From positions 1 to 64,000 of the forward strand of contig SIAK01000005.1 of assembly GCA_009691805.1 (NCBI GenBank): a stretch of DNA of 64,000 nucleotides, read 5' to 3'. This document shows, piece after piece, positions 1-64,000 of this stretch. A model generated the notes under the pieces. It saw only the letters and a program-made list of their open reading frames with translations. It had not been told where the DNA came from and made no database searches. The DNA comes from Phycisphaerales bacterium (GTDB lineage: Bacteria > Planctomycetota > Phycisphaerae > Phycisphaerales > SM1A02). Positions within the stretch are counted from its first letter, which is position 1. Each line of letters begins with the position of its first letter. Both the position numbers and the translations under genes were made by a program.

Positions 1-432
1 CTTGGATACGGAGAGCGACACAAAGCAGGACTCCTGTTCAACGAACTCGTGCGCACGAAGAAAGTGAAAGCACCGATCGTGATCGGTCGCGACCACCTCG
101 ATTGCGGATCGGTCGCAAGTCCAAATCGAGAAACCGAAGGCATGCTCGATGGAACAGACGCCGTCAGCGATTGGGCGATCCTCAATTTCGCGCTCTCCAC
201 AGCATCCGGCGCAAGCTGGACAAGCTTCCACCACGGCGGCGGCGTCGGCATCGGCTACTCACAGCACGCAGGACAAGTCATCGTCGCCGACGGCACCGAC
301 GAAGCCGCACTCCGCATCGAACGCGTCCTCACAAACGACCCACTCATGGGCGTCCTCCGCCACGCCGACGCCGGCTACGACCTCGCCCGCAACTGCGCCA
401 AAAAACACAACATCACGATTCCATGCGCGTAG
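1..432 (+). CDS. hutU: Urocanate hydratase, C-terminal part (5' truncated by window edge)
   Basis: The frame is open from base 1 and stops at 430-432, so only the last 143 residues are seen. Urocanase converts urocanate to imidazolonepropionate in cytosolic histidine degradation and uses a tightly bound NAD+. The visible part carries family-typical stretches: [20 protein letters not shown] near the start and the glycine-rich [18 protein letters not shown] block, followed by the usual C-terminus with [20 protein letters not shown]. No other hut gene is visible; any partner must lie to the left. It ends 155 bases before the convergent Sua5 gene, with a strong hairpin in between. The family assignment is secure. 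Confidence 0.93.
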
Positions 433-494
433 TCGAGCCTCAACTACCGACGGAGTCGGTGAGGGGACAAAAAGACTGAAGTGCACGCATGAAT

Positions 495-526
495 TCAACC
501 GTTCGCGATTCACTCGCGACGGTTGA
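495..526. terminator. Long hairpin between convergent hutU and sua5 genes
   Basis: A 14/13-base inverted repeat (495-508 and 514-526) with one bulged T and a 5-base loop lies in the 155-base convergent spacer. There is no clear T-run on either side, so it is a structural candidate for a bidirectional terminator. A second, shorter hairpin (9-bp stem, 546-554 with 558-566, loop CTG) sits between it and the end of sua5. Nothing else is seen in 433-587. Confidence 0.5.
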
Positions 527-587
527 GTCGAAAGCGATTGCAGTGTTTTCGCCGCTGCGGCGAGAAACCTGCATGAGCGCTCAACTA

Positions 588-1553
588 TCACGCGCCTGCG
601 CGGCGGATTCGGTCGTGAATGGCGACCCAGACTCCGTTGCGTTCTTGGGGCGCGACGATGAGGACTGCGGTTGCTTCGCAGGCGTCTGCTTCTCGCAGTG
701 CTGCGTAGAATCGTTGGGCGTATTCGTATGCGTCGATTGGCATTTCGATCTTGATGTGTGGGGCTGCGACTTCGTCGTTCGCGAATGCGAGGACTGCTGC
801 GCGACCGGCGTGCTTTGCGAGCTTTGATTCGAGCGCGCTGCTTTGTACAACTTCGCACACGACACTCGGTGCGTAGTGCTTCGCCATCGTGCCAGGGCTC
901 GCGTCTTGTTTGGTGAGGTGCGGCATGACGACCGGGCCAATCAAGGGCGTGATGTCCTCTTCACCAATCGCGCCAGGTCGCAAGACCATCGGTCGTGCGC
1001 GGCTGAGATCAAGCACGGTCGACTCGATGCCGATGTCGCATGGACCACCGTCGAGAATCAAGAGGTCTTCGATGTGACTGAACTCGTGCGCGACATGTTG
1101 CGGGGTTGTGGGTGAAACTTTTCCTGATCGATTCGCGCTCGGAGCCGAAAGCGCGCCGCCGAATGCTTGCAACACAGCAAGCACCACAGGATGCGCGGGC
1201 ACTCGCACTGCAACCGTGCCGCGTCCACCCACACCAACTGCTGCAATTTCAGGCCTTCGCGGCAACACCATCGCGAGTGGTCCTGGCCAGAACTTCGCGG
1301 CGAGTTTCTCTGCGCGCGCGTCGAATCCGAATGTCGTGCGCTTCGCCATCGCCACATCAAGCACATGCGCGATGAGCGGATTCGAGGAGGGTCGTCCCTT
1401 CATCGCGTACACCGATGCAAGCGCGCTCTCATTCGTGGAATCGCAGAACAGTCCGTAGACCGTTTCCGTCGGCATCGCGACGCACAATCCCGCCTTCAAG
1501 CGGCGCGCCGCCTCTTGGATCATCTGAGGAGTTGGCGACTCAATGCGCGGCAA
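588..1553 (-). CDS. tsaC: L-threonylcarbamoyladenylate synthase (Sua5/YrdC family)
   Basis: Makes threonylcarbamoyl-AMP from threonine, bicarbonate and ATP for the universal t6A37 modification of ANN-decoding tRNAs in the cytosol. Of its 321 residues, roughly 1-205 form the YrdC domain, with PTETVYGL near residue 30, the KGRPSSNPL nucleotide/threonine-binding segment near residue 53 and SAPSANRSGKVSPT near residue 137. The remaining ~110 residues match the extra C-terminal Sua5 domain, so it is the long Sua5 form rather than the short TsaC form. The start codon directly abuts the stop of the upstream TolC-like gene (1553/1554), suggesting co-transcription; no functional link between the two is evident. 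Confidence 0.92.
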   Translation of the reverse strand: MPRIESPTPQMIQEAARRLKAGLCVAMPTETVYGLFCDSTNESALASVYAMKGRPSSNPLIAHVLDVAMAKRTTFGFDARAEKLAAKFWPGPLAMVLPRRPEIAAVGVGGRGTVAVRVPAHPVVLAVLQAFGGALSAPSANRSGKVSPTTPQHVAHEFSHIEDLLILDGGPCDIGIESTVLDLSRARPMVLRPGAIGEEDITPLIGPVVMPHLTKQDASPGTMAKHYAPSVVCEVVQSSALESKLAKHAGRAAVLAFANDEVAAPHIKIEMPIDAYEYAQRFYAALREADACEATAVLIVAPQERNGVWVAIHDRIRRAGA

Positions 1554-3413
1554 TTACGGTTGATCCAATCGAGTCGATGGACGCGCGAGGCTCGAAGAGG
1601 TGCGCGTTGTGTTGTCGGGCAACTCAAGCACTTCGATGCGATTGACTGCAAGGCCATCGCCCATCACTTCGTGCAATCGCGCGACGGAAATTTGATACGC
1701 AGCGAGCGCGCCGACGAAAATGTTTTGGCTCTGCGCGAGTGCGTTCTGCGTTTGGAATTTCAACTGCAGGAACTCAGGGCTCAACGCCGCAAGCGTGCGC
1801 TCGTCGACAAGCAACGCACGCAAGTTCTCCGCTTGCGCGAGGCGCGTTTGTCGATTTTGTTCGACAAGTTGTCGGTAGCTCACGCAATCGATGAGCGCGT
1901 TTTTCACGGTGAGCGCAGCGTTTTGTACAGCGGTGCGATATTGAATCACCGCCTGCGATCGTTGCAGACGCGCTTGGCGATACGCGCTTTCCGCTGCGCG
2001 ATTTCCGATCGCTTGGCTGAATTGCAAACCCGCGGCGTAGTCGACGAAGTCACCGCCGCCGACCTGTCCCATGGAACTTCCAAATCCGCTCGCGAGTCCA
2101 AACCACTGCACCTGCGTCGCGAGATCGAGTTGCGGCAATCGTCCGTTGTCAGCGACTTCAACGCCGATCGACGACGAGTCGATGCCAATCAACGCACTCT
2201 CAATCGATGGCGAACATTCGAGTGCGGTCGTCAGTGACGCGCGCAAATCCGCTTGAAATGGCGTCGCGAGTGGAAAGTCGCTCGGCACGATGAGCACGTC
2301 GCCGCCGACAGGCAGTTCACTCGAATGCATGAGTGACTTCAGCGTGTTCGACGCAATCTGCACCGCGCGCTTGGCATCGAGCACTGTTGCTTTGCGTTGC
2401 TCAACAGTTGCAACGGCATTCGCGTATTCCGAAACCGTCGCGTCAAACTGCCGACGCTTCGCGAGCACTTCGCGTACTTCGGTGCCGACTTCGACAAGCC
2501 ACTGCGCCGTGACGAGCTGGTTGCGCGCTTGCACGAGCGCCCAGTAGGTGCTCTCTGTGTCGCTGACGACTTTCAAGAGTTGTGCGCGTAATGCTTGAAA
2601 CGCCGCGCGATCTTGATTCTGCGCGACGCGAATCTGCGCGAGATTCACATCCGTGCCGAAGCCGCGCAAGAGTGGCTGCGTGTAACCGAGCGAAAGCGCG
2701 GTCTGATACGCGGGGTCTGGTGTGTAGTACTCGGTGTTGAGATTGTCGATGAAATTTTCCGTGAGCCCCACGGAAAACGATCCGCCCGTCTCGAGTTGCT
2801 TCTGCAAATTCGTCGAGAGTTGCAGGGCATTCTGATTCGTCACCGACGGAATGACCGTGCCCGAGAAGCCAGGAAAAATGATCCCGACCGAAGGCTGCTC
2901 GATGCGCTGATATCCCGTCGACGCACCGAAAACCCAGTCAAACGCTGCCTCCGCTTGCACGATCTGCGCGTCCGTGACCGCCTTCTGCAGCTGCGCGTTT
3001 TGAACGGAGAGGTTGTTCGCGACCGCCGTTTGAATCGCCGTCTTCAGCGAGAGGATGACTTGGGGCGACGCGCCCGCTTGCAGCCCGTCGAGCGGAATCG
3101 ACGCATCAAGCGCCGGTCCAAGTTCGCTCATCTTCGGACCGATCGCGTCGAGTTCGACTCGGCGAGCCGCGAGCATGGTCTCAATCTCGCACTCGGTCGC
3201 ACCGATGATGGGAGCGCTGCCTGCGGGAATCTGCGCCAATTGCGCGTCAAATGAGGAGTTGACCGCCCGCTTCAGGTCCTCGCCTGGCAGTTCCGAACTG
3301 GCGGTCGTGAGTGGAGACTGGCAACCGACGAGCGCCACCGTCGCGAGCATGGTCGTCGCGAGACCGCGGACAAATGCACAGGTTTGGGAGGGCGTCGCGG
3401 AGGGGAACTTCAT
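1554..3413 (-). CDS. TolC-like outer-membrane efflux lipoprotein
   Basis: A 619-residue protein with an N-terminal signal ending in a lipobox (VALVGC, cysteine at about residue 31), so probably a lipid-anchored outer-membrane channel subunit. The body shows two copies of the long alternating helical pattern typical of the outer membrane efflux protein family, for example LRAQLLKVVSDTESTYWALV and YRQARLQRSQAVIQYRTAV, with repeated alanine/glutamine-rich coiled-coil segments. TolC-type proteins form trimeric barrels with a periplasmic helical tunnel for drug efflux or type I secretion. No inner-membrane pump or adaptor gene is adjacent, so the partner is unknown. It is divergent from the SH3 protein gene at 3518; the 104-base gap would hold both promoters. 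Confidence 0.87.
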   Translation of the reverse strand: MKFPSATPSQTCAFVRGLATTMLATVALVGCQSPLTTASSELPGEDLKRAVNSSFDAQLAQIPAGSAPIIGATECEIETMLAARRVELDAIGPKMSELGPALDASIPLDGLQAGASPQVILSLKTAIQTAVANNLSVQNAQLQKAVTDAQIVQAEAAFDWVFGASTGYQRIEQPSVGIIFPGFSGTVIPSVTNQNALQLSTNLQKQLETGGSFSVGLTENFIDNLNTEYYTPDPAYQTALSLGYTQPLLRGFGTDVNLAQIRVAQNQDRAAFQALRAQLLKVVSDTESTYWALVQARNQLVTAQWLVEVGTEVREVLAKRRQFDATVSEYANAVATVEQRKATVLDAKRAVQIASNTLKSLMHSSELPVGGDVLIVPSDFPLATPFQADLRASLTTALECSPSIESALIGIDSSSIGVEVADNGRLPQLDLATQVQWFGLASGFGSSMGQVGGGDFVDYAAGLQFSQAIGNRAAESAYRQARLQRSQAVIQYRTAVQNAALTVKNALIDCVSYRQLVEQNRQTRLAQAENLRALLVDERTLAALSPEFLQLKFQTQNALAQSQNIFVGALAAYQISVARLHEVMGDGLAVNRIEVLELPDNTTRTSSSLARPSTRLDQP

Positions 3414-3517
3414 GGGGAGATGCGGACGATATCAGGTGTCGGATGTGGCGACGAAACTCCTCTGCGAAGCGAAAAAACTTGACGCCGCGGCTTGAAATCC
3501 TCACTACACTGCGGCCT

Positions 3518-4957
3518 ATGAAGATCAGGACGATCCTCTCGGCAATTCTTGCGCTTTCAAGCGCCTCGCCTTTGTTCGTTGTCTGCACGGATGCACACGC
3601 ACTCCCGCAGTCCACGAGCGCACCAACGAAAGCGCCTTATACGGCGATCGTGACGCAAGCCGACACGCTCGTGCGTTCAGGCCCGAGCGTTGAGAGCGCG
3701 TACCCATTCGGAAAACTTCCGCAGGGTGCAGTGCTCTTTGTGAGTGAAGAGAGTCTTGGTTGGGCTCGCATTTCGTTGAGCGGTGAAACATTCAACGGTT
3801 GGTTTGGATACGTTCCCGTCTCCGCAGCTGCAGTTGCGAATGATGATGGATCGATGCTTTCGATCACCGGTCGCAGCGAAGTGCGCGCGCCAAATTTCGA
3901 AGCCAATGGTGACCCTGAAAAGAGTTTCAAGATGATCGCGCCACTTTCCGATGGCGATGTTCTTGAGATTCTTGAAGTCGTGAAAGGCGAGCGCGGCAGC
4001 TTTTATGCCGTGAAATTGCCTTCAAAAGCAACAGGCTGGGTGAACGCATCTTCGCTGCGACCTGCAACAACTGCGGAGAGTACGACTGCGACCGCGGTTA
4101 CTCCATCGCCTCGTCCACTGCCCGCTCCGACGACAACTGCGCCTGCAACGACGCCAACAGCAATCGACGAGCCGATCGTTGATCAGAGCGGTCCTCGTCC
4201 GCTCGATTCCGCTCCAACCGCAATCGTTCCGCAAGCCGCTGAAACAATCACGCTGACAGAAACGACGACGGCGCCAGTCACAACTGCAACGCTCGATGCA
4301 ACCACTTCGCGTCATCTTGCTGCGGCGCAAGCGCGCGCGGCGACGTACGAAGATTTGGAGAAACTCTGGGGCAAGTTGCGCAAGGCGCCTGTGGAATCTG
4401 CGGAGCTCACGCAACTGCGCGATCGTTACCTCGCGTTTGCGGAAGACGCTGCAACCACGCCAATTCGCGCAAATCTCGCGCAAACGCGCGCTGCGCAAAT
4501 CGCGCTTCGCATTGAAGTACAGGAGTCGATTCTTGAACTCGCTCGATTGAAGTCGAAGTCGAACGCGAGCATCGATGGCATCGCGGATCTTCGTCTTGCA
4601 GCACTTAATCGTCAGGGCTACGACGCGATGGGTCGACTCAATGCTTCGCTCGTCTACGACGGCGAACGCCTGCCGCTTCTTTATCGCTTGATGGACAACA
4701 CGACCGGGCAAACGATCGCGTACATCCTGCCGACTCCAACGTTCGATCTTTCTTCGATGCTCGGACTGGTTGTGGGCATCAAGGGACCGATCGAGTACGA
4801 CGCTGCGCTTCGACTGAACACGCTTCTTCCGAGCGCCATCAACGTAATTTCTGGATCGGAAATCATGCCGCAAACCACGCCGACTCCGATCGCTCCTGCG
4901 GTGACCGCAACGGGCGAAACAACCCCGACCGCGACCGATACGGATACAGGAAAGTAA
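3518..4957 (+). CDS. Exported protein with bacterial SH3 domain
   Basis: The reading frame is open further upstream (to 3311), but ATG 3518 gives a clear signal peptide (KIRTILSAILALSSASPLF, cleavage after about residue 30 near AHA), so I choose it: 479 residues. Residues ~38-180 form one or two SH3b-like segments (TLVRSGPSVESAYPFGKLPQ, then GWFGYVPVSA; later GWVNASSLRPA). These are usually cell-wall or peptide binding. A Thr/Ala/Pro-rich linker (~185-285) follows, then a helical domain and a C-terminal region of unknown fold. No catalytic residues are recognisable. It likely acts in the periplasm. A TACACT hexamer lies 7 bases before the ATG and no ribosome binding site is seen, so the mRNA may be leaderless. 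Confidence 0.72.
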   Translation: MKIRTILSAILALSSASPLFVVCTDAHALPQSTSAPTKAPYTAIVTQADTLVRSGPSVESAYPFGKLPQGAVLFVSEESLGWARISLSGETFNGWFGYVPVSAAAVANDDGSMLSITGRSEVRAPNFEANGDPEKSFKMIAPLSDGDVLEILEVVKGERGSFYAVKLPSKATGWVNASSLRPATTAESTTATAVTPSPRPLPAPTTTAPATTPTAIDEPIVDQSGPRPLDSAPTAIVPQAAETITLTETTTAPVTTATLDATTSRHLAAAQARAATYEDLEKLWGKLRKAPVESAELTQLRDRYLAFAEDAATTPIRANLAQTRAAQIALRIEVQESILELARLKSKSNASIDGIADLRLAALNRQGYDAMGRLNASLVYDGERLPLLYRLMDNTTGQTIAYILPTPTFDLSSMLGLVVGIKGPIEYDAALRLNTLLPSAINVISGSEIMPQTTPTPIAPAVTATGETTPTATDTDTGK

Positions 4958-5003
4958 TCTCACACGAAAGCGCGGCTCGTCCGCTATGATCCGCGCCCCG
5001 TTC

Positions 5004-5076
5004 GGGGCGTTAGCTCAATTGGCAGAGCGATGCCTTTGCAAGGCATAGGTTAGCGGTTCGACTCCGCTACGCTCCA
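5004..5076 (+). tRNA. tRNA-Ala (anticodon TGC)
   Basis: The cloverleaf can be drawn by hand. The acceptor stem is GGGGCGT/ACGCTCC (one G-T pair), the D stem GCTC/GAGC, the anticodon stem ATGCC/GGCAT with loop TTTGCAA (anticodon TGC), and the T stem AGCGG/CCGCT with loop TTCGACT. The discriminator is A and the 3' CCA is not encoded. The G3-T70 wobble that alanyl-tRNA synthetase recognises is present in the acceptor stem. A TATGAT hexamer at 4985-4990 may be the -10 element. Confidence 0.97.
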
Positions 5077-5085
5077 CTCCGAACC

Positions 5086-5118
5086 TCCGACCCCGCATTC
5101 GTGCGGGGTCGGATTCGT
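5086..5118 (+). terminator. Rho-independent terminator of tRNA-Ala
   Basis: A perfect 12-bp GC-rich stem (5086-5097 with 5102-5113) closed by a TTCG tetraloop starts 10 bases after the tRNA and is followed by the T-rich tail TTCGTTTT. It is the cleanest terminator in the window. Confidence 0.88.
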
Positions 5119-5171
5119 TTTGGAACTGGTGCTGAAACTGCTGTTGAAACTTGCGTTCGCTCGCATTGCAC

Positions 5172-5795
5172 ATGACACGCGCGAAGAAAAATGCTTTTCT
5201 CAATGCTGCTGAAGCAGAGCGTGTTGCATCGCATTTAGCCTTGCGCGCGAAAGATTGGCTGCAAGACTTTGAGAGCCCGCGTGCGGTTCTGTTCGTGGAA
5301 GGTGAAACGGAACGACTCGTGTTACGCAAGCACTCCACGCTCGAACAGGCGGGAGTCTGCCTGCTCGATTTCGGTACGGTCGGCATCGAGCCACTCATTC
5401 GCGTCGCGGACGCGCGCTCCATTCCCTGGCACGTACTTGTAGATCACGATGAAGCGGGCACGCACTACGCGAACCGCGCGCGCGAGCACTTGCACCGGCG
5501 CCAGCCATCCATGCACATCACGATCGCCGATGCTGCGAGTTTCGAACTTGCGCTCTGGAATGAAGGCTTCCGCGAGGATCTCCGCGCGATTGCGCTTGAG
5601 CAGGATGTTGCGCTTGTGGATGACACGTTGGAGTCGTTGCTGCGCGCGGCGCGATTGAAATTGCCCAAGCCGATGCTCGTCGAGCGAGCGATCGCACGCG
5701 CACAAGCGCGGGATGCTTCGATTGAACTTCCTCGGTCGATGCGTGCGGCGATCGCTGCGGTGCTCGCACAAGTTTCTTCCGCGCGCGAAATCTAG
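5172..5795 (+). CDS. Stand-alone TOPRIM domain protein (OLD-nuclease-like module)
   Basis: A 207-residue protein whose N-terminal half has the TOPRIM signature: FVEGETERLVL (conserved Glu, about residues 42-52) and, about 55 residues later, LVDHDEAGTHY (the DxD motif). The pattern is closest to the TOPRIM nuclease domain of OLD-family proteins, but the ATPase domain that normally precedes it is missing. An in-frame stop at 5145-5147 shows it is not simply missed upstream. ATG 5172 is chosen; TTG 5151 is the only upstream alternative. The C-terminal ~90 residues are alpha-helical with no recognised family. It lies directly downstream of tRNA-Ala and its terminator, and its stop codon overlaps the rsmE stop on the other strand. 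A metal-dependent nucleic-acid enzyme is plausible but unproven. Confidence 0.7.
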   Translation: MTRAKKNAFLNAAEAERVASHLALRAKDWLQDFESPRAVLFVEGETERLVLRKHSTLEQAGVCLLDFGTVGIEPLIRVADARSIPWHVLVDHDEAGTHYANRAREHLHRRQPSMHITIADAASFELALWNEGFREDLRAIALEQDVALVDDTLESLLRAARLKLPKPMLVERAIARAQARDASIELPRSMRAAIAAVLAQVSSAREI

Positions 5796-6535
5796 CGTCG
5801 CAGATCCGCATAGACACACGCCGCTGCAACTGCCGCGGTTTCGATGCGAAGCACATGCGCGCAGAGTGTCACGATCGAATTGCCGAACACGCGGAGTGCC
5901 GCGACTTCGCGCTCGGTGAATCCTCCCTCAGGCCCAATCCACACGGTGATTCCTGCGGAAGTTGACTGCGCGAGCATCGCGCGCAAGACATCGCCCATCG
6001 GCTTCGCGTCCCACGAGAGATGCGCGACCACGCCCTGCGCACCACGCGCGTGTTCACGCGTTGCGACCTCTTCGAGCGAACCACCTGCAACGAGTTCAGG
6101 AATCCACGCGCGCCTCGATTGCTTGCACGCTTCGACAAGAATGCGTTGCGAACGCTCGTTCCGCGTGAGCTTCGCTTCGTGTATCACGCTCCGTTCGCAA
6201 TCGATCGGAATGAGTCGGTCCACCCCTGCTTGCGTTGTCATATCGAGCAGCGTCGCAAGTCGATCGCCCTTCGGAACTGCGAATGCGATCGTCAACGGAC
6301 GCGCGGGGCGTGGGTTCGATGCGACAGCATGGACACGCGCCGCGCGTTCGCCGTGACGCGACCGACCATCGAGAATCGTCGCATACGCAGTCGTTCCCAT
6401 GCCATCAAAGAGCGTGACGCTGTCGCCCGTGCCAAGTCGGCGCGCGCCCATCGCGTGCTTTGCTTCTGATGCCGCGATCTCAACATCACTCCCGATTGCG
6501 CCGAGTGCTTCCGCGTAAATCCACACGTCAGACAT
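5792..6535 (-). CDS. rsmE: 16S rRNA (uracil1498-N3)-methyltransferase
   Basis: RsmE methylates U1498 of 16S rRNA in the decoding region, using S-adenosylmethionine. The 247-residue protein has an N-terminal PUA-like part (HAMGARRLGTGDSVTLFDG) and a C-terminal SPOUT knot. The knot includes PKGDRLATLLDMTTQAGV, EACKQSRR, and the SAM-binding WIGPEGGFTEREVAAL, then LRIETAAVAA. I use ATG 6535 (MSDVWIYAE) because the frame continues upstream only through sequence that is coding for rsmJ in another frame. The start overlaps the rsmJ stop by 8 bases, so the two rRNA methyltransferases are translationally coupled. Confidence 0.93.
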   Translation of the reverse strand: MSDVWIYAEALGAIGSDVEIAASEAKHAMGARRLGTGDSVTLFDGMGTTAYATILDGRSRHGERAARVHAVASNPRPARPLTIAFAVPKGDRLATLLDMTTQAGVDRLIPIDCERSVIHEAKLTRNERSQRILVEACKQSRRAWIPELVAGGSLEEVATREHARGAQGVVAHLSWDAKPMGDVLRAMLAQSTSAGITVWIGPEGGFTEREVAALRVFGNSIVTLCAHVLRIETAAVAAACVYADLRR

Positions 6536-7304
6536 GCGCGCCACCTTTCGAGTGTGTTGCGTAAACATCAAACCGCACGAGCGTGCCGTGCAATGACCAA
6601 GAGGGACGCGACTGCGCGAAATCGCCCGCGTGCTCTGGTCGCTTGACCACGATGCGTGCAGGTTGCAGTGCACGCGCCGCTGCGAGCAGCGCATGCTCAG
6701 AGGCGAGACGCGCATCCTCTGTCACTTCTCCGAGCAACTCTTTGAGAATCTGCATTTCCTTCGGAGGTAATGCACTCTTCTTGCGCTTGGGCGGAAACAT
6801 CGGATCAAGGAAGACTGCGGTCACCTCAGGTGAAACTCCTCTCGACGCGAAGATCGCGCAAGCATCGGGCGCATCGGATCCGAGCAATTCGATGCGCGAC
6901 GCGATCTCGCACATCTTCGCATCACTCGAAGCACGCACGCGAGCGAGACCATCGAGGGCGAGCGCATGCACGCATGGATCGCGCTCGGTTGCGAACACGC
7001 GTCGACCTGTGGCTGCGATGAGCCACGCATCGCCAAGTAGTCCCGCGGTGCAATCGACAACATCCGTCGCGTCACCAAGCGCGCGGATGAGTGGTTGCCT
7101 TCGTAGAGCGCCAAGTGATGGAATGAGAATCGTTGCAAGGTCGACGCGAATGCCGCGACCGAGCGCATCGCCACTGCGACGAAGTTCGAGTCGACCTTCA
7201 CCATCGCGCGAGAGGACATGCGTCGCGGCTCCCGCGCAAGTCGGCGGAAGCAGCGCGCAGAGCGGGTCTGCTGCGGAAATCTCGATGGAAACGGCGGGTG
7301 TCAT
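6528..7304 (-). CDS. rsmJ: RsmJ-like 16S rRNA (guanine1516-N2)-methyltransferase
   Basis: A class I SAM methyltransferase of 258 residues. Motif I is VDCTAGLLGDAWLIA (~residues 82-96), an acidic motif II follows (FATERDP), and the catalytic-region motif is FLDPMFPPKRKKSAL, which closely matches the DPMFP(H/P)K..SAL signature of RsmJ. RsmJ methylates G1516 in the helix 45 region of small-subunit rRNA. It is the first gene of a pair with rsmE (8-base overlap), and divergent from the cystathionine beta-synthase gene across a 65-base gap. The exact target base is carried over from the E. coli enzyme and is an inference here. Confidence 0.85.
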   Translation of the reverse strand: MTPAVSIEISAADPLCALLPPTCAGAATHVLSRDGEGRLELRRSGDALGRGIRVDLATILIPSLGALRRQPLIRALGDATDVVDCTAGLLGDAWLIAATGRRVFATERDPCVHALALDGLARVRASSDAKMCEIASRIELLGSDAPDACAIFASRGVSPEVTAVFLDPMFPPKRKKSALPPKEMQILKELLGEVTEDARLASEHALLAAARALQPARIVVKRPEHAGDFAQSRPSWSLHGTLVRFDVYATHSKGGAHV

Positions 7305-7369
7305 GCGTCAAGAATTGCTAAGGACTGCGGCAAAGTAGTCGACGAAGGCATTTTGTACACTCGCGCCCT

Positions 7370-8758
7370 ATGCCCGCGACTGTTTCTCTAGCTCCCGTCT
7401 TCAGCAACATCCTCGAGATGATCGGGAACACCCCGATGCTCGAACTCAAGCGATTCGACATCGGCCCCTGCCGACTGTTCGTAAAGATGGAGTCCCTCAA
7501 TCCTGGCAATTCCATCAAGGACCGAATCGCCGTCACGATGATTGCCGCCGCAGAGCAATCCGGCAAGTTGCGCCCTGGTGGTCGCATCGTCGAAGCCACC
7601 GCCGGCAACACCGGGCTCGCACTCGCGCTTGTGTCGAGTCAGAAGGGATACCGACTCACCGTTGTGATGCCCGACAAGATGAGCGACGAAAAAATTTCGC
7701 ACCTGCGAGCGATGGGTGCAGAGGTGATCCTCACCCGTTCGGATGTTGCGAAGGGACATCCCGAGTACTACCAAGACATTGCTGAGAGGATCGCGCGCGA
7801 GGATCCCGATGCGTTCTTCGTGAATCAATTCGCGAATCCCGCCAACGTGCAAGCACATTACGAAACGACGGCGCCAGAAATTTGGGCGCAGTTGGAAGGT
7901 CGCGTCGACGCGTTTGTCGCGGGCGTTGGATCGGGTGGCACGGTGAGCGGCATGGGTCGCTACTTCAAAGAACGCAATCCCGCGTGCGAGATTGTGCTTG
8001 CGGATCCTGTGGGTTCGATTCTCGCGCCGCTCGTGTGCGAAGGGAAAACTGTCGCGCCTGGATCATGGCTCGTGGAAGGCATCGGCGAAGATTTCATCCC
8101 GTCGATTCTCGACATGACGCTCATCGACAAGGCGTACGCGATCTCCGATGCGGAATCTTTTGAAGTCGCACGCGAGCTGCTTCGTCTTGAAGGCATTCTC
8201 GCGGGTTCAAGCGTGGGCACGCTGCTCGCTGCGGCGCTGAAGTACTGCCGCGAACAAACCACGCCGAAGACTGTCGTCACGCTGATCTGCGACAACGGCG
8301 CGAAGTATCTCTCGAAGATGTTCAACGATTTCTGGATGGTCGACAACGGGTTCATCCAGCGACCAACCTACGGTGACATTCGCGATCTCATTGCGCGGCG
8401 TCACATCGAGCGCGAAGATTTCTGCCTCACGCCTGAGGTGCCGATTGCGCAAGCGATCAAGCGCATGCGCATGTATTCCGTTTCACAGATGGCCGTGCTG
8501 GACGCGAACGATCGCGTCGTTGGCATTCTCGATGAAAGCGATGTGCTCCTTGCACTCGTGCGCGATCGTGATTGTGCTGCGAACCCTGTGCGCGATTTCA
8601 TGTCGAGCCGCGTGGAAACGATCAAGCCCACCGCAAGTGTGCAGGATCTGCTCCCCGTCTTCCGCGCCGACCGCGTCGCCGTCGTCACTGATGCGAAACA
8701 TTTCTACGGCCTCATCACGAAGATCGATCTCATCAACTACCTCCGCAAGCAACTCTGA
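7370..8758 (+). CDS. Cystathionine beta-synthase with C-terminal CBS pair
   Basis: A PLP enzyme (fold type II) of 462 residues that condenses serine, or an activated serine, with homocysteine. The catalytic core (~1-330) shows NTPMLEL, the PLP lysine in SLNPGNSIKDR (Lys50), the asparagine loop EATAGNTGLA and the phosphate-binding GVGSGGTVSGMG. Two CBS motifs occupy ~345-462, giving the same domain order as eukaryotic CBS, where the pair is regulatory. No haem-binding N-terminal segment is present. The gene for a gamma-lyase-type enzyme follows after 9 bases, which supports a role in homocysteine-to-cysteine conversion rather than plain cysteine synthase. A TACACT hexamer lies 8 bases before the ATG. 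Confidence 0.9.
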   Translation: MPATVSLAPVFSNILEMIGNTPMLELKRFDIGPCRLFVKMESLNPGNSIKDRIAVTMIAAAEQSGKLRPGGRIVEATAGNTGLALALVSSQKGYRLTVVMPDKMSDEKISHLRAMGAEVILTRSDVAKGHPEYYQDIAERIAREDPDAFFVNQFANPANVQAHYETTAPEIWAQLEGRVDAFVAGVGSGGTVSGMGRYFKERNPACEIVLADPVGSILAPLVCEGKTVAPGSWLVEGIGEDFIPSILDMTLIDKAYAISDAESFEVARELLRLEGILAGSSVGTLLAAALKYCREQTTPKTVVTLICDNGAKYLSKMFNDFWMVDNGFIQRPTYGDIRDLIARRHIEREDFCLTPEVPIAQAIKRMRMYSVSQMAVLDANDRVVGILDESDVLLALVRDRDCAANPVRDFMSSRVETIKPTASVQDLLPVFRADRVAVVTDAKHFYGLITKIDLINYLRKQL

Positions 8759-8767
8759 GTTTTACTT

Positions 8768-9973
8768 ATGGCAACTGGTTCCCATCATCCTGCGACGGAT
8801 TGCATTCACGGCGGTCAGCATCCCGATGCTTCGACAGGCGCTGTCATGCCTCCGATCTTCACGAGCTCGACGTTCATCCAGGAATCTCCTGGCGTGCACA
8901 AAGGTTTCGAATACTCGCGCAGCCACAACGTGACGCGCTTTGCGTTTGAGCGATGCCTCGCGTCGCTGGAAGGCACCAACCTCACGGAAGAAGAAGAGCG
9001 CACGATGGGCGGGTTCGCGTTCGCGTCAGGGCTCGCAGCGATCGCGACTGCACTTGAACTTTGCGACGCTGGCGACACGATCGTTTGCATGGATGATGTG
9101 TATGGCGGCACGAACCGTTTGCTCAATCGCGTGCGCAAGCGAAGCGCGGGATACAACGTGGTGCACGCTGATCTCAGCGACACAACGCAAGCAATCGAAA
9201 TCATCACGAGCAATCGACCGAAGATGGTGTGGCTCGAAACTCCGACGAATCCAACCCTCAAACTCGTCGACCTGCGCGCCGTCTGCGCTGCTGCGAGAAG
9301 CGTTGGTGCGATTTCTGTCGTCGACAATACATTTGCTACGCCGATGCTCACGCGCCCATTGCACATGGGCGCCGACATCGTCATGCATTCGACAACGAAG
9401 TATGTCGGCGGACATTCCGACACTGTGGGTGGCGCGCTGGTGACTGGATCCAAACCACTCGCCGAACAATTGCGCTTTTTACAGAACGCCATCGGCAGCG
9501 TGATGGGTCCGTTCGATGCGTACCTCGGACTTCGCGGTCTCAAGACGTTGCATGTCCGCATGGAACGACACTGCACGAGCGCGCTTTCCATCGCGCAACG
9601 ACTCGAAGCGCATCCGAAGGTTGCGAAGGTTGTCTACCCAGGACTCGCGAGTCATCCGCAGCACGCGCTCGCGAAGACGCAGATGCAACTCGACGGCGCT
9701 CCTGCGTTCGGTGGCATGATCACGATCTTCCTCAAGGGCGGAATCGCCGAGAGTCGGCGATTCCTCGAGAATGTGCATCTGTTCGCGCTCGCGGAAAGTC
9801 TCGGCGGCGTGGAGAGTTTGATCGAGCATCCCGCGATCATGACCCACGCGAGCGTGCCTGAAGCGATGCGCACCCAACTTGGCATCAGCGATTCGCTCGT
9901 GCGGTTGAGCGTGGGCATCGAGCATGTGGAAGATCTTTGGAACGATCTCGACCGCGCGCTTGCCAAGGTCTAA
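8768..9973 (+). CDS. Cystathionine gamma-lyase / trans-sulfuration PLP enzyme
   Basis: A Cys/Met-metabolism PLP enzyme (fold type I) of 401 residues. Visible family features are YSRSHNVTRFAFERCLASLE near the N-terminus, ASGLAAIATAL, WLETPTNPTLKLVDL, VVDNTFATP, and the PLP lysine in HSTTKYVGGHSD (Lys211). The C-terminus has SLGGVESLIEHPAIMTH and RLSVGIEHVEDLWNDL, as in gamma-lyases and gamma-synthases. Sequence alone does not separate gamma-lyase from gamma-synthase. Its position 9 bases behind the beta-synthase favours cystathionine gamma-lyase, completing the reverse trans-sulfuration route to cysteine. Confidence 0.88.
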   Translation: MATGSHHPATDCIHGGQHPDASTGAVMPPIFTSSTFIQESPGVHKGFEYSRSHNVTRFAFERCLASLEGTNLTEEEERTMGGFAFASGLAAIATALELCDAGDTIVCMDDVYGGTNRLLNRVRKRSAGYNVVHADLSDTTQAIEIITSNRPKMVWLETPTNPTLKLVDLRAVCAAARSVGAISVVDNTFATPMLTRPLHMGADIVMHSTTKYVGGHSDTVGGALVTGSKPLAEQLRFLQNAIGSVMGPFDAYLGLRGLKTLHVRMERHCTSALSIAQRLEAHPKVAKVVYPGLASHPQHALAKTQMQLDGAPAFGGMITIFLKGGIAESRRFLENVHLFALAESLGGVESLIEHPAIMTHASVPEAMRTQLGISDSLVRLSVGIEHVEDLWNDLDRALAKV

Positions 9974-9993
9974 CTGCGCGCTACTGTGAAGAC

Positions 9994-10920
9994 ATGCGTT
10001 CGCACCGACTTTTTTCGCTGTGCGTCTTGACGACTTTCGCGCAATGCGCGATGGCTGTCGATCCACCGGTTGACGCCAACCCAGCGAACTTACTTGCGGG
10101 TCCGACAACAGTCGCGAGCGTGCCCGCCCCGCCGTCGTTGCTGCATCAGGACTTCGATCGTGCCTTCGAACACATCGTGGGCGAAGCTGGCATCGAAGCA
10201 ATGTTGCGCCTTCCATTGACGGAAGCGCAGAAGGCAATCGTCTCGGAGATTGCGCAAGAACGAACCGTGCAATTCAACGCGGTCGCGAAGCGTTCGTATG
10301 CGAAGCTCGTCGCGTTGCAAGGCATCGAGACGCGGCTGCAAGGACCGCCACACGAGAAGGTCCGCGCCGCTGTCGATTTGTTGCGCGGCTATCTCGCCAC
10401 ACGCAGCGTGATCCATCGCGAAAGCGCGCTCGATGCGTTGGAGAAAACCGGCGCGTTTGATGCTGCGCAACTCGCCACCGCTCGCGCGATGGTGGAGGAG
10501 TATGAGAAGGCGTTGCGTGATGAAATCGCAGCGGCGACGCCGAATCTCGAAGGCGACGAACTCGATCGACGCGTTCACATCGCACTGCTGCTTGACATCC
10601 TCAAAGACACGCTCGAGATGGAAGCGAAGACAGGTGCGGAAAGTTTCGCGCAGTTCAGCGCCGCTGTCGAATTGACGCCCGCGCAAGAAGAGCGCGTGAA
10701 GTTGATCTTCACGCCGATAGTGGTGCAAGAGTTGCAAGGCAATCGCGTCGCCGCGCTCGATCGTGTGCGTGCGCTACTTGAAGTGAGTCGTGAGTTGACG
10801 GCTGAGCAACGCGAACGCGCGTGGACGTACATTCACAATCAAGAACGCGAAGTGGAAGAGTCGAGAAAGACCACAGAGCCAGAGGCGCCAAAGCTGGACG
10901 CCATGCCTTCATCAGAGTGA
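9994..10920 (+). CDS. Exported helical protein of unknown function
   Basis: I do not recognise this family. ATG 9994 gives a signal peptide (RSHRLFSLCVLTTFAQCAMA) and a 308-residue product; the frame is also open into the preceding gene but without purpose. The mature part is nearly all charged alpha-helix rich in Ala, Glu and Arg, with segments such as EEYEKALRDEIAAATPNLEGDELDRR. This resembles periplasmic helical stress-sensor or scaffold proteins in composition only. It starts 20 bases after the gamma-lyase gene and its last 9 bases overlap the end of the convergent gene at 10912, so it may be the last gene of the sulfur operon or independent. Confidence 0.6.
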   Translation: MRSHRLFSLCVLTTFAQCAMAVDPPVDANPANLLAGPTTVASVPAPPSLLHQDFDRAFEHIVGEAGIEAMLRLPLTEAQKAIVSEIAQERTVQFNAVAKRSYAKLVALQGIETRLQGPPHEKVRAAVDLLRGYLATRSVIHRESALDALEKTGAFDAAQLATARAMVEEYEKALRDEIAAATPNLEGDELDRRVHIALLLDILKDTLEMEAKTGAESFAQFSAAVELTPAQEERVKLIFTPIVVQELQGNRVAALDRVRALLEVSRELTAEQRERAWTYIHNQEREVEESRKTTEPEAPKLDAMPSSE

Positions 10921-11724
10921 CGTGTTCCATCGACCATCGCGCCACGATGCCATCTTGGGATCGACGCGAAACAGCGCACCCAAATCAGACACATCGATTT
11001 CAAGGAGCGGCGCGCCGTTCGTGACCGCAAGATCGATGGAAACCGCGCGCGGCGAAGGTGTCAGCAGCGCCGCTTCAAGCAACAACATGCGGCGCAATGC
11101 GGCGTTGTCGAGCGTGGGACGAGCGCCGCCACGCAGCGCGCGGCATTCACGCACGAATCCTTCGCTGCCTCCAGGAATCATGCCGTCATAGTCTTCGAGC
11201 AACGACTCCGCGTCCGCCGCGCGCAACGTCGAGAGCGCGAGTGGACCCTTTCCCAATCGATAGAACGAGAGCGCGCGAGAAAGTGCGAGCGCCTTCGCCG
11301 CATCGACAGCACCAACCGGACGTTCATATCGCACGCCTCCAAGGAGCGCGGCTGCAGCCTGCATGCGTCGCGCTTCAAGCGGCGTCGTTGCGATGGAAGC
11401 GCGCGCGAGTGCGGCGCTTCTGCCCAATCGATCACGATCGAGTGCACCCGCGAGCCCGAACAATTCACGCGCGAGTTGGCGCTCGGCATCGGTCGTTGCC
11501 GCATCCACAACTTCCTCGCCAAGGAGAAAATAATCAAACGGTCGGGTGGGATCAAGCGTTGTGAGTCGCGCATCCCATCGCGCTGTTGGACGCGTTGCGG
11601 GAACCACCGGTGCTGCACTCGTTGCTTGCGCTCTGGCAATGTCGCACACAGCGCATAGAGCGCACAACGCGATCAAGAGTGTCCATGTCATGGATGTGGA
11701 TGTGGATGCGAATGATGCTCTCAT
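10912..11724 (-). CDS. Exported protein of unknown function, last gene of the ExbB/ExbD operon
   Basis: A 270-residue protein with an N-terminal signal peptide (SMTWTLLIALCALCAVCDIARAQA). The mature part is Ala/Leu/Arg-rich and helical and matches no family that I can name. A short conserved-looking stretch is PFDYFLLGEEVVDAA; the C-terminal end contains LLEIDVSDLGALFRVDP. The start overlaps the stop of the 1003-residue gene by 4 bases, so it belongs to the operon that begins at 21201. It probably acts outside the cytoplasmic membrane together with the upstream large proteins. Confidence 0.65.
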   Translation of the reverse strand: MRASFASTSTSMTWTLLIALCALCAVCDIARAQATSAAPVVPATRPTARWDARLTTLDPTRPFDYFLLGEEVVDAATTDAERQLARELFGLAGALDRDRLGRSAALARASIATTPLEARRMQAAAALLGGVRYERPVGAVDAAKALALSRALSFYRLGKGPLALSTLRAADAESLLEDYDGMIPGGSEGFVRECRALRGGARPTLDNAALRRMLLLEAALLTPSPRAVSIDLAVTNGAPLLEIDVSDLGALFRVDPKMASWRDGRWNTSL

Positions 11725-14700
11725 GCAGCGTCCTCTCGTGCTACGGCTTCCGCTTCAACATTCACCATCGCCACGCGTGCAAATCCGATCAGTGTCAGCG
11801 CGAGTTGCGCCGACGCGCTTTGTGCGGTGCTTCGCGCAAGAGCGGTCTGCGCGAGAATCTCGCGAATTGCAGGGATCGCAATCGGTCGGCGCGCGCCTTC
11901 AATTGCCGCTGCTTGCTCAAGCAGCGATGCCGCGTCGGCGACCGCGCGCTGCATCGCACCCTCGGCGAGTCCACGCCGTGCAATACGCAATCGTTCAAGC
12001 TCCCCTTGTGGTGCGGGGAATGGTTCGGCGAGGAACTGCTCCTCCGCCGCCACACGCAACGCGCCCGCAAGCGCGGCGATGGAGCCATCGAGCGTCGGCG
12101 CAATGTCCGATGCCGCAACGCTCGGCGCGTAGCGCAGCGTCAATGCTCCCGCGCTCGCGGCAACGCGCGCCGCGAGCCGATCCACTGCAGCTTCGCGACT
12201 CGATTCAAGCGAGAGAATGCGCTCGACCAACGCAACTCGCGCAGATGGAATCCAATCTCGACCTGTGAACTCTCGGTTCAAGAGTGCGGCGAGAAACCCA
12301 GCAGTTTCTTCGCGAGGCTTCGACTCTGAGAGCACGTCAAGCACCGCGAGCAACACAGTCTTACCACTCGCAAACTTCTCCGCGATCGCGCCCTGCGCAC
12401 CGCGTCGTGTATCAGTGGCATTCCCCTGAAACGCTTCGCGCGCGAGCACTTCAGCATCACGAGGACCAAGGTCGCCCGCTGCAGGCAGTGCGCGCAACGC
12501 CGCGATAAGTTTCTCTCGGTCGTCGACATTGGCACCAGCGCGCGTGAACTCCGCCGCCCAATCACCATCATTGAATCCCGATGGCCGCAGTCCACTGTCT
12601 CCTGAGAACGGCGCTTCAAGTGCTTTCCGTTCCAGCTTCAAACAGTCCGTCGCAACTTCGAGTGCACGGTCCCCGTCTGATGATTTGCCCGCTTCGAAGA
12701 GCCGCACTGCAAGCACGAGTTGAAGCGCGCCATCCGCAATCGCGAGCGCTTCCACATCATCCTGCGGGCGCGCGGCGTGCGTGCCAAGCTCTCCAATCGT
12801 TGATCGCATCAACTCGACTGTGCTGCCCGCAAACGCGAGGCTCTCACCCTGCTCGCCTGGCTCTGCCTTCGGCCACGCTGCGAGAATGCGTTGCAGGGAC
12901 GCATCACGACGCGATGCATTCGCGTCCACAGGAAGCACCATCTCCGGCGAGAACCACGCGATGCGATGGTTGCGATCGAGCATGCTCGTGAACACCCAGA
13001 GTCGCGTAGGCGCGATCGTCGAAGTTGCAAACCACGAACCAAATGCAGTGCGCGCTTGATCGCCCGACGCGCCGCGATTCGACCAATCAATGTCGGTGAT
13101 CAGTCGACCCAACACATCGCTCGCAGCATTCTGCAAATCGATGGGCGCTACGTTCTGCAGAATTGCCTCGATCGCCGCAAGTCGCGCGGACTCACGCAAC
13201 TTCGCGGTGCTTCCCGCAGCATCCACCGCGTCAAGCCAACGCGACCAATCATCGAGCGTCGTAGATCCGGTGCCTGTCGTGGTCGCATCCGCAAGCATGG
13301 AAACGGCGCGCGTCAAACTCGCAATCGCGGCTGCGCCAAATCGATCCACACCGCTACCTGCAGGGATCGCCACACCATCGCGACGCAGTGATTCACGCGC
13401 TGCACTCGCGACCTCTCCACCGACTTCAGGATCGCGCACAATTTCCGCCGTCAAACCCGCGGCACATGCTTCTAACCAAACGCGTTTCCATTGCGGCGGT
13501 GGCTCTGTTGGAAGGTTCGAGTCTGGAAGTCCGTGCAACGCGAGCAAGAATGTGTGCGCGCTCTCTTCGCCGCGCACCGCGCGACCGACTTGCACCACCG
13601 CACTGATGAACTCCGCGCGAAATGCGCCTGAGACCGCCCAAGATTCTCCCGCGCCTCGCATCCATGTCGCAAGCGATGCAGCGTGCGCGCCCGAGAGTCG
13701 ACCGCGATTGGTCTTCAATGCGCGCGCGAGCCCATCCAATTCCGTCAGATACTCAGGCCACTGATTCGCCAACTGCACCGTCGCCGGAGGCGTTGCACTC
13801 GATGCAAATCCTGGCGCACGGCCGTACTTCGCAGGCGCCGCGAGCGCTTCAATGTTGTTGTCTGGAGGCGCAAACTTCTGCGCAAGCAGTGCAGCGGCGC
13901 GTTCCCGCTGCGTCGATGCATCGTCGACGATGACGACGGGTGGTGGAGGCGCGCCGTCATTCGTGTTCGCGTCGTTGCCCTTCTCGACACCGCTGACGAT
14001 CATCCACACAATCGCGAGCGTGCATGCAACGGAACCAATGCCGAAGAACGCCGCCAGTCGCACTGAAGACCAAGGAGATCGACCGCGCATCTCATCACCG
14101 ATGGAGTCGACGATCTTGTCCACAACGACTTCCGCGCGATTCGATTTCTTCGGTTGTCGCGCGTGCAGTTGATCGATCGAAACGACGACGCTCGCAAAAT
14201 CACTGCGCACTGCAGCGGCGCCACCCTCGCGCATGAACTTCGCAAGTCCCGCAACAACGCGCTGCAATCCTTCATTGCTCACGCCATGTTCAGCACTCAC
14301 AGCAGCAAGTTGCATTGCTGTCTTTGGATTCCATCCGCCGCCCGCAACCAAGATCGTCAGCACAACGCGATCAAACTCCGTCAAGTTCTCTTCATTGACA
14401 ACAGACTTCGGTCGCGTGGGCGGAACACCACCGCTTGTGCGTGACGCGCTCTCGATGCGAAGCTTCGCCATCGGATGCATCGGCGTCGTGTTTGGTTCGC
14501 GCGTCAACGAAATCTCTAACTCGATTTCGCGTGCGAAGTTTTCGAGTTGCTGCACTGCGCGTCCGGCATCCGGCGAATCCGCGAGCGGGTGGTTGCGTAC
14601 TTGCTCGACGCGACGCGCGAGCGCTGCTTCCACTCCAGCGATGGTGATCGGACCCTGTGCAAGACCGAGCATGCCACGCGCGCTTCGATCGCTGCCCACT

Positions 14701-14732
14701 GCAATGAATCGTTCAATCGGAGTGAGGCTCAT
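11721..14732 (-). CDS. Large single-pass membrane protein of unknown function
   Basis: 1003 residues, no recognised family. The first ~225 residues are predicted cytoplasmic. They contain a small helical module (FIAVGSDRSARGMLGLAQGP, ~9-28), a proline/charged linker, and a second helical module around 117-167 (LTEFDRVVLTILVAGGGWNP). One transmembrane helix follows at ~227-247 (LAAFFGIGSVACTLAIVWMI). The remaining ~750 residues would lie outside the membrane and are alpha-helical, Ala/Arg/Leu-rich and repeat-like. The topology (small cytoplasmic part, one helix, huge periplasmic part) suits a structural scaffold working with the ExbB/ExbD motor. It overlaps its neighbours by 4 bases on both sides. 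Confidence 0.68.
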   Translation of the reverse strand: MSLTPIERFIAVGSDRSARGMLGLAQGPITIAGVEAALARRVEQVRNHPLADSPDAGRAVQQLENFAREIELEISLTREPNTTPMHPMAKLRIESASRTSGGVPPTRPKSVVNEENLTEFDRVVLTILVAGGGWNPKTAMQLAAVSAEHGVSNEGLQRVVAGLAKFMREGGAAAVRSDFASVVVSIDQLHARQPKKSNRAEVVVDKIVDSIGDEMRGRSPWSSVRLAAFFGIGSVACTLAIVWMIVSGVEKGNDANTNDGAPPPPVVIVDDASTQRERAAALLAQKFAPPDNNIEALAAPAKYGRAPGFASSATPPATVQLANQWPEYLTELDGLARALKTNRGRLSGAHAASLATWMRGAGESWAVSGAFRAEFISAVVQVGRAVRGEESAHTFLLALHGLPDSNLPTEPPPQWKRVWLEACAAGLTAEIVRDPEVGGEVASAARESLRRDGVAIPAGSGVDRFGAAAIASLTRAVSMLADATTTGTGSTTLDDWSRWLDAVDAAGSTAKLRESARLAAIEAILQNVAPIDLQNAASDVLGRLITDIDWSNRGASGDQARTAFGSWFATSTIAPTRLWVFTSMLDRNHRIAWFSPEMVLPVDANASRRDASLQRILAAWPKAEPGEQGESLAFAGSTVELMRSTIGELGTHAARPQDDVEALAIADGALQLVLAVRLFEAGKSSDGDRALEVATDCLKLERKALEAPFSGDSGLRPSGFNDGDWAAEFTRAGANVDDREKLIAALRALPAAGDLGPRDAEVLAREAFQGNATDTRRGAQGAIAEKFASGKTVLLAVLDVLSESKPREETAGFLAALLNREFTGRDWIPSARVALVERILSLESSREAAVDRLAARVAASAGALTLRYAPSVAASDIAPTLDGSIAALAGALRVAAEEQFLAEPFPAPQGELERLRIARRGLAEGAMQRAVADAASLLEQAAAIEGARRPIAIPAIREILAQTALARSTAQSASAQLALTLIGFARVAMVNVEAEAVAREDAA

Positions 14733-17401
14733 GTCGAACCCTCCGTTGTTGCAGTGCTCTTGGCCCGTGCTTCGACTTCGAGCGCCTCAAACTTCGCCTT
14801 CCATTCGCCTGGCCCAAGATCGGGGTGCAGTTTGCGATGCTGCTCAAGCACGGCGAGACTGCGATCGGCATCGAGCAACAAGAGCACGCGCGCAAGATCG
14901 TACTTCGCGCGAAACCAAGGCGCGGTTCGTGAAGGAATACCCGCCACGAGTCCCTTGAGTTGCTCAATCGCAATCTCGTACTGACCCGAACTCTCCGCGA
15001 AGAATGCCGCCGATTGCAGCACACCTGCTTCGCGATTGCCCGCAGCGATCAACGCTTGCGCAACGACGAGTCCTGCTTTCGCATCTTCAGGTGAAGCACT
15101 CGAAGTCACCATCTCTTTGCGTGCATCGAGCAGCGTGCGAAGGAAACCAATCGATGCAGGCGATTTCGCCGCAGCATCCAAACCACCCGCGCGAGCGATG
15201 AGTGCATCTGCGGCACGCACACTTGTGCCAACGAATGCGCTTCGTCGCGGATCATCCTTCGCCGTCGCGCGTCGCGCGATCTCCGCGCCGCGCAATGCAA
15301 GACGCAGCGAAGCATCCGCCCAAATCGCGGTGGCGTTGGGCAACTCGAACTGCGCAAGCCCACTCTCGACAAGCTCCCACTGATTCTGCATGATCGCCAA
15401 CTGCAATCGTCGGTACGCCAATTCTTCGCGAGCTTCGGAGAGTTCAAACGCACCAGCGAGCACCGCCGCATCAATCGCGCCGAGCAGATGCGCCGCAAGT
15501 GCGGTGTCCGTCACTTCATGCGCGAGCGCGACTTCAAGCGCCTGCCGCGCGATGCCAACACTTCCGCCAGGGAGCGCTTCCGCGCCCGCCTTCTCAGGCA
15601 AGGTTGGAAGCACGCCGATGTATCGTCGGCCGAGCGCCGTGCGATCCGCAGCGATAGTCGCAGCGCGGAAAGATCTATAGAGCCCGCCGAGAGCAGCACG
15701 ACGCGAAGCCTCGAAGGTAGGCTCGGTGCTCGGCACTGCAAGTAGTTTCTCGATGTCCGCGATGTCAGGTAATGGATCCGCTTGTACGCGACGCACGAAG
15801 AGTTCAATGACTCGCATCGAAGCGGGAAAGCGGCGCAAGAACGCGTCGCTCAGACTCGCGATTTGCGCATCCAGCGCTGTGCGTTCTGCGCCCTGCATCG
15901 TGCGTGAGAGTTCGTCTAGACAAGAAATCGCCGCCCAGGCAGCGTTTTCACCACGCTCGCCTGTCAGCGTCGTCGCGACTTCGTCGAATGCAGCAGCCGC
16001 CGCGCGATACTCGCGCGCGCCACGCAGGCTGTACGCGCGCATGAGTTTGCAACCATCGCGAGCCTCGGGATATTTTTCCGCGTCCTCCGCAGCGAGTGCT
16101 GCATCAAGCACCTTGAGCGCTTCGCGATTCACACGCATCGCGTTGTCCGCCATTGCAGAATCAACCGTCGCACCTCGATCGCGTGCCGCGGCAAGCGCGT
16201 CATCCGTCGCGCGCGCCGCGTCGTACTGCGTCAGCGACGCAACGTAGCGTGCGACGAATCCATCGCCTTCGAGTCCGCGACCATTGAACTGCTCGACGAT
16301 GTCCCGCACTTGCGCGAGCTCACGGCGCGTCGCAAGTTGCGCGAGCGCTTCCTTCGCGAGTGTGAGTGCTGCGGCATCATCATTCGCTGCACGAAGTCCG
16401 CCTGCTGCGGCCACGCGATACCAAGCGGTTTCGGCGCCGTCTTGCGTCGCGAGTACCTTCAAGATCTTGCGCGCTGCAGCCCAATCCTTCGCACGCACTG
16501 CTGTCGCCAAACGCCAACCATCGAGTCTGGTCCGCAGCCCTTCATAGGCTCCTGCGACTTCAAGCAGGTTCAACCATCGTGTCGCTTCGCCATAACCTTG
16601 CGTCTCAGCCTTTGCGAGCCCAAGCCCAAGAATCGTTGATGCAAACGCTTCTTCGCCGCGCAAATCGAGCGACACTTCACCTGGTTCGAGGCGGCCATTC
16701 CGAGCGCCCGCGATTTCCATAAAAATCTGCGCCGCGGTTTCAGCGTCGGAGATCGTGTCGCTCAACTGACCTTTGTACAGATGCGCCCAACCGCGAAGAA
16801 ATCGACACTGTGTCGCGATCATCTCCGCACGCTGAATATCCGCGCGCGCGAGATCCTGCGTCAATCCAACCAGCGAATCCATGCGCCGATCAAGATCCCG
16901 CGCGCTCTTGAGCGATTGCGTCTGCAATCGTTCAAGCACCGGCAGCGCAAGCGCAAGTTCCGCCAACGCGATCGATGTCGCGTCGGCCTTGCCTCGCACC
17001 GCTGCGCGCATGTCCTCCGCAATCTCGGCGGCAGTTCGATAGTGCGCGCGTGCGATCGCGAGATCGAGCCACCGCGCCGCGTCGCCATCATTCTCGCCAA
17101 GTGCTGCGCCCGCGCGCACGACTAAAGTTTCTCGTTCAGCACCGCGCGCGGAAAGGTCAAGCAGCCGCGCGTAGGTGGAACTCAACCGCTCGCGCACGCG
17201 CTTGAGTTCTTCACCTGTCGTGTCCTTGGTGAGCAACTCGAGCCGCGTCGCAAGCAGACCATCGAGGTTGTGTGCTTCAAGCCAATCGGCGAGTTCGTCG
17301 CCGCGCGCGGGTGCTGCGAGCATGACGAACGCGACGCTCCAGAGAGCGAAGTGTCGGCAAAGTGTTGATCGGGCGCGAAGTCGCATCGGGTTCTCAATCA
17401 A
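14729..17401 (-). CDS. Large secreted helical-repeat (TPR-like) protein
   Basis: 890 residues beginning with a signal peptide (MRLRARSTLCRHFALWSVAF, then LAAPARGDE, cleavage near residue 34). The mature chain is a long series of paired amphipathic helices with TPR-like spacing, for example REYRAAAAAFDEVATTLTGE and ARVLLLLDADRSLAVLEQHR at the C-terminus. TPR proteins usually hold multi-protein complexes together. No catalytic motif is visible. The gene shares 4-base overlaps with exbD upstream and with the 1003-residue gene downstream, so its product is very likely made in fixed proportion to the proton-channel subunits. A start at the second methionine (MRLRARS, 17386) is possible and would leave the signal peptide intact. 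Confidence 0.7.
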   Translation of the reverse strand: MIENPMRLRARSTLCRHFALWSVAFVMLAAPARGDELADWLEAHNLDGLLATRLELLTKDTTGEELKRVRERLSSTYARLLDLSARGAERETLVVRAGAALGENDGDAARWLDLAIARAHYRTAAEIAEDMRAAVRGKADATSIALAELALALPVLERLQTQSLKSARDLDRRMDSLVGLTQDLARADIQRAEMIATQCRFLRGWAHLYKGQLSDTISDAETAAQIFMEIAGARNGRLEPGEVSLDLRGEEAFASTILGLGLAKAETQGYGEATRWLNLLEVAGAYEGLRTRLDGWRLATAVRAKDWAAARKILKVLATQDGAETAWYRVAAAGGLRAANDDAAALTLAKEALAQLATRRELAQVRDIVEQFNGRGLEGDGFVARYVASLTQYDAARATDDALAAARDRGATVDSAMADNAMRVNREALKVLDAALAAEDAEKYPEARDGCKLMRAYSLRGAREYRAAAAAFDEVATTLTGERGENAAWAAISCLDELSRTMQGAERTALDAQIASLSDAFLRRFPASMRVIELFVRRVQADPLPDIADIEKLLAVPSTEPTFEASRRAALGGLYRSFRAATIAADRTALGRRYIGVLPTLPEKAGAEALPGGSVGIARQALEVALAHEVTDTALAAHLLGAIDAAVLAGAFELSEAREELAYRRLQLAIMQNQWELVESGLAQFELPNATAIWADASLRLALRGAEIARRATAKDDPRRSAFVGTSVRAADALIARAGGLDAAAKSPASIGFLRTLLDARKEMVTSSASPEDAKAGLVVAQALIAAGNREAGVLQSAAFFAESSGQYEIAIEQLKGLVAGIPSRTAPWFRAKYDLARVLLLLDADRSLAVLEQHRKLHPDLGPGEWKAKFEALEVEARAKSTATTEGST

Positions 17402-17811
17402 TGAAACGGAACGTACGTCACACTCGTGTATCCAGCATCATGCGCAGCCTGCACCGCTGTTGCTGCAAATCCAAAGTCGACACCATCACGGACTCGTACA
17501 AAGACGCTGTCTTCGGGGTTGAGTGCGCGCAACGCTTCCGTCAGCGACGCTTTATCCATGTAGGTTGCTCCGCCGATGCGATACAGCCGCACGCCGCCTT
17601 CTTCGAGCACGTCGACATTCTGTGGTTCAAGATCCGTGCGTCGCTCACTGCCTCGCTGCGTGGCGAGATTGGGATCGAGTTGCGCCTCGCGCGACGATGC
17701 GGATTGCGTGAAGATGAAGTAGCTCAGCAGCAAAAATGTCGCGTCAATCATCGCCGCGAGGTTGATCTCGGGCTTGCGATCCCGTTCGCTGCTCACACGA
17801 CGAAATCTCAT
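17398..17811 (-). CDS. exbD: ExbD/TolR-family proton-channel subunit (second copy)
   Basis: 137 residues: a short cytoplasmic N-terminus, one transmembrane helix (~18-36, INLAAMIDATFLLLSYFIFT) and a periplasmic domain of ~95 residues. The proton-carrying aspartate of the ExbD/TolR/MotB family is at position 23 in the sequence MIDATFLL. The periplasmic part ends with AVQAAHDAGYTSVTYVPFH, matching the family's C-terminal strand. It differs clearly from the upstream ExbD, so the pair could form a heterodimer in the ExbB pore, as in systems that use one TolQ and two different TolR proteins. Start and stop overlap the neighbours by 4 bases. Confidence 0.88.
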   Translation of the reverse strand: MRFRRVSSERDRKPEINLAAMIDATFLLLSYFIFTQSASSREAQLDPNLATQRGSERRTDLEPQNVDVLEEGGVRLYRIGGATYMDKASLTEALRALNPEDSVFVRVRDGVDFGFAATAVQAAHDAGYTSVTYVPFH

Positions 17812-18236
17812 TTCGCACCGCCTTCGGTCGCAACGCGCACCGCAATGATGCCCGCTTGCGAGAGCCGCTCAAGCACATCGTTGATGAGATCTGTCCGCGC
17901 CTCGCGATCGGCGCGCACGAGTGGGCGCAATTTCGTCACGCCTCCTTCGGTCTTCGCAGCTGCCTCCGCGACAAGTTCACCGATGCGGTCGAGCGACACC
18001 ACATGCTCATTCACCACGATGCTGCCATCCGCAAGCACATTGAGCACCACACCCGCTTGTTCATTGGTGCGGACCTCTTGCCCTGGCTCCTTCGGCAATG
18101 CCATTTCGGTGCGTGCTTGTTGCGCGGCTTGGCCCGTGACGAGAAAGAAAATCAGCAACTGAAAGACGATATCGATCAGTGGCGTCATGTCGACCACTGC
18201 ACTGCGGAAAGAATTGTTGCGAGTAGCGAATCGCAT
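17808..18236 (-). CDS. exbD: ExbD/TolR-family proton-channel subunit (first copy)
   Basis: 142 residues with the canonical architecture: basic N-terminus, transmembrane helix with the essential aspartate (Asp22 in DMTPLIDIVFQLLIFFLVT), and a periplasmic domain with VVLNVLADGSIVVNEHVV and a terminal VLERLSQAGIIAVRVATE segment. ExbD dimers sit inside the ExbB pentamer and couple proton entry to movement of a periplasmic partner. The gene starts 23 bases after exbB and overlaps the second exbD by 4 bases. Confidence 0.92.
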   Translation of the reverse strand: MRFATRNNSFRSAVVDMTPLIDIVFQLLIFFLVTGQAAQQARTEMALPKEPGQEVRTNEQAGVVLNVLADGSIVVNEHVVSLDRIGELVAEAAAKTEGGVTKLRPLVRADREARTDLINDVLERLSQAGIIAVRVATEGGAK

Positions 18237-18259
18237 GAGCAGGCATCTCGATCAGAACT

Positions 18260-18973
18260 TCAAACGCGCGTGACCTTGTTCTTGCTGGAACTCTCGATGA
18301 GCGCAACAACTTCTTCCATCTCCACCGCCGCATCACCCGCCAGTCGATCCACTCGATTGCGGAAGAAGCTGTAGAGGGTGACGCACGGAATTGCGACGAC
18401 CAAGCCTTGGAACGTCGTGATGAGCGCGATCGCGATGTTGTAGGCGAGTGCTTCGTAGTACGTTGAATCATGCGCCGCGCTCGACGCGACGGTTTCAAAC
18501 GCGCCAATCATGCCTTGCACGGTGCCGAGCAATCCCAGCAGCGGACCAACCGACCCAATCACGCCGATCACATCCATCGTGCGGTAGAGCCGCGCGGTCT
18601 GCTCGATGCCACTCTCTTCAAGTGCGCTCTTCATTTCGAACGCGCCAAACGGAGAAGCGATGAATCGCTTGAGCCCTGGTGCGAGCGTGCGCAAGAAATA
18701 GCAATCGTTCGCAGGAAGTTGCGCGTACTCCAATGCGTGTTCAAGCTGCCCGCGCGCAAGCAACTCCTTCACTGCGTTGATGCGATCTCGTGGCATCTGC
18801 ACTGACGCGCGAATCTGCACGAAATGCACGATGACGAAGGCGAGTGCCACAATCGAGAGCAGCACGATGATGTAGCCAATCACGCCACCGCCCGTGATGA
18901 ACTTGAGCGCGGACGTGCCAGCGCCCTGAGCATTGGTGGTACTTGCGGCTGCTTGAAGAAGAAAGTGCGTCAT
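18260..18973 (-). CDS. exbB: MotA/TolQ/ExbB-family proton channel
   Basis: 237 residues with three predicted transmembrane helices (~30-52, ~133-155, ~175-197) and a cytoplasmic loop between the first two. The diagnostic family motif is GSVGPLLGLLGTVQGMIGAF in the second helix, followed by IAIALITTFQGLVVAIP in the third. ExbB-type pentamers form the stator of proton-driven machines (TonB, Tol-Pal, flagellar and gliding motors). The gene overlaps the preceding secreted-protein gene by 4 bases and is followed by two exbD genes. The N-terminal ~25 residues are Ala/Thr-rich and could be a short periplasmic extension. Confidence 0.93.
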   Translation of the reverse strand: MTHFLLQAAASTTNAQGAGTSALKFITGGGVIGYIIVLLSIVALAFVIVHFVQIRASVQMPRDRINAVKELLARGQLEHALEYAQLPANDCYFLRTLAPGLKRFIASPFGAFEMKSALEESGIEQTARLYRTMDVIGVIGSVGPLLGLLGTVQGMIGAFETVASSAAHDSTYYEALAYNIAIALITTFQGLVVAIPCVTLYSFFRNRVDRLAGDAAVEMEEVVALIESSSKNKVTRV

Positions 18974-20112
18974 GGAGTTTGCTTCCTATCCGATTCCGTT
19001 GCAGTCGCTGCGGCTGCTGATTTCTGTTTGGAGTCTGTGAAAAACGGGTCGCCATCGTAACTCGCGCCGATACGCTCAATCGTGGACGCGCTCTTCGCAT
19101 CGCCGCGTTCGCGACACGCTGCGGCTGCTTCGTGGAGTGCCAATCGACCGAGCGCTGTATTGCCCTGCGTTGCGGCCACGCTGAGGAGTTCAAGCGTTCC
19201 CTCTTCACGCGCGGACGATTCCGCGCGTTGCACCAAGGCACGACCGATTGTCATCGATCGCCACGCAAGCAATTCGCGCGGCGCGTCGCCGCCGCCTGAA
19301 GTTCGCGCAAGCGCGAGAAATCCATCGGCGAGTTTCTTGCGCTCGCGATCATCCGTTGCAAGCGCGAGCTCTTCAAGTGAGGCAAGGAGTTGCTCACCGA
19401 GCGGCGCATCGCTTGCAAGTGCGACATGCTGAGGCGCGTTGCGCAAGAGGCGTGCGAATCGCTGCGCCATCAATGCTGTTTTTGTTGCCTCGCGCGCCGC
19501 ACTGTCCAGTGCTTCGGCTGCGCGAGTGGCAGTCTCATCCGCCGCAAAGGGAGTGATTCCGCTCGAGAAAAGCGTGGACGGCTCGAGCACCCCGGGCAAC
19601 GAGGCAAAGGGCGCGTCCGCCGATGTTGCGTGCGTTGCAGCGTTCTCCGCCACGATGATCCACGGCTCAAGCGCGCCCACCATGTCGCCGCGCGCGAGTG
19701 CGCAGCGCAACAAACCTTCTGCCGTGATCGACGCGAGATCACCTTTGTGAACACGCATCGAACCCCACACTTCGCGCAGCAACGGCTCGGCAAGTTCGTA
19801 GTCGCCGCGCAGGAGTCGCATGCGCCCGCGCCAGAGCGTTTCGCCCCCCTTCAATTGCGCGTCGATGTTGGCAGGCGCAGTTGTGCCGCGCACCGCACGC
19901 ACTTGATCCCATCGCACAAACTGATCGACTCCATCAACGCGCTTCACGCGCAACCCAGATTCTTCGACGATCGCTGACGATCCTTCGAGCAGCGCCGCGC
20001 CATCTCGCAAGTCGAGTTGCACATCGGCACTCGCGAGTTGCAGGCAAGCACACGCCGCACTCAGCGCAAGCAGTGCGCGTGAAACTCGAAGTGATGCGGA
20101 GGAGTCATGCAT
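18970..20112 (-). CDS. Secreted protein of unknown function upstream of exbB
   Basis: 380 residues with a signal peptide (LRVSRALLALSAACACLQLASA, cleavage near residue 29). The first ~50 mature residues form a small beta-rich segment (VQLDLRDGAALLEGSSAIVE, then VDQFVRWDQVRAVRG). The rest is helical and repeat-like: FLALARTSGGGDAPRELLAW, TQGNTALGRLALHEAAAACR. No named family is recognised. The start lies 45 bases after the stop of the VWA/TonB-like gene and the stop overlaps exbB by 4 bases, so it is part of the same operon and likely a periplasmic component of the same machine. Confidence 0.66.
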   Translation of the reverse strand: MHDSSASLRVSRALLALSAACACLQLASADVQLDLRDGAALLEGSSAIVEESGLRVKRVDGVDQFVRWDQVRAVRGTTAPANIDAQLKGGETLWRGRMRLLRGDYELAEPLLREVWGSMRVHKGDLASITAEGLLRCALARGDMVGALEPWIIVAENAATHATSADAPFASLPGVLEPSTLFSSGITPFAADETATRAAEALDSAAREATKTALMAQRFARLLRNAPQHVALASDAPLGEQLLASLEELALATDDRERKKLADGFLALARTSGGGDAPRELLAWRSMTIGRALVQRAESSAREEGTLELLSVAATQGNTALGRLALHEAAAACRERGDAKSASTIERIGASYDGDPFFTDSKQKSAAAATATESDRKQTP

Positions 20113-20157
20113 GGGAGGAGAAGTCCGGTGAGGTCAAACGGTTCATGTTCGGCGCGT

Positions 20158-21201
20158 TCAAGGTCCTGCTGGAATCGTGATGCGAACACCGCCCGTCACA
20201 GGGACATATCGAAAAACGCCCTCGTTTTCTCGTGCAATCTCCTCAAGTCCCGCGCGACCGGATTCCGAACCGAAACAGATTGTGTTGATGATCGACGCGC
20301 GCCGTTGCTTGTGATTGAGGCGCGTGATCTCGCTCGGACCATCTCCAGGAATCTCGCCGTCGGTGAGGAAAAAAATGACATCGGGAGATGCTGGCAATTC
20401 GAACACACGTTCGAATGAGGTCATCGGATACGTGCCGCCGCCAGGCGCTTGCTCCTCGAGCCACTTCTTCATGCGCAAGATGTTGCCCCTCGTCGCGCGA
20501 ATCCAACTCTCTTCCCAATCAGGAATGCGGCGATCGTCGGAGAAGAGCACCACGTACAGACTCGCGAAATCAGGAAGCGCCGCGATCGAGCGCTTGAGTT
20601 CGGTCATCGCAACGACAAACCGATCATCCATCTGCATGGATCCCGAAACATCGACGATGAATGCGAATCGCGTGCCGCGACCACCGACACCGAAGAAACT
20701 TGTGCCGCCACCTCCGCGACCACTTCCGATACCAATCCCCTGACCAGGTCCACTAGAACCAACGATGCCGCCAGGTCCTGGTGCTTCAATCATGCCGAAA
20801 CTATTTTGCGTGGGATCACCGCTCGCGAGATCCGCACTGAGCGCCGGAATCTCATCAGGATCAGGCATGATCTCACCCGCTGCAAGTGGAGACGGATCAG
20901 GCAGCTCGACATCTTCATTCGGCGTCACAGGTTCCTGCGCGCTCGCGAGATTGATCTCGACAGGCGCGTCCATGCGACGCTCCGCTTCCGCAGGTTGTCG
21001 ATACCACCAAAGCGAAAGCATCATGGAGATATGCACAACAAGTGAAACGGCAAACGCGAAAAGTAAAATGTGAACCCAATACTCTCGCGAGTAGCGGCGG
21101 CGCTCGAGATCCGCGGGTCGCGCGTACACAGGCGCACCACCTTGGGTCTTCACCGAAGTGGGCGCGCTGAGATCGCGAGGTTGATTTGCGGGAACTTGCA
21201 T
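20158..21201 (-). CDS. TonB-like membrane anchor fused to a von Willebrand factor A domain
   Basis: 347 residues from ATG 21201 (MQVPANQPRDL); the frame extends upstream but has no better start. Residues 1-40 are cytoplasmic. One transmembrane helix spans ~41-66 and carries Ser53-x3-His57 (VSLVVHIS), the same SxxxH spacing that TonB uses to contact ExbB/ExbD. A Pro/acidic-rich stretch (~88-130, PVTPNEDVELPDPSP) and a Gly-rich linker (~139-177) lead to a VWA domain (~178-347). Its metal site is intact: FIVDVSGSM (Asp184, Ser186, Ser188), a Thr in GGGTYPMTS, and FFLTDGEIPGDG. There is no TonB C-terminal domain. It is the first gene of an eight-gene operon containing exbB and two exbD genes. VWA domains bind protein ligands through a metal ion; ligand and role here are unknown. 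Confidence 0.82.
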   Translation of the reverse strand: MQVPANQPRDLSAPTSVKTQGGAPVYARPADLERRRYSREYWVHILLFAFAVSLVVHISMMLSLWWYRQPAEAERRMDAPVEINLASAQEPVTPNEDVELPDPSPLAAGEIMPDPDEIPALSADLASGDPTQNSFGMIEAPGPGGIVGSSGPGQGIGIGSGRGGGGTSFFGVGGRGTRFAFIVDVSGSMQMDDRFVVAMTELKRSIAALPDFASLYVVLFSDDRRIPDWEESWIRATRGNILRMKKWLEEQAPGGGTYPMTSFERVFELPASPDVIFFLTDGEIPGDGPSEITRLNHKQRRASIINTICFGSESGRAGLEEIARENEGVFRYVPVTGGVRITIPAGP

Positions 21202-21362
21202 GAAATCCCTGCTGAAAAACGCATCACCTACCCAACGTCGGGTGGTTCTGTAAGTTTCTACGAGAACGTGGATGAAGTGCGACCCGAAGCCCTGCAAAAA
21301 ATCAAGAATTCGCAGAGAATGCGATCCGCCCACGCCGCGACCAACGCCTCCGAGAATTCACC
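21202..21362. promoter_or_regulatory. Divergent promoter region, VWA/ExbB operon and pyrH
   Basis: The 161-base gap must contain the promoters of both the minus-strand VWA/ExbB/ExbD operon and the plus-strand pyrH gene. An imperfect inverted repeat (ACCTACCC at 21226-21233 facing GGGTGGT at 21240-21246) lies 25 bases before the VWA gene start and could be an operator. No convincing -35/-10 pair was found by eye on either strand. Confidence 0.35.
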
Positions 21363-22088
21363 ATGCCGATGAGCCGCCCCAAGAATCGCATCCTCCTCAA
21401 GATTTCTGGAGAGAGTCTCGCGCAGTCAGGCCAACTTGGAATCAGCACCGAGGAGTTAAAGCTCATCGCGAACGAGATTGTCGCCGCAGCAGACCTCGGC
21501 GGCGAAATCGCTGTCGTGGTCGGCGGTGGAAACATCGTGCGCGGCGCAAAGTTGGCGGCAAGCGGCATCATTCATCAATCGACCGCAGATTACATGGGCA
21601 TGTTGGCGACGGTCATGAATGGCATGGCTCTGAAGGAGGTCATCGAAGAACTCGGTCGCCCCGCACGCATCATGAGCGCGATCAACGTTCCCGCGGTTGC
21701 GGAGCCGTTCATCCGCGCGCGGGCGGTCCGCCACCTTGAGAAGGGGCGTGTGGTTGTCCTTGTTGCGGGTACAGGAAATCCGTTCTTCACCACCGATACT
21801 TGCGCGTCTCTACGAGCCATCGAACTCAACGCGAGCATTCTGTTGAAGGCGACCAAGGTCGATGGAATCTATTCCGCCGACCCCAAACTGCATCCCTCCG
21901 CCACGCGCTACGACTCGCTCACATTCGCCGAGGCAATCGCGCAAAAACTGGGAGTGATGGATCTCACAGCGCTCACGATGTGCATGGAACACGACCTCCC
22001 CGTCTGCGTCTTCGACTACCGCATCGCGGGCAACATCAAGCGTGTTGTGAGCGGAGAACGCATCGGAACGCTCGTCACAAAGGCTTGA
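21363..22088 (+). CDS. pyrH: UMP kinase
   Basis: Hexameric UMP kinase, making UDP from UMP and ATP in the cytosol. 241 residues of the amino-acid-kinase fold. KISGESLAQ near the N-terminus binds phosphate, VVVGGGNIVRGAKLA is the GGGN motif, and ADYMGMLATVMNGMAL and VAGTGNPFFTTDTCASLRA are PyrH-specific. The acidic region KATKVDGIYSADPKL follows, then VMDLTALTMCMEHDLPVCVF. It precedes frr by 68 bases, the common bacterial pyrH-frr arrangement. The start could also be the second methionine at 21369. Confidence 0.95.
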   Translation: MPMSRPKNRILLKISGESLAQSGQLGISTEELKLIANEIVAAADLGGEIAVVVGGGNIVRGAKLAASGIIHQSTADYMGMLATVMNGMALKEVIEELGRPARIMSAINVPAVAEPFIRARAVRHLEKGRVVVLVAGTGNPFFTTDTCASLRAIELNASILLKATKVDGIYSADPKLHPSATRYDSLTFAEAIAQKLGVMDLTALTMCMEHDLPVCVFDYRIAGNIKRVVSGERIGTLVTKA

Positions 22089-22156
22089 AATAGGCTGCAG
22101 TCCCCCTCGCTTAGTCGCAACTGCTTCGGCAACTGCGCGGTATCCTCCTCGCTCTC

Positions 22157-22723
22157 ATGGACATCGACACAATCATTCTCGAGACCGACGACCGCATGCA
22201 GAAAACCACGGACTACCTGCAGAAGGAACTCCGAGGCATGCGCACGGGACGAGCGACGAGTGCGCTGCTTGAGTATGTGAAGGTCGAGTACTACGGATCG
22301 CACACCGATCTGCGTGAACTCGCGATCGTGAATGTCGCCGATGCGACGCAGCTGATCGTGAAGCCTTTCGACCCAAGTTCGAAGCATGAGATCGTGAAAG
22401 CGATTGAAGCTGCTGGTGTCGGCGCGCGCGCGCAGGTTGAAGGCAATGCGATTCGCGTGAGCGTCCCCGCTCCGTCGTCTGATCGACGCAAGCAACTCGT
22501 TGTTCAAGTGAAAAAGATCGCGGAGGAATCCAAGATCGCGATTCGCAACGAACGCCGCGATTGCAATAAGGCCGTTGAACACTTGGTCGCCGACAAGAAA
22601 AATGCGATCCCCGAGGACTCTGCGAAGAAGTCCAAGGAAGAGATCGATGAGATGACGAAGAAGTACTGCGAGCGCGTTGATGAACTTGCAGAGAAGAAAG
22701 TCACGGAGATTGAGGAAGTCTGA
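22157..22723 (+). CDS. frr: Ribosome recycling factor
   Basis: Splits post-termination ribosomes together with EF-G. 188 residues, normal for the family, with the two-domain pattern: long helices at both ends (QKTTDYLQKELRGMRTGRAT and KAVEHLVADKKNAIPEDSAK) and the beta domain in between (VKVEYYGSHTDLRELAIVNV, then IVKPFDPSSKHEIVKAIEAA, then IRVSVPAPSSDRRKQLV). A TATCCT hexamer lies only 10 bases before the ATG and no Shine-Dalgarno is seen, so a separate near-leaderless transcript is possible besides read-through from pyrH. Confidence 0.95.
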   Translation: MDIDTIILETDDRMQKTTDYLQKELRGMRTGRATSALLEYVKVEYYGSHTDLRELAIVNVADATQLIVKPFDPSSKHEIVKAIEAAGVGARAQVEGNAIRVSVPAPSSDRRKQLVVQVKKIAEESKIAIRNERRDCNKAVEHLVADKKNAIPEDSAKKSKEEIDEMTKKYCERVDELAEKKVTEIEEV

Positions 22724-22838
22724 GCAGTCGTCCTTGTCGCACGACTGACCTCTATCGTCGAAGACGCTCTTTCTCCACGCAGGCGTGCTCTCCTACAGAC
22801 GCCTCGTGACGATGGATTCTCTATGTTTCATGACCTTA

Positions 22839-22859
22839 TTGAGGTCGTGCACCGACCTC
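22839..22859 (+). promoter_or_regulatory. Hairpin or operator before the beta-helix protein gene
   Basis: A perfect 8-bp inverted repeat (TGAGGTCG/CGACCTCA, 5-base loop) ends 12 bases before the chosen ATG at 22872. It would sit in the 5' leader or overlap the promoter. No T-run follows, so it is more likely regulatory than a frr terminator. Confidence 0.4.
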
Positions 22860-22871
22860 AGCTCCTTCCCT

Positions 22872-25172
22872 ATGCAACCTTCCGCGCACCCACGGTTCCT
22901 CTCCTTCGTCCCTGCGAGCATTGTGTTGGCTGCGATGCTCACCACAGCCAACGCGCAGACTCCGACAATCGTTGTTGACGCAGACAACACGGTCATCACG
23001 CAGAGCGTGGCTGTTGTGCCGATTATTGGCGTGCTCATGGATACCGACTTGAATGGTGTGGTGCACGTCAAGGGTGATCCTGAAGGCAGGCCGATCACGG
23101 TTGACTTTGGTGGCGGACTTCTGCTCGGGAGCGCACTCTCCTCGGAACGATTGACCGGCATCGGCATTGTCGTCACCGGTAAGAATGTCACCCTGCGCAA
23201 CGGCAAAGTGAAGGGTTTTAAAGTCGGCATTCAGGGTGTCGGGTGCGACGGACTCGTCCTTGAAGACTTCGACACCAGCGACAATTACGCGCAGCTCTTG
23301 CAATCCAAGCCATGGAAGGAACAGGGCGCAGATTGGCTGTTTCCGCATCAAAACGATGCGGGCGAGTGGGCGCAACAGCACGGCGCTGGAGTGTCTGTTT
23401 CGAACGCGACGGGCATCACGATTCGCAACGTCACAAACCTTCGCACACAGAATGGCATTCTGCTTTCGCGCGTGAACAACTCCAAAGTCTACGACAACGA
23501 TTGTTCGTTCTTGTCAGGTTGGGGACTGGCGATGTGGCGCTCGAATCGCAACACAATCGCGCGCAACAGTTTCGACTTCTGCATTCGCGGTTACTCGAAC
23601 GGCATCTACGCGCGCGGACAAGATTCCGCTGGCATCTTGCTCTTCGAACAATGCAGCGACAACGTGCTTGCACTCAATAGCTGCACGCACTCGGGCGATG
23701 GTATCTTTGGATTTGCAGGGCGCGAAGCACTTGGCGAGAGCCCAAGCCCCGTTCCAGTCAGCGACACGAACGACCCTTACGAGTGGTATCGCGGTCGCGG
23801 CTGCAACAACAACCAAATCATTGCGAACGATCTCTCCTTCTCCTCCGCGCACGGCTTGGAGATGACGTTTAGTTTCGGCAATCAAGTGCTGCGCAATCGG
23901 TTCGAAGGCAACGGTTTCTGCGGGATTTGGGGCGGTTATTCGCGCAACACGCTCATCGCATTCAACACATTCGAAGGCAACGGCGGCGCAGGACACGGGC
24001 GCGAGCGTGGTGGCATTGCGATGGAACATGCGCAAGGCACGCAGATCGAAGACAACCAGTTTTCACTCGATGCGCAAGGCATCGCGTTCTGGATGGATGA
24101 GGACGCTGGACTTGCGAAGTTGCCTTGGGCTGCAGCGAATGGCACGGAGACGAAATCCAACCGAGTGCAATCCAACGTCTTCACGAAGGAAGATCAGGCA
24201 ATCGTGTTGATCGGCACGAGTGCGACGGTGCTCGATCACAACAAGTTTGTCGATTGCCCTGTTGAAGTCGTCGAAGAAAACGCTTCCGACACGAAACAAA
24301 GCGATGCGGGTCTCGCCTCCTGTGCGCCGACAAGTGCCGCAATCGACGCTCTGCTCGCAGCATTGCCTGGCTCACGCGCCGCAGTCGGACTTCGCGATGC
24401 GCTGCGCGGACGCGATCGCATCGTCATGCTCGATCGCGGTCCGTACATGTGGGATCGACCGATCATCGTGCGATTAAATCAGTCGCAGAACCGTGCGCAG
24501 TATGGGCTGCACGGATTTCCGAAGTTGGTTGGCGCAGACGTGCTTGGTCGAGGACCACTCTTTGTCGGAGTCGCGCGCGATGATCGCGGCGCAGAGATCG
24601 CGGCGGATCCCGCAGGCTTCGTGACCCCCTACATCCTGCAAGTTCGCGGCATTAACAAACTGAAGGTTCGACACAGCGACATCCTCGCTCCTGCGGAGTG
24701 GAAGACGCGACTCTTCGAATTGAAAAACGCCACCGGCGCGGTCGATCCAAGCAAGGATAATGCGGCGTTTCAAGCACTTTCCGCAGAACAAGAGATCGAG
24801 TTCGTCTTCCGTGAACTCTCGTTCGAGTATGGCAACGGCGCACCGCAAAACGCGATTGACGATCCTGACGTGCGCAAACTCACCCTGCCCGCCGATGGGT
24901 TCGGCATGATTGCGGAGACGACCTTGCACTTCATTCCCGGCAAGTACCGCATCCACCTCGAAACCCGCGATGCCGCTCGTCTCACGTTGGATGGACGGAT
25001 CGTGATCGATCAGTTCAGCCGCACGCAAGACAATGGCATCGTCGACGATGCGTTTGCATTTGAGATCACGGAAGAACGAGATGTTCCCATCAAGGTTGAA
25101 CACTTTGATACTGTTGGCGAAGCGCACCTGCGCATCTACTTCGAAGCGATTGACCCGATCATCAAGGGCTGA
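22872..25172 (+). CDS. Secreted right-handed beta-helix (NosD-like) protein with PA14-like C-terminus
   Basis: 766 residues from ATG 22872, which gives a clean signal peptide (PRFLSFVPASIVLAAMLTTA ending in ANAQ); in-frame upstream ATGs lack one. Residues ~90-480 show the short repeated N/G/D turns of parallel beta-helix proteins, for example NATGITIRNVTNLRTQNGIL, NNSKVYDNDCSFLSG and GNQVLRNRFEGNGFCGIWGG. This is the carbohydrate-binding/NosD type of periplasmic fold. The last ~100 residues (TLHFIPGKYRIHLETRDAAR, then LTLDGRIVIDQ, then VEHFDTVGEAHLRIYFE) fit a PA14-like carbohydrate-binding beta barrel. Polysaccharide lyase or binding activity is possible, but no catalytic residues can be assigned. 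The gene stands alone, 25 bases before nrdR. Confidence 0.78.
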   Translation: MQPSAHPRFLSFVPASIVLAAMLTTANAQTPTIVVDADNTVITQSVAVVPIIGVLMDTDLNGVVHVKGDPEGRPITVDFGGGLLLGSALSSERLTGIGIVVTGKNVTLRNGKVKGFKVGIQGVGCDGLVLEDFDTSDNYAQLLQSKPWKEQGADWLFPHQNDAGEWAQQHGAGVSVSNATGITIRNVTNLRTQNGILLSRVNNSKVYDNDCSFLSGWGLAMWRSNRNTIARNSFDFCIRGYSNGIYARGQDSAGILLFEQCSDNVLALNSCTHSGDGIFGFAGREALGESPSPVPVSDTNDPYEWYRGRGCNNNQIIANDLSFSSAHGLEMTFSFGNQVLRNRFEGNGFCGIWGGYSRNTLIAFNTFEGNGGAGHGRERGGIAMEHAQGTQIEDNQFSLDAQGIAFWMDEDAGLAKLPWAAANGTETKSNRVQSNVFTKEDQAIVLIGTSATVLDHNKFVDCPVEVVEENASDTKQSDAGLASCAPTSAAIDALLAALPGSRAAVGLRDALRGRDRIVMLDRGPYMWDRPIIVRLNQSQNRAQYGLHGFPKLVGADVLGRGPLFVGVARDDRGAEIAADPAGFVTPYILQVRGINKLKVRHSDILAPAEWKTRLFELKNATGAVDPSKDNAAFQALSAEQEIEFVFRELSFEYGNGAPQNAIDDPDVRKLTLPADGFGMIAETTLHFIPGKYRIHLETRDAARLTLDGRIVIDQFSRTQDNGIVDDAFAFEITEERDVPIKVEHFDTVGEAHLRIYFEAIDPIIKG

Positions 25173-25197
25173 GCAATCCGAGTGCAGAGGACCGATC

Positions 25198-25686
25198 ATG
25201 CAGTGTCCCGCGTGCAAAGCAGACGACGACAAAGTCATTGACAGCCGCCCGTCGGATGACGGTACTGCGGTGCGTCGTCGGCGCGAATGCAATCGCTGCA
25301 CGAAACGCTTTACGACCTATGAACGTCTCGAGCGCACGGCGCGTCTCGTTGTGCTCAAGCGAGATGGAACGTGTGTTCCTTTTGAAATCGAAAACATCAT
25401 GCGCGGTATTCAAGCCGCGTGTGGAAAGCGGCCTGTCTCAGAGGCAGCGAAGTTGCACCTCGCTCAAGAGGTCGATGATGAATTGCACGCAGAGTTTGAT
25501 CGGGAAGTGAAGAGCGACGAGGTCGGCAAGCGCGTTGCCCTGAAACTCCGCGCGCTCGACAAGATTGCGTATGTGCGATTTGCGAGCGAGTATCACGGCT
25601 TCCGCAACCTCGAAGAATTTGCCGATGAAATCAGGCATTTGCTCGACGAGCCGCCTGATTTGCCCAATCAAACGCCACTCTTCTAA
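25198..25686 (+). CDS. nrdR: Transcriptional repressor NrdR
   Basis: Nucleotide-sensing repressor of ribonucleotide reductase genes. 162 residues: a zinc ribbon with Cys3, Cys6, Cys31 and Cys34 (MQCPACK and CNRCTKRFTTYER), then an ATP-cone domain (~49-139: VLKRDGTCVPFEIENIMRGI). It binds ATP or dATP and then NrdR boxes in DNA. I choose ATG 25198 because the zinc ribbon starts right there; the frame is open further upstream within the previous gene. AGAGGA lies before the start as a ribosome binding site. No nrd gene is in this window. Confidence 0.94.
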   Translation: MQCPACKADDDKVIDSRPSDDGTAVRRRRECNRCTKRFTTYERLERTARLVVLKRDGTCVPFEIENIMRGIQAACGKRPVSEAAKLHLAQEVDDELHAEFDREVKSDEVGKRVALKLRALDKIAYVRFASEYHGFRNLEEFADEIRHLLDEPPDLPNQTPLF

Positions 25687-25734
25687 GGGCGCTCCGCCAG
25701 CGCGGATTCCTCGCCTATACACTTGCCACCCCCC

Positions 25735-27822
25735 ATGGTGCGCATCACTCTCAAAGACGGAACTTGCAAGGAATTCAACACTACCCCTACCGCTGGCGAA
25801 GTCGCCGCGGCGATTGGCAGCGGGCTCGCGAAAGCAGCGTTGGGCGCAAAGGTGAATGGCGAGCTTGTAGATCTGTCGCATCGCATCGATGCCGACGCGA
25901 CGATTGAAATCGTCACTCCGAAAAATCGTGACAGCACCGTCAGCGCAGAGTCGCTCTACCTCTTACGGCACTCCTGCGCGCATGTGATGGCAGAAGCAAT
26001 CACGCGATTGTTTCCTGGTGTGCAACTTGTGTACGGTCCGCCACTCGAAACGAACTTCTACTACGACATGGCGTTCCCCCAAGGGAAGGCGATGTCGACT
26101 GACGACTTCGAGCGCGTCGAAGCGGAAATGGCGAAAATCATCGGCGAAAACCGTGTTTTTACGCGCTACAACCTTCCGCTCGCGGAGGGCATGGCGAAGC
26201 TCAAGGGCGAAGGATCAAAGTACAAGATCGACAACGCGCAGCGCGCCGCCGACGCAGGCTCGACCGAACTCTCGTGGTATGCGACTGGTACGCCAGGAAC
26301 AGATTGGGAGGATCTCTGCCGAGGTCCGCACGTTCCTGCGACAGGAAAAATCGGCGCATTCAAAGTGCTTTCACTTGCATCGAGCTACTGGAAGGGTGAT
26401 GAAAAATCCGACCGACTCACTCGCGTGTACGGCACTGCGTTTGCGACGAAGGAAGAACTCGAACAGTTCACCAAGCAATCGGAAGAAGCGAAGAAGCGCG
26501 ACCATCGCGTGATTGGGAAGCAGCTCAAGCTCTTTCACATCGATGAAATGGTTGGACCAGGACTTGTGCTGTGGACGCCCAACGGCGGCATTGTGCGCAA
26601 CGAGTTGCAGACTTTCATCGGCAACGAATTGCGCCGACAGGGCTATTTTCAAGTGTTTACGCCGCATATCGGCAAGCTTGAGCTCTACCGCACGAGCGGG
26701 CACTTCCCCTACTACCGCGAGAGTCAGTACCCACCGATCATCGAGCACGATGCGATGGCGAAGCTCGCGGAAGAGGGTTGCACGTGTGGCGAACTCTCCA
26801 ATCGCATGGCCGCTGGCGAGATCGATGGCTACATGCTCAAGCCGATGAACTGCCCGCACCACATTCGCATCTTCGCGAGTGAACCGCGCAGTTACCGCGA
26901 TCTTCCTGTGCGACTCGCAGAGTTTGGCACGGTCTATCGATGGGAGCAATCGGGCGAAATCGGTGGCATGACACGCGTGCGCGGATTCACGCAAGACGAT
27001 GCGCATCTCTTCGTGCGCGAAGATCAGATCGATGAAGAAGTGCTCGGATGCCTTTCGATCGTGAAACTCATCTTCGGCACGCTCGGCATCCATGACTATC
27101 GCGTCCGAGTTGGATTGCGCGATCCGGATAGTGGCAAATACGTCGGTGAAAGTGCCAATTGGGACAAAGCAGAAGCCGCGTGCAGAAACGCTGCTGCGAC
27201 GCTTGGCGTTCCCTACAGCGAAGAACCTGGCGAAGCCGCGTTCTATGGACCGAAGATCGATTTCGTTGTGAAGGATGTCATCGGTCGCAGTTGGCAGCTC
27301 GGCACGGTGCAAGTGGATTACAACTTGCCGATTCGATTTGACCTCAGTTACGTCGGCGCGGACAACAAGTCGCATCGACCCGTGATGATCCATCGCGCGC
27401 CGTTCGGTTCGATGGAACGATTCGTCGGCGTGCTCATCGAACACTTCGCTGGCGCGTTCCCACTTTGGCTTTCACCCGAACAAGTGCGCGTGTTGCCGAT
27501 CTCGGAGAAGAGTGCGGCGTACGCGAACGAACTTGTCACGGCGCTGAAGGCGAAGGGAATTCGCGCAAGCGTGGACCACGACAACGATCGCGTGCAGGCG
27601 AAGATCAAAGTCGCCGCGGAAGCGAAGATTCCGTACATGGCCGTCGTGGGACCACGGGATGCGGAAAACCGCGTCGTAAGCGTGCGCGCCCGAGGTGTGG
27701 AGGCAAATCTTGGCGAAGTCCCGTTCGCGGAGTTTGTGGATGGCATCGCCCGCGAGTTCGAACAGCGCCTTCTCAGCGGCGCGCCAGGGACGGTGCAGGC
27801 GAGCTTCCAGAAGAGCACTTAA
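25735..27822 (+). CDS. thrS: Threonyl-tRNA synthetase
   Basis: Charges tRNA-Thr and edits mischarged Ser-tRNA. 695 residues from ATG 25735 (MVRITLKDGT, the usual beginning of the TGS domain); TTG 25723 is an alternative. The domains are TGS (~1-62), editing domain with HxxxH (His79-His83, HSCAH) and the LCRGPHVP motif, class II catalytic core with zinc ligands in MLKPMNCPHH, QDDAHLF and MIHRAPFGSMERF, and a C-terminal anticodon-binding domain (PEQVRVLPISEKSAAYANEL onward). A TACACT hexamer is at 25718-25723. The family order thrS-infC is kept. Confidence 0.96.
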   Translation: MVRITLKDGTCKEFNTTPTAGEVAAAIGSGLAKAALGAKVNGELVDLSHRIDADATIEIVTPKNRDSTVSAESLYLLRHSCAHVMAEAITRLFPGVQLVYGPPLETNFYYDMAFPQGKAMSTDDFERVEAEMAKIIGENRVFTRYNLPLAEGMAKLKGEGSKYKIDNAQRAADAGSTELSWYATGTPGTDWEDLCRGPHVPATGKIGAFKVLSLASSYWKGDEKSDRLTRVYGTAFATKEELEQFTKQSEEAKKRDHRVIGKQLKLFHIDEMVGPGLVLWTPNGGIVRNELQTFIGNELRRQGYFQVFTPHIGKLELYRTSGHFPYYRESQYPPIIEHDAMAKLAEEGCTCGELSNRMAAGEIDGYMLKPMNCPHHIRIFASEPRSYRDLPVRLAEFGTVYRWEQSGEIGGMTRVRGFTQDDAHLFVREDQIDEEVLGCLSIVKLIFGTLGIHDYRVRVGLRDPDSGKYVGESANWDKAEAACRNAAATLGVPYSEEPGEAAFYGPKIDFVVKDVIGRSWQLGTVQVDYNLPIRFDLSYVGADNKSHRPVMIHRAPFGSMERFVGVLIEHFAGAFPLWLSPEQVRVLPISEKSAAYANELVTALKAKGIRASVDHDNDRVQAKIKVAAEAKIPYMAVVGPRDAENRVVSVRARGVEANLGEVPFAEFVDGIAREFEQRLLSGAPGTVQASFQKST

Positions 27823-28206
27823 GAAGTGCGCTTTTCCCAGATACCTCCTCTACGGGGAAGCAACTCGAGAAACCCACCGCGATCCGCAAAGGGGTTTTCA
27901 CATGGGATCTGCAAAAAGGACGCACCAAGATTCGCGTTCCGACTTCCCCGCCCCCTCATTTGATGCTATGTTTCAGCCTGATGATCAATTCCTCCGCGCG
28001 CAACCCTTCATGATTCCCGTCCTTGCCGGACGACCTCTCATGGCTCCCATGAGCATGATGCGCGTAGACCCTTCCGAGGGATGCGAGTTGAATTCGTCAC
28101 ACCAGTTTATGTTTTCAGTCGCGACGCGGAGCGTTGTTCGCTCCCGCCCGCATTCCCGTCTTGTTCATTGATCCGCGCTTTTCGCACTCACCAAAGGAAC
28201 GTACTT
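27823..28206 (+). other. 384-base spacer: leader region of infC
   Basis: No gene can be assigned with confidence. The stretch is less coding-like than its surroundings and is the presumed 5' leader of infC. It contains an unusual small open frame (27902-28171, starting MGSAKRTHQ, with the methionine-rich stretch MIPVLAGRPLMAPMSMMRVD) whose TGA stop falls 35 bases before the infC start. This could be a leader peptide or chance. AAAGGAA at 28193-28199 is the ribosome binding site that selects the infC start at 28207. Confidence 0.4.
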
Positions 28207-28881
28207 ATCTTCCCGCCACGCAGACCATTCGGAGGACAGCGCACAGACTCGCGCGATTTCGGTCCTCGCGTCAACGACCGCATCCGCATCACGCCTATCC
28301 GCCTCATCGATGAAGCGGGCGAGATGATCGGCGTCATTGAACTTGATGAAGCACGAAAGCTCGCGCACGAAAAGGGACTCGATCTCGTTGAGATCGCAGC
28401 GGACAGCCGTCCTCCCGTCGTCAAGATGATGGACTTCGGACGCTTCAAGTACGAGAGCTCGAAGAAAGAACGCGCGAATAAGGCGCGAAACAAAGTCTCG
28501 GAAATGAAGGAAGTGCGTCTCGGTCGATCGATGAAGATCGATCCGCATGACGTAGGTATTCGAGTTGCACAGGCGCGCCGATTCCTCATTGAAGGACACC
28601 GCGTGCAGATCGTGCAGAACTTCCGTGGTCGCGAAATGGCGCACCGTCACCGGGGCGAAGATCGCATGGATGACATCATCACTTCACTCTCTGATCTCGC
28701 GAAGGTGGAAATGTCTCCGCGACTCAACGGTCGTCGATTGACGATGGTGATGGTGCCTGAGCGCCAGAAAATCGAAGCGTGGAAGCGCAAGATGATCGCG
28801 GAAGGCAAGCCAATTCTCCCCAGCGTCCCCGAGATGATCGAAGAAATGGATCACGACGACGACGACGATTCGGACGATTGA
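28207..28881 (+). CDS. infC: Translation initiation factor IF-3, apparent AUC start
   Basis: IF-3 keeps ribosomal subunits apart and checks start-codon pairing. The core is typical: VNDRIRITPIRLIDEAGEMI, HEKGLDLVEIAADSRPPVVK and MMDFGRFKYE in the N-domain, then KEVRLGRSMKIDPHDVGIRV and RGREMAHRHRGEDRM in the C-domain. An acidic tail (DHDDDDDSDD) follows. I place the start at ATC 28207, preceded at 8 bases by AAAGGAA, giving 224 residues. No ATG, GTG or TTG lies between there and the conserved core; the next candidate is ATG 28081, which would add a non-conserved 42-residue extension. AUU/AUC starts are the known basis of infC autoregulation. rpmI and rplT, the usual followers, are absent here. 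Confidence 0.88.
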   Translation: MFPPRRPFGGQRTDSRDFGPRVNDRIRITPIRLIDEAGEMIGVIELDEARKLAHEKGLDLVEIAADSRPPVVKMMDFGRFKYESSKKERANKARNKVSEMKEVRLGRSMKIDPHDVGIRVAQARRFLIEGHRVQIVQNFRGREMAHRHRGEDRMDDIITSLSDLAKVEMSPRLNGRRLTMVMVPERQKIEAWKRKMIAEGKPILPSVPEMIEEMDHDDDDDSDD

Positions 28882-28889
28882 GAACGCAG

Positions 28890-28936
28890 GCATTTGCGTG
28901 ATGCATTTGCGTGATGCATGCGCTTGACGCATGCGT
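28890..28936 (+). terminator. Direct repeat plus hairpin after infC
   Basis: A tandem 13-bp repeat (GCATTTGCGTGAT at 28890-28902 and 28903-28915) leads into an inverted repeat GCATGCG/CGCATGC (28916-28922 with 28928-28934). It lies between convergent infC and the gene at 29004. No long T-run follows, so termination is likely but not certain. Confidence 0.45.
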
Positions 28937-29003
28937 GCGGATTTCGCCGCAGGCGGATGTATTCTCTAAGAACGACATCAGATCGATGACTCACGCCTGT
29001 GAG

Positions 29004-30806
29004 TCACCGTGGCGCACCTAACTTGTTTCGATCGAACCACATCCGCGGAGCCCAAGGATCTGGAGTGGCGTATCCATAACTAGAACCTCCCAAGGTGAAT
29101 GGTTGCAGGATGATGCCGCGCGAATGCACGCCCTGGCCCAGCCCGTGAAGCACACCTCCGCCAGCACCCGCCGCTGCGAGTGTTGCGAGTCCGTTGAACC
29201 CCCAGTTACCCGAGCTGATGCGGAGCATTTTGATCTCCAAACTTTCCTCAATGTCATACTCGTCCGCCATCTCAAGAGGGCGCTGCGGATCGTAAATCTC
29301 AAGACTGCTGTCGTTGTAATTCAATTCTTCCGCGCTTAGTGCCAGCGCGCGCTCAGAAAACGGAAAGACATTCCAAGTGACCCATTGGTTTTCAAAGGGT
29401 GCATAGATCGATCGGCGATACTCCCCGAGCACGTCTTCAACCTCCTTCAGAAACTTGCTTGAAAGTGTTCGGCCACGCGCGGAGTGATAGGCGCGATACC
29501 ACTCTAGGTGCTGCTCGATGTTCGAGATGCCATCCGCGACAATTCCATCCACCTGCGCACCAAACGTCGCACGCTCTTGGTCACTCAGGAGGTCGCTCTC
29601 ATGCAAGAGACGTCCGTAAATCTTCAGCATGTCATTGAGCAGTTCATTGCGGCAACGGATTTCCGCGGTGGAACTCGCAACCAAATGGGGCTTCGGTGGA
29701 TTCGCGAAACACAAGGCCTCACGAAGGTGCACAGCGCACTGCTCCGCAAGCTGCGGAGTCATCCGCAAAGTTGTTGGCACTGCATTCGCGAGTTCCTGCA
29801 CATAGACGCGAAGGTCGGAGCGCATGGCGACGATCACCTCCTCTTTGATGCCGCAACTCGCCTTTCCTCGTTCAATCTCGAGACCGAGTTCCGCCTCCAA
29901 CGCGCTGACCCCCGCACGCATCGCCGCGAGGCGTTCCGCGAGTGCCTCGACAATTTCCCATGCCATTGCGGTGTAGCACGGATCTGCGCAGAGTGATAAG
30001 CATGCATTGTCGACTGGAAGATACAACTGCTCTGCGCGTTCACAGAGATTGCGCGCGCCAATGCTCTTGAGTGCGTGGATGATCTCATCACTCACGCCAC
30101 TACTCTCGCGCCAACCCTCAAGCAGCCGCAGCGCGCATTGCTGTGCATCCATGATTTCCACCCAAGCGAGGAGCGCTGCGGGCGCTCGAATGGACTGTGC
30201 GCGTAGTTGTGGCGGAAGCGATTTTAACTGCATCGCACACCGTTCACGAAGTACTTCGCGCGCATCCGCATCCTCCGTACTTGCAAGTCGCTCACAGTCT
30301 GCACGCAGCGCTCGCGCTTGCATCAGCGCGGCGGCAAGTTTCACGCCATCACGACGCTGCCCATGCATCTCCATTACGGCGATGGCAGTCGCAGCAGATT
30401 CAAAAAATGCACTTTCACACTCCCGCGGCGCGGCATCGCCGACGATCTCCACAATGCTGCGTTTGTCCTCCGAAGTCGTGCACGATTTCAGCGCGTACCA
30501 AGGCGCAGCGTCGCGCTGCGATGCCAGCGTCATGAGTGTGATGAGATCGCCGTCTCGATGCACCAATCCGATCACCCCTGTCCGCGCACCAGCTTCACCG
30601 CCGAACTCGATGATGGAGTCACCGTGAAGTGCCGCAATCAGCACATCCTCGATGCGAAGCCCTTCGACTGACGCGGATTGTTCAGAAGTCGCAGCGCCCT
30701 CTTGGAGTGCGCTCGGATGTGCGGCATAGAGCCCTCCGCCCGCCCATGAAACCGCGAACAAAACTGAGAGGGACAGACGACACAATCGATATCGAGAATG
30801 GATCAC
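29004..30806 (-). CDS. Secreted protein of unknown function with glycine-rich C-terminus
   Basis: 600 residues from GTG 30806, which places a signal peptide at the N-terminus (RYRLCRLSLSVLFAVSWAGG, cleavage near YAAHP). A longer frame starting at 30917 would overlap the preceding gene and bury the signal, so it is rejected. The middle (~60-520) is helical with scattered cysteines. The C-terminal ~90 residues are Gly/aromatic-rich (NGLATLAAAGAGGGVLHGLG, then SSYGYATPDPWAPRMWFDRN). I recognise no family. It is probably co-transcribed with the cysteine-rich protein gene 49 bases upstream. Codon use looks less biased than in the housekeeping genes around it, a weak hint of lineage-specific origin. 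Confidence 0.6.
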   Translation of the reverse strand: MIHSRYRLCRLSLSVLFAVSWAGGGLYAAHPSALQEGAATSEQSASVEGLRIEDVLIAALHGDSIIEFGGEAGARTGVIGLVHRDGDLITLMTLASQRDAAPWYALKSCTTSEDKRSIVEIVGDAAPRECESAFFESAATAIAVMEMHGQRRDGVKLAAALMQARALRADCERLASTEDADAREVLRERCAMQLKSLPPQLRAQSIRAPAALLAWVEIMDAQQCALRLLEGWRESSGVSDEIIHALKSIGARNLCERAEQLYLPVDNACLSLCADPCYTAMAWEIVEALAERLAAMRAGVSALEAELGLEIERGKASCGIKEEVIVAMRSDLRVYVQELANAVPTTLRMTPQLAEQCAVHLREALCFANPPKPHLVASSTAEIRCRNELLNDMLKIYGRLLHESDLLSDQERATFGAQVDGIVADGISNIEQHLEWYRAYHSARGRTLSSKFLKEVEDVLGEYRRSIYAPFENQWVTWNVFPFSERALALSAEELNYNDSSLEIYDPQRPLEMADEYDIEESLEIKMLRISSGNWGFNGLATLAAAGAGGGVLHGLGQGVHSRGIILQPFTLGGSSYGYATPDPWAPRMWFDRNKLGAPR

Positions 30807-30855
30807 GTGATTGTCTCTTTGGAAAAATGCACTCTGCCGACTGATGATGCCAGCA

Positions 30856-31932
30856 TCACAACGCACCGTCTCCGCCTGTGGATGTGGGAACCGGCGACCA
30901 AGGAGAATCTGGGACACAGGAACCGCAGGACGAATCTACTCCATTCGCATCGAGTTTAAAGGTGATCTTCACAGGAAAAAGATCCACCTCGGTTCTCACG
31001 TCCGCCTCTGTTCCTCGGTCGAGCCACGCCTGACCCAACACCGTTCCTTCCGCTTCAAAAACCAGACCGTATCTCGCAGCGTCCGCAGAAATGCAAAAAT
31101 CACATCTGAATGCGACCTGCGTAGTTTTCTTCGCTCTCGCGACTGTCCCGCCGACGTCATAACTCCACTGCGCGCCAACGCCGTCGGTTCCAATCTCAAA
31201 GCCACCGCTCACCGTCGTCTGCGCCGTACAGAATCCAATCCCTGACACTCTTTCCAAGCGCCGGCCGTTGAGCTGCATTTCTTCAATTGCCTCTGTATTC
31301 GTCAGTGGAATAGACATCCGCCACTCCGCTTGCCCATTCACTCCAGCACATGAAACGAGATCGCAATCCGCAGTGATGTCGAGAATCGACTTCAACGACA
31401 CCCGTCCCCGTGTGCGGACCGTGAACGTTCTCGCACCGGAACTGGTTCCAGGTGTCGAATAAATTACGCTCGAGCGCTTGCCGACGAGAAAGACATCTGG
31501 AGAATCGCCTTCACACAGACAAGGCTTCCAGAACAAGTCGAACGGAACCCTCGGCACTTGCCTAACCTCTGCGGCCGCCCTGAGTTGATCAATACTCTGA
31601 TTCGACATCCCCGAAGCGCAAGCAAGGATGGTCGGCTTTGTTGCCCAAGCACTGGTGCAGGTTCCACGACCCTCGCCCGATCCGGATGACTCAAATCCCA
31701 TCGGGCAGTCCAAATTGCTTCCCATTGGATAATTGATCCGTACCTCCCTAACACCCCAGCCAGCGCACTCCAATCCTTCCTCTCCCTCCGAAGGTGGTGG
31801 AAGCGGAACAATGATGGGTGGTGCGGCATGCGCATGAAACTGGGCAAGCGCGAAGCACACAATCGTGATGCTCAATTTTTGCTCAAAGAAGCACAAAACC
31901 AACGGTTTCCTGTGCGGTGCTGTGCGGTGCAT
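30856..31932 (-). CDS. Secreted cysteine-rich protein of unknown function
   Basis: 358 residues with a signal peptide (KLSITIVCFALAQFHAHA) and about 17 cysteines in the mature chain, several in close pairs (PCLCEGD, FRCDFCIS, SSCGSCVP), suggesting disulfides. The mature N-terminus is Pro-rich. The central part looks like a beta-sandwich (ARTFTVRTRGRVSLKSILDI, then WSYDVGGTVARAKKTTQVAF). No family is recognised. A good promoter (TTGACA-N16-TACGCT) lies about 70 bases upstream, so it heads a two-gene unit with the gene at 29004. GC content around its start is lower than elsewhere in the window. Confidence 0.62.
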   Translation of the reverse strand: MHRTAPHRKPLVLCFFEQKLSITIVCFALAQFHAHAAPPIIVPLPPPSEGEEGLECAGWGVREVRINYPMGSNLDCPMGFESSGSGEGRGTCTSAWATKPTILACASGMSNQSIDQLRAAAEVRQVPRVPFDLFWKPCLCEGDSPDVFLVGKRSSVIYSTPGTSSGARTFTVRTRGRVSLKSILDITADCDLVSCAGVNGQAEWRMSIPLTNTEAIEEMQLNGRRLERVSGIGFCTAQTTVSGGFEIGTDGVGAQWSYDVGGTVARAKKTTQVAFRCDFCISADAARYGLVFEAEGTVLGQAWLDRGTEADVRTEVDLFPVKITFKLDANGVDSSCGSCVPDSPWSPVPTSTGGDGAL

Positions 31933-32000
31933 GTTCGATTCCTTGGTTTCTCAAGTCGCCCTTGGGTTCAATCAGCTACGCATCCACCTAGATGTGAATC

Positions 32001-32028
32001 AGCGTATTGAGCTGCGCGGATCTGTCAA
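32001..32028 (-). promoter_or_regulatory. Sigma70-type promoter of the secreted cysteine-rich gene
   Basis: On the minus strand, TTGACA (32028-32023) and TACGCT (32006-32001) are separated by 16 bases, with an A/T-rich stretch (AAAAATATTC) just upstream of the -35. Transcription would start near 31994, about 60 bases before the ATG at 31932. Confidence 0.65.
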
Positions 32029-32112
32029 GAATATTTTTAGCTCTTTGGGGCGAGCACGACGCATATGCGCGACGGCTTCCATTCCTCCTTTCTAGAAATC
32101 GTGTCCGAGGGC

Positions 32113-32147
32113 TTGACAAATATGCAATCGAATGCATAATAATGCAT
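32113..32147 (+). promoter_or_regulatory. argR promoter overlapped by a probable ArgR operator
   Basis: TTGACA (32113-32118) and CATAAT (32135-32140) are 16 bases apart and form a sigma70-type promoter. Three TGCA cores at 32123, 32133 and 32143 repeat at exactly 10-bp spacing on one DNA face. Bases 32121-32138 form an 18-bp near-palindrome (16 of 18 symmetric), and 32132-32147 form another (14 of 16). The size and symmetry match ARG boxes, and the core TGCAAT/AATGCA resembles the classical TGAAT/ATTCA half-site. Binding here would cover the -10 element, giving argR autorepression and control of the downstream arg genes. This is an inference from sequence. Confidence 0.7.
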
Positions 32148-32239
32148 GCGCCACAGATGGCGAGAACGCGACCTCGACTTGAAGGATTGTGCTCTTGCGC
32201 CTCCCGACCGAATCTGCCAGCACTGTGTGCCTCTTCTTG

Positions 32240-32695
32240 ATGACTCCCATGAAAGTCCGCCGCCAATCCATCATTAAGAAGCTCGTCGCGGGTGATGACG
32301 TTCGCAATCAGCATGCGTTGCAGGAGCGGCTGCGCGATGAAGGCATTGAGGCGACGCAATCCACGCTCTCGCGCGATCTGCGCGAGTTGCGGATTCTGCG
32401 TGGCCCTGCGGGATACCAACTTCCCAACGGCGAGGGTCACGCGCCAAGCGGCGAGACTCGTTTGCACGCGGCCATTCGGCGAGAACTTGTCGGCGTGGAT
32501 GTCGGTGGAACACTCGTCGTCTTGCACACACCAAGTGGTCACGGCAACGCGCTCGCGATTGAAATCGATGCAGGACAACTTGAAGGCGCACTCGGCACGA
32601 TTGCGGGCGACGACACGATCTTCATCGCTGCTCGCTCAACCACCGCAGCGCATCGCATCGCCAAGAAGTTCCGCACGATCGCCAACATCAGCTGA
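32240..32695 (+). CDS. argR: Arginine repressor ArgR
   Basis: Hexameric arginine-dependent regulator. 151 residues from ATG 32240 (or 148 from ATG 32249). The N-terminal winged helix is recognisable (RRQSIIKKLVAGDDVRNQHA and the recognition-helix segment EATQSTLSRDLRELRI). The C-terminal oligomerisation and arginine-binding domain has TLVVLHTPSGHGNALAIEID and the signature GTIAGDDTIFIAA, whose Asp residues bind arginine. It heads the arg cluster, 26 bases before argC, and the near-palindromic site ~100 bases upstream suggests autoregulation. Confidence 0.93.
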   Translation: MTPMKVRRQSIIKKLVAGDDVRNQHALQERLRDEGIEATQSTLSRDLRELRILRGPAGYQLPNGEGHAPSGETRLHAAIRRELVGVDVGGTLVVLHTPSGHGNALAIEIDAGQLEGALGTIAGDDTIFIAARSTTAAHRIAKKFRTIANIS

Positions 32696-32721
32696 GTCAC
32701 CTCGCCTCCTCCTCTCCTTCC

Positions 32722-33825
32722 ATGCACACGACTCGTACAACTCCAACCTTCGTCTCCTCCGCTCCAACGCCTCGCGCGCTGCGTGTGGCGATCGTGGGCG
32801 CGACGGGGTACGCGGGGTGCGAACTCTGCACGATTCTCCTTTCGCATCCACATGTCGAAGTTGTTGCGGTCTACGGTTCGGCGCGTCGCGCGGATGAACC
32901 AACGCAGCGTCTGGCGGATCTCTTTCCTCGGCTCGAAGGCTGCACGGAACTTTGCGTGTTTCCACTCGACGCGGACGCGCTCGCGTCAAGCGGCGTGGAT
33001 GCCGTCTTTCTCGCAACACCGCACGAAACAAGCCATGCGCTCGCGCCTGCTCTCCTCGCGCAAGGAATCCTCGTCGTCGATCTCAGCGCAGCGTTTCGCC
33101 TCTCCAACGCGGCGATTTTCGAGCGCGCGTATGGCTTCGCGCACGAGCATCCGCAACTTCTCGCAGACGCGATCTACGCGCTTCCTGAGATTGCTGGCGA
33201 GAAAATCGCGCAGTCCAATCTGCTCGCGATTCCTGGCTGCTACCCAACGTCGATGATTCTTCCCACGCGTCCACTCGTCGACGCGGGACTCATCGATCTT
33301 GAACGCGGCGCGATCGTCGACAGTACTTCTGGTGTTTCGGGCGCGGGTCGTAAGGCGGAAATCAAGACGCTCTTCTGCGAAGTGAGCATGCAGGCGTACG
33401 GCGTGTGGAAGCATCGACATCGTCCAGAGATGACCGAACACGCGCGCATCGCGACGGTGTTCACGCCACACTTGGGCTGCTTCGATCGTGGAATTCTTTC
33501 GACAATTCACCTCTTCCTCAACAATGGCGTCACGGAAGCGGACGCACGCGCGTGCCTCGAAGAGTCGTACGCACAAAGCGCATTCGTGCGCGTCTTGCGA
33601 GCTGGGCAATGGCCAGCCATCGCGCATGTGGAGCGCACGAATCACTGCGACATCGGACTTGCCGCCGAAGGTCGCCATCTCATTCTCGAAAGCGCACTCG
33701 ACAATCTCGTGAAGGGCGCCGCTGGTCAGGCGGTGCAAGCGTTCAACATCCGCTGCGGATTCGCACAAACGACGGCGCTCCTCGCGCCCTCAACAACGAA
33801 GGAGGCTGCATGCCTCACACATTGA
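32722..33825 (+). CDS. argC: N-acetyl-gamma-glutamyl-phosphate reductase
   Basis: NADPH-dependent third step of arginine synthesis. 367 residues with a Rossmann N-terminus (RVAIVGATGYAGCELCTILL), the catalytic cysteine in LLAIPGCYPTSM (Cys173) and STSGVSGAGRKAE. The C-terminus (DNLVKGAAGQAVQAFNI) is typical. The first ~18 residues are a Thr/Ser/Pro-rich extension. The 3' end overlaps argB by 16 bases. Confidence 0.95.
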   Translation: MHTTRTTPTFVSSAPTPRALRVAIVGATGYAGCELCTILLSHPHVEVVAVYGSARRADEPTQRLADLFPRLEGCTELCVFPLDADALASSGVDAVFLATPHETSHALAPALLAQGILVVDLSAAFRLSNAAIFERAYGFAHEHPQLLADAIYALPEIAGEKIAQSNLLAIPGCYPTSMILPTRPLVDAGLIDLERGAIVDSTSGVSGAGRKAEIKTLFCEVSMQAYGVWKHRHRPEMTEHARIATVFTPHLGCFDRGILSTIHLFLNNGVTEADARACLEESYAQSAFVRVLRAGQWPAIAHVERTNHCDIGLAAEGRHLILESALDNLVKGAAGQAVQAFNIRCGFAQTTALLAPSTTKEAACLTH

Positions 33826-34658
33826 CTTCGCCCTATGCATCGCATGACAACGCGCACGCGGAACTCACCGTTGTCAAAATTGGCGGCGCGCTACTTGACT
33901 CCGCGGATGCGTTCAAGAGCACATTCACCGCGATCCTCGCGCTCGATCGCGAGATTCGCGCACGCGGTGGACGCGGCGCAGTGCTCGTCCATGGCGGTGG
34001 CGCGGCAGTCGATCGACAATTCACACGGCTCGGACTCGAGAGCGAAAAGCGCCAGGGCATTCGCATCACCCCTCCTGAACACATCGATGATCTCGTGAGT
34101 GTGCTCGCGGGAAGTGTGCATCAACGCTTGCTCGGGCTCTTGCACGCGCTGGGCGCACGCGCGGTCGGACTCTCGCTTGGTGACGGCGGACTGTGTCGAT
34201 GCCAAGTCACGACGCGATTTGCATTCGATGCTGGACTCGTCGGTGAGATCATCGACGGCGATGCCGCGATTCTTGACACGCTGTTGCGCGATGGGTTTCT
34301 TCCCGTCCTGAACAGCATCGGCATGACACAGGACGGCACTCCGCTCAACGTGAACGCGGATGATGCGGCGAGCGCGATTGCGCGTATCGCGTGTGCCACC
34401 GAGTTACTGCTCCTCACGGATGTCGCGGGTGTTCTCAATGCAAGCAACGCCGTGATTGCTGAACTCGATGCGGCTGGCATCGACGCGCTCATCGCGGATG
34501 GCACTGTTTCAGGCGGCATGACAGCGAAGGTCCGCGCCGCGCAGGAAGCCGCGGTCGCCGCAGGATGTCCTGTTCGCATCGCGAGCTGGCGAGAGCAAGG
34601 TTCTCTCTCCGGCAATGCAGGCACACGCATTCTCTCTCGCGCGGCCCTCCTCGCGTAA
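33810..34658 (+). CDS. argB: Acetylglutamate kinase
   Basis: Phosphorylates N-acetylglutamate, the second and often feedback-controlled step of arginine synthesis. 282 residues from ATG 33810, which has GGAGG 5 bases upstream; the frame is open further upstream inside argC. Amino-acid-kinase motifs are present: VVKIGGALLDS, VLVHGGGAAVDRQ, LNVNADDAASAIA, LLLLTDVAGVLN and SGGMTAKVRAA. The N-terminal ~18 residues precede the kinase fold and might carry an arginine-sensing helix, but this is too short to be sure. Confidence 0.94.
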   Translation: MPHTLTSPYASHDNAHAELTVVKIGGALLDSADAFKSTFTAILALDREIRARGGRGAVLVHGGGAAVDRQFTRLGLESEKRQGIRITPPEHIDDLVSVLAGSVHQRLLGLLHALGARAVGLSLGDGGLCRCQVTTRFAFDAGLVGEIIDGDAAILDTLLRDGFLPVLNSIGMTQDGTPLNVNADDAASAIARIACATELLLLTDVAGVLNASNAVIAELDAAGIDALIADGTVSGGMTAKVRAAQEAAVAAGCPVRIASWREQGSLSGNAGTRILSRAALLA

Positions 34659-34695
34659 CCAATCTTTCGTCCTCGAAGACCCGAACCAAACTGCC

Positions 34696-35646
34696 ATGCC
34701 ATCGCTTTCCGTTTCCAATCCTTCCTCGCTCGCTCGCCGCAGTGTGCTCACACTCGCGGATCTATCGCGCGAACAAATTCGAACGACACTCGATCTTGCG
34801 AAGGAACTCAAGCGCGACTACACACCGTTCGCGCACGCCTTGCAACAACGCGCTGTCGTGCTGCTCTTTGAGAAGCCCTCGCTGCGCACGCGCGTGTCGC
34901 TTGAAATTGGCATCGCGAAACTCGGTGGTTCATGCGTCTATCTCGATCATCAAGCGTCACCGATTGGTCAACGCGAAACGATTGCGGATTACGGTCGCAA
35001 TCTTGAACGCTGGGCGGATGCGCTTGTTTGCCGAGTATTTCGTCATGAGACGCTCGTGGAATTGCAACGATGGACGAAGATCCCCATCGTCAACGCACTC
35101 TGCGACGCGCATCATCCCTGCCAGATTCTCGCCGACGCACTGACGCTTGAAGAACACGGGCTCGACCTTTCGTCCATGCGACTTGCGTGGCTCGGTGATG
35201 GCAACAACGTCTGCCACAGTCTCATGCAACTCACCGCGCTCTTTGGTGGCAGCATGGTTGTTGCAACGCCTGACGATTGCCGCCCCGATGCCACATGGAT
35301 GGCGAAGACAGCAGAACTCGCTCGTGCAACGGGTGCGCGCATGGAGTACACCAGCGACGCGAAAGCAATCGCAGGTTGTGATGCGGTCTACACCGATGCG
35401 TGGATTTCCATGGGACAGAGTGACAGCGCAGCCAAGCGCGCGTCCATGCTTCCCTATCAGGTCACCGAAGCAACCATGCGTCTTGCTGGCGCGAACGCGC
35501 TCTTCATGCACTGCCTTCCTGCGCATCGCGGCGAAGAAGTCCTCGACAGCGTGATGGATGCGCCGCAATCCGTCGTCTTCGATCAAGCAGAAAACCGCAT
35601 GCACGCGCAGAACGCGCTGCTGCTTCAACTCCTCAACGCTCGCTGA
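34696..35646 (+). CDS. argF: Ornithine carbamoyltransferase
   Basis: Makes citrulline from ornithine and carbamoyl phosphate. 316 residues from ATG 34696 (the frame is open further upstream into argB, without a conserved start). The carbamoyl-phosphate loop reads FEKPSLRTRVSLE, a variant of the usual STRTR. HHPCQILADALT is the ornithine transcarbamylase HPxQ motif, and FMHCLPAHRGEEV is the ornithine-binding HCLP motif. It lies between argB (37 bases) and argG (69 bases). Confidence 0.94.
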   Translation: MPSLSVSNPSSLARRSVLTLADLSREQIRTTLDLAKELKRDYTPFAHALQQRAVVLLFEKPSLRTRVSLEIGIAKLGGSCVYLDHQASPIGQRETIADYGRNLERWADALVCRVFRHETLVELQRWTKIPIVNALCDAHHPCQILADALTLEEHGLDLSSMRLAWLGDGNNVCHSLMQLTALFGGSMVVATPDDCRPDATWMAKTAELARATGARMEYTSDAKAIAGCDAVYTDAWISMGQSDSAAKRASMLPYQVTEATMRLAGANALFMHCLPAHRGEEVLDSVMDAPQSVVFDQAENRMHAQNALLLQLLNAR

Positions 35647-35715
35647 TGCATTGCGAGTCTTTTCTTTTACTCCAACGCCCTTCGCCTCTCGCACGATTTC
35701 TACAAGGCTCTCACT

Positions 35716-36945
35716 GTGACCAACCCCAAGAAGATTTGCATCGCGTACTCCGGCGGACTCGACACCTCGTGCATCATTCCATGGCTGCGCGAAAATTATG
35801 ATTGCGAAGTTGTCGCGGCCGTCGCGGATGTTGGTCAAGGCGATCGCGAACTCGATGGCATTGAAGAGAAAGCCAAGAGCTCCGGCGCATCGACTTGCAT
35901 CATCATGGATCTCAAGCGCGAGTTCCTCGATGACTTCGCATTTCCGATGGCGCTCTCGGGCGCTGTCTATGAAGGTCGCTACCTCATGGGTACGAGCATC
36001 GCGCGTCCAATCATCGCGAAGGCGCAAGTCGAGGCAGCGCTTTCCACAGGATGCGATGCGCTCGCGCACGGCTGCACTGGCAAGGGCAATGATCAAGTGC
36101 GATTTGAATCGACCTACGCCGCGCTCGCACCGCAACTCAGCGTGATCGCGCCATGGCGCATGTCCAACTTCGAACTCAAGAGTCGCGAGGCGATGCTCGA
36201 TTATCTGAAGGCGCGCAACATTCCCTGCGCAGCGAGCGCGGAGAAAATCTATTCGCGCGATGCCAACATTTGGCACATTTCGCACGAAGGTGGCGCGCTT
36301 GAAGAGCCATGGAACGCGCCACCCGAAGACGTCTGGATGTTGACAGTTGCTCCGCAACAAGCGCCCGATCAATTCCAAGATGTTCTCGTCTCCTTTGAGA
36401 AGGGGCGACCTGTCTCGATCGATGGCAAGCCACTCGACAGTGTCGCGCTCATGAACACACTCAACGCAATCGGTGGCCGCCACGGCGTTGGTCGTGTCGA
36501 CATTTGTGAGAATCGACTCGTTGGTATGAAGAGTCGCGGCGTGTACGAAACGCCAGGCGGAACGATTCTCACCGAGGCCTTCCGAGGACTTGAACAACTC
36601 GTCTATGACCGCGAGACGCTGCACTATCGCGAGAAGCTTGCACTCGACTTCGCGAAGATCATCTACAACGGCACGTGGTACTCGCCGCTGCGCGAAGCCT
36701 TGTGGGCTGCGTTTGCTTCGATGTCGCAGGTCATGACGGGCGATGTTGTCGTGCGTGTGTACAAGGGCAGCGCGCAGACTGCGCGTCGTCGGAGCCCGAA
36801 CTCACTGTTCAGCCATTCGTTCGCGACCTTTGGTCCGGATGCGGTTTATGACCATGCGGATGCGACGGGATTCATTCGACTCTTTGCACTTCCCACTCGC
36901 ATTCGCGCACTGAAGTCGATGCAGACGATGGATGCCGCACACTGA
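35716..36945 (+). CDS. argG: Argininosuccinate synthase
   Basis: ATP-dependent ligation of citrulline and aspartate. 409 residues from GTG 35716. The P-loop-like PP-motif AYSGGLDTSCIIPWL (from residue 9), GCTGKGNDQVRFE and the substrate-binding SRDANIWHISHEGG region are intact. Length matches the common bacterial form. No Shine-Dalgarno is visible before the GTG, while TCTACA lies 11 bases upstream, so an internal promoter is possible. Confidence 0.95.
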   Translation: MTNPKKICIAYSGGLDTSCIIPWLRENYDCEVVAAVADVGQGDRELDGIEEKAKSSGASTCIIMDLKREFLDDFAFPMALSGAVYEGRYLMGTSIARPIIAKAQVEAALSTGCDALAHGCTGKGNDQVRFESTYAALAPQLSVIAPWRMSNFELKSREAMLDYLKARNIPCAASAEKIYSRDANIWHISHEGGALEEPWNAPPEDVWMLTVAPQQAPDQFQDVLVSFEKGRPVSIDGKPLDSVALMNTLNAIGGRHGVGRVDICENRLVGMKSRGVYETPGGTILTEAFRGLEQLVYDRETLHYREKLALDFAKIIYNGTWYSPLREALWAAFASMSQVMTGDVVVRVYKGSAQTARRRSPNSLFSHSFATFGPDAVYDHADATGFIRLFALPTRIRALKSMQTMDAAH

Positions 36946-36966
36946 GAACGAGAAGGAGATGACCCG

Positions 36967-38847
36967 ATGAGCACGCTCTACGCTGGCCGATTTCTGACTG
37001 AAGCAGATCCACTCTTTCGATTGTTCAACGATTCATTGCCGTTTGATCGCGTCCTCGTGGCGGATGATCTCACGGGATCGGTTGGTTGGGCGAAGGCACT
37101 CGCGAAAGTTGGCGTGCTGACCGCCGACGAGCTCACGCGTCTGCTTGCAGCGCTTGAGGAAGTGCGACTCTATGCTGAAGAAAATCCTGATTCCCTCACA
37201 ACTGCCGACGATGAAGATGTGCACTCGTGGGTAGAGCGTGAACTCGTGGCCCGCGTGGGCGATCTCGGAAAGAAGTTGCACACGGGTCGTTCGCGGAATG
37301 ATCAGGTCGCGACGGACTTGCGATTGTGGACTGCGCGCGCGTTGCAAACTCGTCGCGCCGAAATTGAGAATGCGATCGACGCGCTCCTGCGCATTGCCGA
37401 ACGCGAGAAGGCGACGCCGTTTCCTGGCTACACGCACATGCAGCGCGCGCAGCCGATTCTTTTCGCGCACTGGTGTTTGGCGTACGTCGAAATGCTCTCG
37501 CGCGATGCGGATCGTTTCGCTGACGCCGAGCGACGCACGCTCGTCTGTCCACTCGGTTCAGGCGCGCTCGCAGGCACGGCGTATCCGATTGACCGCGTTG
37601 CGCTCGCGGAGAGTCTTGGATTCCATTCTGCAAGTTCTAACTCACTTGATGCGGTGAGCGATCGCGACTTTGTGGTCGAGAGTCTTTCCACGTGCGCACT
37701 GTGCGCGGTGCATCTGTCGAGACTCGCGGAAGATCTCATCTTCTACACCACAAGTGAAGCGGGACTCATCGAACTCAGCGATGAGGTCACGAGCGGTTCG
37801 AGCTTGATGCCGCAGAAGAAAAACCCTGATGCGCTCGAATTGATTCGCGGCAAAGCAGGTCGCCAGATTGGCAATCTCGTCACGATGTTGACGACGATCA
37901 AGGGACTGCCGCTCGCCTACAACAAGGATTTACAAGAGGACAAGGAGCCGCTCTTTGATGCGATGCAGCAACTCTCGATGTCGCTGCGCATGCTCGTGCG
38001 CGTTGTCGATGGCATGACCGTGCATCATGAACGAGCGCTCGCTGCGGCGATCGGTGGTTACTCGAACGCAACGGAACTCGCCGACTATCTCGTCGGCAAA
38101 GGCGTCCCATTCCGCGATGCGCATCATGCTGCGGGTCGCATCGTGCGCGATGCGATTGCGGAGTCGAAGCCGCTCGAAGGCATGAGCGTTGAACAGATGC
38201 TCAAGAGCAGTCCCAACATCGGACAGGATGTGTATGCGTCGCTCACCGTCGACAGCGCGCTGCGCAAGCGCGATGTCGCAGGTGGTACCGCGCCCAATCG
38301 CGTCGCGGAAATTCTCGGTGGTCGATCCGCACGCATGGGCATGCGTCGACTCACGACTCCCGCGGGCGGCGTGCGCGTGCGTGGCGCTCGCGTGGATGAC
38401 CTTGATGGCATCGTCGCGCTTGTCGAGCACTGGGCGGATCAAGGCGAAAATCTCCCCCGTTCGCGCGAAGACATTCTTGAATGCATCAATGAGTTCGGCG
38501 TTGCCGTGCGTGACGGCAAAGTCGTCGGCTGCGGCGCGCTCTGGGTCTACACGCCGCAACTTGCGGAGATTCGTTCGCTCGGCGTTTCGCCTGACGCGAT
38601 GGGACATGGCATCGGACAAAAGATGATGGAGTTCTTCATCGACTGGACGAGTCGACTGCACATTCCCAAGGTGTTCGTGCTGACACGCGCGCCGAAGTTC
38701 TTTGCGAAGTCAGGATTCCGACAGGTCAGTGTGAACAGCCTTCCAGAAAAGGTCCTCAAAGATTGCGCGAAGTGCCCGAAGAATCATGCGTGCGATGAAA
38801 TCGCGATGGTGCTCGATGTTGCGCTCCCGAAAGAGAATGGCAAGTGA
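36967..38847 (+). CDS. argH: Argininosuccinate lyase fused to N-acetylglutamate-synthase-type acetyltransferase
   Basis: 626 residues. The first ~465 are a complete argininosuccinate lyase (last step to arginine): KKLHTGRSRNDQVATDLRLW, GYTHMQRAQPI, and the signature SGSSLMPQKKNPDALELIRG near residue 277. From ~470 a GNAT domain follows: VRVRGARVDDLDGIVALVEH, the acetyl-CoA loop region SLGVSPDAMGHGIGQKMM, VFVLTRAPKFFAKSGF, and LKDCAKCPKNHACDEIAMVL. The last segments match the acetyltransferase part of N-acetylglutamate synthase (ArgA). Similar ArgH(A) fusions are known in some marine gammaproteobacteria. AAGGAG precedes the ATG, and the stop overlaps the argJ start by 4 bases. Confidence 0.93.
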   Translation: MSTLYAGRFLTEADPLFRLFNDSLPFDRVLVADDLTGSVGWAKALAKVGVLTADELTRLLAALEEVRLYAEENPDSLTTADDEDVHSWVERELVARVGDLGKKLHTGRSRNDQVATDLRLWTARALQTRRAEIENAIDALLRIAEREKATPFPGYTHMQRAQPILFAHWCLAYVEMLSRDADRFADAERRTLVCPLGSGALAGTAYPIDRVALAESLGFHSASSNSLDAVSDRDFVVESLSTCALCAVHLSRLAEDLIFYTTSEAGLIELSDEVTSGSSLMPQKKNPDALELIRGKAGRQIGNLVTMLTTIKGLPLAYNKDLQEDKEPLFDAMQQLSMSLRMLVRVVDGMTVHHERALAAAIGGYSNATELADYLVGKGVPFRDAHHAAGRIVRDAIAESKPLEGMSVEQMLKSSPNIGQDVYASLTVDSALRKRDVAGGTAPNRVAEILGGRSARMGMRRLTTPAGGVRVRGARVDDLDGIVALVEHWADQGENLPRSREDILECINEFGVAVRDGKVVGCGALWVYTPQLAEIRSLGVSPDAMGHGIGQKMMEFFIDWTSRLHIPKVFVLTRAPKFFAKSGFRQVSVNSLPEKVLKDCAKCPKNHACDEIAMVLDVALPKENGK

Positions 38848-40049
38848 GTGCACTTTGCTTTCCGCGTGGATTCCGCGCAGCAACTGTTGGAGCGGCGATC
38901 AAGAAGGCAGGACGCGATGATCTCGCGTTGCTCTACATGCCCGAAGGCGCAACTGCGGCAGCACTCTTTACGACGAACCTCTTTTGCGCTGCGCCAATTC
39001 ATCTTTCGCGGCAGCATCTGAAGGACTCGCACGGTCACGCGAGCGCGCTGCTCCTGAACGCGGGCTGTGCGAATGCTGCGACTGGGGCGCTCGGCGCATC
39101 CAACGCGATGGAGTGTGTTGAAACAATCGCGCAATCACTCGGCGTGCACGCACTCAGTGTGCTTGTGAATTCAACAGGAGTCATCGGTACACAACTTCCT
39201 ATGCAGCGGATTGTTCCCGTGCTTGCGCCACTCGCGATTGCCGCGCTCTGTGCAGAAGAGAACGCTTCTCTCGAGTGCTACGCGCGCGCGATCATGACCA
39301 CCGACACGAAGCCGAAGATGTCTGCGCGTGAGGTCGTGGTCGACGGACAGACAGTGCGCGTGAGTGGTGTCGCGAAAGGTGCGGGGATGATCCACCCCAA
39401 CATGGCCACGATGATTGCTGTCGTGATGACCGACGCGCAACTCACCGCGCGTGAACTCGACATGCTGCTTCGCGATGCCGCGGATCGCTCGTTCCATCGC
39501 ATCAGTGTTGATGGAGATACATCAACGAATGACTCACTCTTCGCCTTCGCGTCTGGCAAGGCGAGTCGCGTCGATCCAGAACTGTTGCGCCGCGCGATCG
39601 TGGAAGTCTGCCAGGATCTCGCGCGCATGATCGTGACCGATGGCGAAGGATTCACGCGATCGATGTCCGTTCGCGTCCAAGGCGCAAGCACGAAAGAAGA
39701 AGCGACGACGGTTGCGAAGACTGTCGCGCAGAGCCTGCTCGTGCGTTGCGCGGTGACAGGCGGAGATCCAAACTGGGGACGCATCGTCGCCGCCGCAGGG
39801 CGCGCTGGTGTGCGATTTGATCCATCGGAGTTGCGGCTCTATGTCGGCGGCATCGAGATCTTTGCGCATGGTCAACCGCTTGCGTGCGATGCGAGCGCCG
39901 TGCTCGCGGCATTCAATGGTGCGCACGTCGAGATGATGCTTGACCTTGGTGCAACCACGGGCGCAGTAGGCGACAGCAACGCGGATGAGTACCTCACCTC
40001 GGGACTCACCGAAGAATATGTCCGCCTCAACGCCGACTACACGACGTAA
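38844..40049 (+). CDS. argJ: Glutamate N-acetyltransferase / ornithine acetyltransferase
   Basis: Recycles the acetyl group from N-acetylornithine to glutamate. 401 residues from GTG 38844, overlapping the argH stop (GTGA). The self-cleavage site is clear in KGAGMIHPNMATM, between Ala188 and the nucleophile Thr189. GCANAATG and CAVTGGDPNWGRIVAAAGRA are further signatures. With the acetyltransferase domain on ArgH the organism has two ways to make N-acetylglutamate; whether ArgJ is mono- or bifunctional cannot be told. argD is not in the cluster. Confidence 0.94.
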   Translation: MSALCFPRGFRAATVGAAIKKAGRDDLALLYMPEGATAAALFTTNLFCAAPIHLSRQHLKDSHGHASALLLNAGCANAATGALGASNAMECVETIAQSLGVHALSVLVNSTGVIGTQLPMQRIVPVLAPLAIAALCAEENASLECYARAIMTTDTKPKMSAREVVVDGQTVRVSGVAKGAGMIHPNMATMIAVVMTDAQLTARELDMLLRDAADRSFHRISVDGDTSTNDSLFAFASGKASRVDPELLRRAIVEVCQDLARMIVTDGEGFTRSMSVRVQGASTKEEATTVAKTVAQSLLVRCAVTGGDPNWGRIVAAAGRAGVRFDPSELRLYVGGIEIFAHGQPLACDASAVLAAFNGAHVEMMLDLGATTGAVGDSNADEYLTSGLTEEYVRLNADYTT

Positions 40050-40050
40050 A

Positions 40051-40099
40051 GCGCGCGCGCAGAATGAATGGGCCAGCTGCCCTACACATCACGCGCGCG
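40051..40099. terminator. Nested inverted repeats between convergent argJ and pheS
   Basis: A GCGCGCGC tract right after the argJ stop (40051-40060) can pair with CGCGCGCG at 40092-40099, enclosing a small hairpin GGGC/GCCC (40070-40082), and is followed on the plus strand by AAAGTTTT. This suits a terminator of the arg operon, possibly working in both directions. The long loop lowers confidence. Confidence 0.45.
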
Positions 40100-40142
40100 A
40101 AAGTTTTGCAACGTTGAGGGAGCGCCCGCAACGCGAGCTTGC

Positions 40143-41138
40143 TTATGCGAACTGGCGCAAGAATCGCGCGTCGTTTTCAAAGAGCAGCCGAATATCAGTG
40201 ATGCCGTAACGACGCATCGCAACGCGTTCAATGCCGAGACCGAATGCGAATCCCGTCCACTCTTCAGGATCGATGCCGACAGCGGTGAGTACGTTTGGAT
40301 CGACCATGCCGCAACCACCGAGTTCGACCCACTTCCACTCGCCCTTGATCTTCATTTTCATATCCAGCTCTGCAGAGGGCTCGGTGAATGGAAAGAAACT
40401 CGGTCGCATGCGCACTTCCGCTTCCGCGCCGAAGAATGACTTCGCGAATTGCACCAGCGTCGTCTTCAAGTCCACCATCGAAACGCCGCGATCGATGCAC
40501 AGACCTTCGACCTGATGGAACATCGAGTAGTGCGTCGCATCATGCGTGTCGGGTCGATAGACGCGACCGATCGCGATCACCTTCAGCGGTGGCTTCTGTG
40601 ATTCCATCGCACGAATCTGCACCGTCGATGTTTGCGTACGAAGCAGCAACTTCCCCGCTGCAGCGCCGCCGAGATAAAAATTGTCCGCAGGACCGCGCGC
40701 CGGATGTCCTGCAGGAATATTCAGCGCGTTGAAGTTGTGCCACTCATCTTCAAGTTCAGGACCATCCGCGATGGCGAATCCCATGCGCGAGAAGACATCG
40801 ACGATCTCTTCGATCGTGCGCGCGATGACGTGGCGACATCCTTGCGGGAGTTCAACACCTGGCTCCGTGACATCGATCTGTGGACCTTTGACGGAACCGC
40901 CGAGCGAACTCCTGCGCGCTTCATACGCAGCCTCAAGCGTGCTCTTGCATTGGTTCACGCGCGCGCCCACCGCAGGCTTCAGTTCCTTCGACACATTCTT
41001 CAATCCGCTCATGAAATCACGAAGCGCGCCCTGCGGACCAATCCATGTCGACTTCCACGCGTCAAGCGCGCCCGCATCCGAGAGTGCAGCGAGTGCGTCG
41101 AGCGCAGTACGTTCTTTCGCGTCAATGTCAGCGAGCAT
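40143..41138 (-). CDS. pheS: Phenylalanyl-tRNA synthetase alpha subunit
   Basis: Class II synthetase alpha subunit, 331 residues from ATG 41138 (MLADIDAKERTALDALAALS). An N-terminal coiled coil (~1-85) is followed by the catalytic domain with motif 2 around YSMFHQVEGLCIDRG, WVELGGCGMVDPNVL, and motif 3 FAFGLGIERVAMRRYGITDI. The C-terminal FENDARFLRQF is typical. pheT, usually adjacent, is not in this window. It lies downstream of the ribosomal operon terminator, so it likely has its own promoter in the ~50 bases upstream. Confidence 0.95.
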   Translation of the reverse strand: MLADIDAKERTALDALAALSDAGALDAWKSTWIGPQGALRDFMSGLKNVSKELKPAVGARVNQCKSTLEAAYEARRSSLGGSVKGPQIDVTEPGVELPQGCRHVIARTIEEIVDVFSRMGFAIADGPELEDEWHNFNALNIPAGHPARGPADNFYLGGAAAGKLLLRTQTSTVQIRAMESQKPPLKVIAIGRVYRPDTHDATHYSMFHQVEGLCIDRGVSMVDLKTTLVQFAKSFFGAEAEVRMRPSFFPFTEPSAELDMKMKIKGEWKWVELGGCGMVDPNVLTAVGIDPEEWTGFAFGLGIERVAMRRYGITDIRLLFENDARFLRQFA

Positions 41139-41188
41139 CGTCGGAGTGTATCGGCACGCATGCGCCACCTCGATGATGCACAAACGCA

Positions 41189-41219
41189 ACGCGCCGCAGA
41201 GTGATGCTCTGCGGCGCGT
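41189..41219 (-). terminator. Terminator of the ribosomal protein operon
   Basis: A perfect 13-bp GC-rich stem (41189-41201 with 41207-41219, 5-base loop) lies 28 bases after the rplQ stop and is followed on the minus strand by a T-rich stretch (TTGCGTTTG). It marks the end of the long rpsJ-rplQ operon. Confidence 0.82.
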
Positions 41220-41246
41220 CGAAAATCTCTGCTGTTGAACGAACGC

Positions 41247-41858
41247 TTACTCTGCTGCGGCGGTCTCAGTCGTAACCGCTGGACCCTTCTTGCGAAGTTC
41301 CGCTGCGTACGCCGTTCGGCGATCAGCCGAGCGACGACGATTCGAGCGACGACCGCTGACCTGTGGCCCCTCTTCCTTACCAACGAGTTGGAGGAGGACG
41401 AGATCCGTGCCATCACCGAGGCGATGCTTGTCGAGCTTGATGATGCGGGTGTAACCACCTGCACGACCCTCAAACAACGGAGCAATCTTCGTGAGCACGT
41501 GCTGCACGAGGCGCGGTGCCTTGCGAAGCTCGCCGTAACGATTGAACTCAATGTCGTCTGCCGAAGCGACTTCAAAGAATGGATTCGTTCGCTTGGATTC
41601 AGGCACGCTTGGATCGGCAACCCACGCGTGAATCTTGCGATCCGTCAGCGTTGCGGTGATGCGGCGACGCGTGTTGAGGCCCGTCGAACCCTTTGCGAGG
41701 GTGATGAGCTTCTCCACGAATGGCTGCACTGCCTTCGCCTTCGCGAAAGTGGTCTCGATCTGTCCGTGCTCGAAAAGCCCTGCCGCCAGATTGCGCAACA
41801 TGGCGCGGCGGTGATCTTCTTTCACACAGAGTTGCTTACCAAATACACGGTGACGCAT
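41247..41858 (-). CDS. rplQ: 50S ribosomal protein L17
   Basis: 203 residues. The N-terminal MRHRVFGKQLCVKEDHRRAM and LRNLAAGLFEHGQIETTFAK are typical of L17, which binds domain III of 23S rRNA near the exit tunnel. Residues ~78-110 are an insertion (SVPESKRTNPFFEVASADDI), followed by the core end YTRIIKLDKHRLGDGTDLVL. A C-terminal tail of ~40 Arg/Ala/Glu-rich residues extends beyond the ~120-residue core. It is the last gene of the operon. Confidence 0.95.
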   Translation of the reverse strand: MRHRVFGKQLCVKEDHRRAMLRNLAAGLFEHGQIETTFAKAKAVQPFVEKLITLAKGSTGLNTRRRITATLTDRKIHAWVADPSVPESKRTNPFFEVASADDIEFNRYGELRKAPRLVQHVLTKIAPLFEGRAGGYTRIIKLDKHRLGDGTDLVLLQLVGKEEGPQVSGRRSNRRRSADRRTAYAAELRKKGPAVTTETAAAE

Positions 41859-41880
41859 GTTGAGTACCTCGGTCGTTGAG

Positions 41881-41951
41881 TGCCGTCATCAGGACGGCAG
41901 GGAATCAGTCAAATCAGGACGCTAGACTCGTTGCGAGCGCAATGCTCGCAA
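41881..41951 (-). other. Two stem-loops in the rpoA-rplQ spacer
   Basis: Within the 99-base gap, two perfect hairpins occur: TTGCGAGC/GCTCGCAA (41931-41938 with 41944-41951) directly after rpoA, and TGCCGTC/GACGGCA (41881-41887 with 41893-41899) 23 bases before rplQ. No T-runs follow. They may affect mRNA processing or the relative expression of rplQ. Confidence 0.5.
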
Positions 41952-41957
41952 TCGAAA

Positions 41958-42956
41958 TTAGGACGGGAGAACGCCATCTGGAAGTTGCATTCCAAGATGC
42001 AGGTCGAGAAGCGCGAGTTGCTCTTCAACTTCCTTCAAAGAAGTCTTGCCAAAGCTGCGCACGCTGAGAAGATCATCTTCCGTTCGGCAAACGAGCTCCG
42101 CAATGGTTTCGATACGCGCGGTCTCAAGGCAGTTGCGCGCGCGCACCGAGAGATCAAGTTCGCTCACAGGCATGTGCAGCTTGCGAATGAACTCGCCATC
42201 GGTTGCGGTTTGATCGGCAACCTCTTCAGACACGATCGAAGAACCAATGTCTTCGAACTGCACGAATGGGTTGAGATGCTTGCGCAGAATCTTGCTGGCT
42301 TCGACGAGCGCCATCTCAGGAGAGACGGTGCCGTTGGTCCAGATGTCAAGCACGAGGCGCTGATAGGTGGTCTTCTGACCGACGCGGGTGTCTTCGCAAT
42401 GGAAGCGCACGCGCTGCACCGGAGAGAAGATCGCATCGATCTCGATCTCGCCAATGCACTGCTCGCCCTTGTTGAATTGCTCGCTCGCAGGCATGTAGCC
42501 GCGACCGCGCGCAACGGTGAACTCAACGCCGAAGTCGACCTTATCTGTGAGTGTCGCAATGACCTTCTCAGGGTTGTGAATCTCGACGGTCGAGTCACAC
42601 TCGATGAGGTCCGCTGTGACATCGCCAGGACCAGTCGCTTCGAGGCGAAGTGTCTTGGTTTCAGCATCGCCCGACATCGAGACGACAACGCCCTTGATGT
42701 TGAGGATGATGTCGATGACATCTTCGAGCACGCCAGGAAGCGAAGAGAACTCGTGCTCAATGCCGGTGATCTTCACCTTGGTGATCGCTGCGCCCTCAAT
42801 CGAGGAGAGCAGGACGCGACGAAGGCTGTTGCCAATGGTCGTGCCGAAGCCAGGCTCGAACGGTTCAATGATGAACCGACCGAAGTTTTGCGTATAGCTT
42901 TTCGAGTCTTTGATGACTCGAGACGGAAGTTCAAGACCGCGCCATCGAACGTGCAT
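41958..42956 (-). CDS. rpoA: RNA polymerase alpha subunit
   Basis: 332 residues. The N-terminal dimerisation domain has FIIEPFEPGFGTTIGNSLRR, then VLLSSIEGAAI and VARGRGYMPASEQFN. The C-terminal domain (~255-320) has ELDLSVRARNCLETARIETI and SFGKTSLKEVEEQLALLDL, which bind UP elements and activators. A GGAG ribosome binding site precedes the ATG. A 196-base spacer separates it from rpsK, where rpsD would stand in many bacteria. Confidence 0.96.
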   Translation of the reverse strand: MHVRWRGLELPSRVIKDSKSYTQNFGRFIIEPFEPGFGTTIGNSLRRVLLSSIEGAAITKVKITGIEHEFSSLPGVLEDVIDIILNIKGVVVSMSGDAETKTLRLEATGPGDVTADLIECDSTVEIHNPEKVIATLTDKVDFGVEFTVARGRGYMPASEQFNKGEQCIGEIEIDAIFSPVQRVRFHCEDTRVGQKTTYQRLVLDIWTNGTVSPEMALVEASKILRKHLNPFVQFEDIGSSIVSEEVADQTATDGEFIRKLHMPVSELDLSVRARNCLETARIETIAELVCRTEDDLLSVRSFGKTSLKEVEEQLALLDLHLGMQLPDGVLPS

Positions 42957-43152
42957 AATGCTTACTCCAATTTCTAGCAGGACCTTCGAGAGGTTGTTCG
43001 TTGCCTATCGGTGCCCGTCACTCTGCTAGTCAGTGACGAACGACCTTCTGTGCAGCGAACCGAACACGCAAAACTAAACGACAGACCCAAACTAAGCTGA
43101 GAAACGATGCCCAGACGATTTGCATGGGCATCGAGAAAATCCATCGGAAAAC
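42957..43152 (-). other. rpsK-rpoA spacer with two hairpins, rpsD absent
   Basis: The 196-base stretch has no gene in either strand. It contains GATGCCCA/TGGGCATC (43106-43113 with 43125-43132), 20 bases after the rpsK stop, and a second inverted repeat GTCACT/AGTGAC near 43018-43038. Either could act as a partial terminator or a leader element for rpoA. Confidence 0.45.
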
Positions 43153-43548
43153 TCAGACGCGGCGCTTCTTCGGAGCACGGCATCCGTTGTGCGGAATACC
43201 CGTGTGATCCTCGATCGCCGTGACCTTGATACCGTTCGCTGCGAGCGCGGTGATCGCGCTTTCACGACCAGGGCCTGGACCCTTCACGCGCACTTCAACT
43301 TCCTTGAGACCGACGCGCTTCGCCTTCGAAACAGCCTTCTCCGAAGCGCGGGAAGCCGCGAATGGAGTCGACTTGCGTGCGCCCTTGAAGCCCACGGTAC
43401 CCGCGGAATCTTGCGCGATCACATCGCCGTTGGTATCGGTGATCGCGACGATCGTGTTGTTGAACGTCGCGTTGATGTGCACGATGCCGCGCACGACGGA
43501 CTTGCGCACCTTGCTCTTCTTGGTGGATGTTGTTGCAGGCGTTGACAT
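43153..43548 (-). CDS. rpsK: 30S ribosomal protein S11
   Basis: 131 residues, family length. [38 protein letters not shown], and the C-terminal [17 protein letters not shown] are hallmarks of S11, which sits on the platform and contacts the 690 loop and S7. The N-terminal ~15 residues are Thr/Ser/Lys-rich. The gene is separated from rpsM by a 130-base spacer with a tandem repeat. Confidence 0.97.
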
Positions 43549-43640
43549 GGTCTTTGCTTTCGTCAGAGATTCGTTTACAGGCTGTCCTTGCTCCGGACGC
43601 GACTCGCAGGCGAACCCACAGAGTCACTCGAGCACTTCCT

Positions 43641-43679
43641 TGAGGCTAGCTATGAGGGCTAGCTATGAGGGCTATCTAT
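43641..43679 (-). repeat. Three 13-bp tandem repeats at the rpsM stop codon
   Basis: Three head-to-tail copies (43641-43653, 43654-43666, 43667-43679; unit GAGGGCTAGCTAT with one mismatch in the first and one in the last copy) abut the rpsM stop codon on its 3' side. They are too short and too few for a CRISPR. They look like local slippage duplications in the intercistronic spacer. Confidence 0.8.
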
Positions 43680-44056
43680 TAGCCCTTCACGCCCTTCTTG
43701 CCAGCGACCGTCTTCTTGCGACCCTTACGGGTACGCGCGTTCGAACGCGTGCGCTGACCGTGCACTGGCAGACTGCGTCGATGACGATCGCCACGCCAGC
43801 ACTTGATGTCCTTGAGCCGTTGAATGTCCTGCGCGACTTGGCGACGCAGAGCACCTTCCACGATGAACTCCGTATCGATGACCGCGGTGATCGCCGCGAT
43901 CTCGGCTTCCTTGAGGTCATTCGTGCGACGGTCGGGATCGATCCCAACCTTCGTGAGAATGTCGAGTGCGGTCTTGCGTCCGATCCCATGAATGTAGGGG
44001 AGCGAGAATGCAATCTTCTTCTTCTCTGGGATGTCGATGCCTGCGATACGGGGCAT
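43679..44056 (-). CDS. rpsM: 30S ribosomal protein S13
   Basis: 125 residues from ATG 44056 (MPRIAGIDIPEKKKIAFSLP); the frame is open ~13 codons further upstream without similarity. YIHGIGRKTALDIL is the helix-hairpin-helix segment, and the C-terminal RSLPVHGQRTRSNARTRKGR contacts tRNA in the P site and forms the B1a/B1b bridges. The tail ends in KKTVAGKKGVKG. Confidence 0.97.
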   Translation of the reverse strand: MPRIAGIDIPEKKKIAFSLPYIHGIGRKTALDILTKVGIDPDRRTNDLKEAEIAAITAVIDTEFIVEGALRRQVAQDIQRLKDIKCWRGDRHRRSLPVHGQRTRSNARTRKGRKKTVAGKKGVKG

Positions 44057-44145
44057 AGTGTGAGTCCTTCTTCTAGTCGAACCCGCGCGAACCATTGCGT
44101 GCGGGGTTTCAGATCAGTACGAATGCGAACTTGCGTGACGCTGAA

Positions 44146-44262
44146 TCAACCTTGGCGTTGCTTCAGACGTGGATTCTTCTTGTTGATGACAAATCGCTTG
44201 CCCTTGCGGACGACGATCTGGCAGTCTTGTGTGCGGCGCTTAATGCTTGAACGAACCTTCAT
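44146..44262 (-). CDS. rpmJ: 50S ribosomal protein L36, zinc-free form
   Basis: A 38-residue gene: [20 protein letters not shown] at the N-terminus and [10 protein letters not shown] at the end. It aligns without gaps to bacterial L36, where a zinc ion is held by Cys11, Cys14, Cys27 and His33. Here these positions are Thr, Cys, Asn and Leu, so only Cys14 remains and zinc cannot be bound. The gene sits at its usual place between infA and rpsM. Confidence 0.95.
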
Positions 44263-44320
44263 AGTGGACCTCTTGCAGTGCTTCAATAGCTTGCGTGACT
44301 TCTAAACTCGGGAGCGAAAA

Positions 44321-44536
44321 TCAGAATCGGTAAATGATGCGACCCTTGGTCATGTCGTAGGGACTCATCTCAATCGTGACACGGTCGCCAGGCAGAATGC
44401 GGATAAAAAACTTTCTCATCTTGCCGCTGACATATGCCAAGATCTCTTGGTTGTTCTGAAGACGCACTCGGAACTTTGCGTCCGGGAGTGCTTCAGTAAC
44501 TTCAGCGTCGAGAGTGATTTTGTCTTCTTTAGGCAT
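44321..44536 (-). CDS. infA: Translation initiation factor IF-1
   Basis: 71 residues of a single OB fold: [40 protein letters not shown], and [20 protein letters not shown] are the family pattern. IF-1 binds the ribosomal A site during initiation. The usual KNYIRI motif is replaced by [11 protein letters not shown], a common variation. It follows secY directly; map and adk, present here in many bacteria, are absent. Confidence 0.96.
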
Positions 44537-44631
44537 TCCGTGTTGCGCCCAGCGCGCGTCCTCTATCAGTCATCAGGCCTTCTTCATAAACATTGTCAAA
44601 CACATTGTCCACACCAGCGTGAACACCTCGG

Positions 44632-46053
44632 TTACCCCTTGGCGCTGCGGACGCGCGGTGCGCGATCCCCAACTCCCTTCGAGAGGAAACCTGAATAATT
44701 ACGCATAAGGAGGTTAGCCTCGATTCGTTGAATCAAGTCTAGACCGACACTCACGACGATAAGCAGACCAGTTCCTCCAAGGAACTGACTGACATTGAAC
44801 GGAATACCCATCTGCGACGACACGACGGTCGGGATAATCGCGATGGCAGCAAGGAATCCACCGCCAACATACGTGATGCGCTCCATCACCTGCTCGAGAT
44901 ACTCGGCGGTGTAAGGGCCAGGACGAATGCCAGGAATGAAACTACCGTGCTGCTTCAACTGCTTCGCCATCTCGTCTGGTGAGAACTGGACGGTCGTCCA
45001 GAAGTAGCTGAAGAAGAAGATCATGGCAATCTCAACCAAGACGTAGAGGTAACCGCTGTTCTCGAAGTTCGAAGAGAAGAAGCTCGTGGTCGAGCTCCAC
45101 CAGTTCGCTTGGCCCGAAGAGCGCGCTGAATCGGCGAGCATGCCGAAAATCCACGCGGGGAAAACCATGAGCGAGCTCGCGAACACGATCGGCATGACGC
45201 CAGCGTGATTGAGGCGCAGTGGGAGATAGTGACGCTGACCGCCAAACACCTTGCGACCGCGCGTGTGCTTCGCTTGCTGAATCAGGATGCGTCGTTGCGC
45301 GACAGTGATGACAACTGCGCCTGCAACAACGAAAAGGAATCCACCGATGAGAAGCAAGAGACCGATAGGGCCAAGCTTGCCTGCTTCACTGCTTTGAATC
45401 GAAGGATCGAAGCTCGTAACCACCCAGTCAATCGCGCTCGGCATGCGAGCGAGAATGCCAGCAGTGAGAATCAGCGAGACACCGTTACCGATGCCGTGCT
45501 TATCAATCTGCTCACCGAGCCACATCAAGAAGAGGCTGCCTGCGGTGAGCGCGACAATGCCCGCAAGATAGAAATTGAAGAGGTCCGCGGTGGAGATCAG
45601 GTACTTCGGCTGCACGAGATTGGATGTCACGAGGTACTGCAGCCACATGTATCCCTGCAAGATGCAGAGACCAACAGTTGCGTACCGAGTCCACTCCATG
45701 ATTTTCTGCTGACCGCTCGTGCCTTCCTTACGAAGTTCTTGGAACATCGGAAGGACGGTCGTGAGCAGTTGGAAGATGATGCCCGCCGTGATGTACGGCA
45801 TGATCCCAAGGCCGAAGATCGTGGACTGTTGAAGACTTCCACCCGAAAAGATCGACGCGTACTCGAGGATGCGCCCGAATCCGGTCGTGTCCCCTGTCGT
45901 CGCCTTCTGCGCAGCATCGTGCAACTGTTGTTGATCGACGCCGACAAGCGGAATCCAAAAGCCGATGCGATAAATCGCAAGCATCGCCAGTGTGAAGAAC
46001 ACGCGGCGGCGCAGATCGGGAATCTTGAAGATGTTCGCGAAGGCTTGAAGCAT
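44632..46053 (-). CDS. secY: Protein translocase subunit SecY
   Basis: 473 residues with ten predicted transmembrane helices, beginning FKIPDLRRRVFFTLAMLAIY. Typical blocks are GIMPYITAGIIFQLLTTVLP, RYATVGLCILQGYMWLQYLV, VSLILTAGILARMPSAI, RHYLPLRLNHAGVMPIVFAS and IRPGPYTAEYLEQVMERITY, and the C-terminal MRNYSGFLSKG. SecY forms the protein-conducting channel with SecE and SecG. The segment around residues 45-75 (VDQQQLHDAAQKATTGDTTG) is a periplasmic loop somewhat longer than usual. Confidence 0.96.
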   Translation of the reverse strand: MLQAFANIFKIPDLRRRVFFTLAMLAIYRIGFWIPLVGVDQQQLHDAAQKATTGDTTGFGRILEYASIFSGGSLQQSTIFGLGIMPYITAGIIFQLLTTVLPMFQELRKEGTSGQQKIMEWTRYATVGLCILQGYMWLQYLVTSNLVQPKYLISTADLFNFYLAGIVALTAGSLFLMWLGEQIDKHGIGNGVSLILTAGILARMPSAIDWVVTSFDPSIQSSEAGKLGPIGLLLLIGGFLFVVAGAVVITVAQRRILIQQAKHTRGRKVFGGQRHYLPLRLNHAGVMPIVFASSLMVFPAWIFGMLADSARSSGQANWWSSTTSFFSSNFENSGYLYVLVEIAMIFFFSYFWTTVQFSPDEMAKQLKQHGSFIPGIRPGPYTAEYLEQVMERITYVGGGFLAAIAIIPTVVSSQMGIPFNVSQFLGGTGLLIVVSVGLDLIQRIEANLLMRNYSGFLSKGVGDRAPRVRSAKG

Positions 46054-46101
46054 GCTTATCGAGATCTCAAAGGCATCAGACGTACGAACTTCACTCTTGC
46101 G

Positions 46102-46599
46102 TTACTTAACTGTCTTCGCGGACTTCAGAGTCTTCACGAAGGGAGTCCTACCAACAACCAATGTGCAAAAACCGCCCGCTGCTTCAATCTTGGTCGTTGC
46201 GGTCTCGCTGAACTTCCCAGCGACGAACTTGAGCTTCTTGGCGATATCGCCATGACCGAGGATCTTGAGCTGTAGCTTGGAGTTCTTCACGAGACCGAGC
46301 TTCACGCAGAGCGCGAGGTCGACAGTCGTGCCTTCATCCACAACTTCAGCGATCTGGCTGACATTGACCACGTAGTAGTCCGTGCGGAAGCCGGTGTTCT
46401 TGAAGCCGCGCTTGGGGAAGCGACGAGCAAATGGTGTTTGACCGCCTTCGTAGGATGGACGACTCGTCCAACCCGCGCGGCTCTTTGCACCGTTGTGTCC
46501 ACGTGTCGAGGTGCCGCCGATACCGGAGCCCTCACCGCGTCCGACGCGCTTGCGCTTCTTGTTTGCACCCGCCTTGGCGGTAATGTCATGGATCATCAT
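46102..46599 (-). CDS. rplO: 50S ribosomal protein L15
   Basis: 165 residues. The Gly/Arg-rich N-terminal extension (KRVGRGEGSGIGGTSTRGHN, then GAKSRAGW) penetrates 23S rRNA. FEGGQTP is present as YEGGQTPFARRFPKRGFKN. The C-terminal globular part ends with GGFCTLVVGRTPFVKTLKSA. It precedes secY by 48 bases. The preceding gene is rpsE; rpmD (L30) is absent from the 103-base gap between them. Confidence 0.95.
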   Translation of the reverse strand: MMIHDITAKAGANKKRKRVGRGEGSGIGGTSTRGHNGAKSRAGWTSRPSYEGGQTPFARRFPKRGFKNTGFRTDYYVVNVSQIAEVVDEGTTVDLALCVKLGLVKNSKLQLKILGHGDIAKKLKFVAGKFSETATTKIEAAGGFCTLVVGRTPFVKTLKSAKTVK

Positions 46600-46702
46600 G
46601 GCTGTACTGCTCCGTCTTTCACTCCGGAAGATTCCGGAAACTGGCTTGCATGCTTGAACTGCTTGAAGGACTCAACTTTTAATCGGCTCTCGATATTCAA
46701 AC

Positions 46703-47422
<720 letters not shown>

Positions 47423-47494
47423 GATTGAATCGCCTGTATGCGGACCGGTGCGTGTGTGACGCTCGGAAAAAGAAACCTTAGAAACTCGTACGAC

Positions 47495-47854
47495 TTAGAA
47501 CTGCAGACCTGTAGCGCGTGCGCTCTCAGCCACGGCCTTCACGCGACCGTGAAAGCGGAAACCGTTGCGATCGAAGACGACCGCTTGGACGCCCTTCGCA
47601 ATCGCGCGCTCTGCGACAAGCTTGCCCACGGAAGTTGCTTCCGCGGACTTGTTGCCACTCGACACGAAACCCTTGTCGCGGGTGCTCGCGGATGCGAGCG
47701 TGTGACCAGACAAGTCATCGATGACTTGCGCATAGATATGACTGAGCGAACGGAAGACCGTGAGGCGCGGACGGCTCGGTGAGCCGAGGAGCGTCTTTCG
47801 GATACCTGCCTTGCGGCGTGATCGGTTGATTCTCTTGGATGCTGTCGAATTCAT
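47495..47854 (-). CDS. rplR: 50S ribosomal protein L18
   Basis: 119 residues, 5S rRNA-binding. [60 protein letters not shown] and [20 protein letters not shown] match the L18 family throughout. The gene lies between rplF and rpsE at its normal place. Confidence 0.97.
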
Positions 47855-47912
47855 GTTCGTTCCTCTGAATTGGTGTAGGCCCAGACGCTAACACTCCATT
47901 GCGGACGGAGTA

Positions 47913-48473
47913 TTAGGCGCCGAAAGCCTTGCCTTGCTTACGGGTAATCGTTTCTTCGAGATACTTCACGCCCTTGCCGTTGTAGGGCTCGGGCTTGCGT
48001 TGCATGCGGACTTGCGCGGCGAATCCGCCGACGGCTTGCTTGTCGTTGCCTGTGATCGTGAGGAGGTTGCCTTCGACAACAACGTTCACGCCAGCAGGGA
48101 TCGCCATGATGATCGGGTGGCAGAAGCCAACTTGGAGGACAAGGTTCTTGCCCTGCAACTTCGCGGTGTAGCCGACGCCGTTGACTTCAAGCTTGCGCTC
48201 GTAGCCCTTCGTCACGCCTTCGATCATGTTGTTGATCGTGGAGCGAGTCGTGCCCCAGTACGCGCGTCGACCACCGATGTCGACCTTCTTCATGTCGTCG
48301 ACGCCGCACACGACTTCCTTCTTGGAGTCGTCGTACACGACGGTCATCTCAGGACGGATCACGAACTTCAACGTGCCCTTCGGACCGGTGACAGAAACCT
48401 CGCGAGTCGCGGCTGCGATAGCAACTTTGACGCCGGCGGGGACTGGGATGGACTGCTTGCCAATGCGGGACAT
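47913..48473 (-). CDS. rplF: 50S ribosomal protein L6
   Basis: 186 residues from ATG 48473 (MSRIGKQSIPVPAGVKVAIA). Two repeated L6 domains are visible, with VTGPKGTLKF and the C-terminal rRNA-binding part YNGKGVKYLEETITRKQGKA. L6 contacts the sarcin-ricin loop region. Eight extra in-frame codons upstream are not needed. Confidence 0.97.
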   Translation of the reverse strand: MSRIGKQSIPVPAGVKVAIAAATREVSVTGPKGTLKFVIRPEMTVVYDDSKKEVVCGVDDMKKVDIGGRRAYWGTTRSTINNMIEGVTKGYERKLEVNGVGYTAKLQGKNLVLQVGFCHPIIMAIPAGVNVVVEGNLLTITGNDKQAVGGFAAQVRMQRKPEPYNGKGVKYLEETITRKQGKAFGA

Positions 48474-48539
48474 GGTGTATTCCTGCGGAAGGATCAAACG
48501 GGGAATTCAGTCAAACGAAAACACTAGACAAACGCGCGA

Positions 48540-48938
48540 TTAGAAGACGAGTGCGACGACTTCGCCGCCGACCTTCATCTCGCGAGCCTTACGATCGCTC
48601 ATCACGCCTTGGCTTGTCGAAACGATCGACATACCAAGGCCTTCGTGTGGTCGGGGCAACGCATCGAACGCGGAGTACACGCGTCGACCGGACTTCGAGA
48701 CGCGCTCGATGCCGCTGATGAGTTGCTCGCCACGCGAACCATACTTGAGGTGAATGCGAATGATGCCTTGGCGTCCGTCGGCAACGTGCTCGAAGTCAGA
48801 GATGAAACCCTCTTCCTTCAACACAGAGGCGACGCCACGGTTCAACTTGTTCGAAAGCGTGACGACAGACTTCTCGCGATTCCGCAGAGCGTTGCGAATT
48901 CGGGTGAGCATGTCAGCGGTCAGGTCTTGGATGGACAT
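48540..48938 (-). CDS. rpsH: 30S ribosomal protein S8
   Basis: 132 residues from ATG 48938 (MSIQDLTADMLTRIRNALRN). The C-terminal signature ALPRPHEGLGMSIVSTSQGV and MSDRKAREMKVGGEVVALVF is intact. S8 binds central-domain 16S rRNA and, in E. coli, represses its own operon. The frame runs 41 codons further upstream but without family similarity. Confidence 0.97.
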   Translation of the reverse strand: MSIQDLTADMLTRIRNALRNREKSVVTLSNKLNRGVASVLKEEGFISDFEHVADGRQGIIRIHLKYGSRGEQLISGIERVSKSGRRVYSAFDALPRPHEGLGMSIVSTSQGVMSDRKAREMKVGGEVVALVF

Positions 48939-49061
48939 GGATCGTTCCTTCGAGGCCAACATTGGCCGGACTATCTCAACTACGGACTCAAACACTTGCA
49001 GACGCCAGAGTGAACTTCGCAACGCGATCTCACGGATCGCATCTCGAAACCACCCGTTCAA

Positions 49062-49247
49062 TCACCAACTTGCCTTGCGCATACCTGGGATCATGCCCTT
49101 GAGCGCGAGCTCGCGAAGCATGATGCGGCTAATACGGAATTTTCGATACACGCCTCGCTTGCGGCCGGTCAGCTCACAGCGGACCTCCTTGCGCGAGGAG
49201 AATTTCGGCGTTCGCTTCATGCGGTTGAAGGTTCGCTTGCTAGCCAT
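49062..49247 (-). CDS. rpsN: 30S ribosomal protein S14, short zinc-free form
   Basis: 61 residues, the exact length of the short zinc-binding S14 (type Z), with [20 protein letters not shown] and [16 protein letters not shown] at the ends. Gapless comparison with type Z places its four zinc cysteines at 24, 27, 40 and 43; here they are Cys, Thr, Ser and Met. Zinc binding is therefore lost although the short architecture is kept. S14 sits in the 30S head near the decoding site. Confidence 0.95.
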
Positions 49248-49342
49248 ACTGGTGGTTCCTATTCGTTCGGTGCAGTCAGAGACATCTCGGAGGTGGAATC
49301 ATGGTTCTCATAGAAACCCATCCGCCGCGATGTGGGGTTGGT

Positions 49343-49939
49343 TTACTTCTTGGTCTTCTTCTCTTCAGGGATGGCAAAGGGCATTCCCATTTCACCCAGC
49401 ACGAAGCGACTCATCTTGGGATTCGAATTCTCGAACACCATGGTGATGTGCATACCGTGCGTGATCGTGGAATTGACCATACTGATTTCTGGCCACACTG
49501 CTTGCTCAGTCAGACCGAGCGAGTAGCTGCCTCCTTCATCAAATGCAGTCTCCTTCACGCCGCGGAAATCCTTGATACGAGGAATCGCGAGGTTGATGAG
49601 ACGATCGAGGAAGTTCCACATGCGCTCGCGGCGCATCGTCACCATCACGGCGCTCGGATTGCCTTCACGAACCTTGAAGTTCGCGACTGCCTTGCGTGCC
49701 TTGATGAGGATGGCGCGTTGACCGGAAATGGTGGCGAAGTTCTTGAGGAACTGATCGCGCACTTCGGGCTTCAGTTTCTGGTTGTCGAGATACTTGCCGA
49801 GGCCAGCATTCACGACAATCTTCTTCAGCACGGGCACTTGGTGCGCGTTGTCCAGTTTGAACTCGGCCATCGTCTTGGCGATGATCGCGTCCTTGTAGAG
49901 CTGCTGGAGGCGGGGTTTGGTTGGAGTAGTGGCGGACAT
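49343..49939 (-). CDS. rplE: 50S ribosomal protein L5
   Basis: 198 residues. LQQLYKDAIIAKTMAEFKLD, VPVLKKIVVNAGLGKYLDNQ, FATISGQRAILIKARKAVAN and FKVREGNPSAVMVTMRRERM are characteristic, as is the C-terminal FEEKG-like region. L5 binds 5S rRNA and contacts P-site tRNA. The N-terminal ~10 residues (SATTPTKPR) are a small extension. Confidence 0.97.
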   Translation of the reverse strand: MSATTPTKPRLQQLYKDAIIAKTMAEFKLDNAHQVPVLKKIVVNAGLGKYLDNQKLKPEVRDQFLKNFATISGQRAILIKARKAVANFKVREGNPSAVMVTMRRERMWNFLDRLINLAIPRIKDFRGVKETAFDEGGSYSLGLTEQAVWPEISMVNSTITHGMHITMVFENSNPKMSRFVLGEMGMPFAIPEEKKTKK

Positions 49940-49998
49940 GGATCTGGATTCCTTACTGCACTCTGCGCAGACGGAAGTGCTTTCTTCAAATACTGCGT

Positions 49999-50346
49999 TT
50001 AGGCTTTCTTCGCGGTCTTGCGTGGCCCATGAAGGACGGACAATTGCTTGGCGCCCTTCACAGTGACGCGCACCTTCGAACCATCCGCCTTCGTTGAAAA
50101 GCGAACGCGCGAAGCCTTGCCATCAACAGCGGGAGAAACGTTGCTGCGATGCAGTGGTGCTTCTTGCTTGAGGATCGTGCCTTGCGGACGAGTTTGGGTG
50201 CGCTTGAGATGGAAGGTGCGAATGTTCGCGCCCTTCACGACCACGCGATCGCCTTCAGTCTCGACGCGGAGGATTTCACCCACGACACCCTTTGAGGCGC
50301 CCTTGGTGACGATGACAACATCGCCCTTTTTCACATGGTTCGGCAT
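49999..50346 (-). CDS. rplX: 50S ribosomal protein L24
   Basis: 115 residues with an N-terminal KOW motif (HVKKGDVVIVTKGASKGVVG), followed by KGANIRTFHLKRTQTRPQGT and APLHRSNVS. L24 starts 50S assembly at the 5' end of 23S rRNA. It begins one base after the rplN stop. Confidence 0.96.
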   Translation of the reverse strand: MPNHVKKGDVVIVTKGASKGVVGEILRVETEGDRVVVKGANIRTFHLKRTQTRPQGTILKQEAPLHRSNVSPAVDGKASRVRFSTKADGSKVRVTVKGAKQLSVLHGPRKTAKKA

Positions 50347-50347
50347 A

Positions 50348-50734
50348 TCAGATGACCTCCGTCGCGAGCGACACGATTTTCATGAAGTTCCGCTCGCGCA
50401 ATTCGCGGGCGACAGCTCCGAAGATGCGAGTGCCCTTCGGATTGCCATCTTCGTCGACGAGCACGCAGGCGTTCGAATCGAAGCGCACGTACGAGCCGTC
50501 TTCGCGGCGGGTTGGGGACTTGCAACGCACGATGATGGCCTGCGCTTTATCGCCAGCCTTCACTTCGCCGTTCGGCAATGCCTTCTTAATACTGACAACG
50601 ATCCGATCGCCAATGCCCATGGTGAGGCGACTGAACTTACCGGAGGCTGTCGAAGAACCGAGAACGCCGATCACCATCGCTAATTTAGCGCCGGAGTTGT
50701 CTGCGACTTCGAGTCTGGATTCCTTCTGGATCAT
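50348..50734 (-). CDS. rplN: 50S ribosomal protein L14
   Basis: 128 residues. [40 protein letters not shown] and [40 protein letters not shown] are highly conserved L14 sequence. The protein sits at the subunit interface. Residues around 68-80 ([20 protein letters not shown]) carry a small insertion. Confidence 0.97.
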
Positions 50735-50795
50735 GGTGGTTCCTACCTATCAAACTCTGACTTGTGCGACTCGATGCGTTCGAGTCCATGTCTTG

Positions 50796-50866
50796 AAAAA
50801 CCTAACCTAGAAAAACCTAACCTAGAAAAACCTAACCTAGAAAAACCTAACCTAGAAAAACCTAAC
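50796..50866 (-). repeat. 15-bp tandem repeat in the rpsQ-rplN spacer
   Basis: Four perfect copies of AAAAACCTAACCTAG (50796-50855) plus 11 bases of a fifth occupy the 140-base gap, beginning a few bases after the rpsQ stop on the minus strand. On the transcript the unit reads CTAGGTTAGGTTTTT. It has T-runs but no hairpin, so it is not a terminator. Confidence 0.93.
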
Positions 50867-50874
50867 ACTGCGAA

Positions 50875-51189
50875 TCAGCGAGCCGCGATTTCCTTCAGCG
50901 TGAGATGCGAGCCTTCCGGCGCCTTCTCGACGACGCGCACGAGCACCCAGTGCTTGGTACGCGAGATTGGACGGCACTCCGCCACTTCAACGCGATCACC
51001 GAGATGCGACTCGTTGTTCTCGTCGTGGACGTGGAGCACGGTCTTCTTCTTGATGTACTTGCCGTACTTGATGTGACGCGAAACGTACGGAATAACAACC
51101 GTACGAGTCTTGTTGCGTGCATCGCTCTCCACGACACCGATGCGGCGTGGCGACTTCTCAGGGGTCAAGATCTCAGCTGTATGACTCAC
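50875..51189 (-). CDS. rpsQ: 30S ribosomal protein S17
   Basis: 104 residues, with ~15 extra N-terminal residues before RRIGVVESDARNKTRTVVIP. KKKTVLHVHDENNESHLGDR and VEVAECRPISRTKHWVLVRV complete the OB-fold pattern of S17, a primary 16S rRNA binder. The start overlaps the rpmC stop by 4 bases. Confidence 0.96.
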   Translation of the reverse strand: MSHTAEILTPEKSPRRIGVVESDARNKTRTVVIPYVSRHIKYGKYIKKKTVLHVHDENNESHLGDRVEVAECRPISRTKHWVLVRVVEKAPEGSHLTLKEIAAR

Positions 51190-51398
51190 TTGCTCGTCTC
51201 CTTCGCCGCGGCTGTCGCGCGTGCGGTGGTCTCGGTCAAGACGCGCGCGATGTCCTTGCGCGTCTTCTTGAATTGGGAGTTGTCAGCGACTTTCTCGCTC
51301 ACGCTTTGACGGCGAAGATCGAAGAGACGGCGACGGAGGCCGGTGACCTCGATCGCGAGGTCTTCAGCGTTCATCGAATGGATTGCCTTAGCTTTCAT
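51186..51398 (-). CDS. rpmC: 50S ribosomal protein L29
   Basis: 70 residues from ATG 51398 (MKAKAIHSMNAEDLAIEVTG), then LRRRLFDLRRQSVSEKVADN, the two-helix L29 pattern, and the R..IAR motif in KTRKDIARVLTE. It lies near the tunnel exit, at the SRP docking site. Upstream in-frame codons are not conserved. Confidence 0.95.
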   Translation of the reverse strand: MKAKAIHSMNAEDLAIEVTGLRRRLFDLRRQSVSEKVADNSQFKKTRKDIARVLTETTARATAAAKETSK

Positions 51399-51425
51399 GG
51401 GTATCAGTGCTCCTATCTTCAACAA

Positions 51426-51848
51426 TCAAACTGCGAGGCGACGGCCAACGAAACGGCAACGGACGGGCATCTTGTAGGCGATGCGTGCGAGTGCCTGCTT
51501 CGCGAGATCCTCAGGGACGCCCGCAACTTCAAACAACATGGTGCCTGGCTTGATGCGTGCTGCCCAGTAATCGACGTCGGCCTTACCCTTACCCATTCGG
51601 GTTTCGAGTGGCTTCTTCGAAATCGGCTTGTCTGGGAAGACGCGAATGTAAATCTTGCCTTGACGACGGAGGAAGTGCTGTGCAGCAATACGACCCGCTT
51701 CGATCTGCCGTGCCGTGAGCCAATGTGGCTCAAGCGTTTGCAGACCAAAGTCGCCGTACGCAACATAATTGCCGCGCGTCGCGCAGCCATTAAGCTTGCC
51801 GCGCTGTTGCTTTCGAAACTTGACGCGTTTTGGCATCAGGCCTGACAT
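51426..51848 (-). CDS. rplP: 50S ribosomal protein L16
   Basis: 140 residues. MPKRVKFRKQQRGKLNGCAT, FGLQTLEPHWLTARQIEAGR, YIRVFPDKPISKKPLETRMG and KGKADVDYWAARIKPGTMLF cover the whole family profile. L16 helps position tRNAs between the A and P sites. The start may be ATG 51839 (MPKRVKF), one start earlier than the family average is MSGL. Confidence 0.96.
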   Translation of the reverse strand: MSGLMPKRVKFRKQQRGKLNGCATRGNYVAYGDFGLQTLEPHWLTARQIEAGRIAAQHFLRRQGKIYIRVFPDKPISKKPLETRMGKGKADVDYWAARIKPGTMLFEVAGVPEDLAKQALARIAYKMPVRCRFVGRRLAV

Positions 51849-51923
51849 CGGTCGTCTCCAGGAAACGGGGAAATCTGAACTATGGACTGAACTAGTAAAA
51901 CTCTTAGAACTTCAAACACTCGA

Positions 51924-52628
51924 TTAGCGGCGACCGCGAGCACGTGCTCGTCCACCCGCTGCGCTCGAGGCGGTCTGATCTTCGGTGTGCTCGGTGAAGA
52001 GCCCCTTGAAGACCCAGACCTTCACACCGATCGCGCCATAGGTCGTATGGCTGACGGACAGTGCGAAGTCGACATTGGCTTGCAGTGTCGACAGTGGAAT
52101 CGAACCGAGGCGCGTATTGAGCGTGCGGCTCATTTCTGCACCACCGAGTCGACCCGAGAGAAGAATGCGAATGCCCTTCGCGCCGTTCTGCATCGCGACT
52201 TCAGCGCGCTGCTTGAGGACGCGGCGGAAGTTCGCGCGCTTCTTGAGCTGCTCAGCAATCACTTCACCGATGAGCTTCGCGTCCGCATCGGGATTCTTAA
52301 TCTCGATGATCTTGATCGCGACCTTACGGCCAGTGAGCACTTGCAAATCTTGCGTGAGCTTCTCAACTTCGCCACCCTTGACGCCAACAACTTGGCCAGG
52401 GCGCGCGGTCTTGAGGATCACGGTGAGTTCATCGCGCGTGCGCTCGATGAGGATGTCGGACACCGCAGCGTAGGGAGGCGTCTTGTTGAGACGCTTGTCC
52501 ACGTACTTGCGAAGCTTGTAGTCCTCGACAAGGAGCGAACCGAAGAGTGCCTTCGGGGCAAACCAGCGAGAGCGGTGAGCCTCAGTCACTCCGACGCGGA
52601 AACCGAATGGATGGACTTTTTGTCCCAT
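51924..52628 (-). CDS. rpsC: 30S ribosomal protein S3
   Basis: 234 residues. MGQKVHPFGFRVGVTEAHRS is the standard N-terminus. A KH domain (~40-110, with VVGVKGGEVEKLTQDLQVLT) and the C-terminal domain (GAKGIRILLSGRLGGAEMSR) follow, ending in YGAIGVKVWVFKG. S3 lines the mRNA entry channel and has helicase activity there. A short Ala/Arg-rich tail ends the protein. Confidence 0.97.
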   Translation of the reverse strand: MGQKVHPFGFRVGVTEAHRSRWFAPKALFGSLLVEDYKLRKYVDKRLNKTPPYAAVSDILIERTRDELTVILKTARPGQVVGVKGGEVEKLTQDLQVLTGRKVAIKIIEIKNPDADAKLIGEVIAEQLKKRANFRRVLKQRAEVAMQNGAKGIRILLSGRLGGAEMSRTLNTRLGSIPLSTLQANVDFALSVSHTTYGAIGVKVWVFKGLFTEHTEDQTASSAAGGRARARGRR

Positions 52629-52637
52629 AGTGTTAAC

Positions 52638-53018
52638 TCAGCGTTCGGCGACTGCGACGTGAATGTGGCACGTGCGCTTGAAGATGTTGAATGCTCGTCC
52701 ACGATCCTTCGGTTGGAACCGCTTTATCGTTGGACCCTCGTCGATACGCGACTCGCTCACAACGAGCTTGCTCGCGTTTGCGTTCTTTTCCTCAGCGTTG
52801 GCAATCGCGCTCTTGAGGACATAGATGATGAACGCTGCGCCGCGCTTCTTCTCAAACTCGAGCGCAGTGAGTGCTTCGTCGACTCGCATGCCGCGGATGA
52901 GGTCCGCAACGAGGCGGATCTTCCGAGGCGCGATGCGCGCGAAGCGGTGAGAGGCGATGAAGCCCTTCTCAACAGCTGGCTTACCAGCTGCAATGTTTTC
53001 TTGGGTCGTGCGTGCCAT
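52638..53018 (-). CDS. rplV: 50S ribosomal protein L22
   Basis: 126 residues. The core (SHRFARIAPRKIRLVADLIR to the tunnel-lining hairpin VSESRIDEGPTIKRFQPKDR and GRAFNIFKRTCHIHVAV) is standard. The N-terminal ~18 residues (ARTTQENIAAGKPAVEKGF) are an extension. The hairpin reaches into the peptide exit tunnel, where macrolide-resistance changes occur in other bacteria. Confidence 0.96.
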   Translation of the reverse strand: MARTTQENIAAGKPAVEKGFIASHRFARIAPRKIRLVADLIRGMRVDEALTALEFEKKRGAAFIIYVLKSAIANAEEKNANASKLVVSESRIDEGPTIKRFQPKDRGRAFNIFKRTCHIHVAVAER

Positions 53019-53042
53019 TGGGGGTTCGACGATTCCTAAAGA

Positions 53043-53321
53043 TTAGGAAGCGACGTCCTCCTTCTTATTGGTATGACCACGGAACGTGGTGGAGAACGAG
53101 AACTCTCCGAGCTTGTGGCCAACCATGTCTTCTGTGCAGAAGACATCGATGAAGGCCTTGCCGTTGTGGACTTGGAAAGTCAAACCAACGAACTCAGGAA
53201 CGATCGTGCAAGTGCGGGCGTATGTCTTAATAGGCACACGGCGCGGCATCGCGAGAACCTTCTCTGCCTTGCGGTAGAGCTTCTCGTCGACGTAGGGACC
53301 TTTTTTGGTGGAACGGCTCAT
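53043..53321 (-). CDS. rpsS: 30S ribosomal protein S19
   Basis: 92 residues. MSRSTKKGPYVDEKLYRKAE, then VPIKTYARTCTIVPEFVGLT, FQVHNGKAFIDVFCTEDMVG and HKLGEFSFSTTFRGH are diagnostic. S19 pairs with S13 in the 30S head. It lies between rplB and rplV. Confidence 0.97.
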   Translation of the reverse strand: MSRSTKKGPYVDEKLYRKAEKVLAMPRRVPIKTYARTCTIVPEFVGLTFQVHNGKAFIDVFCTEDMVGHKLGEFSFSTTFRGHTNKKEDVAS

Positions 53322-53345
53322 GTATGCGGCCTTTCTTCAGATCAA

Positions 53346-54200
53346 TCAGAGAACAAGTTGTCCGTAGCGAGTGCTTCGACGACGACGAATGATGCGCTCA
53401 TCACTCGACTTACCGTAGCGACGGGTACGTCCGCCCTTGGCCTGTGTACCAGAGGAGTTAGATGGTTCTTGGCCGCCCTTCGAGCGACCTTCACCACCAC
53501 CGTGGGGGTGTTGGTGGTGGCACATAGCAACGCCGCGTGTTGTTGGACGACGGCCGAGCCAACGATTGCGACCTGCTTTACCGAGCACGACCTTGCCGTG
53601 ATCAGCATTGCCGACTTCGCCGATCGTTGCGCGGCAGTCCATCGACACCTGGCGAATTTCACCCGATGGAAGCACGATGGTTGCCCAACGACCTTCCTTA
53701 TTGGTGAGACGCGCCGACATGCCTGCGGAGCGGCAAAGACGTCCGCCAGCCTTCGGTTCCATCTCCACGTTGTGCACGGAGAGACCGGTTGGAATGTGGC
53801 GGATCGGCATGCAGTTGCCAACCTTGGGTTCCACTGGATTCGCCGAGCTCTCGACGATCGTGCCCGCAACAATGCCCTTTGGGGCAATGATGTAGCGGAC
53901 TTCGCCATCGGTGTACTTGACGAGTGCAATGTGCGAGCTGCGATTGGGGTCGTACTCGATCGAGACGACAGTTGCTGTCATCCCGTCCTTGTTACGACGG
54001 AAATCGATCTTGCGGTATCGGCGCTTGTGACCACCGCCACGGCCAAGAATGGTGATCTTGCCTTGGACGTTGCGGCCACCGTGCTTGGGCAACGCGACGA
54101 GAAGCGACTTCTCGGGCTTCGCGCCAGTTGTCTCAGAGTGAAGATTCACCGACGCGTTGCGGCGTCCTGCGGTGACCTTCTTGTAAATGCGAATTGCCAT
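53346..54200 (-). CDS. rplB: 50S ribosomal protein L2
   Basis: 284 residues. It has the SH3/OB body and the peptidyl-transferase-proximal C-terminal loop. HIPTGLSVHNVEMEPKAGGR, GEVGNADHGKVVLGKAGRNR and RGVAMCHHQHPHGGGEGRSK are recognisable. In the last, the conserved catalytic-region sequence is normally VAMNPVDHPHGGGEGR; here the segment between VAM and HPHGGGEGR is CHHQ, shorter and replaced. The conserved His before PHGGGEGR is kept. Confidence 0.96.
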   Translation of the reverse strand: MAIRIYKKVTAGRRNASVNLHSETTGAKPEKSLLVALPKHGGRNVQGKITILGRGGGHKRRYRKIDFRRNKDGMTATVVSIEYDPNRSSHIALVKYTDGEVRYIIAPKGIVAGTIVESSANPVEPKVGNCMPIRHIPTGLSVHNVEMEPKAGGRLCRSAGMSARLTNKEGRWATIVLPSGEIRQVSMDCRATIGEVGNADHGKVVLGKAGRNRWLGRRPTTRGVAMCHHQHPHGGGEGRSKGGQEPSNSSGTQAKGGRTRRYGKSSDERIIRRRRSTRYGQLVL

Positions 54201-54225
54201 GGTGTGTACTCCGTTTCTCGAGGGC

Positions 54226-54507
54226 TCAGAAGAGCTCGAGCTTGTCCTCGGGATGGATTTTCACGAGAGCACGCTTCCACGTTTTGCCCTCGACTTTGCC
54301 GTATGCGTAGGCGCGAGTGCGAAGACGGCGCGTTTGCGTCGCAACGCCGAGCACGCGAACCTTGAAGAGTGTTTCGACTGCGAAACGGATGTCCGTCTTG
54401 CTCGCAATCTTGCTCACTTCAAATGCGATGCGATTGCCATGAGCAGCTGCCCACGTCGCCTTTTCCGTCACGATAGGACGAATGAGTGTGTAGGTTGGAT
54501 CGTGCAT
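54226..54507 (-). CDS. rplW: 50S ribosomal protein L23
   Basis: 93 residues. PTYTLIRPIVTEKATWAAAH, RIAFEVSKIASKTDIRFAVE and TLFKVRVLGVATQTRRLRTR give the L23 fold. The C-terminal KTWKRALVKIHPEDKLELF is typical. L23 forms the docking site for trigger factor and SRP at the tunnel exit. Its first base overlaps the last base of rplD. Confidence 0.96.
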   Translation of the reverse strand: MHDPTYTLIRPIVTEKATWAAAHGNRIAFEVSKIASKTDIRFAVETLFKVRVLGVATQTRRLRTRAYAYGKVEGKTWKRALVKIHPEDKLELF

Positions 54508-55181
54508 TAGGCAGTCTCCTTCGCGTCGGCGCGACCACTACTAGAGTGTTCGAAGCACGACTCATCAAGGAACGAAAGCAACGCAGCCTTATCAAGGATG
54601 AGGTAGCGATGGTTCAACAGTTCGAACACGTTCATCTGGTCGACGCGGCAGGTGTCCACGCCTTCGATGTTGCGCGCGGAAAGTTGTGCATTGCGGTTCG
54701 CGCGATCAAGCGCGATCAGCGTCGTGCGGTTCACACCGACCGTCGCGAGCATGGTCACAAACTCCGCAGTCCGTGGTGCCGCAAAGTTGAGATCAACGAA
54801 GCACTTCACTTCGTTGTCGACAAGCTTCGCAAGCAGCGCGTTCCGATTCGCGAGGCGACGCATCTTCTTCGGAAGTTCCGAGCGGAACGCTTCGCGCGTG
54901 CGATCCTTCTTGAAGCAAACACCACCACCCTTGCGGGTAGGCGTGCGAGAAGCACCAGCGCGTGCGTTGCCGGTGCCCTTTTGCTTGTAGATCTTGCGGG
55001 TTGAACCCACGATGTCGCCACGCGACTTCGTTCGGGCGCTTCCCTGACGCTGGTTGGTGTGCGTCGTGACGTATGCCTGCTTGAGCAGAGCGAACTTCAC
55101 CTCGCCGCCGAGCGTTTGCTCGTCGATCGAGAGAGTCTCTACTTGCTTGCCGGCTTTGTCGTATATCGGCAGTTGAATCAT
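54507..55181 (-). CDS. rplD: 50S ribosomal protein L4
   Basis: 224 residues. The tunnel-lining loop (QGSARTKSRGDIVGSTRKIY, then KQKGTGNARAGASRTPTRKG) is intact, followed by KKMRRLANRNALLAKLVDNE and VDQMNVFELLNHRYLILDKA at the C-terminus. In E. coli L4 represses the S10 operon via its leader RNA. Here a structured 299-base spacer precedes the gene. Confidence 0.96.
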   Translation of the reverse strand: MIQLPIYDKAGKQVETLSIDEQTLGGEVKFALLKQAYVTTHTNQRQGSARTKSRGDIVGSTRKIYKQKGTGNARAGASRTPTRKGGGVCFKKDRTREAFRSELPKKMRRLANRNALLAKLVDNEVKCFVDLNFAAPRTAEFVTMLATVGVNRTTLIALDRANRNAQLSARNIEGVDTCRVDQMNVFELLNHRYLILDKAALLSFLDESCFEHSSSGRADAKETA

Positions 55182-55480
55182 TGCTTCGCCTTCCGCGGCT
55201 TTCGCCGCTTCCGCCTCCTCCTCCCCGCGCCTGTTACTAGTGGCGTGGGGCAGGATTTGACTCGGTGAGTCCGGAACTTCCAGACTTGGTTCGCACCGGA
55301 TGTCTGTTCCGATCGGTTCCGTAGTGCAGGTCTTTGGTACTGAAGCGTTTGAAGCGTGCTTCAGGACTTCTGACTTGCGTTCCGGCCTCTTCGGGTCCTC
55401 AGGTGAACTTTGTTCGCCTGAGGATGTTTCTTGCAGATACTCAAGAAGCGCAGCACTCGCTGCGCTTCAGAATCTTGAGC
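55182..55480 (-). promoter_or_regulatory. Structured 299-base rplC-rplD spacer
   Basis: No gene on either strand. On the transcript three stem-loops follow in order after the rplC stop: 55468-55460 with 55453-55445 (9 bp), 55423-55417 with 55403-55397 extended by four more pairs (12 positions including a wobble, loop of three), and 55364-55358 with 55346-55340 (7 bp). None has a T-run. In most bacteria rplC and rplD are a few bases apart, so this looks like an intra-operon regulatory leader or RNA-processing site. Confidence 0.6.
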
Positions 55481-56173
55481 TTAGGACAGTTTCTTTGCTT
55501 TGCGCTTGTAAAGACGGGTTGCTGCGCGGATGACGATGACGCCATTGTTCGCGCCAGGAATCGCACCCTTCACAAGCAGAATATTGTTGACGGCATCAAT
55601 CTTCACGACATCAAGGCTGCGCACGGTGACTTGATCGTCACCCATCTGACCAGCCATGCGCTTGCCCTTCTTGATCTTCGCACCGTGACCGCGATCGGTA
55701 CCGTGCGAACCAATCGAACCTGGCGAACGGTGCTTGCGCTCCGTACCGTGCGTCGCAGTAAGGCCCTTAAAGCCGAACTTCTTCATAACGCCTTGGAAGC
55801 CCTTACCCTTGCTGATTCCGGTGACGTCGACGTAGCCGACACCCTCGAAAATCGAAGCATCAACCGTCGCGCCAACCGTGAACGTGCTTGCTGCAGCGTC
55901 ATCCGCGCAACGAAGTTCTTTGTGAATGCGCTTTGGCGCAGTGCCCGCTTTGACGTCGTGACCGATGACGGCCATGGTCGAGTTGCGAGGCTTGATGTCC
56001 TCAAAGCCCAACTGCACTGCTGCGTAACCATCGATAGCGATCGTCTTGATCTGCGTCACAACGCAAGGACCAGCTTCGATCACTGTCACGGGAATGTTCT
56101 TGCCATTCTCGAGGAAGAAGCGAGTCATTCCGATTTTGCGTCCGATGATTGATTTAGGCGAGGTCGTGGTCAT
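55481..56173 (-). CDS. rplC: 50S ribosomal protein L3
   Basis: 230 residues from ATG 56173 (MTTTSPKSIIGRKIGMTRFF); GTG 56191 and ATG 56182 are possible, adding 6 or 3 residues. FQGVMKKFGFKGLTATHGTE, RKHRSPGSIGSHGTDRGHGA and KIKKGKRMAGQMGDDQVTVR are conserved L3 sequence, including the loop near the peptidyl-transferase centre. L3 starts assembly at the 3' end of 23S rRNA. Confidence 0.95.
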   Translation of the reverse strand: MTTTSPKSIIGRKIGMTRFFLENGKNIPVTVIEAGPCVVTQIKTIAIDGYAAVQLGFEDIKPRNSTMAVIGHDVKAGTAPKRIHKELRCADDAAASTFTVGATVDASIFEGVGYVDVTGISKGKGFQGVMKKFGFKGLTATHGTERKHRSPGSIGSHGTDRGHGAKIKKGKRMAGQMGDDQVTVRSLDVVKIDAVNNILLVKGAIPGANNGVIVIRAATRLYKRKAKKLS

Positions 56174-56352
56174 GGCGGTCATCTTGCTCACGCAGTGGTC
56201 GTGCTGACTACTGCTTCGAATTGTCAGACTGCGAATCTCGCAGTTTCAACAACTCACTCGGACGGTTTCAGACAGGGGTCTTGAGGCTTGCGCCTTGACA
56301 TGTCTCGGAATAGTGCCGTGGCTCCAAATTGCCACGGCGTGCAGACTCAAAC

Positions 56353-56661
56353 TCAAGCCTTGATGCGGAGGAACACGCCCGCTGGCACCACGAGGCGCTG
56401 AAGCGCATCGGTCGTGCGGTGGTTCCACTCAGTAATGTCAATGATGCGCTTGTGCGTTCGGATTTCGAACTGCTCGCGCGACTTCTTATCGATGAACGGG
56501 CTTCGGTTCACAGTGTAAATCTCGCGGCGGGTGGGCAGAGGAATCGGACCTGCAACACGAGCGCCCGTGCGCTTTGCATGGTCAACGATCTCACGTGCAG
56601 CCACGTCGAGCGCTTGATGGTCGTAGGCTTCCATTCGGATTCGAAACTTGCCGCCTGTCAT
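56353..56661 (-). CDS. rpsJ: 30S ribosomal protein S10
   Basis: 102 residues. [40 protein letters not shown] and [40 protein letters not shown] match S10 over its full length. It is the first gene of the operon, ~180 bases after the likely promoter, and is followed by a 179-base gap before rplC. Confidence 0.97.
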
Positions 56662-57051
56662 CGTCGTGCTCCGTTCGAATCAGTTCGAACTGCTGAGAAA
56701 CCTTCAACGTATCAAGATCGTGATTTGCACGAACACCGTGCAAAACACCCTACAAAACAAGCTGTTTGCTGCACATCGACGCGTATGTCGCTCTGCATCA
56801 CACAGCCCCCTCGGCACGCGTGAGCGGGTCGGGGGGAATCGACAAGGATAGTGAATCTGCCGTTCATGTCAAGCCGACTCGTTCATAGATTGTGGTTTCA
56901 GCGATACTTCGGCAATTCTTTGTGGACATCCACCCAGCGAACAGCGATCGCGGGGGCGGGGATCATCCGTTTCGGGACCGAGAACCATTCGTTATTCGCC
57001 ATCTCGCGTAGTTATCCAACTTGAATCCGCCTGATCTACCATCGTCGCTCT
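56662..57051. other. 390-base divergent intergenic region, rpsJ and exported protein
   Basis: No gene is seen. The rpsJ side contains the operon promoter and a ~180-base leader with C-rich and G-rich tracts (GGGGGG at 56831-56836) that could fold. On the other side, TACCAT (57037-57042) lies 9 bases before the GTG start at 57052. Confidence 0.5.
56845..56872 (-). promoter_or_regulatory. rpsJp: Promoter of the rpsJ (S10-spc-alpha) operon
   Basis: On the minus strand TTGACA (56872-56867) and TATCCT (56850-56845) are separated by 16 bases. Transcription would start near 56838, leaving a leader of about 177 bases before rpsJ. It is the best promoter match upstream of the operon. Confidence 0.72.
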
Positions 57052-58491
57052 GTGAAACTCCCACCGCTCCCACTCTCCCGCGTCTCGCTTGTGATTTCTG
57101 TGCTGTGCGCCGCGACGGTTCTTCCGACCGCTTCCGTTACAGCGCAAGCGACTCCACCCATCGCAACGGGCACACAAGATGCAGCCGTGTTCTCTGCGCC
57201 GGAGTTGGGTCTGCGCTTCACGCCACCTGTTGGTTCGGTGATGCGAGCGGAGGCGCTCGCCAACGGAATGAGCTATTCCCTCGCGGATTCAAGCACAAAT
57301 CCATCGTGGCGCATGCGTGTTGCAACGATTGAAGCCTCGCGAGAAGGCACGACTCCTGCGACACAAATCGCGGATTACCTCGCGCTCGCGAAGCAGTCGA
57401 CGCCGACGCTCACCGTACTCCGTGAAGAAACGCTCGCGCTCGCTGGATTTGAACAAGGCGCGTCACCTGACAATCGGTTGCTCCTCGTCTCCGTACCGCT
57501 TGAAGGCGGAGGTCACGGCATCGCTGGACAATTCGTGATCGCGCGTGGTGAAGAGCAGTTTCTCGTCTTCTCGCTGCTTGCCGATGGCCCGTCCTTCGTC
57601 AAGACCGAGCCGCAATTGCTCGCGTGTTTCAAGACGACCGTCGTGCGTCCACTCAGCGACGTTGCCTTTGAGAAGCTCGAACTGCTCGCGCGCGGCGCTC
57701 GATTGATTGCACGGATGGATGCGGCGGCGTTGCGCGCGTTGACGAGCGATGAGACGCGTTTTTACCGAGTTTTTAAGCCTGTTCCGAACGCGGACGATCG
57801 TGAGATTGGATACCTGAGCGTGCGTGTCCAAGAAGGTGCGCGAGGCGCGATTGACCCCACGCGCGACACTGCGAAGTTTGAAGGCGACGACATTGAATTG
57901 GGCTTGCTCGTGACGGTCGATGCGCGCGCGATCGTCGAAGGCAACGCGAAACACACGGTCGATGTGCAGAGCCGCTACTGGCTCGCTTGGGATTCTTCGA
58001 GTGAAACATGGAGCGTGCGTTCGACGGAACGACAAGGTGCCGCCCATCGATCGAAGGCGCAGACGGGCATTCGCAGCGCGAAAAGCACCGGAAATCCAGC
58101 ACCTGAACTGCATGTCATCAACTCGAGTTCGCAAGGTATGACGCGCGAACCGAGTATCTGGCCTGTTCCACCAACGTATCTCTCGCAAGCACAGACGCTG
58201 CTCATTGGACGATTGCTTCCACGCGATGGAAGTTTCGAGGGCGAGTTCGCTGAATACGTGTACGACGCGCGCGAGTCTCGCATCCCGCAGCGCAAGGAGA
58301 CCTGGAAACGCAGCGCGCAAGGCTGGACGCTGGAGTCGCGCGTGGCGGGCAACAACGGCGTGATGACGCAAGAGTTTGACGCGCAGGGCAACCGCCTTAA
58401 GCGTGTGGACATTGATGGGACGATCACCGTCGCCATCACGCCCGAAGCATTGAAATCACTCTGGAAGTCGAAGGGGCTTCCAGTCAAGTGA
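57052..58491 (+). CDS. Exported protein of unknown function
   Basis: 479 residues from GTG 57052 with a signal peptide (SRVSLVISVLCAATVLPTAS ending VTAQA). The mature part starts with a domain resembling a general periplasmic beta-rich fold (FSAPELGLRFTPPVGSVMRA), followed by WRMRVATIEASREGTTPATQ. The second half includes YWLAWDSSSETWSVRSTERQ and a series of WSV/YVYDARESRI-type strands, ending MTQEFDAQGNRLKRVDIDGT. No family is recognised. The stop overlaps the glycosyltransferase start by 4 bases (GTGA), so it is the first gene of a three-gene operon. Confidence 0.66.
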   Translation: MKLPPLPLSRVSLVISVLCAATVLPTASVTAQATPPIATGTQDAAVFSAPELGLRFTPPVGSVMRAEALANGMSYSLADSSTNPSWRMRVATIEASREGTTPATQIADYLALAKQSTPTLTVLREETLALAGFEQGASPDNRLLLVSVPLEGGGHGIAGQFVIARGEEQFLVFSLLADGPSFVKTEPQLLACFKTTVVRPLSDVAFEKLELLARGARLIARMDAAALRALTSDETRFYRVFKPVPNADDREIGYLSVRVQEGARGAIDPTRDTAKFEGDDIELGLLVTVDARAIVEGNAKHTVDVQSRYWLAWDSSSETWSVRSTERQGAAHRSKAQTGIRSAKSTGNPAPELHVINSSSQGMTREPSIWPVPPTYLSQAQTLLIGRLLPRDGSFEGEFAEYVYDARESRIPQRKETWKRSAQGWTLESRVAGNNGVMTQEFDAQGNRLKRVDIDGTITVAITPEALKSLWKSKGLPVK

Positions 58492-59246
58492 TACGGATCT
58501 TGATCGCCGTCCCGATCTTCAATGAAGCGCGCACGGTTGCTCCGGTGTTGCGCGACATCCTCGCAAAAACAGCAGCAATTCCAGCGCAATTGCAGCGAGG
58601 CGACCTCGAGTTTGTCGTGCTCGCGCTCGATGACCATTCGACCGATGCGACGAACCAGCTGCTCGCCACACTCGGCGTGGAGACCCTTCGACAACCTCGC
58701 AATCGCGGCTACGGATTCGCGATGCAAGAAACTTTTCGCGAAGCGATCGCGCGCAGTGTCGATTGGTGCATCTCGATCGATTGCGACGAACAACACGAAC
58801 CGGCGCGGCTCGTCGACTTCGTGCGCGCCGCACTCGCCGACAACGCAGATGTGATCAGCGGAACGCGTTACGGCGGCGAACCGTTCGCACACGATGACGC
58901 GCCCGCGGATCGACGCGCGATCAACGCAACGCTCACGGGAGAACTCAACGCCGCGCTCGGCTTGCATCTCACGGATGCGTTCTGCGGATTCAAGGCGTAT
59001 CGCACGAGCGCTGTTGCGAAACTCACACTCGACGCGGATGGTTACGAGTTCCCTATGCAATTCTGGGTGGCTGCTGTTGCGCAGCAACTGCGCATCGAAG
59101 AGCTCTCGATGCGTCGCATTTACATCGATGAAACAAGGCGTTTTGGCGGAGGACTCGACGACAGCGGCGTCCGCCTTGCGCACTATCGCAGCACGATGCA
59201 GCGCGCGATTGCACACTTGCTTCCCCGGGCTGCAACGCCGCGATGA
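58488..59246 (+). CDS. Family 2 glycosyltransferase
   Basis: 252 residues from GTG 58488. The GT-A fold is clear: MIRILIAVPIFNEARTVAPV at the N-terminus, VVLALDDHSTDATNQL, NRGYGFAMQETFREAIARS, and the metal-binding ISIDCDEQHEP in place of the usual DxD/DADLQ. FCGFKAYRTSAVAKL is typical of the DPM1/GT2 group that transfers sugars to polyprenyl phosphate or glycans. No C-terminal transmembrane segment is present, so it acts at the cytosolic face. It overlaps both neighbours by 4 bases. The acceptor is unknown. Confidence 0.85.
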   Translation: MIRILIAVPIFNEARTVAPVLRDILAKTAAIPAQLQRGDLEFVVLALDDHSTDATNQLLATLGVETLRQPRNRGYGFAMQETFREAIARSVDWCISIDCDEQHEPARLVDFVRAALADNADVISGTRYGGEPFAHDDAPADRRAINATLTGELNAALGLHLTDAFCGFKAYRTSAVAKLTLDADGYEFPMQFWVAAVAQQLRIEELSMRRIYIDETRRFGGGLDDSGVRLAHYRSTMQRAIAHLLPRAATPR

Positions 59247-60523
59247 GGAGCCTCACGCACATTCCCGACGCGGCCTCCGCTGCACGACTCGCAGCGCAAT
59301 CGTTTGCGCGAGTTCCATGGAGCGCGCCCTTGTTCGGCGAGGATCTCGCGCATTGGCGGCAAGATTCTCGCGCGAGTCTTGGGCTTCCGCTTGACGTACC
59401 AATCATCGTCACAGGTCATCAGGCGGGCATCTGGCACGCGGGCATCGCGGAGAAGTTTGCGTTCGGGAGCTCCATCGCGCGCGCACTCGGAGGAGTGCTC
59501 GTGCACATTGTGATCGATCACGACACGAACGATGCGTCCGAGGTGGCGTTTCCCGCGGCAATCCACGGAAAACTCGTGCGCTTGCATCTCGAACGATCAC
59601 CTCGCGAACGTGGCGTGAATGCATTGCGGAGTTGCGTGCGCGTGCGGCGACCTGAGGCGTTGGTTGAAGAAAAGGCGCGTGTGCTGCCACGTGTTGATGC
59701 CGCTCTGACCGCCATCGAACACGCCATCACGCAACACGCGACACAACCAAATCTCGCCTTGCAAATGGCGCACGCAGCCAATGCACTGCTGCCGACGAGC
59801 GATGCGCCGTCCTTCACGATTGCCGCAACGGACATTGCGCGGCTGCCCTTCGCGAAAGCGATGCGCGCGCACTTCGATGTACGCGCGCGTGATTGCTACA
59901 ACTTCGCGCTTGGCTCCGAGCGCGTGCGTCGGCTGCATACTGGCGAACTCCCCTTCTGGCGCCTCCTCCCAGAAACACGCGGTCGCGTGCAACTCAGCAC
60001 GAATGACGACGACACCCTCGCCGCACCCCGCGCGCTGACACTGACCGCCCTCGTGCGCCTTGCCATCGGCGATCTCTTCGTCCACGGCACAGGTGGCGCC
60101 GACTACGAACGCGCGACGGACCGCTGGCTTGACGCGTGGCTCGGAGTTGAGACTACGCGCGCCCCCATTGCAGTCGCGACCGCGACCCGATTCGTGCAAG
60201 GACTCGACGCGAATCTAGAACCACTCGATCCGCGTGCGACGCTCGAAAATCTGCGCCGACTTGATGCTGATCCCTTTATGGGCGCATCGCTCTCCAGCGA
60301 AAAACGCGCGATGCTCGAGAAGATCGCATCCCTTCCGCGCGAAGAAAAAACAGCTCGATTTGAAGCGTTTTCACGCATGCAGGAATCGATTCGCGTACGA
60401 CGCGAGGTCGTCCGAGCAGAACGCGACGCACTTGAATCAGCACTCTTGCGCGGGCAAGACGCAACGCGACTGCACGCGCTCGCGTTCGATCGCACGTGGC
60501 CCTTTCCGTTGACGCACACGTAA
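59243..60523 (+). CDS. BshC-like protein (putative thiol-ligase fold)
   Basis: 426 residues, probably cytosolic. Two features recall BshC, the enzyme that adds cysteine to GlcN-malate in bacillithiol synthesis: IIVTGHQAGIWHAGIAEKFA (compare TGQQ..GP..YK) and, ~25 residues later, HIVIDHDTNDASEVAF (compare EDHDF/DHD). The later stretch DLFVHGTGGADYERATD resembles the BshC YGPGE region. The similarity is motif-level only, and a C-terminal coiled coil (EAFSRMQESIRVRREVVRAE) fits too. The gene overlaps a glycosyltransferase gene, which is interesting because bacillithiol synthesis also starts with a glycosyltransferase (BshA), although this GT2 is of another family. Confidence in the fold is moderate, in the reaction low. 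Confidence 0.5.
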   Translation: MRSLTHIPDAASAARLAAQSFARVPWSAPLFGEDLAHWRQDSRASLGLPLDVPIIVTGHQAGIWHAGIAEKFAFGSSIARALGGVLVHIVIDHDTNDASEVAFPAAIHGKLVRLHLERSPRERGVNALRSCVRVRRPEALVEEKARVLPRVDAALTAIEHAITQHATQPNLALQMAHAANALLPTSDAPSFTIAATDIARLPFAKAMRAHFDVRARDCYNFALGSERVRRLHTGELPFWRLLPETRGRVQLSTNDDDTLAAPRALTLTALVRLAIGDLFVHGTGGADYERATDRWLDAWLGVETTRAPIAVATATRFVQGLDANLEPLDPRATLENLRRLDADPFMGASLSSEKRAMLEKIASLPREEKTARFEAFSRMQESIRVRREVVRAERDALESALLRGQDATRLHALAFDRTWPFPLTHT

Positions 60524-60531
60524 AGCTAGGT

Positions 60532-61527
60532 TCACGCAAGCGGATCGGGACGGTAGACCTTCGTGTCAATCGCCCACACGCGCTCCGTCCACGCATTGCC
60601 ACCCGTGCCGCTCACAACATCGCGACGCGCTGCTTGCATGACGATCCCCATGCGCGCGTCGAGATTGTCGAGTTGCGAGACGAACACCGCTTCGGGCGTT
60701 GATGGAAGTTTCGCCGCGCCATGCTCGAGCTGTCCGTGGTGCGAGAGAAGAATGTGCTGCAAAACGCGGAGTGTTCCGTCGGGCAGTCGCACTCCCGAGC
60801 GCTGCGCCGCGTGTGCCGCCTTCACTTGAATCCAGATTGCGCCGCGCACGATGTGACCGACGAGTTGACCTTCGTCGGTCGAAGAAAATCCACGCGCCCA
60901 TTCCATTTCAACGGTCTTTGCGAGGTCGTGCAGGAAAAGTCCCATGAGCACGAGGTCGCGATTCAGCCCCGGATAAAGCGGCAGCGCGCGCTCGGCGAGT
61001 TCAAGCAGATTGAGCGTGTGTTCAAGCAATCCACCGATCCACGCGTGATGAACTTGCACCGCCGCGGGCGCTTGACGGAAGTCACCCATCAACCGCTCGT
61101 CCATCAGGTACTGCTCGGCGAGTTCACGCATCGCAGGATGCGTCAACGATCGCATGATCTCCATCACACGCGCAAACATTGCATCGATGTCGCGCTTCGT
61201 ACAGGGAAGCAGCGAGCGAATCTCGTCCGGCGTCACTTCCGCGCGTTCAATCGTTTCAAGAATCAGCTGCGCGACGCCTTGATAGATCTGCACATTGCCC
61301 CGCACGCGAACGAAGCCACAATCGGCAAGTTCTTGGTACTGCGCCTCTTCAAATGTCCACATGCGTCCTGGCATTTCACCTGTCGCATCGCGCAGAATGC
61401 ACTTCAAGAACGGCTTGTTCGTACGCGTCGTGCCAAGCTGCGGATTCATGAGTGAATACACGCCCTCGACGTAGGTGCGATCGGTCAAACTCGAAATCTT
61501 CTGATGGCTGTCTGCAGCTGCGCTCAT
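60532..61527 (-). CDS. YhaM-type 3'-5' exoribonuclease (OB + HD domains)
   Basis: 331 residues. An OB-fold nucleic-acid-binding domain (~15-100: PFLKCILRDATGEMPGRMWT, FVRVRGNVQIYQGVAQLILE) precedes an HD domain: VHHAWIGGLLEHTLNLLELA, LFLHDLAKTVEM, and HILLSHHGQLEHGA hold the metal-binding His/Asp set. This is the architecture of YhaM/Cbf1, a 3'-5' exoribonuclease and DNase. The stop lies 8 bases from that of the convergent BshC-like gene. Confidence 0.83.
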   Translation of the reverse strand: MSAAADSHQKISSLTDRTYVEGVYSLMNPQLGTTRTNKPFLKCILRDATGEMPGRMWTFEEAQYQELADCGFVRVRGNVQIYQGVAQLILETIERAEVTPDEIRSLLPCTKRDIDAMFARVMEIMRSLTHPAMRELAEQYLMDERLMGDFRQAPAAVQVHHAWIGGLLEHTLNLLELAERALPLYPGLNRDLVLMGLFLHDLAKTVEMEWARGFSSTDEGQLVGHIVRGAIWIQVKAAHAAQRSGVRLPDGTLRVLQHILLSHHGQLEHGAAKLPSTPEAVFVSQLDNLDARMGIVMQAARRDVVSGTGGNAWTERVWAIDTKVYRPDPLA

Positions 61528-61668
61528 GGAACTGAGTGTACGGCACTCCTCATCGAGCCGAGCACATCAGGAATGAGATCCGCGAGTTCATGCGTGAGAG
61601 CGCATTTCCACCGCGAGATTCCCTTGTGACCGCGAGGGTCACGCGCTGGGAGCGTTGCTGTTGGTACG
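61528..61668 (-). other. Spacer between transglutaminase and YhaM genes with small hairpin
   Basis: No gene. A 6-bp inverted repeat GTGACC/GGTCAC (61626-61631 with 61637-61642) lies ~27 bases after the stop of the 61669 gene on the minus strand and could contribute to termination. Confidence 0.3.
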
Positions 61669-63180
61669 TCAGTGATCATGTTTCGGCTCAGCAGGGACGA
61701 GTTCAATCTTCATCTTGCCAATCAACGCGAGTGCGCCAAGAAACGCAGGATCCGCCGCGCCTGCGGAGAGATCGCTCACAGCAACCGCAATGTGCGCAGC
61801 GTGAAAGCGTGTTGAAAGCGTTGCATCGAGATCCATCCAGACGCCAGAAGTTTGCTTGCCCGTTGCGCCCTGCACATCGACAAGCGCTTGTGTCCACATG
61901 TGCCAACCCCACGCGCTGCCCTGAACCTGCGCGCCTTCGACATAGACAACACCGCTCACGACGCGCGAAGGGATCCCGTCTGCGCGGCAGAGAGCAGCGA
62001 GAAGCACGGCATGCTCGGTGCAATCGCCCGAACGCGAAATGGCGGCTTCACTCGCACTTCCAAATGCCGTCTTGAAATCTTTCGAACGCAAATGTGACTC
62101 GACCAAGCGTCGCAGTTTCTCTGCGCGCACGCGAGCACTGTCGTCGAGTTTGCATTTCGCCTGTGCGAGCAGCGACTTGACTGCCGCGTGCTCTGCGTCG
62201 ATGAGCGTGTTCGACTGCGTCCAACGGGGATCGAGTGCATCACTCGCAGCAGCGGCGTTCGCGCGATCCACATCGATTTCGACGATCGCTTCCTGCGGCG
62301 ATTTCGCATCAACGCGCACGATCTGCGACGCAACATCAGGCAAGGCGATCGAAGGACTCGTTGTGGTGACGCGAAAATTCGCGCGCGATAATCGCGTGAC
62401 GTTTGGAATCGGCGCGCACGCGATGAGCGTGCCTTGCAGAAGGTCGAAGTTCCCTGCGGCAAGTGCCGCATGTGCTTCACGCTCAGTCGCAAGTGTCGAT
62501 GTCAGATCACCAATGCCGATCGGCATCGCGCTCGAAAGCAGCACACCATCGATGGCGTAACGCTCGCGGGCGATGAGTGGCACGAGTGAGTTCTTGATTT
62601 CAAACAAACCCTCACCTTCGGCCGCATCTAATCGAGTCATCGTGACGGTTGCGGGGACGCAGCCTGATTGCAGATCGATCGACGTGTACGAAATCTCCTT
62701 CGCACCCGCGCGAAGCCGCGCTGAGAGAAACTGCTCCACGCCGCGCGGCGTGAGCCAAGCATTTGCGGGCCACGGAAATGGTTCTGGCGGAGCAGCCCCT
62801 TGCTGCTTTGTCGCGCGCTTGTGCTTCGCATCAAACGTCCATCGCACCACTGTGCCTGCGTCTTGCGACACGCTCGCCTCGAGTGGTTCACCACGGGAAT
62901 TCTCGATGAATTCCGAGTGCAGGGCGATCTGTGTCACCTGACCGAGCCGACGAAATCGCATCTCGACGTCGCCCGTCGTTCGCAATTGCGCTGCTCCTTC
63001 GCGCATCGCTCGTCGATGGACAGACTCGTGCGAGAGTCCGCACGGCACGCCGCTCAACTGCAACACATACCAGCGATCGCTCTGCAATTCCCACGCCTGT
63101 GCATGGGCGCCGAGGGTGAAGCACATCAGACAGAGTGCTGCGAACAACCATGCGGCCGAGCATGTGAAACGATTGCTCAT
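61669..63180 (-). CDS. Secreted transglutaminase-like protein
   Basis: 503 residues with a signal peptide (AAWLFAALCLMCFTLGAHAQA). The C-terminal third is a transglutaminase-core domain with an intact triad: Cys387 in SRSGDCTEHAVLLAALCRAD, His427 in WGWHMWTQALVD, and Asp450 in VWMDLDAT. The ~340 residues before it are beta-rich and unknown. Bacterial members of this fold are mostly proteases or amidases rather than crosslinkers, so substrate is open. The start overlaps the lysS stop by 4 bases (ATGA), linking it to an unrelated housekeeping gene. Confidence 0.82.
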   Translation of the reverse strand: MSNRFTCSAAWLFAALCLMCFTLGAHAQAWELQSDRWYVLQLSGVPCGLSHESVHRRAMREGAAQLRTTGDVEMRFRRLGQVTQIALHSEFIENSRGEPLEASVSQDAGTVVRWTFDAKHKRATKQQGAAPPEPFPWPANAWLTPRGVEQFLSARLRAGAKEISYTSIDLQSGCVPATVTMTRLDAAEGEGLFEIKNSLVPLIARERYAIDGVLLSSAMPIGIGDLTSTLATEREAHAALAAGNFDLLQGTLIACAPIPNVTRLSRANFRVTTTSPSIALPDVASQIVRVDAKSPQEAIVEIDVDRANAAAASDALDPRWTQSNTLIDAEHAAVKSLLAQAKCKLDDSARVRAEKLRRLVESHLRSKDFKTAFGSASEAAISRSGDCTEHAVLLAALCRADGIPSRVVSGVVYVEGAQVQGSAWGWHMWTQALVDVQGATGKQTSGVWMDLDATLSTRFHAAHIAVAVSDLSAGAADPAFLGALALIGKMKIELVPAEPKHDH

Positions 63181-64000
63181 GCGCGTGGTGCTTCTTCGAC
63201 GGCGTTGCCCGCGCCCATCGATTTCAGCAACGGGAAGAGAATGACATCGCGAATCGACGCGCTATCCGTAAGGAGCATGACGATGCGATCGATGCCGAGC
63301 CCAAGGCCTCCCGCAGGAGGCATGCCCACGCGGAGTGATTCAACGAAATCTTCATCGAGCGAACGGAAGGTCGACACTTCTTCATCTTCGCCGCGCAATT
63401 GCTCGGTGAACTTCGCGAGTTGAATATCCGGGTCGTTCAGTTCCGTGTACGCAGGTCCAATCTCCATGCCGCCAATGAAGAGATCCCACCGACCGCAGAT
63501 GTCAGGGTCGTGACGATGTGGTCGGGTAAGTGGTGAAATCGCGCTCGGCCAATCGGTCACAAACGTCGGCCGACAGGGGTCGATTCGTGGCTCCGCAATC
63601 TCTTCGAACACTGCATTCACCACGAGCCAGTCATCCAACTTCGCTTCGTGATGCAGGCCGATCTCGCGAGCTTTCGCGCGGACCTTCGCGAAATCGCGCA
63701 CATCGCAACCGACATGCTTCTCAAACAGTTCCGCGAAACTCACGCGCACGAAGGGTGCGGAATAATCGATGTCAAGCTCACCGAAGGGCAAGATCGGACC
63801 TCGTCCGTCTTCGCGTGCAGTCGCGCGAAGTCCCGCGTCAACGCGGTCCGCAACCGCCTCGCACGCGAGCATGTGCAGGAGCGATTCCGTCAGCGTCATC
63901 ATCGTGTCGCTGTCACCGAACGCTTCGTACGCTTCCATCGCCGTGAACTCAGGGTTGTGACTGCGATCGATGCCTTCATTGCGGAAGTTGCGATTGATCT
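63177..64000 (-). CDS. lysS: Lysyl-tRNA synthetase, C-terminal part (5' end beyond the window)
   Basis: The frame is open to the right window edge, so the N-terminus and the OB anticodon-binding domain are missing; 274 residues are seen. The class II catalytic sequence is clear: INRNFRNEGIDRSHNPEFT, MEAYEAFGDSDTMMTLTESL, the SPLTRPHR segment, FIGGMEIGPAYTELNDP, and motif 3 PPAGGLGLGIDRIVMLLTDS ending RDVILFPLLK. LysS charges tRNA-Lys. The missing N-terminal domain argues against deciding finally between full LysS and the shorter EpmA paralogue, but the motif set fits LysS. Confidence 0.93.
   Translation of the reverse strand, partial: INRNFRNEGIDRSHNPEFTAMEAYEAFGDSDTMMTLTESLLHMLACEAVADRVDAGLRATAREDGRGPILPFGELDIDYSAPFVRVSFAELFEKHVGCDVRDFAKVRAKAREIGLHHEAKLDDWLVVNAVFEEIAEPRIDPCRPTFVTDWPSAISPLTRPHRHDPDICGRWDLFIGGMEIGPAYTELNDPDIQLAKFTEQLRGEDEEVSTFRSLDEDFVESLRVGMPPAGGLGLGIDRIVMLLTDSASIRDVILFPLLKSMGAGNAVEEAPRA

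Follow-up and report, generated by a model that had tools for sequence, protein, structure and literature searches.

The described systems closest to the locus reported here are force transducers carrying a vWA domain, which were predicted only in 2025 in the PVC group, where the gene for the vWA transducer accompanies tolQ, two heterologous tolR genes and one for a TPR protein (Williams-Jones et al., 2025; PMC12204202). When that core is modelled there with AF3, the vWA helix docks on the motor via a conserved His. In the available part of that report, the known partners of the transducer are the motor and the TPR gene alone, and no function is assigned. Other envelope machines share portions of this design. 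AglRQS-Glt of Myxococcus xanthus combines one MotA/TolQ/ExbB protein and two ExbD/TolR proteins (PMC4488436; PMC3169522) with a single-pass transducer and large TPR proteins. TolQRA-TolB-Pal and TonB-ExbBD employ motors of the same family and a transducer helix with an S...H motif, and in Campylobacter flagella, PflA and PflB pair up as a large TPR scaffold in the periplasm by which proton motors are positioned.

Here, we analyse a stretch of 64,000 nucleotides (the window) from contig SIAK01000005.1 of a Phycisphaerales bacterium, in which eight adjoining genes probably encode one proton-driven, force-transducing envelope machine. With the vWA family of Williams-Jones et al. (2025), the locus shares an SHLS-type membrane helix, a linker and a C-terminal vWA domain in place of the TolA/TonB domain, as well as adjoining tolQ-like, two heterologous tolR-like and TPR genes. 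It differs from that family, as described in the available part of the report, in that the vWA gene comes first rather than downstream and in three extra genes, termed here S380, M1003 and S270. In contrast to AglRQS-Glt, a vWA protein stands in for the TonB_C transducer (GltG), and no Glt relative was identified. Unlike in Tol-Pal and TonB-ExbBD, the vWA domain replaces the C-terminal domain of TolA/TonB, and the genome yields no TolB_N, TonB_C or Plug domain. Compared with PflA/PflB, to which there is a weak structural match, the motor is of the ExbBD type and the unit contains no flagellar gene.

A literature search found no publication on this gene set besides PMC12204202, and there appears to be no earlier description of the complete eight-gene machine. 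The preliminary description of the locus had called it undescribed; this appears to hold for the eight-gene form with M1003, S270 and S380, absent from the available part of that report, but not for the core, which is predicted there. The present analysis adds the larger assembly and its distribution, together with a seamless loss of the motor in nature and fusions of M1003 with S270. For vWA force transducers, the locus provides a list of candidate parts, a map of their conservation, fusions that arose naturally and a case of motor loss, and the job of vWA machines in bacteria without detectable TolB becomes directly testable.

Layout of the locus

The unit spans 10912-21333 and consists of eight ORFs, all on the minus strand, listed here in the order of transcription:

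20158-21333, minus strand: vWA protein, of 391 aa if started at GTG and 347 aa if started at an ATG at 21201
18970-20112, minus strand: S380, secreted; conservation covers a short N-terminal segment (..WDRVR..) and the rest of the protein
18260-18973, minus strand: ExbB, proton-channel subunit of the ExbB/TolQ family with three membrane helices
17808-18236, minus strand: ExbD1, subunit of the ExbD/TolR family, with its membrane aspartate in PLIDIVF
17398-17811, minus strand: ExbD2, second and anciently diverged subunit of the ExbD/TolR family, with its membrane aspartate in MIDATF
14729-17401, minus strand: T890, secreted TPR superhelix of 885-890 aa, depending on the start
11721-14732, minus strand: M1003, single-pass protein with a helical cytosolic part of about 225 residues, a membrane helix at 228-246 and an alpha-solenoid of about 750 residues on the periplasmic side
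10912-11724, minus strand: S270, small secreted protein

All eight same-strand ORFs first assigned to 10912-21201 are present on the strand given, and the far end moves to 21333 only if the vWA protein is read from GTG. The ATG at 21201 is its probable start, as the resulting 347 aa agree with most homologues. Overlaps of 4 bases join S270 to M1003, M1003 to T890, ExbD2 to ExbD1 and ExbB to S380, whereas a fifth, between T890 and ExbD2, exists only if T890 starts at TTG. Because all 23 homologues (23/23) align instead at the ATG five codons after this TTG, which is probably the true start of T890, the cautious count is four overlaps; the five of seven junctions reported earlier depend on the TTG. 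The other junctions are gaps of 23 bases (ExbD1/ExbB) and 45 bases (S380/VWA).

Pfam recognises one MotA_ExbB gene (7e-25) and two ExbD genes (6e-20 and 4e-10) in the locus, and no TonB_C domain in the vWA protein. Neither Pfam nor NCBIfam assigns S380, T890, M1003 or S270 convincingly to a family. Terminator predictions were at the level of shuffled sequence, and the promoter scan returned 5 promoter-like sites against 2.1 expected, none of them just upstream of the vWA gene on its strand. Elsewhere in the window, a right-handed beta-helix/PA14 protein of 795 aa (22785-25172) adjoins frr.

Conservation and variation of the unit

The loci of relatives were scanned with profiles of the eight families. 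The order VWA-S380-ExbB-ExbD1-ExbD2-T890-M1003-S270 recurs whole in families f1, f2, f3 and f4 of the same order, and family f63, which belongs to another class, has one complete unit (L114) and one locus (L113) in which a single-pass ORF of 1195 residues sits where M1003 would be. Of 151 genomes sampled evenly from the order, 106 have T890 and 104 have M1003. Both genes occur in 102, of which 100 have M1003 as the next gene downstream of T890, on the same strand; in the other two the M1003 match starts a separate contig. Within the order, pyrH and often frr adjoin the unit, so part of the conserved order may reflect slow rearrangement. In the f63 loci, however, the stretch fetched contains neither pyrH nor frr, and the unit is whole; it has therefore been retained in a different genomic setting. 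Syntenic homologues had been named beforehand as the test of the proposed machine, and the order shared by f1-f4 and, in another class, f63 supplies them. Judged from gene order, the eight genes are a real conserved unit whose arrangement is not chance, since order and strand are the same across the order and in another class and M1003 follows T890 almost wherever both are found. According to T890 and M1003 matches, the unit is also retained in genomes of 1.8-2.0 Mb (genus g18), from which we infer a basic role.

Smaller or diverged cassettes are found in other families. Among 244 genomes sampled across the phylum, relatives of the vWA domain occur in 196, many of them larger proteins, T890 in 33 (13 of these matches being strong and nearly full-length) and M1003 in 12. 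Family f9 (L127) carries a smaller cassette, VWA-ExbB-ExbD1-ExbD2-T890, to which f7 (L154) adds an M1003-like gene, while f30 has vWA-ExbB-ExbD-ExbD and lacks the remaining genes. In a diverged cassette of family f5 (L094, 6484-14921), the corresponding places are taken by two vWA genes, by a TPR protein of 345 aa in the S380 position, by ExbB with three ExbDs and by a TPR protein of 973 aa; another in this family (L099, 5175-10907) has two vWA and three ExbD genes around one ExbB.

The channel region of ExbB and the membrane aspartate of both ExbDs are conserved in the alignment. In a tree of 89 ExbDs (midpoint-rooted, with the labels ExbD1 and ExbD2 assigned by profile score), the two fall on opposite sides of one branch with 99/97 support. 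Both sides hold sequences from the eight-gene unit, from a further cassette in the window's own genome and from the cassettes of f5, f6 and f30. By this tree, ExbD1 and ExbD2 are clearly anciently split paralogues that are general in the planctomycete vWA-motor cassettes examined. The composition of one ExbB and two ExbDs, equated in the preliminary description with AglR/AglQ/AglS, is indeed that of AglRQS (PMC4488436). As a gliding signature it fails, since the ExbD pair is old, is found generally among these vWA motors and marks no special link to AglRQS.

The further cassette in the window's genome (G000; L089, 4714-7633, contig C54) encodes a second vWA protein with SxxxH, ExbB, ExbD1 and ExbD2. 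Two other motor loci, L093 (3908-11524, contig C19) and L092 (296-5361, contig C69), contain an ExbB-like gene and two single-helix proteins with an aspartate at the helix start (FQDVMLC, LLDPICN) and no Pfam ExbD match where scanned, and a convergently oriented gene encodes a vWA protein in which no clear membrane helix is evident. Both loci are reminiscent of the ExbD-less TolQ family in PMC12204202.

A natural loss of the motor was found in one genome (G054; L083, 7972-12898). ExbB, ExbD1 and ExbD2 are cleanly missing, VWA, S380, T890, M1003 and S270 are in place, and the stop of S380 overlaps the start of T890 (GTGA). The vWA protein of this genome still carries SxxxH, and two other ExbB-ExbD-ExbD sets are encoded elsewhere. 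Either a paralogous motor acts in trans or the system is decaying. Because the five non-motor genes are retained after the loss, they can persist without a motor of their own.

The vWA protein and the putative scaffold proteins

From a cytosolic N-terminus, the vWA protein runs through one membrane helix and a Gly/Pro-rich linker to a C-terminal vWA domain. Profile comparison matches it to solved vWA domains (E 3.7e-12), and Pfam VWA_2 scores E 0.0035, under the Pfam cut-off. In 23 aligned vWA proteins of the unit, S97 and H101 of the membrane helix (SxxxH) are invariant, as are the metal-site (MIDAS) residues D228, S230, S232, T301 and D325, so that the MIDAS is complete. The consensus has a leucine at +11, and the spacing of S, H and L is that of the TonB SHLS motif, although the second Ser (the fourth residue) of that motif is unconserved. 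A further 13 planctomycete loci, the second cassette of the window's genome among them, encode vWA proteins with SxxxH. Because the motif and the topology match the force transducers predicted in PMC12204202, the vWA protein is more likely a moving arm like TonB or TolA than the passive anchor that it was first taken to be.

T890 and M1003 agree with their first descriptions as a TPR-like secreted protein and a single-pass protein, respectively. The predicted structure of T890 is a TPR superhelix, nearly all helical (pLDDT 88.8), and a profile comparison matches it to consensus TPR proteins (E 5e-17). Among the VIA-align matches listed for it, nearly all are eukaryotic or designed TPR proteins and none is PflA. 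The one membrane helix of M1003, near residue 230, has a comparable counterpart in a similar place in 19 of 19 homologues. Its cytosolic part is helical, and its periplasmic part gives generic armadillo/HEAT-like alpha-solenoid matches (Z 7.3 or less). A J-domain or TerB-like identity of the cytosolic part, proposed by eye (HP, GGWN..HGVS), was dropped after Pfam returned one weak DnaJ match in one homologue (E 0.028). An anti-phage system was likewise rejected, the PADLOC scan giving a single chance-level match, to T890.

M1003 and S270 form one ORF in three genomes, G012, G024 and G004, with S270 at the C-terminus of M1003 (L074, 11173-15429; L105, 13425-16589; L106, 12475-14940). The fusion suits the topology, since the M1003 solenoid and S270 both lie on the periplasmic side, and these natural fusions support a physical partnership of the two proteins.

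Proposed mechanism and cellular role

In the proposed mechanism, ExbB and the ExbD1/ExbD2 pair would assemble into an ExbB-ExbD/TolQ-TolR-type motor. The vWA protein would pack its single helix on the exterior of ExbB via Ser-x-x-x-His, as in TonB and TolA, and the motor would pull the vWA arm. The vWA domain, with its complete metal site, may be the end that grips, its ligands lying either in the periplasm or at the outer membrane. A dedicated scaffold of T890, M1003 with S270, and S380 would hold the motor in position, take up the force, or do both. Motor assembly is predicted from homology and from the published AF3 models of relatives, and complex assembly and the direction of force are inferred. 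No outer-membrane protein or lipoprotein was recognised among the eight genes, and the far end of the force path is therefore missing from the unit.

An ordinary Ton or Tol system was considered and rejected for this genome. Plug (PF07715), TonB_C (PF03544) and TolB_N (PF04052) were not found in the 2.6 Mb assembly, which is about 95% complete, and positive controls were detected. TolB_N was likewise absent from all 61 genomes searched (0/61), with controls detected. The preliminary description saw no TonB-dependent receptor, Pal or TolB gene nearby; for the receptor and TolB this extends to the whole assembly, and for Pal it corresponds to no OmpA-family match by Pfam among 28 window proteins. 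Among relatives, G003, G005, G009, G050 and G058 possess the unit and lack Plug and TonB_C, while G039, G043 and G055 have TonB_C and Plug alongside T890 and M1003. Since the unit is found both with and without TonB_C/Plug, it is independent of Ton. Its synteny and the missing Ton and TolB parts uphold the earlier proposal of a dedicated proton-driven envelope machine, in the sense of one conserved unit linked to a proton motor and distinct from standard Ton or Tol.

As to what such a machine does, the leading guess is a Tol-Pal-like part in maintaining or constricting the envelope, which we put forward tentatively; it is favoured over uptake and gliding on weak grounds. A bolder version, which we regard as doubtful, is that the unit represents a separate class of envelope motor that replaces the outer-membrane pulling of Tol-Pal in planctomycetes without recognisable TolB and often without TonB. 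ExbBD energy would then pass to a metal-dependent vWA grip and on to an ordered periplasmic TPR/solenoid scaffold that reaches the cytosol via M1003. Import is commonly powered by ExbBD motors, and planctomycetes are noted for macromolecule uptake. The vWA arm might thus energise an outer-membrane channel for macromolecules in place of TonB, but this is unlikely, as the unit includes no outer-membrane receptor gene, the genome has no Plug domain, and the three relatives with both TonB_C and Plug show that the unit is no simple Ton replacement. A gliding or adhesion machine, in which the motor moves an adhesin-like vWA arm along a periplasmic TPR scaffold, would draw on a kit similar to that of Myxococcus, with its AglR, AglQ and AglS motor, TonB-like GltG and TPR proteins GltD, GltE and GltC (PMC3169522), and a gliding link is suggested for vWA transducers in PMC12204202. 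We consider gliding improbable given that a GltG-type TonB_C is absent from this genome, that none of the eight proteins (0/8) matches any gliding model that NCBIfam may include, that two ExbDs are general in planctomycete vWA motors, and that the unit is kept in the reduced genomes of genus g18.

The large helical proteins raise a different prospect, namely that T890 and M1003 arrange numerous ExbBD motors as a ring encircling some other structure. A secreted TPR superhelix and a second large helical protein resemble the PflA spoke and PflB rim (PMC12222027), and a Campylobacter periplasmic scaffold chain, 9hmf_K, is among the Foldseek matches of T890 (E 6e-5). That match is nevertheless weak (TM 0.2, rank 18) among many eukaryotic TPR proteins, and the T890 model is without the N-terminal beta-sandwich of PflA, which makes such a stator scaffold quite improbable. 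It is just as improbable that the genes share a neighbourhood and no machine, an ordinary vWA-ExbBD unit having unrelated envelope genes as travelling companions. The persistence of pyrH, and often of frr, beside the unit within the order and the five motorless genes of G054 would fit a mere neighbourhood, but f63 retains the unit away from pyrH and frr, M1003 and S270 are fused in some genomes, the genes overlap tightly, and TPR genes hold the same positions in the diverged f5 cassette L094.

Two further features were noted. A MotA/MotB pair with an OmpA domain lies near enolase (L090, 6957-8657, contig C7), and a TolC-type outer-membrane efflux protein is encoded in the window at 1554-3413, about 7 kb from the eight-gene unit.

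Follow-up and report, generated by a model that had tools for sequence, protein, structure and literature searches.

What does a membrane protein do that begins like TonB and ends in a VWA domain? The question is raised by one gene in the window, by which we mean the whole 64,000-nucleotide stretch of DNA analysed here. The window belongs to a planctomycete assembly of 2.6 Mb that is 94.6% complete; its closest named relatives carry the labels Planctomycetia, Planctomycetota and Phycisphaera sp., while wider matches are mostly Phycisphaerales or Phycisphaerae. A first-pass annotation, made from the letters of the DNA, read the gene product as an energised anchor that moves, exposes or pulls a metal-dependent protein-binding domain. 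This reading is supported by the analysis reported here, in which energisation, metal binding and the ligand are what we infer. The reading is not new, since it was published in 2025 for the vWA force transducers, a family already described computationally by Williams-Jones et al. (PMC12204202; statements about that paper refer to the part of it available to us). The window protein belongs to that family and is called the transducer below.

Layout of the transducer and its gene cluster

The transducer is encoded by a 347-residue open reading frame on the minus strand (20158..21201), with an ATG at 21201 and a stop codon that ends at 20158. An alternative in-frame GTG at 21333 would give 391 residues, and the true start codon was left unfixed because similarity to homologues starts only at about residue 31-33. 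One N-terminal membrane helix with Ser53-x3-His57 had been proposed, and AlphaFold2, supplied with 77 homologues, predicted a single helix at residues 29-67, the expected place, after the cytoplasmic start; the hydrophobic stretch WVHILLFAFAVSLVVHISMMLSLWW houses both residues. Residues 51-58 of this membrane-helix segment, including Ser53-Leu-Val-Val-His57, form a putative motor-docking motif whose coordinates (21028..21051, minus strand) follow from the residue numbers. TonB and TolA share a longer motif, S-x3-H-x6-L-x3-S, which the transducer matches at Ser53, His57 and Leu64; in place of the final Ser it has Arg68. The linker that follows (residues 68-162; 20716..21000, minus strand) is Pro/acidic, as first noted, and then Gly-rich, and AlphaFold2 gave residues 68-163 mostly as disordered or with pLDDT below 60. 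Among family members the spacing from the His to the MIDAS ranges from 65 to 233 residues, with a median of 125.

Residues 165-334 were predicted to fold as a VWA domain, with pLDDT mostly above 90. Comparison with solved VWA domains gave VIA-align Z scores of 16-20, Foldseek E values went down to 2e-10, and a sequence profile matched as well; the single transducer sequence falls under the Pfam VWA cut-off, whereas VWA_3 is matched by 71 of the 77 members of the family. The metal site, for which the first-pass annotation had named Asp184, Ser186 and Ser188, is complete, Thr257 and Asp281 being added here. The MIDAS-bearing part of the domain, with DVSGS (184-188), T257 and TDG (280-282), lies at 20356..20652 on the minus strand.

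Downstream of the transducer, on the same strand, lie genes for a 380-residue protein, an ExbB, two ExbDs, an 890-residue TPR protein and a 1003-residue protein; upstream and divergent are pyrH and frr. The gene directly after frr (22785-25172, plus strand) encodes 795 residues, among which a NosD-like beta-helix and, narrowly under the cut-off, a PA14 domain were seen. For the 380-residue protein (18970..20112), structure prediction (mean pLDDT 90.6) gave a signal-peptide-like helix, a small five-strand beta domain (residues 31-75) and a TPR-like alpha solenoid, and its top Foldseek matches were TPR domains, weakly matched. The ExbB/TolQ-type motor subunit (18260..18973) matches Pfam MotA_ExbB at E=7e-25. 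The two ExbD/TolR-type subunits match Pfam ExbD, the first (17808..18236) at E=6e-20 and the second (17398..17811) at E=4e-10, and each carries the membrane Asp, in MTPLIDIVF and LAAMIDATF, respectively. ExbB and the first ExbD score highest against TolQ and TolR models. The large TPR protein (14729..17401), probably periplasmic and with its start codon not fixed, has no Pfam match on its own; its orthologues do match TPR families. The last conserved gene of the cluster, that of the 1003-residue protein (11721..14732), matched no known domain; its sequence was read as having a single probable membrane segment within the chain, at about residue 230.

The order VWA, TPR-like protein, ExbB, ExbD, ExbD, TPR protein is conserved. 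At 81 loci of the class, drawn from many of its families, an ExbB is next to the transducer in 69 cases and is almost always followed by two ExbDs. The 380-residue protein adjoins the transducer at 39 of these loci, the large TPR protein is present at 55 and the 1003-residue protein at 36. The membrane Asp is found in both ExbDs at 66 of 68 loci.

Conservation of the docking residues and natural variants

The expectation that Ser53 and His57 would be conserved in orthologues was borne out. Of the 81 aligned class sequences, 80 retain Ser53 and 78 retain His57, and within residues 1-150 these two are the sole positions with at least 60% conservation. The MIDAS residues are kept to a comparable degree (77-81 of 81). 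The SxxxH pattern goes beyond chance, since it is present in 78 of the 81 homologous membrane helices versus 10 of 405 membrane segments that were taken from genes nearby as controls. Another 79 loci, from named genomes, showed the same pattern as the class loci. A transducer match was found in 257 of 298 class genomes, some of these matches being to the VWA domain only; the twelve class genomes counted as "no match" for the co-occurrence table should not be taken as true negatives, since at least one (G149) yielded a copy in a profile search. In a phylum-wide profile search, 378 of 392 genomes had a match, although many of these matches may be to the VWA domain alone; the wider contig search used a profile of eight sequences.

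On the motor side, a profile alignment of ExbB with the solved structure puts Ser40 at the position of Ser34 in E. coli ExbB, and this position is Ser in 138 of 140 ExbBs. By cryo-EM, ExbB Ser34/Trp38 and TolQ Ser28/Trp32 touch TonB Ser16/His20 and TolA Ser18/His22 (PMC12215075). Published AF3 models, as given in the available part of PMC12204202, have vWA force transducers docking on the motor via the conserved His. The position of E. coli ExbB Trp38 is not conserved, being aliphatic in these ExbBs and Leu44 in the window ExbB.

The same genome encodes a second SxxxH-VWA protein (contig C54, L127:4714-8025), with an SLAAH helix, the layout of the window transducer, and its own ExbB and two ExbDs, after which another gene begins; the MIDAS Thr and Asp are replaced. 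Relatives of this paralogue gave a match in 60 of 61 genomes of the order. In its clade (22 rows, support 100/99), Thr257 is changed to Ser and Asp281 is replaced, and the Ser and His are kept wherever the N-terminus is present. Because this clade lost the MIDAS Asp and kept Ser/His, the sequences suggest that, across the layout, docking on the motor is more tightly constrained than the metal site. Two further sets of VWA and ExbB genes were seen in this genome. A cluster on contig C19 (L125:415-16523), which resembles GTPase/GAP1 conflict systems, encodes a large Gly-rich VWA protein that lacks SxxxH, an ExbB that matches ZorA weakly and two MotB-like proteins with one helix each, together with DO-GTPase2 and GAP1-N2 proteins and a trypsin-like protease. 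On contig C69 (L126:296-6079) the Gly-rich VWA protein occurs a second time (814 residues), with an ExbB and a MotB-like protein next to it. For the transducer cluster, assignment to a defence system was rejected, the transducer and its ExbB having no PADLOC match.

In one genus, Ser-x3-Asn replaces Ser-x3-His in all three genomes (L051, L052, L236). Asn at His20 is reportedly a substitution that keeps E. coli TonB functional. The ExbB Ser40 position in this genus is Gly in one genome and Ser in another, and in the third genome ExbB lies past the contig end. Covariation between ExbB Ser and transducer Asn was considered, the only two non-Ser ExbBs of the 140 standing beside Asn-type transducers. 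It was reduced to a single event, because the ExbB of one case (L219) is distant, unrelated and about 6 kb off, and another ExbB of the Asn genus keeps the Ser. The one change of Ser40 to Gly beside an Asn-type transducer is only suggestive.

The transducer is not always beside its motor genes. Twelve of the 81 class loci are without an adjacent ExbB; five of these end at a contig edge within 0.5 kb and seven have room. At four of the seven (L056, L070, L072, L089), exactly ExbB-ExbD-ExbD is missing, with a gap of less than 220 bp, and the operons retain the VWA, TPR-like, TPR and 1003-residue protein genes; the transducers keep SxxxH. Outside the class, 19 loci were read, with SxxxH in 18 and SxxxN in one, and 10 of the 19 were without ExbB in the stretch read, one of these being a short contig. 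Nine such copies with SxxxH and VWA (L214-L218, L220, L222, L224 and L226) have no ExbB within several kb. The prediction that orthologues would be linked to exbB and exbD genes thus held for most of the class, and failed for the seven loci with room and for the unlinked copies outside the class. In E. coli, too, tonB lies apart from exbBD, so unlinked copies do not refute motor coupling. Each of the ten outside-class genomes checked for ExbB contains 6-9 homologues of it.

A proposed mechanism and its rivals

The sequence evidence for a motor with a TonB-like rod ending in a VWA domain is strong, and we think it probable that the cluster specifies a trans-envelope machine powered by protons and belonging with the vWA force transducers, in which a motor-coupled transducer tugs on a VWA domain. 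ExbB and the two different ExbDs would form the inner-membrane motor, and the transducer helix would dock on the flank of ExbB via Ser53 and His57. The flexible linker of ~100 residues could span the periplasm, and the VWA tip would use its MIDAS metal site to grip a protein ligand. With proton flow, the motor may then pull, release or relocate this ligand, by analogy with the pulling of TonB on receptor plugs and of TolA on TolB-Pal. The ligand would most likely be one of the cluster's two TPR proteins, or an outer-membrane protein presented by them.

Several observations sit uneasily with this machine, namely the four class operons that keep SxxxH without ExbB and ExbD, the lack of linkage in about half of the outside-class copies, and Leu44 at the Trp38 contact position. 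In addition, AlphaFold2 gave no "motor box" strand after the window transducer's helix, and matching hydrophobic alternation (e.g. PVEINL) occurs in 50 of 78 family members. The motor-free operons and the roughly nine unlinked copies could mean that Ser and His are kept for some other cause, such as helix dimerisation or contact with a metal or lipid, with nearness to ExbB reflecting functional grouping only. This we consider very improbable, given a spacing identical to that of TonB and TolA, the strong linkage within the class to ExbB and two ExbDs, the near-invariant ExbB Ser40 at the structurally matching place, and the ExbB homologues of the outside-class genomes checked, which would be usable in trans. 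Alternatively, the helix might dock on the motor while the VWA domain serves as a passive scaffold or plug, regulating the motor or gathering TPR proteins, with no force passing across the envelope. VWA domains commonly serve as scaffolds, and TPR genes are conserved neighbours of the transducer. The paralogue clade, having lost the MIDAS Asp and kept Ser/His, also favours a scaffold; it indicates that proteins of this layout do not in general need a metal-dependent grip. However, the long, disordered and fast-evolving linker looks like a reaching arm, and in the window's own type the MIDAS is conserved as strongly as the docking residues, so that we judge a passive scaffold unlikely.

If the cluster is a pulling machine, what it serves may be approached from the other envelope systems of these genomes. 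The first-pass annotation had the VWA domain standing in for the TonB C-terminal domain and the protein doing something other than opening outer-membrane receptors. Domain searches agree on both counts: the 94.6% complete assembly gave no TonB_C or TonB_2 match and no match to the TonB-receptor Plug (PF07715). TonB_C was above the cut-off in 22 of 80 genomes, and 39 of 68 class genomes having a transducer match have neither TonB_C nor Plug. TolB_N was unmatched in the window's own genome and had one marginal match among the 80 genomes, all 80 of which have an OmpA-type domain. On contig C22 of the own genome (L299:6220-7071), a stand-alone Pal-like OmpA-domain lipoprotein is encoded near murE, murF and mraY, with no tol cluster or motor nearby. 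Since this lipoprotein is present, the outer membrane is likely to be tied to peptidoglycan. With TonB_C, TonB_2, Plug and TolB_N unmatched and the Pal-like gene away from the motor, the transducer cluster does not qualify as a conventional Ton system, nor can a full Tol-Pal system be recognised.

A narrower form of the pulling-machine reading would make the cluster an outer-membrane-integrity machine that replaces TolA-TolB-Pal in these planctomycetes. The scarcity of TolB_N and TonB_C, the OmpA-type domains with the Pal-like lipoprotein, and TPR neighbours reminiscent of CpoB are in its favour. On the other hand, the cluster contains no Pal-type gene, the missing TolB_N match may reflect low sensitivity at this distance, and the genome has two separate vWA systems, at least one of which may serve another purpose; we regard this narrower form as rather doubtful. 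A literature search for essentiality data on planctomycetes gave nothing relevant. Slightly less doubtful, and offered tentatively, is the broader idea that in many class members vWA transducers are the main, and sometimes the sole, energised link from the inner membrane to the outer envelope, replacing TonB and Tol. Two lineages, with MIDAS kept or lost, would then use the same helix to drive metal-dependent and metal-independent heads.

Comparison with known systems

Like TonB-ExbB-ExbD, the window system has a single helix with Ser-x3-His-x6-Leu, a Pro/acidic periplasmic linker and an ExbB and ExbD motor; it differs in having VWA rather than TonB_C, two ExbDs, Leu at the ExbB Trp38 position, and a genome without a TonB_C or receptor-plug match. 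It resembles TolQ-TolR-TolA/TolB/Pal/CpoB in that TolQ and TolR are the best models for ExbB and the first ExbD and that the operon's TPR protein resembles CpoB. Unlike TolQ-TolR-TolA, it lacks a TolA-type C-terminal domain, the genome has no TolB_N match, and the Pal-like gene is elsewhere. A second published family, TPH-vWA with TolQ only, also couples a VWA domain to a TolQ-type motor; as described in the available part of PMC12204202, it has neither Ser/His nor TolR/ExbD genes, and the motor Asp sits in the helix of the VWA protein itself. In contrast, the window transducer has Ser/His and a helix without Asp, and two ExbD genes adjoin it downstream.

The closest counterparts are the vWA force transducers, with which, on the available part of PMC12204202, the window shares an SHLS-type helix, a disordered linker (their domain II, ~100 residues), a C-terminal VWA domain, a tolQ-like gene, two different tolR-like genes, a TPR gene and a place in the PVC group. 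The window transducer differs from those described there in lacking the last Ser of SHLS, and its cluster differs in the extra TPR-like protein, the conserved 1003-residue protein, the adjoining pyrH-frr and the second paralogous system. In that part of the paper we did not find class-wide statistics, the paralogue clade without the full metal site, the Asn genus or the motor-free operons. The last three provide natural test cases within a bacterial group that is mostly without recognisable TonB and Tol. In sum, with many more sequences than appear in the available part of PMC12204202, the results support placing the vWA force transducers next to TonB and TolA, as a third type of force transducer that is driven by protons.
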